Assembly (NCBI GenBank): GCA_024223125.1
Contig: JAAEOP010001293.1
Span: 1-6,721, forward strand
Direction of reading: 5' to 3'
Source of the DNA: Chloroflexota bacterium
GTDB lineage: Bacteria; Chloroflexota; Anaerolineae; Promineifilales; Promineifilaceae
Length of the DNA stretch: 6,721 nt
Shown: positions 1-6,721 of the stretch, one piece after another
Position numbering within the stretch: the stretch's first letter is position 1
Layout: each line of letters starts with the position of its first letter
Program-made: the position numbers and the translations under genes
The notes under the pieces: model-generated
Told to the model about the DNA's origin: nothing
Databases searched by the model: none
What the model saw: only the letters and a program-made list of their open reading frames with translations

Positions 1-44
1 ATCAGAGCCTCAAATTAGCTTTATGTTTAGTGTTCGAGGCTGAT
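1..44. repeat. Imperfect inverted repeat at left edge
   Basis: The arm at 1-11 (ATCAGAGCCTC) pairs with the arm at 36-44 (GAGGCTGAT), with a two-base bulge and a loop of about 24 bases. It could be the remnant of a terminator for a gene to the left. The stem is short, there is no clean T-run directly after it, and the window edge cuts off its context, so this is only weakly supported. Confidence 0.25.
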
Positions 45-85
45 TTGCACACTTTTCACCTCATAATTGCGATATTCTGACGATT

Positions 86-427
86 ATGTTAACTATCAGT
101 TGGCATTTTGCGCCGATCACGATTAAGTGTGGCGGTACCCAATATGGTAAAGGGCGTATTTACTATGAATTAGGCAATTATGAGGATGCCGTTCAGGAGC
201 TAACTAAGTCAATTGATTACAAAACAACAGAAGGTGAAATAATTCGATTTACAAATCAGAAGTTACTACTACAAGCCACTTATTATCGAGCGTTAGCTCA
301 TTTGGAATTGGGTATTGTTGAAGAAGCAATAACCGACTTTGAAACATTTCTACAAAATGAGAATGGCCTTTATCCGAACTTAGCAACGAAAGCTTCCGTT
401 GAGTTAGGAAACTTGCTTGAGAATTAG
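86..427 (+). CDS. Small TPR-repeat protein, probably a gene fragment
   Basis: The 113-residue product has two recognisable tetratricopeptide repeats. The first is at about residues 18-46 (YGKGRIYYELGNYEDA core) and the second at about 61-90 (ATYYRALAHLELGIVEEA core), followed by a short helix ending in ELGNLLEN. TPRs are helical-hairpin protein-binding scaffolds, so no enzymatic role is implied. Residues 1-16 do not look like TPR sequence and no Shine-Dalgarno precedes the ATG. The frame is open only from 44 (TGA at 41-43). This suggests either a C-terminal remnant of a larger TPR protein joined to unrelated upstream DNA, or a wrong start. The gene is much more AT-rich (63 G/C of 180 at 181-360, 35%) than the neighbouring kinase gene (about 55% in a sampled line), consistent with foreign origin. 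It converges on the kinase gene with 20 bases between stops. Confidence 0.5.
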   Translation: MLTISWHFAPITIKCGGTQYGKGRIYYELGNYEDAVQELTKSIDYKTTEGEIIRFTNQKLLLQATYYRALAHLELGIVEEAITDFETFLQNENGLYPNLATKASVELGNLLEN

Positions 428-447
428 CTCAAATAAATATGAACGAC

Positions 448-2238
448 TCATTTGTTCTGATTATCCTTACGGCCGCGACGAGAGATAAAAATTAGCGCAG
501 CCGACAAAATACCAGCCGCGCTGACAATGCTCCATCCCAACTGGCCCAATCGTCTTTCGATTTTATCGTACCGTTTTAATATTTCCCGGTCGCTCTGGGT
601 ACGAATCTGGCCTCGTTCGGCCATATCCAGCAGCTTTTTCACCTGGCCGGGCGTTTCCAGATACGGCCGTATCATTCCCCAGGCCGTCTCCAAAGTCAGC
701 TTTTGCGCTTCCCCGCTTTGTACCAATGTTTCGCCATACTTTTCAAAGTAATACCAGGGGTTAATCTCTTCATCTAATAAAGAGATCAGCCCAGAGACCA
801 TACCCAGCGCCCGTCCCAGGTAGATAAAATCTTGGGGCACTTGAATGGGAAACTCAAACAGCAGGTCGCGGAACTCTTCCCCAATTTCCTGCACTTCGGC
901 CGGATCGGGGCGGGCCAATTCCAACAAACTACGCCCCCAGATGCGATTCAAAATGGACGTTTGCGCTTCGGCAATACGTTCCAAATCGGCGTCGGGTAGG
1001 AAGAAGCCCAGATTGGCATACGCTTCGGTTAGCTCACGGCCGTCGCGCTGCAACACACTGACCAACATCTTACGCAAATTTTCGCCTACCAAATCAGGCA
1101 CACGGCCGACCATGCCGAAATCTACAAAAATGAGCCAATACGGCCGTCCCAGTCGCGGTTGGTTGCCATTCATAGAGTAAACCCAGGGGATGTCCTCTCG
1201 CGGCCGTACAAACAGATTGCCCGGATGGGGGTCGGCATGGAAAAAAGCTTCCTCAAAAATCTGCTGGAAATACGTATCCAGCAGCGCCCCGGCCACTTCT
1301 TTAGGATCAATCCCCACCGCTTTCATCCCTTCCAGGTCGGTAATGCGAATACCTTCCACATTTTCCAGCACAATAACCCGTTTGGTAGAATGTTGGCGGT
1401 AAACGGTCGGGATGTACACTTGCTCGCTTTCAGCGTACATCTCCGCAAACCGTTCCGCATGATCGGCTTCCAGTTCGTAATCCAACTCTTCCCAAAGAGT
1501 GTGGGCAAACTCTTCCATCAACGTCGGCAAATCGGCGCGACGGCCAATAGGCTTATAACGCATAATGATACGGGCCACCACCTGCAGCGCGTCCAGGTCT
1601 GTTTGCACGATGCGTTCAATATTGGGCCGCTGAATTTTGATGACGACGGGGGTGTGACGGCCGTCTCCCCCTTCCAACCACGCCCGATGTACTTGCCCCA
1701 ATGAGGCGGCCGCCATCGGTATCTCTTCGATATGCACAAACCGGTCTTCATAGTCAGGGATTTCCTGCTGCAAAATACCCAGCATCCGCCAGGTTGGTTC
1801 GGGCGGCACTTCATCTTGCAAGCCGCGCAGCTCTTCCGTAATTTCCTCTGGCAGCACATCTACCCGGGTGCTTAAAAACTGGCCCAATTTGATCATCACG
1901 CCGCCCATTTCTAGAGCCAGGGCGCGGAAACGGCGGGAAGCGTTACGCAGTCGCACCGGACGGCGAGAGCGTATCCAATCGCCCAGCAAAGGCAGTCGGG
2001 CTAGAAGCAAATCCCACAGTATAATCTGGCCGATAATGACACCAAAAAAGAAGACGATACGCTGGTAACGGCCGTGTACCTGAAAATGTGCATATTGGAT
2101 GGGTAGTTGGGTGGGGGGATCGGGGTGAGAATGGCCACTGTCTAGGGGGTAAACACGGCCGTACACCTGCTCTTGTTGTTCATCCTGCTGCGAAACTGCC
2201 ATAGGGGGAATGATACATAAAAAACCCTTACCCTGCAC
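448..2238 (-). CDS. ABC1/UbiB-family atypical protein kinase (ADCK-like), membrane-anchored
   Basis: This complete 596-residue member of the ABC1/ADCK/UbiB family is an atypical kinase/ATPase group linked to quinone biosynthesis and lipid homeostasis. Visible hallmarks in order: the KxGQ motif K117-L-G-Q120 followed by STRVDVLPEE; the Ala-rich loop A176-A-A-S-L-G-Q that replaces the kinase Gly loop; the nucleotide-binding lysine K201 in VVIKIQRP; ELDYELEA at 251-258; the catalytic HADPHPGN (D336, N341); and the DFG motif D373-F-G. Hydrophobic segments at about 60-80 and 568-586 suggest membrane anchoring at both ends. The stated start is a GTG with AAGG 8 bases upstream. An ATG at codon 13 (2200-2202) is the alternative, but it lacks a visible Shine-Dalgarno. 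The gene is transcribed divergently from the ATPase gene. Family membership is certain. The substrate is unknown, and a strict ubiB label would be an over-call in a lineage that probably uses menaquinone. Confidence 0.95.
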   Translation of the reverse strand: MQGKGFLCIIPPMAVSQQDEQQEQVYGRVYPLDSGHSHPDPPTQLPIQYAHFQVHGRYQRIVFFFGVIIGQIILWDLLLARLPLLGDWIRSRRPVRLRNASRRFRALALEMGGVMIKLGQFLSTRVDVLPEEITEELRGLQDEVPPEPTWRMLGILQQEIPDYEDRFVHIEEIPMAAASLGQVHRAWLEGGDGRHTPVVIKIQRPNIERIVQTDLDALQVVARIIMRYKPIGRRADLPTLMEEFAHTLWEELDYELEADHAERFAEMYAESEQVYIPTVYRQHSTKRVIVLENVEGIRITDLEGMKAVGIDPKEVAGALLDTYFQQIFEEAFFHADPHPGNLFVRPREDIPWVYSMNGNQPRLGRPYWLIFVDFGMVGRVPDLVGENLRKMLVSVLQRDGRELTEAYANLGFFLPDADLERIAEAQTSILNRIWGRSLLELARPDPAEVQEIGEEFRDLLFEFPIQVPQDFIYLGRALGMVSGLISLLDEEINPWYYFEKYGETLVQSGEAQKLTLETAWGMIRPYLETPGQVKKLLDMAERGQIRTQSDREILKRYDKIERRLGQLGWSIVSAAGILSAALIFISRRGRKDNQNK

Positions 2239-2326
2239 GAAGGTAGCCTTTGTTTCTGTATGCGGGATGAAGATGATTGCGCGAACGGCCGTTTATTGTG
2301 TATGCTTGGTAAAAGGTCTTGTAGAT

Positions 2327-2330
2327 AAGG
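2327..2330 (+). promoter_or_regulatory. Ribosome binding site of the ATPase gene
   Basis: AAGG (within GATAAGG) lies 7 bases before the ATG at 2338, a good Shine-Dalgarno position. It fixes the start of the ATPase gene and shows that the gene has kept its own translation signal. Confidence 0.6.
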
Positions 2331-2337
2331 TTACACT

Positions 2338-2985
2338 ATGTTCAAAAAACTCACCCTGAAAAATTTCAAGAATTTCCAAAAAGCCGAATTATCCTTAGGC
2401 CCGTTTACTGTTCTGGTTGGCGCCAACGCCACCGGCAAAAGCAACCTGCGTGAAGCGTTCCGTTTTTTACACGGTATCGGCCGTGGTTACACTCTCCCCG
2501 AAATCATCGGCGAAAAATGGATCGAAGGCGGCGTCCCCATTTGGAAAGGAATAAGGGGTGGAACTCATGAATTAGCCTATTTTGACAACTGGAAACGTGT
2601 TCCCTCTCTGAAAGTTTCTTACCTCGACAACTCATTAGATTTTCAACATGTCATAAGTACGGGTATTCATCCTTCCCGTCTTTATTTATTGACCCAGCTT
2701 ATTGAAAGCCAAACAGCAAAAGGGAATATACAGGTTGTAGCCAGCACCCACTCACCACTGTTACTGAACTACCTGTCGCCGCAAACCCAAAAATTCACCT
2801 CCTTGCTTTACCGTTTGGACGGGGAACCAGACGCCCACATTCAGCCTGTTCTGGACATCCCCGACGCACCCCGGCTCATTCAGGAGCAAGGTTTGATGCA
2901 GCTGTATGAATCGGGTTGGCTGGAAGATGCCATGTTTTTGAATGAAGATGAACCTCAGGAACTCGTTGCCGAGGCTGTCTCTTGA
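2338..2985 (+). CDS. AAA/RecF-like ATPase with internal deletion (AAA_21/OLD-type)
   Basis: The N-terminus is typical of SMC/RecF-like AAA ATPases: a FKKLTLKNFKNF strand, then Walker A G28-ANATGK-S35. The C-terminus is also typical: a GIHPSRLYLL helix at about 109-118 and the conserved T137-H-S-P140, then a tail to ESGWLEDA. The middle is missing. The segment that should hold the ABC-type signature and the Walker B block (hydrophobics followed by EE/DE, directly before ENGIHP) is replaced by about 25 unrelated residues (84-108). From memory, relatives are about 350-400 residues; this one is 215. The frame stays open across the junction, which is AT-richer (about 40% GC at 2581-2700) than the 5' part. 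ATP binding may persist but normal hydrolysis should not. The stop overlaps the start of the TOPRIM gene. It is probably a decayed defence-type ATPase, possibly still translated. Confidence 0.75.
   Translation: MFKKLTLKNFKNFQKAELSLGPFTVLVGANATGKSNLREAFRFLHGIGRGYTLPEIIGEKWIEGGVPIWKGIRGGTHELAYFDNWKRVPSLKVSYLDNSLDFQHVISTGIHPSRLYLLTQLIESQTAKGNIQVVASTHSPLLLNYLSPQTQKFTSLLYRLDGEPDAHIQPVLDIPDAPRLIQEQGLMQLYESGWLEDAMFLNEDEPQELVAEAVS
2971..2974 (+). promoter_or_regulatory. Ribosome binding site deciding a TTG start
   Basis: GAGG lies 7 bases upstream of the TTG at 2982-2984, inside the end of the ATPase gene. The next in-frame ATG is at codon 24, beyond the first strand and acidic residues of the TOPRIM fold, so the TTG is the credible start. 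Confidence 0.6.
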
Positions 2986-3557
2986 AAGTTCTGGTCATTC
3001 CCGAAGATTTTACCCATGATCAATTTATTTTGAAGCCCATCATTCAGGCAATGATGAGCAATGTGGGCAAACCACACGCCAAAATCATTGTGTGTCATGA
3101 TCCAAAATTGGAGAGTGTTGAACAGGCCATGAACTGGTCACAAATCGAGGCAATTATTCAGAAATATGCCCTGATAAACCTCTTTCTACTTTGTGTAGAT
3201 CGGGATGGTCGGGAAGGTCGGCGGCAAGCGCTAGATAATTTAGAACAACGTGCGTCCGAAATCTTATCGGCAAACCGACTTTTTCTGGCAACGGCCGCCC
3301 GACAAGAAATTGAAACCTGGTTGCTGGCAGAAATGAGTGATTTACCTGTTGATTGGCAGTGGACAGATATTCAAAACGAACGTGATGTAAAGGAGGCTTA
3401 CTTTGCCAGGCAGCGTGGACTGCTGGATGCGTTATCACAAGGGCGCAAGATTTTGGGTAAGGAGGTGGCTGGTCGCTACGGCCGTATCCGCCAAATGTGT
3501 CCTGAAGTAGCCCAATTAGAAAATCGTATTGGCAACTGGATGGCTGCCAATACTTAA
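2982..3557 (+). CDS. TOPRIM-like protein partnered with the AAA ATPase (DUF4276-like)
   Basis: This 191-residue soluble protein has a TOPRIM-like layout. A first strand, KVLVIPE, ends at acidic E8-D9. A hydrophobic strand, INLFLLCVDRDG, carries the D73-x-D75 pair. A conserved-looking ARQEIETWLLA helix lies at 106-116. TOPRIM folds bind metal through Glu and DxD and catalyse phosphodiester chemistry in OLD nucleases, topoisomerases and primases. Small proteins of this kind commonly follow AAA_21-type ATPases. It begins at TTG within TTGA, so its start overlaps the ATPase stop, implying translational coupling. Unlike the ATPase it looks intact; the tail (QRGLL, GRKILGKEV, RYGRIRQ) appears complete. 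It carries an ACGGCCGT at 3478. The exact family (DUF4276 or a relative) is inferred from memory, and nuclease activity is an inference. Confidence 0.7.
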   Translation: MKVLVIPEDFTHDQFILKPIIQAMMSNVGKPHAKIIVCHDPKLESVEQAMNWSQIEAIIQKYALINLFLLCVDRDGREGRRQALDNLEQRASEILSANRLFLATAARQEIETWLLAEMSDLPVDWQWTDIQNERDVKEAYFARQRGLLDALSQGRKILGKEVAGRYGRIRQMCPEVAQLENRIGNWMAANT

Positions 3558-3562
3558 ATTAC

Positions 3563-5434
3563 ATGCCCTCATTCTTAACCCCCTTGTTTTTGCTGTTAGG
3601 CTTACTGGCTGTACCCATCATTGTGCTATACATGCTGCGGCTGCGGCGGCGGGAAGTGATGGTCAGTAGTACCCTGTTATGGCAAAAACTGCTGCGCGAC
3701 CGGGAAGCAAACGCTCCCTGGCAGCGACTGCGGCGGAATTTGTTGCTTCTTTTGCAACTGCTTATTTTACTGCTGTTGGTGTTGGCTTTGGCACGGCCGT
3801 TTTTACCCGTTCCCTCCGTCATCAACAACAGCGTCGTTGTTTTGTTAGATGGCTCCGCCTCCATGCAAGCTAATGATGTGGAACCCAACCGCTTCACGGT
3901 GGCTAAAGATGAAGTTCACCAGTTGATCAATGATTTGAGCGGCCGCAACCAGATGACCATTATTCAGGCCGGACAAACCCCGGCCGTCATTGCCGCCGCC
4001 ACCAATGATAAAAACAGCTTGCGCGACGCATTGAACGCTGCTCAACCAGAAACGGGCACGGCCGATTGGCAAGCTGCATTTGCTCTGGCGGCCGGCGCTG
4101 CCCAGGGTTTCCAAAATGCTCAGGTCGCCATCGTGTCTGACGGTGGTCTGCCTGCCGGTTTGCCCTCCCTATCAGCCGAAACCGTCTACATTCCCATTGG
4201 CAGCAGTGGTGAAAATTTGGCGATTACCGCTCTGGCTACGCGGGAAACGGCCGCAGGAATTGAACTATTCACCAGCCTTACCAACGAAGGCGTCTTGGAC
4301 CGGGAGACGCTCCTAAGTATCTCCCTTGACGGCACATTGTTTGATTCGCGGCAAGTAACAGTACCAGGACAAAGCATAGCCAGTGCAACCTGGACACTGC
4401 CGGCCAGAACCCAAATCATCCAGGCCCAATTGAGCGCTCAGGAGGGGGATTCCCTGACGCTGGACGATACCGCCTGGGCCGTGCATGAAGGCGGGGTCAG
4501 CAATCGCGCCCTCATCGTTACCGAGGGGAATCTGTTTTTAGAGCAGGTCTTTTCCGTGTTGCCGGGGATTGAGGCATTCAAAGCGTCGCCGGGCAGCGAT
4601 TTGCTGAACGACAATGATAACCCTTTTGATTTAGTTGTTTTCGATGGCGTACCCTTGCCCGACTCACCGCCTGATACCGATATGCTCATCCTCAAACCAC
4701 AAACAGGCGGAAGCGATTTGTTTACGGTAAATGGCGTCTTCTCAAACACGGTAACGGTGCAGCTGGCCGATTCACCCTTATTGCAATTTGTAGATTGGCG
4801 CAATGTGAATATACGGCAGGCGCAAAATGTAACCGCGCCATGGGCGCAAACATTGGTGCAGGCGGAAGGCGGCCCGCTTATTCAAATTGGGGAACGCAAC
4901 GGCCGTCGCCTGGCTCTGATGAATTTTGATCTGCGTGACTCTGATTTGCCGTTACAAATTGCATTTCCTATTTTGATGGCTAATATTACGGGCTGGCTAA
5001 GTCCGGGACGGCCGTTTGACGCCCCCACCGGTTTACAGCCCGGCGATCCTGTTTCCATTGCGCCGGGAGCGGGCACAACGGCCGTAACCATCATCAAACC
5101 AGATGGCGCTGCCTGGACAAACGAGGTGGGTGAAGAAGCCATTTTATTTACAGAAACAGACCAATTGGGTTTGTATCAGGTCATCCTGCGCGACAATACC
5201 GGGGAACGGGCGGCGGGCAGCTTTGCCGTCAATCTCTTTGATCAGGCCGAATCCCATATTCAACCGACAGAGCAGGTACAGGTGGGGCAAGAGACGGCCG
5301 TGACAGAAAGTGAAGGCGCTGTAGGGCAACGGGAATTGTGGCCCTGGCTAATTATCATCGGTTTTTTTGTTTTGCTGCTTGAATGGTGGATACATTATCG
5401 GGGCGTGCGTTGGCCCAAATTTAAGTTTCGTTGA
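3563..5434 (+). CDS. BatA-like von Willebrand factor A domain membrane protein
   Basis: The 623-residue protein starts with the BatA-type N-terminal region: two transmembrane helices, at about 5-25 and 58-79, with an Arg-rich loop between them (LRLRRRE and WQRLRRN). A VWA domain follows, with a full MIDAS metal site: D96-G-S-A-S100, Thr at 164 or 166, and D193 in VSDGG. A long, probably extracytoplasmic beta-rich region leads to a C-terminal helix at about 592-609 and a basic tail. Such proteins usually sit in operons with a MoxR ATPase and a DUF58 protein and are thought to act in metal-dependent protein assembly or stress tolerance at the envelope. Neither partner is visible here; an ATPase-TOPRIM pair precedes it by 5 bases instead. 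No strong Shine-Dalgarno is seen before the ATG. It contains five ACGGCCGT copies, so it looks native. Confidence 0.88.
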   Translation: MPSFLTPLFLLLGLLAVPIIVLYMLRLRRREVMVSSTLLWQKLLRDREANAPWQRLRRNLLLLLQLLILLLLVLALARPFLPVPSVINNSVVVLLDGSASMQANDVEPNRFTVAKDEVHQLINDLSGRNQMTIIQAGQTPAVIAAATNDKNSLRDALNAAQPETGTADWQAAFALAAGAAQGFQNAQVAIVSDGGLPAGLPSLSAETVYIPIGSSGENLAITALATRETAAGIELFTSLTNEGVLDRETLLSISLDGTLFDSRQVTVPGQSIASATWTLPARTQIIQAQLSAQEGDSLTLDDTAWAVHEGGVSNRALIVTEGNLFLEQVFSVLPGIEAFKASPGSDLLNDNDNPFDLVVFDGVPLPDSPPDTDMLILKPQTGGSDLFTVNGVFSNTVTVQLADSPLLQFVDWRNVNIRQAQNVTAPWAQTLVQAEGGPLIQIGERNGRRLALMNFDLRDSDLPLQIAFPILMANITGWLSPGRPFDAPTGLQPGDPVSIAPGAGTTAVTIIKPDGAAWTNEVGEEAILFTETDQLGLYQVILRDNTGERAAGSFAVNLFDQAESHIQPTEQVQVGQETAVTESEGAVGQRELWPWLIIIGFFVLLLEWWIHYRGVRWPKFKFR

Positions 5435-5442
5435 GCGAAAGT

Positions 5443-6414
5443 ATGGATTTTGATGAAGAACAGATTGGGGAAGTGGAACAGGGAGCGGGCGGTAAATTAC
5501 GGCCGCATCTCTTACAAATTGGCCTGCTGGGGTTGGCGGCGGCCGCCCTCATTGCCATTTTCCTATTTCTTAACTGGAATCAACCGGGACGGCCGTTGAG
5601 ACCATTTTACGCCACCCCCACCGGCATCAGCCTGATTGTAGATGGGCAGCCAGAGCTTGTTACCTTCCCTGAACTCAGCAATAATGCCGCCCAATATCAC
5701 AATCAGCGTATTCGCGTGACGGGGCGATATTTACGCCTGACGCTGCCAGAGTGCGCTCTTTACAATGGTCCGGTTATCCAATGGGCGCTTGTTTCAGATG
5801 GATTACAGTTAAACGCCCAGGGGTTTGAAAAGCCGCTGTCCATCATTTCTTCGGGGACTACATTAACGATCGAAGGTATCTGGCGACTTTATACCGGGCC
5901 GGTGGGCTGCGGTAAAGCGCCGCCGTCTGGTAATGTGTGGTATCTGGACGTGGAGCAGATAGTACAGCCCAATCCGCTTGTAGCCAGCACCCGTGACAGT
6001 TCGCTATTATCGGGCATAAATACCCCTGAATTTCCTGAGCTGGTTACCAGAACAGGCTCATCCGCTTCAGCCAATACGCCGACAAGTTTACCGACTGGCA
6101 CGGCCGTATTCCCCACCTCCACCGTAGAAACAGAAACAACGCCCTCAGCCACCCCGCTGCCCGGCAATCCTACGCCAACCGGGCCGCCTACCACACTGCC
6201 AACAATCACTCCTACTCCCACCCGATTTATCATTTCTCCGACGCCCACCGCTACCAACACTGGCAGCGCTGGTACCCCTACACCCACAGTCGGAAGCAGT
6301 ACCGCCACGCCGTCCGCCACCAATGGGCCGCCAACACAACCAACGACACTCCCCCCTTATCCAATCAATACGCCGCCGCCGGGGTCAACGCCATTGCCTA
6401 CGTCGTATCCTTAG
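5443..6414 (+). CDS. Single-pass membrane protein with Thr/Pro-rich tail
   Basis: No family is recognised with certainty. Residue numbers count from the TTG at 5431, the alternative start that overlaps the preceding stop as TTGA. The ATG at 5443 (codon 5) is preferred, with GAG 7 bases upstream. There is a short acidic cytoplasmic N-terminus, one helix at about 27-48, then a compact beta-rich domain at about 85-180. That domain (QRIRVTGRYLRL, TLTIEGIWRLY, VWYLDVEQIV) resembles an OB-fold, and its cysteines C108 and C160 could form a disulfide. Residues 211-327 are low-complexity: 34 Thr and 30 Pro of 117, ending PLPTSYP. Such tails are common in Chloroflexota surface proteins and may be glycosylated or span the wall. 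Tight linkage to the VWA gene suggests a shared envelope role. Confidence 0.8.
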   Translation: MDFDEEQIGEVEQGAGGKLRPHLLQIGLLGLAAAALIAIFLFLNWNQPGRPLRPFYATPTGISLIVDGQPELVTFPELSNNAAQYHNQRIRVTGRYLRLTLPECALYNGPVIQWALVSDGLQLNAQGFEKPLSIISSGTTLTIEGIWRLYTGPVGCGKAPPSGNVWYLDVEQIVQPNPLVASTRDSSLLSGINTPEFPELVTRTGSSASANTPTSLPTGTAVFPTSTVETETTPSATPLPGNPTPTGPPTTLPTITPTPTRFIISPTPTATNTGSAGTPTPTVGSSTATPSATNGPPTQPTTLPPYPINTPPPGSTPLPTSYP

Positions 6415-6431
6415 GAGCAAGTTTGACTCTA

Positions 6432-6524
6432 CCGAAAAAAGCTATCGCTATCGAAACCCAAAAGTTCAACTTTTCATCTTGACAGGATTTGTGCCTTGAT
6501 GGGTAAAAGTTGAACTTTTTTCGG
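6432..6524 (+). terminator. Terminator-like inverted repeat with two 15-bp palindromes
   Basis: Eighteen bases after the stop at 6414 an outer arm, CCGAAAAAA (6432-6440), matches TTTTTTCGG (6516-6524). Inside it, AAAAGTTCAACTTTT (6460-6474) is exactly complementary to AAAAGTTGAACTTTT (6505-6519), giving a 15-bp stem with a 30-base loop and a run of six T (6516-6521). This fits a terminator for the membrane-protein operon, though the stem has only 3 G/C pairs. Each 15-mer is also a perfect palindrome around its central base, so a protein-binding role is possible. The outer and inner pairings share 6516-6519 and cannot both form in full. Confidence 0.55.
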
Positions 6525-6600
6525 CGGAGATTCATCACATTAAACCACTATCAAGAGGGGGAAAATGACTATACTAATCTTCTCGACGTTCGCTTAAATT

Positions 6601-6606
6601 TTGACA
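6601..6606 (+). promoter_or_regulatory. Candidate -35 element (TTGACA) of the transposase gene
   Basis: A perfect TTGACA consensus lies 30 bases before the transposase start. The matching -10 is poor: TACACC at 6623-6628 (16-base spacing) or TATGAA at 6629-6634 (22-base spacing). The promoter is plausible but weak, which is common for transposase genes. Confidence 0.35.
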
Positions 6607-6620
6607 TAAAAAGCAAATTT

Positions 6621-6650
6621 GGTACACCTATGAATTATGATGAGTGTACC
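6621..6650. repeat. Inverted repeat bracketing the transposase start codon
   Basis: GGTACAC (6621-6627) and GTGTACC (6644-6650) are perfect 7-bp arms separated by 16 bases that contain the ATGATG start (6637-6642). As DNA it could be an operator; as RNA it would fold the start codon into a hairpin loop. Confidence 0.5.
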
Positions 6651-6721
6651 AGACAAACGAATCAACACAGAACGGGTAGACGATCTACCCATTATCTACG
6701 GATTGTTACAAAAAATGGACA
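6637..6721 (+). CDS. IS1634/IS4-like transposase, 5' end only (DUF4277-type N-terminus)
   Basis: The gene runs off the right edge. The 28 codons visible start at ATG 6637 or the adjacent ATG 6640, with a TGA at 6631-6633 just upstream. They encode MMSVPDKRINTERVDDLP followed by IIYGLLQKMD. The ERVDDLPxIxxLLxKMx pattern is the N-terminal signature I associate with DUF4277-containing transposases of the IS1634/IS4 group, DDE enzymes that move their element by cut-and-paste. No catalytic residues are inside the window. A perfect hairpin (GGGTAGA, loop CGA, TCTACCC) lies at 6674-6690 within the first codons. The left terminal inverted repeat of the element should lie between about 6525 and 6620, but I cannot place it without the other end. 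Confidence 0.6.
   Translation, partial: MMSVPDKRINTERVDDLPIIYGLLQKMD
6674..6690 (+). repeat. Perfect hairpin in the first codons of the transposase
   Basis: Arms GGGTAGA (6674-6680) and TCTACCC (6684-6690) flank a 3-base CGA loop, a stable stem in a short coding stretch. Together with the start-codon inverted repeat it could dampen translation of read-through transcripts, as described for some insertion sequences (IS10, IS50). Chance or codon constraint is the alternative. Confidence 0.4.

Follow-up and report, generated by a model that had tools for sequence, protein, structure and literature searches.

A highly iterated palindrome of the cyanobacterial HIP1 kind in Chloroflexota

The octamer ACGGCCGT is a highly iterated palindrome (HIP) of the same kind as HIP1 of cyanobacteria, and it is a new one, with another core and an outer base pair that is specific to the lineage. 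The debated cyanobacterial HIP puzzle now has a counterpart in a second phylum, Chloroflexota. There is still no agreement on what causes HIP1, and its main discussion rests on cyanobacteria, according to the available text of Elhai 2015. An open-access search by titles and listings found no literature on such a palindrome in Chloroflexota. Related genomes span several states: little or no motif, the core only, the core with A-T and, in two genomes, G-C or T-A. Since lineages are in different states and phage records also bear the motif, the cause is testable, as the gene behind it would be expected to follow these states.

Occurrence in the window and in related genomes

The window (the whole stretch of DNA analysed, 6,721 nucleotides) has 15 exact copies of ACGGCCGT between 663 and 6107. 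The mean of 200 dinucleotide shuffles is 0.15 (shuffle maximum 2) and the order-2 Markov expectation is 0.24, so the initial annotation was right to place the count far above chance. ACGGCCGT is the top-ranked octamer of the window, and the runner-up palindromic octamer has 3 copies. The annotation also described many one-mismatch copies; their excess is real (9 vs about 2.7 expected), but "many" is a slight overstatement. All nine keep the core CGGCCG intact and differ at the first or last base only. As annotated, the exact copies use all three codon phases (TAV 3, GR 6, RP 5) in genes on both strands, with one intergenic site at 2285. The sites, with no strand assigned, are as follows.

Exact copies of ACGGCCGT:
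663..670, ABC1/AarF gene, frame RP
1036..1043, ABC1/AarF gene, frame GR
1140..1147, ABC1/AarF gene, frame RP
1657..1664, ABC1/AarF gene, frame GR
2068..2075, ABC1/AarF gene, frame GR
2155..2162, ABC1/AarF gene, frame GR
2285..2292, intergenic, flanked by divergent ABC1 and AAA genes
3478..3485, DUF4276-like gene, frame GR
3793..3800, BatA/VWA gene, frame RP
4899..4906, BatA/VWA gene, frame GR
5008..5015, BatA/VWA gene, frame RP
5078..5085, BatA/VWA gene, frame TAV
5294..5301, BatA/VWA gene, frame TAV
5589..5596, gene of unknown function, frame RP
6100..6107, gene of unknown function, frame TAV

One-mismatch copies, core CGGCCG intact and a single outer base altered:
469..476, ACGGCCGC
1102..1109, ACGGCCGA
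1200..1207, GCGGCCGT
2477..2484, TCGGCCGT
3291..3298, ACGGCCGC
3980..3987, CCGGCCGT
4058..4065, ACGGCCGA
4247..4254, ACGGCCGC
5499..5506, ACGGCCGC

Genome-wide tests were made on relatives of the window's genome. Nine of the 27 related genomes searched (27 of 37 candidate loci were taken for whole-genome counts) have 6,514-15,176 copies of ACGGCCGT each, or 1.15-2.09/kb, and at least 0.99/kb is reached in 18 of the 396 genomes of the class (range 0.99-2.1/kb). Together with G002, G005 and G007, which lie outside the 396-genome survey and have 1.67-2.09/kb, these 18 make up the 21 octamer genomes referred to below. The proposed genome-wide parallel to HIP1 is borne out by these counts, and the relatives show neither of the outcomes named as speaking against it: their counts do not approach chance level across the genome, nor is the enrichment limited to the window. 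The window is presumably a piece of a Chloroflexota chromosome, with the whole genome studded about twice per kb with ACGGCCGT. An AarF tree covers the 27 counted genomes and 12 of 16 further loci, four duplicates being left out; the AarF search gave no match in G174, G256 and G385.

G003 (540 kb) has 970 copies, against 21.9 (order-2) or 38.5 (order-3) expected. On one 540-kb contig, with the author's own ORF calls, the observed/expected ratio is 26, 50 and 88 in the three codon phases and about 60 in noncoding DNA (119 copies vs 2.0 expected). Enrichment in every phase and in noncoding DNA makes this a DNA-level feature rather than a product of protein selection, as had been argued from the window. 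An origin in codon usage, base composition or repetitive protein sequence would be compatible with the window taken alone, but 26- to 88-fold enrichment in all phases and noncoding DNA is the very finding which that reading forbids, and the runner-up palindromic octamer of G003 is at expectation (39 copies vs 39.3); the probability of such an origin is negligible. The spacing of ACGGCCGT is random (CV 1.045 vs 0.999 for random, sd 0.033), so the sites behave as if acting singly. Random spacing gives no pointer to a structural function.

The core, the outer pair and the likeness to HIP1

Some relatives have the core CGGCCG with varied flanks, and samples of two genomes show the other outer pairs, GCGGCCGC and TCGGCCGA, so that the outer pair by lineage is none, A-T, G-C or T-A. 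In six more genomes that were candidates for other outer pairs (G222, G252, G105, G165, G171 and G288), samples of 8-15 kb had no enriched CGGCCG octamer. The one-base variants of G003 number 121 at the outer position vs 81 over the three inner half-site positions (strand-averaged). Inner variants are near or below expectation, the largest ratio being 8.0 vs 5.7 expected, and the only variant clearly raised is the outer ACGGCCGA, threefold at 49 vs 16.6. C-to-T variants at the three C positions of G003 show no clear excess (19.5 vs 25.1, 8.0 vs 5.7 and 9.5 vs 13.4 expected).

HIP1 (GCGATCGC) is likewise a genome-wide palindromic octamer, at about 0.5-2.5/kb, with a 6-bp palindromic core (CGATCG in HIP1, CGGCCG here), a favoured outer pair and one-base variants that gather at the first and last base. 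It differs in belonging to the cyanobacterial phylum and having the CGATCG core, whereas the motif here belongs to Chloroflexota and has CGGCCG. A 2011 survey cited by Elhai reportedly covered HIP1 among prokaryotes. Alternate cyanobacterial HIPs include TCGATCGA, GGGATCCC, GGCGCC, RCCGGY and GCSGC (from the available text of Elhai 2015), and TCGATCGA and GCGATCGC represent an outer-pair swap on a constant core, comparable to the series ACGGCCGT, GCGGCCGC, TCGGCCGA and CGGCCG. That text reports a putative cognate methyltransferase in every one of its genomes with highly overrepresented sequences, and a CGATCG enzyme missing from some HIP1 genomes. Among the Chloroflexota motif genomes, in contrast, not all match the main cytosine-methyltransferase families, and G003 and G025 have no clear member of them. 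ACGGCCGT is also dense in some phage records, while Elhai 2015 has no mention of phage or virus.

Retention of sites, methyltransferases and phage records

Orthologous ACGGCCGT sites in a genome pair of 93.3% identity were retained in 122 of 127 cases, vs 61-65% for octamers of the same composition. Divergence is 0.02-0.065 across the eight bases vs 0.12-0.14 in the flanks at 1-30 bp (401 site comparisons in six of the nine genome pairs), and the slow-down stops sharply at the octamer edges. The loss-rate ratio of ACGGCCGT to same-composition octamers is 0.086-0.253 over nine pairs that share genomes, i.e. loss is about 4-12 times slower (a first run covered seven of the nine pairs, and a repeat all nine). 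The ratio predicted for a fixation-bias equilibrium (O/E 25-44) is 0.134-0.088, for creation only 1, and for protection only 0.02-0.04. In each of the nine pairs the 95% interval overlaps the range predicted for fixation bias and stays below 1; the point estimates lie above 0.088-0.134 in seven pairs, and the intervals of two extend to protection-only values. Gains and losses were both present in four of five gain/loss runs, the fifth (G371 and G394 with outgroup G001) being empty. A pure mutation bias that creates sites, one of the causes initially suggested, fits poorly because losses are suppressed as well. The rough agreement of enrichment and loss rate gives a scaled S of about 2.3-3.8, a figure that any mechanism must satisfy and that argues against creation-only models. 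Biased repair or gene conversion acting site by site is mathematically identical to weak selection.

Methylation of ACGGCCGT appears weakened as an idea by the cytosine-methyltransferase profile searches, which covered 27 genomes, among them 9 of the 21 octamer genomes. PF00145 has matches in 11 of the 27 and in six of the nine octamer genomes searched, but was not found in the octamer genomes G001, G003 and G007 or in the core-type G025; G003 and G025 are MAGs. Its strongest matches, putative enzymes that may read the motif or another site, include those of the core-type G013 and G015 and the mixed G014 (6.9e-79, 6.4e-84 and 5.6e-100). PF01555 is matched in 26 genomes, 22 above the cut-off; it is marginal in G003 (4.6e-4) as well as in G013, G015 and G016, and absent from G025. 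The suggested methyltransferase link is weakened by G003 and G025, which have neither PF00145 nor a clear PF01555 match, and keeps some standing through the putative enzymes of other motif-rich genomes. PF02384 (N6 methylases) is present in 27 of 31 genomes and absent from the octamer genomes G190 and G380 and the core-type G015 and G025; G003 has four matches, and so is not free of methyltransferases.

Of the 21 octamer genomes, 18 have the Dam-like D12 methylase (PF02086) at E <1e-50, and G007, G236 and G380 have a weak match or none; it was not found at all in the core-type G013, G015 and G025. A Dam-family gene occurs in 16 of 18 octamer genomes vs 167 of 378 other genomes of the class (Fisher p 1.7e-4, uncorrected for kinship); its neighbours are conserved, and no restriction gene is apparent among the ORFs listed for G003 and G371. 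The proteins, recognition stretch included, are similar to Dam and DpnM, which makes GATC their probable target, and ACGGCCGT does not contain this site. The Dam-like methylase was dropped as the answer given this resemblance, the presence of Dam in 183 of 396 class genomes and the spread of the proteins over several clades. Phosphorothioation (Dnd) was also set aside, as dndC is above the cut-off in only 4 of 40 genomes (G001, G005, G018 and G236, or 4 of the 21 octamer genomes), with a partial match in G217. A restriction site under avoidance was rejected too, since the octamer genomes, and likewise the 14 virus records chosen, are strongly enriched in ACGGCCGT rather than depleted of it. 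In three Lake Biwa Chloroflexi draft genomes, GANTC, TTAA and GCWGC are listed as methylated in the available part of PMC6329791.

The 14 IMG/VR records, chosen by density after a paired-site scan so that their values are selected upwards, have ACGGCCGT at 0.92-3.47/kb, and five exceed the densest host genome (2.1/kb). The tailed-phage records that bear ACGGCCGT carry terminase and portal genes, with a density like that of hosts. Their putative hosts, judging by the motif, would be ACGGCCGT-rich Chloroflexota. The one phage terminase tested, from G408, had no match in the 31 genomes searched, and a near-mode search of a plasmid collection gave no match.

A candidate reader and other explanations

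The explanation given most weight, and held tentatively, is that ACGGCCGT is a new HIP and the binding site of a putative cellular protein, and that a weak fixation bias at each site keeps it in place. A trans-acting protein would recognise the palindrome in any DNA inside the cell, and each copy would bring a very small advantage, so that sites would be maintained by weak fixation bias at the S estimated above rather than by a creation-only process. The reader would most likely be a DNA-binding protein that is abundant, sequence-specific and engaged in chromosome maintenance, and a candidate role in the nucleoid, segregation or recombination is favoured. Its recognition would vary between lineages in the outer pair.

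It is possible, though doubtful, that methylation-linked mismatch repair is at work, as proposed for HIP1 (available text of Elhai 2015): the core is marked, repair favours strands with new sites, and the palindrome accumulates with no function of its own. The HIP1-like architecture of core and outer pair and a density comparable to HIP1 (about 500-2500 per million in the same text) are consistent with this, as are the PF00145 matches of the octamer genomes and the distribution and neighbours of the Dam-family gene. The genomes with no PF00145 match argue against it, as do the marginal PF01555 match of G003 and its absence from G025; in G025 the PF02384 and PF02086 searches were negative as well, and the Dam-like proteins probably read another site. 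The model, in the available text, needs GmC and leaves the required A-T outer pair unexplained; C-to-T variants are in no clear excess, and if density had a set-point the sites might be evenly spaced, but random spacing is observed.

A Chi-like or self-DNA mark, by which a DNA-processing nuclease or a defence system would recognise DNA carrying the octamer as belonging in the cell, is unlikely. Chromosomes, plasmids and phages would all gain by carrying such a mark, and the dense phage records and the enrichment in all phases and noncoding DNA fit it, although the phage densities are biased upwards by choice. Chi in E. coli is much rarer than ACGGCCGT in the octamer genomes. Chi sites are short, host-frequent sequences, 8 bases long in E. 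coli, and HIP is discussed beside them, but those listed, GCTGGTGG and AGCGG, are non-palindromic, unlike ACGGCCGT (available part of PMC5101192); HIP1 has also been linked with plasmid recombination (available part of PMC9239245). The motif is short, conserved across related species and present at about 1-2/kb, which would suit an uptake sequence spread by molecular drive through natural transformation, an explanation that appears less likely still. The DNA uptake sequences of Neisseriaceae and Pasteurellaceae are also short, very abundant and genome-wide, but they are non-palindromic and their imperfect copies are enriched, as uptake drive should enrich imperfect sites too. ACGGCCGT is a perfect palindrome, equally dense in the chosen phage records, and the inner variants of G003 are not raised.

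Some way short of probable is a reading in which the octamer would be a DNA self-mark common to the lineage, its plasmids and its phages. A protein would read CGGCCG with the lineage-specific outer pair, any resident replicon would be weakly selected to carry about 2/kb, HIP1 would be an independent instance, and methylation would be a side issue.

The octamer in the window and its relatives

The 6,721-base window holds 15 copies of the palindromic octamer ACGGCCGT, against a mean of 0.15 and a maximum of 2 in 200 dinucleotide shuffles. No other octamer there comes close in number, and the runner-up palindromic octamer has three copies. Allowing one mismatch gives 24 matches and thus nine variants, all nine with the CGGCCG core whole. 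The copies read GR (six), RP (five) or TAV (three), and one is intergenic. The initial annotation therefore holds for a count far over chance and for the use of three codon phases and an intergenic site. The window carries these genes:

TPR gene (Pfam)
ABC1/AarF kinase-like gene (Pfam)
2338-3557, with its DUF4276-like neighbour: AAA_21 gene (Pfam; 215 aa, two matched stretches)
Within 2338-3557, beside the AAA_21 gene: DUF4276-like gene (weak Pfam match, under the curated cut-off)
BatA/VWA gene (Pfam)
Gene without Pfam assignment

The AAA_21 gene is perhaps internally shortened, since its match falls in two stretches. Together with its DUF4276-like neighbour it may form a two-gene defence or toxin-type module.

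The AarF-like protein of the window matches 37 loci among species genomes, the top five by identity (70-72%) being Chloroflexota MAGs labelled Ardenticatenaceae, Anaerolineae or Chloroflexi. Whole-genome counts for 27 genomes from these loci, with the reversed pattern as control, give 6,514 to 15,176 copies of ACGGCCGT (1.15-2.09 per kb) in nine, versus 64-459 reversed-pattern copies; the remaining 18 have 0-8 copies (four genomes) or 134-2,982 (14). The class of G003, an octamer-rich genome, was surveyed over 396 genomes: 18 have densities between 0.99 and 2.1 per kb, followed by G014 (0.51 per kb) and G174 (0.42 per kb). These two surveys bear out genome-wide enrichment in relatives. In an AarF tree with 40 rows, the window groups solely with octamer-rich genomes, and its own smallest starred sets (5 and 6 rows) are all of this kind. 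Octamer-rich genomes form no single clean clade, with a low-density Promineifilum group and G016 among them and the base open, and motif loss or repeated gain is therefore possible.

In 540 kb of one G003 contig, ACGGCCGT occurs 970 times against Markov expectations of 21.9 at order 2 and 38.5 at order 3, and no other palindromic octamer exceeds 39 copies, so that the proposed excess over a Markov model is confirmed here. Inner one-off variants are near or under expectation (largest ratio 8.0 vs 5.7), and outer ones number 27-49 against 17-38 expected, with ACGGCCGA up threefold. Spacing is random (CV 1.045 vs 0.999, sd 0.033, for random placement). By 350 simple ORF calls made for this analysis rather than standard annotation, 849 copies lie fully inside predicted genes (1.88 per kb), 119 fully outside (1.34 per kb; about 2.0 copies expected) and two straddle. 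O/E per codon phase is 26, 50 and 88 under a phase-specific model. Enrichment in all phases and in noncoding DNA agrees with the suggested DNA-level process, and the sequence phenomenon itself is near certain. The longest ACGGCCGT-free run, at about 239955-246386 of contig C2, spans 6.4 kb (mean gap 556 bases) and is possibly recent foreign DNA.

Maintenance of sites and METHYLTRANSFERASES

Between the genomes G371 and G394 (57 kb, 93.3% identity), 122 of 127 ACGGCCGT sites are kept, versus 61-65% of same-composition octamers; eight other genome pairs keep 73-95% versus 30-58%. In 401 site comparisons drawn from six pairs, the eight octamer bases diverge by 0.02-0.065, and the alignments as a whole average 0.103. 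Flanks diverge by 0.12-0.14 at 1-30 bp and 0.117-0.143 at 1-45 bp, slightly above that mean, and placement of sites in variable regions is the sole explanation that can be offered. Since the octamer bases are slow and the 1-30 bp flanks are not, protection stops at the octamer edge.

The tentatively favoured mechanism is a per-site fixation bias, a weak advantage set by a putative DNA-binding cellular protein, which would keep the copies. Across nine genome pairs the loss-rate ratio ranges from 0.086 to 0.253. Site creation only predicts 1 and conflicts with these ratios, whose intervals all lie below 0.52; protection only predicts 0.02-0.04, and fixation bias alone, at O/E 25-44, predicts 0.134-0.088. 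Each of the nine intervals overlaps the range predicted by fixation bias. The fit is support and not proof, because point estimates exceed this range in seven of the nine pairs, two intervals extend down to 0.017, and the pairs have genomes in common. Gains of ACGGCCGT occur as well as losses. Biased gene conversion as the cause of retention gives the same formula.

Methylation-linked repair ranks second and is rather unlikely. The Dam-like (PF02086) gene has conserved neighbours and lies in two different places in two genome groups; none of the ORFs listed near it in G003 and G371 looks like a restriction gene. In the stretch NGL.R.N....FNVP.GRYK.P its product agrees with E. coli Dam and DpnM, and this region presumably reads GATC. 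The gene's link with octamer-rich genomes may reflect shared ancestry, and methylase absence in MAGs may reflect incompleteness. The cytosine methyltransferase search took in nine of the 21 octamer-rich genomes.

The CGGCCG core and its outer pair

Samples of three core-type genomes hold 252 CGGCCG copies vs 37 expected (G013), 45 vs 7 (G015) and 247 vs 65 (G025), with flanks of almost every kind. G014 and G174 are of mixed type. Whole-genome counts of CGGCCG and the reversed 6-mer GCCGGC, used as control, are as follows.

Whole-genome CGGCCG/GCCGGC counts
G174: 21,019/132
G015: 19,809/1,835
G014: 19,906/768
G025: 25,568/7,284
G204: 13,814/51
G120: 9,713/3,681

Two further HIP-like palindromes share this core but have a different outer pair, in genomes of the same bacterial class: GCGGCCGC in G204 (29 of 34 CGGCCG, 23.6 kb) and TCGGCCGA in G120 (35 of 45, 20 kb). 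Each is based on one small sample (L358 and L360) plus the genome-wide core count. Cyanobacterial HIP1/TCGATCGA has a similar pattern to this core with a varying outer pair (PMC4390886). CGGCCG is almost missing from G021 (7 in 6.0 Mb vs 858 control), G264 (2 in 5.3 Mb vs 192), G133 (28 in 4.9 Mb vs 220) and G077 (16 in 3.7 Mb vs 1,479), the pattern that avoidance of GGCC-type restriction sites should give.

Phage and plasmid-like records

IMG/VR was scanned for two ACGGCCGT copies at most 30 bases apart, and 18 records were chosen among the matches listed. Densities are 0.92 to 3.47 per kb in the 14 taken for high density and 0.04-0.18 in the four low ones. Because selection was biased towards dense records, the dense fraction is meaningless. 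The octamer is 39-45x over expectation in G408, G409 and G418. Among 20 long ORFs scanned against PHROG, terminase and portal match in these three and G419, terminase in G415, head protease in G408 and G418, and tape measure in G408; these are therefore tailed phages or prophages. The G408 terminase has no match among 31 genomes, an empty result that says nothing on host. Pieces of G406 and G407 carry ParA, ParB and FtsK and look plasmid-like or phage-plasmid-like. One phage protein of G415 (L349:17852-19126) matches both DNA methyltransferase and ParB-like PHROGs.
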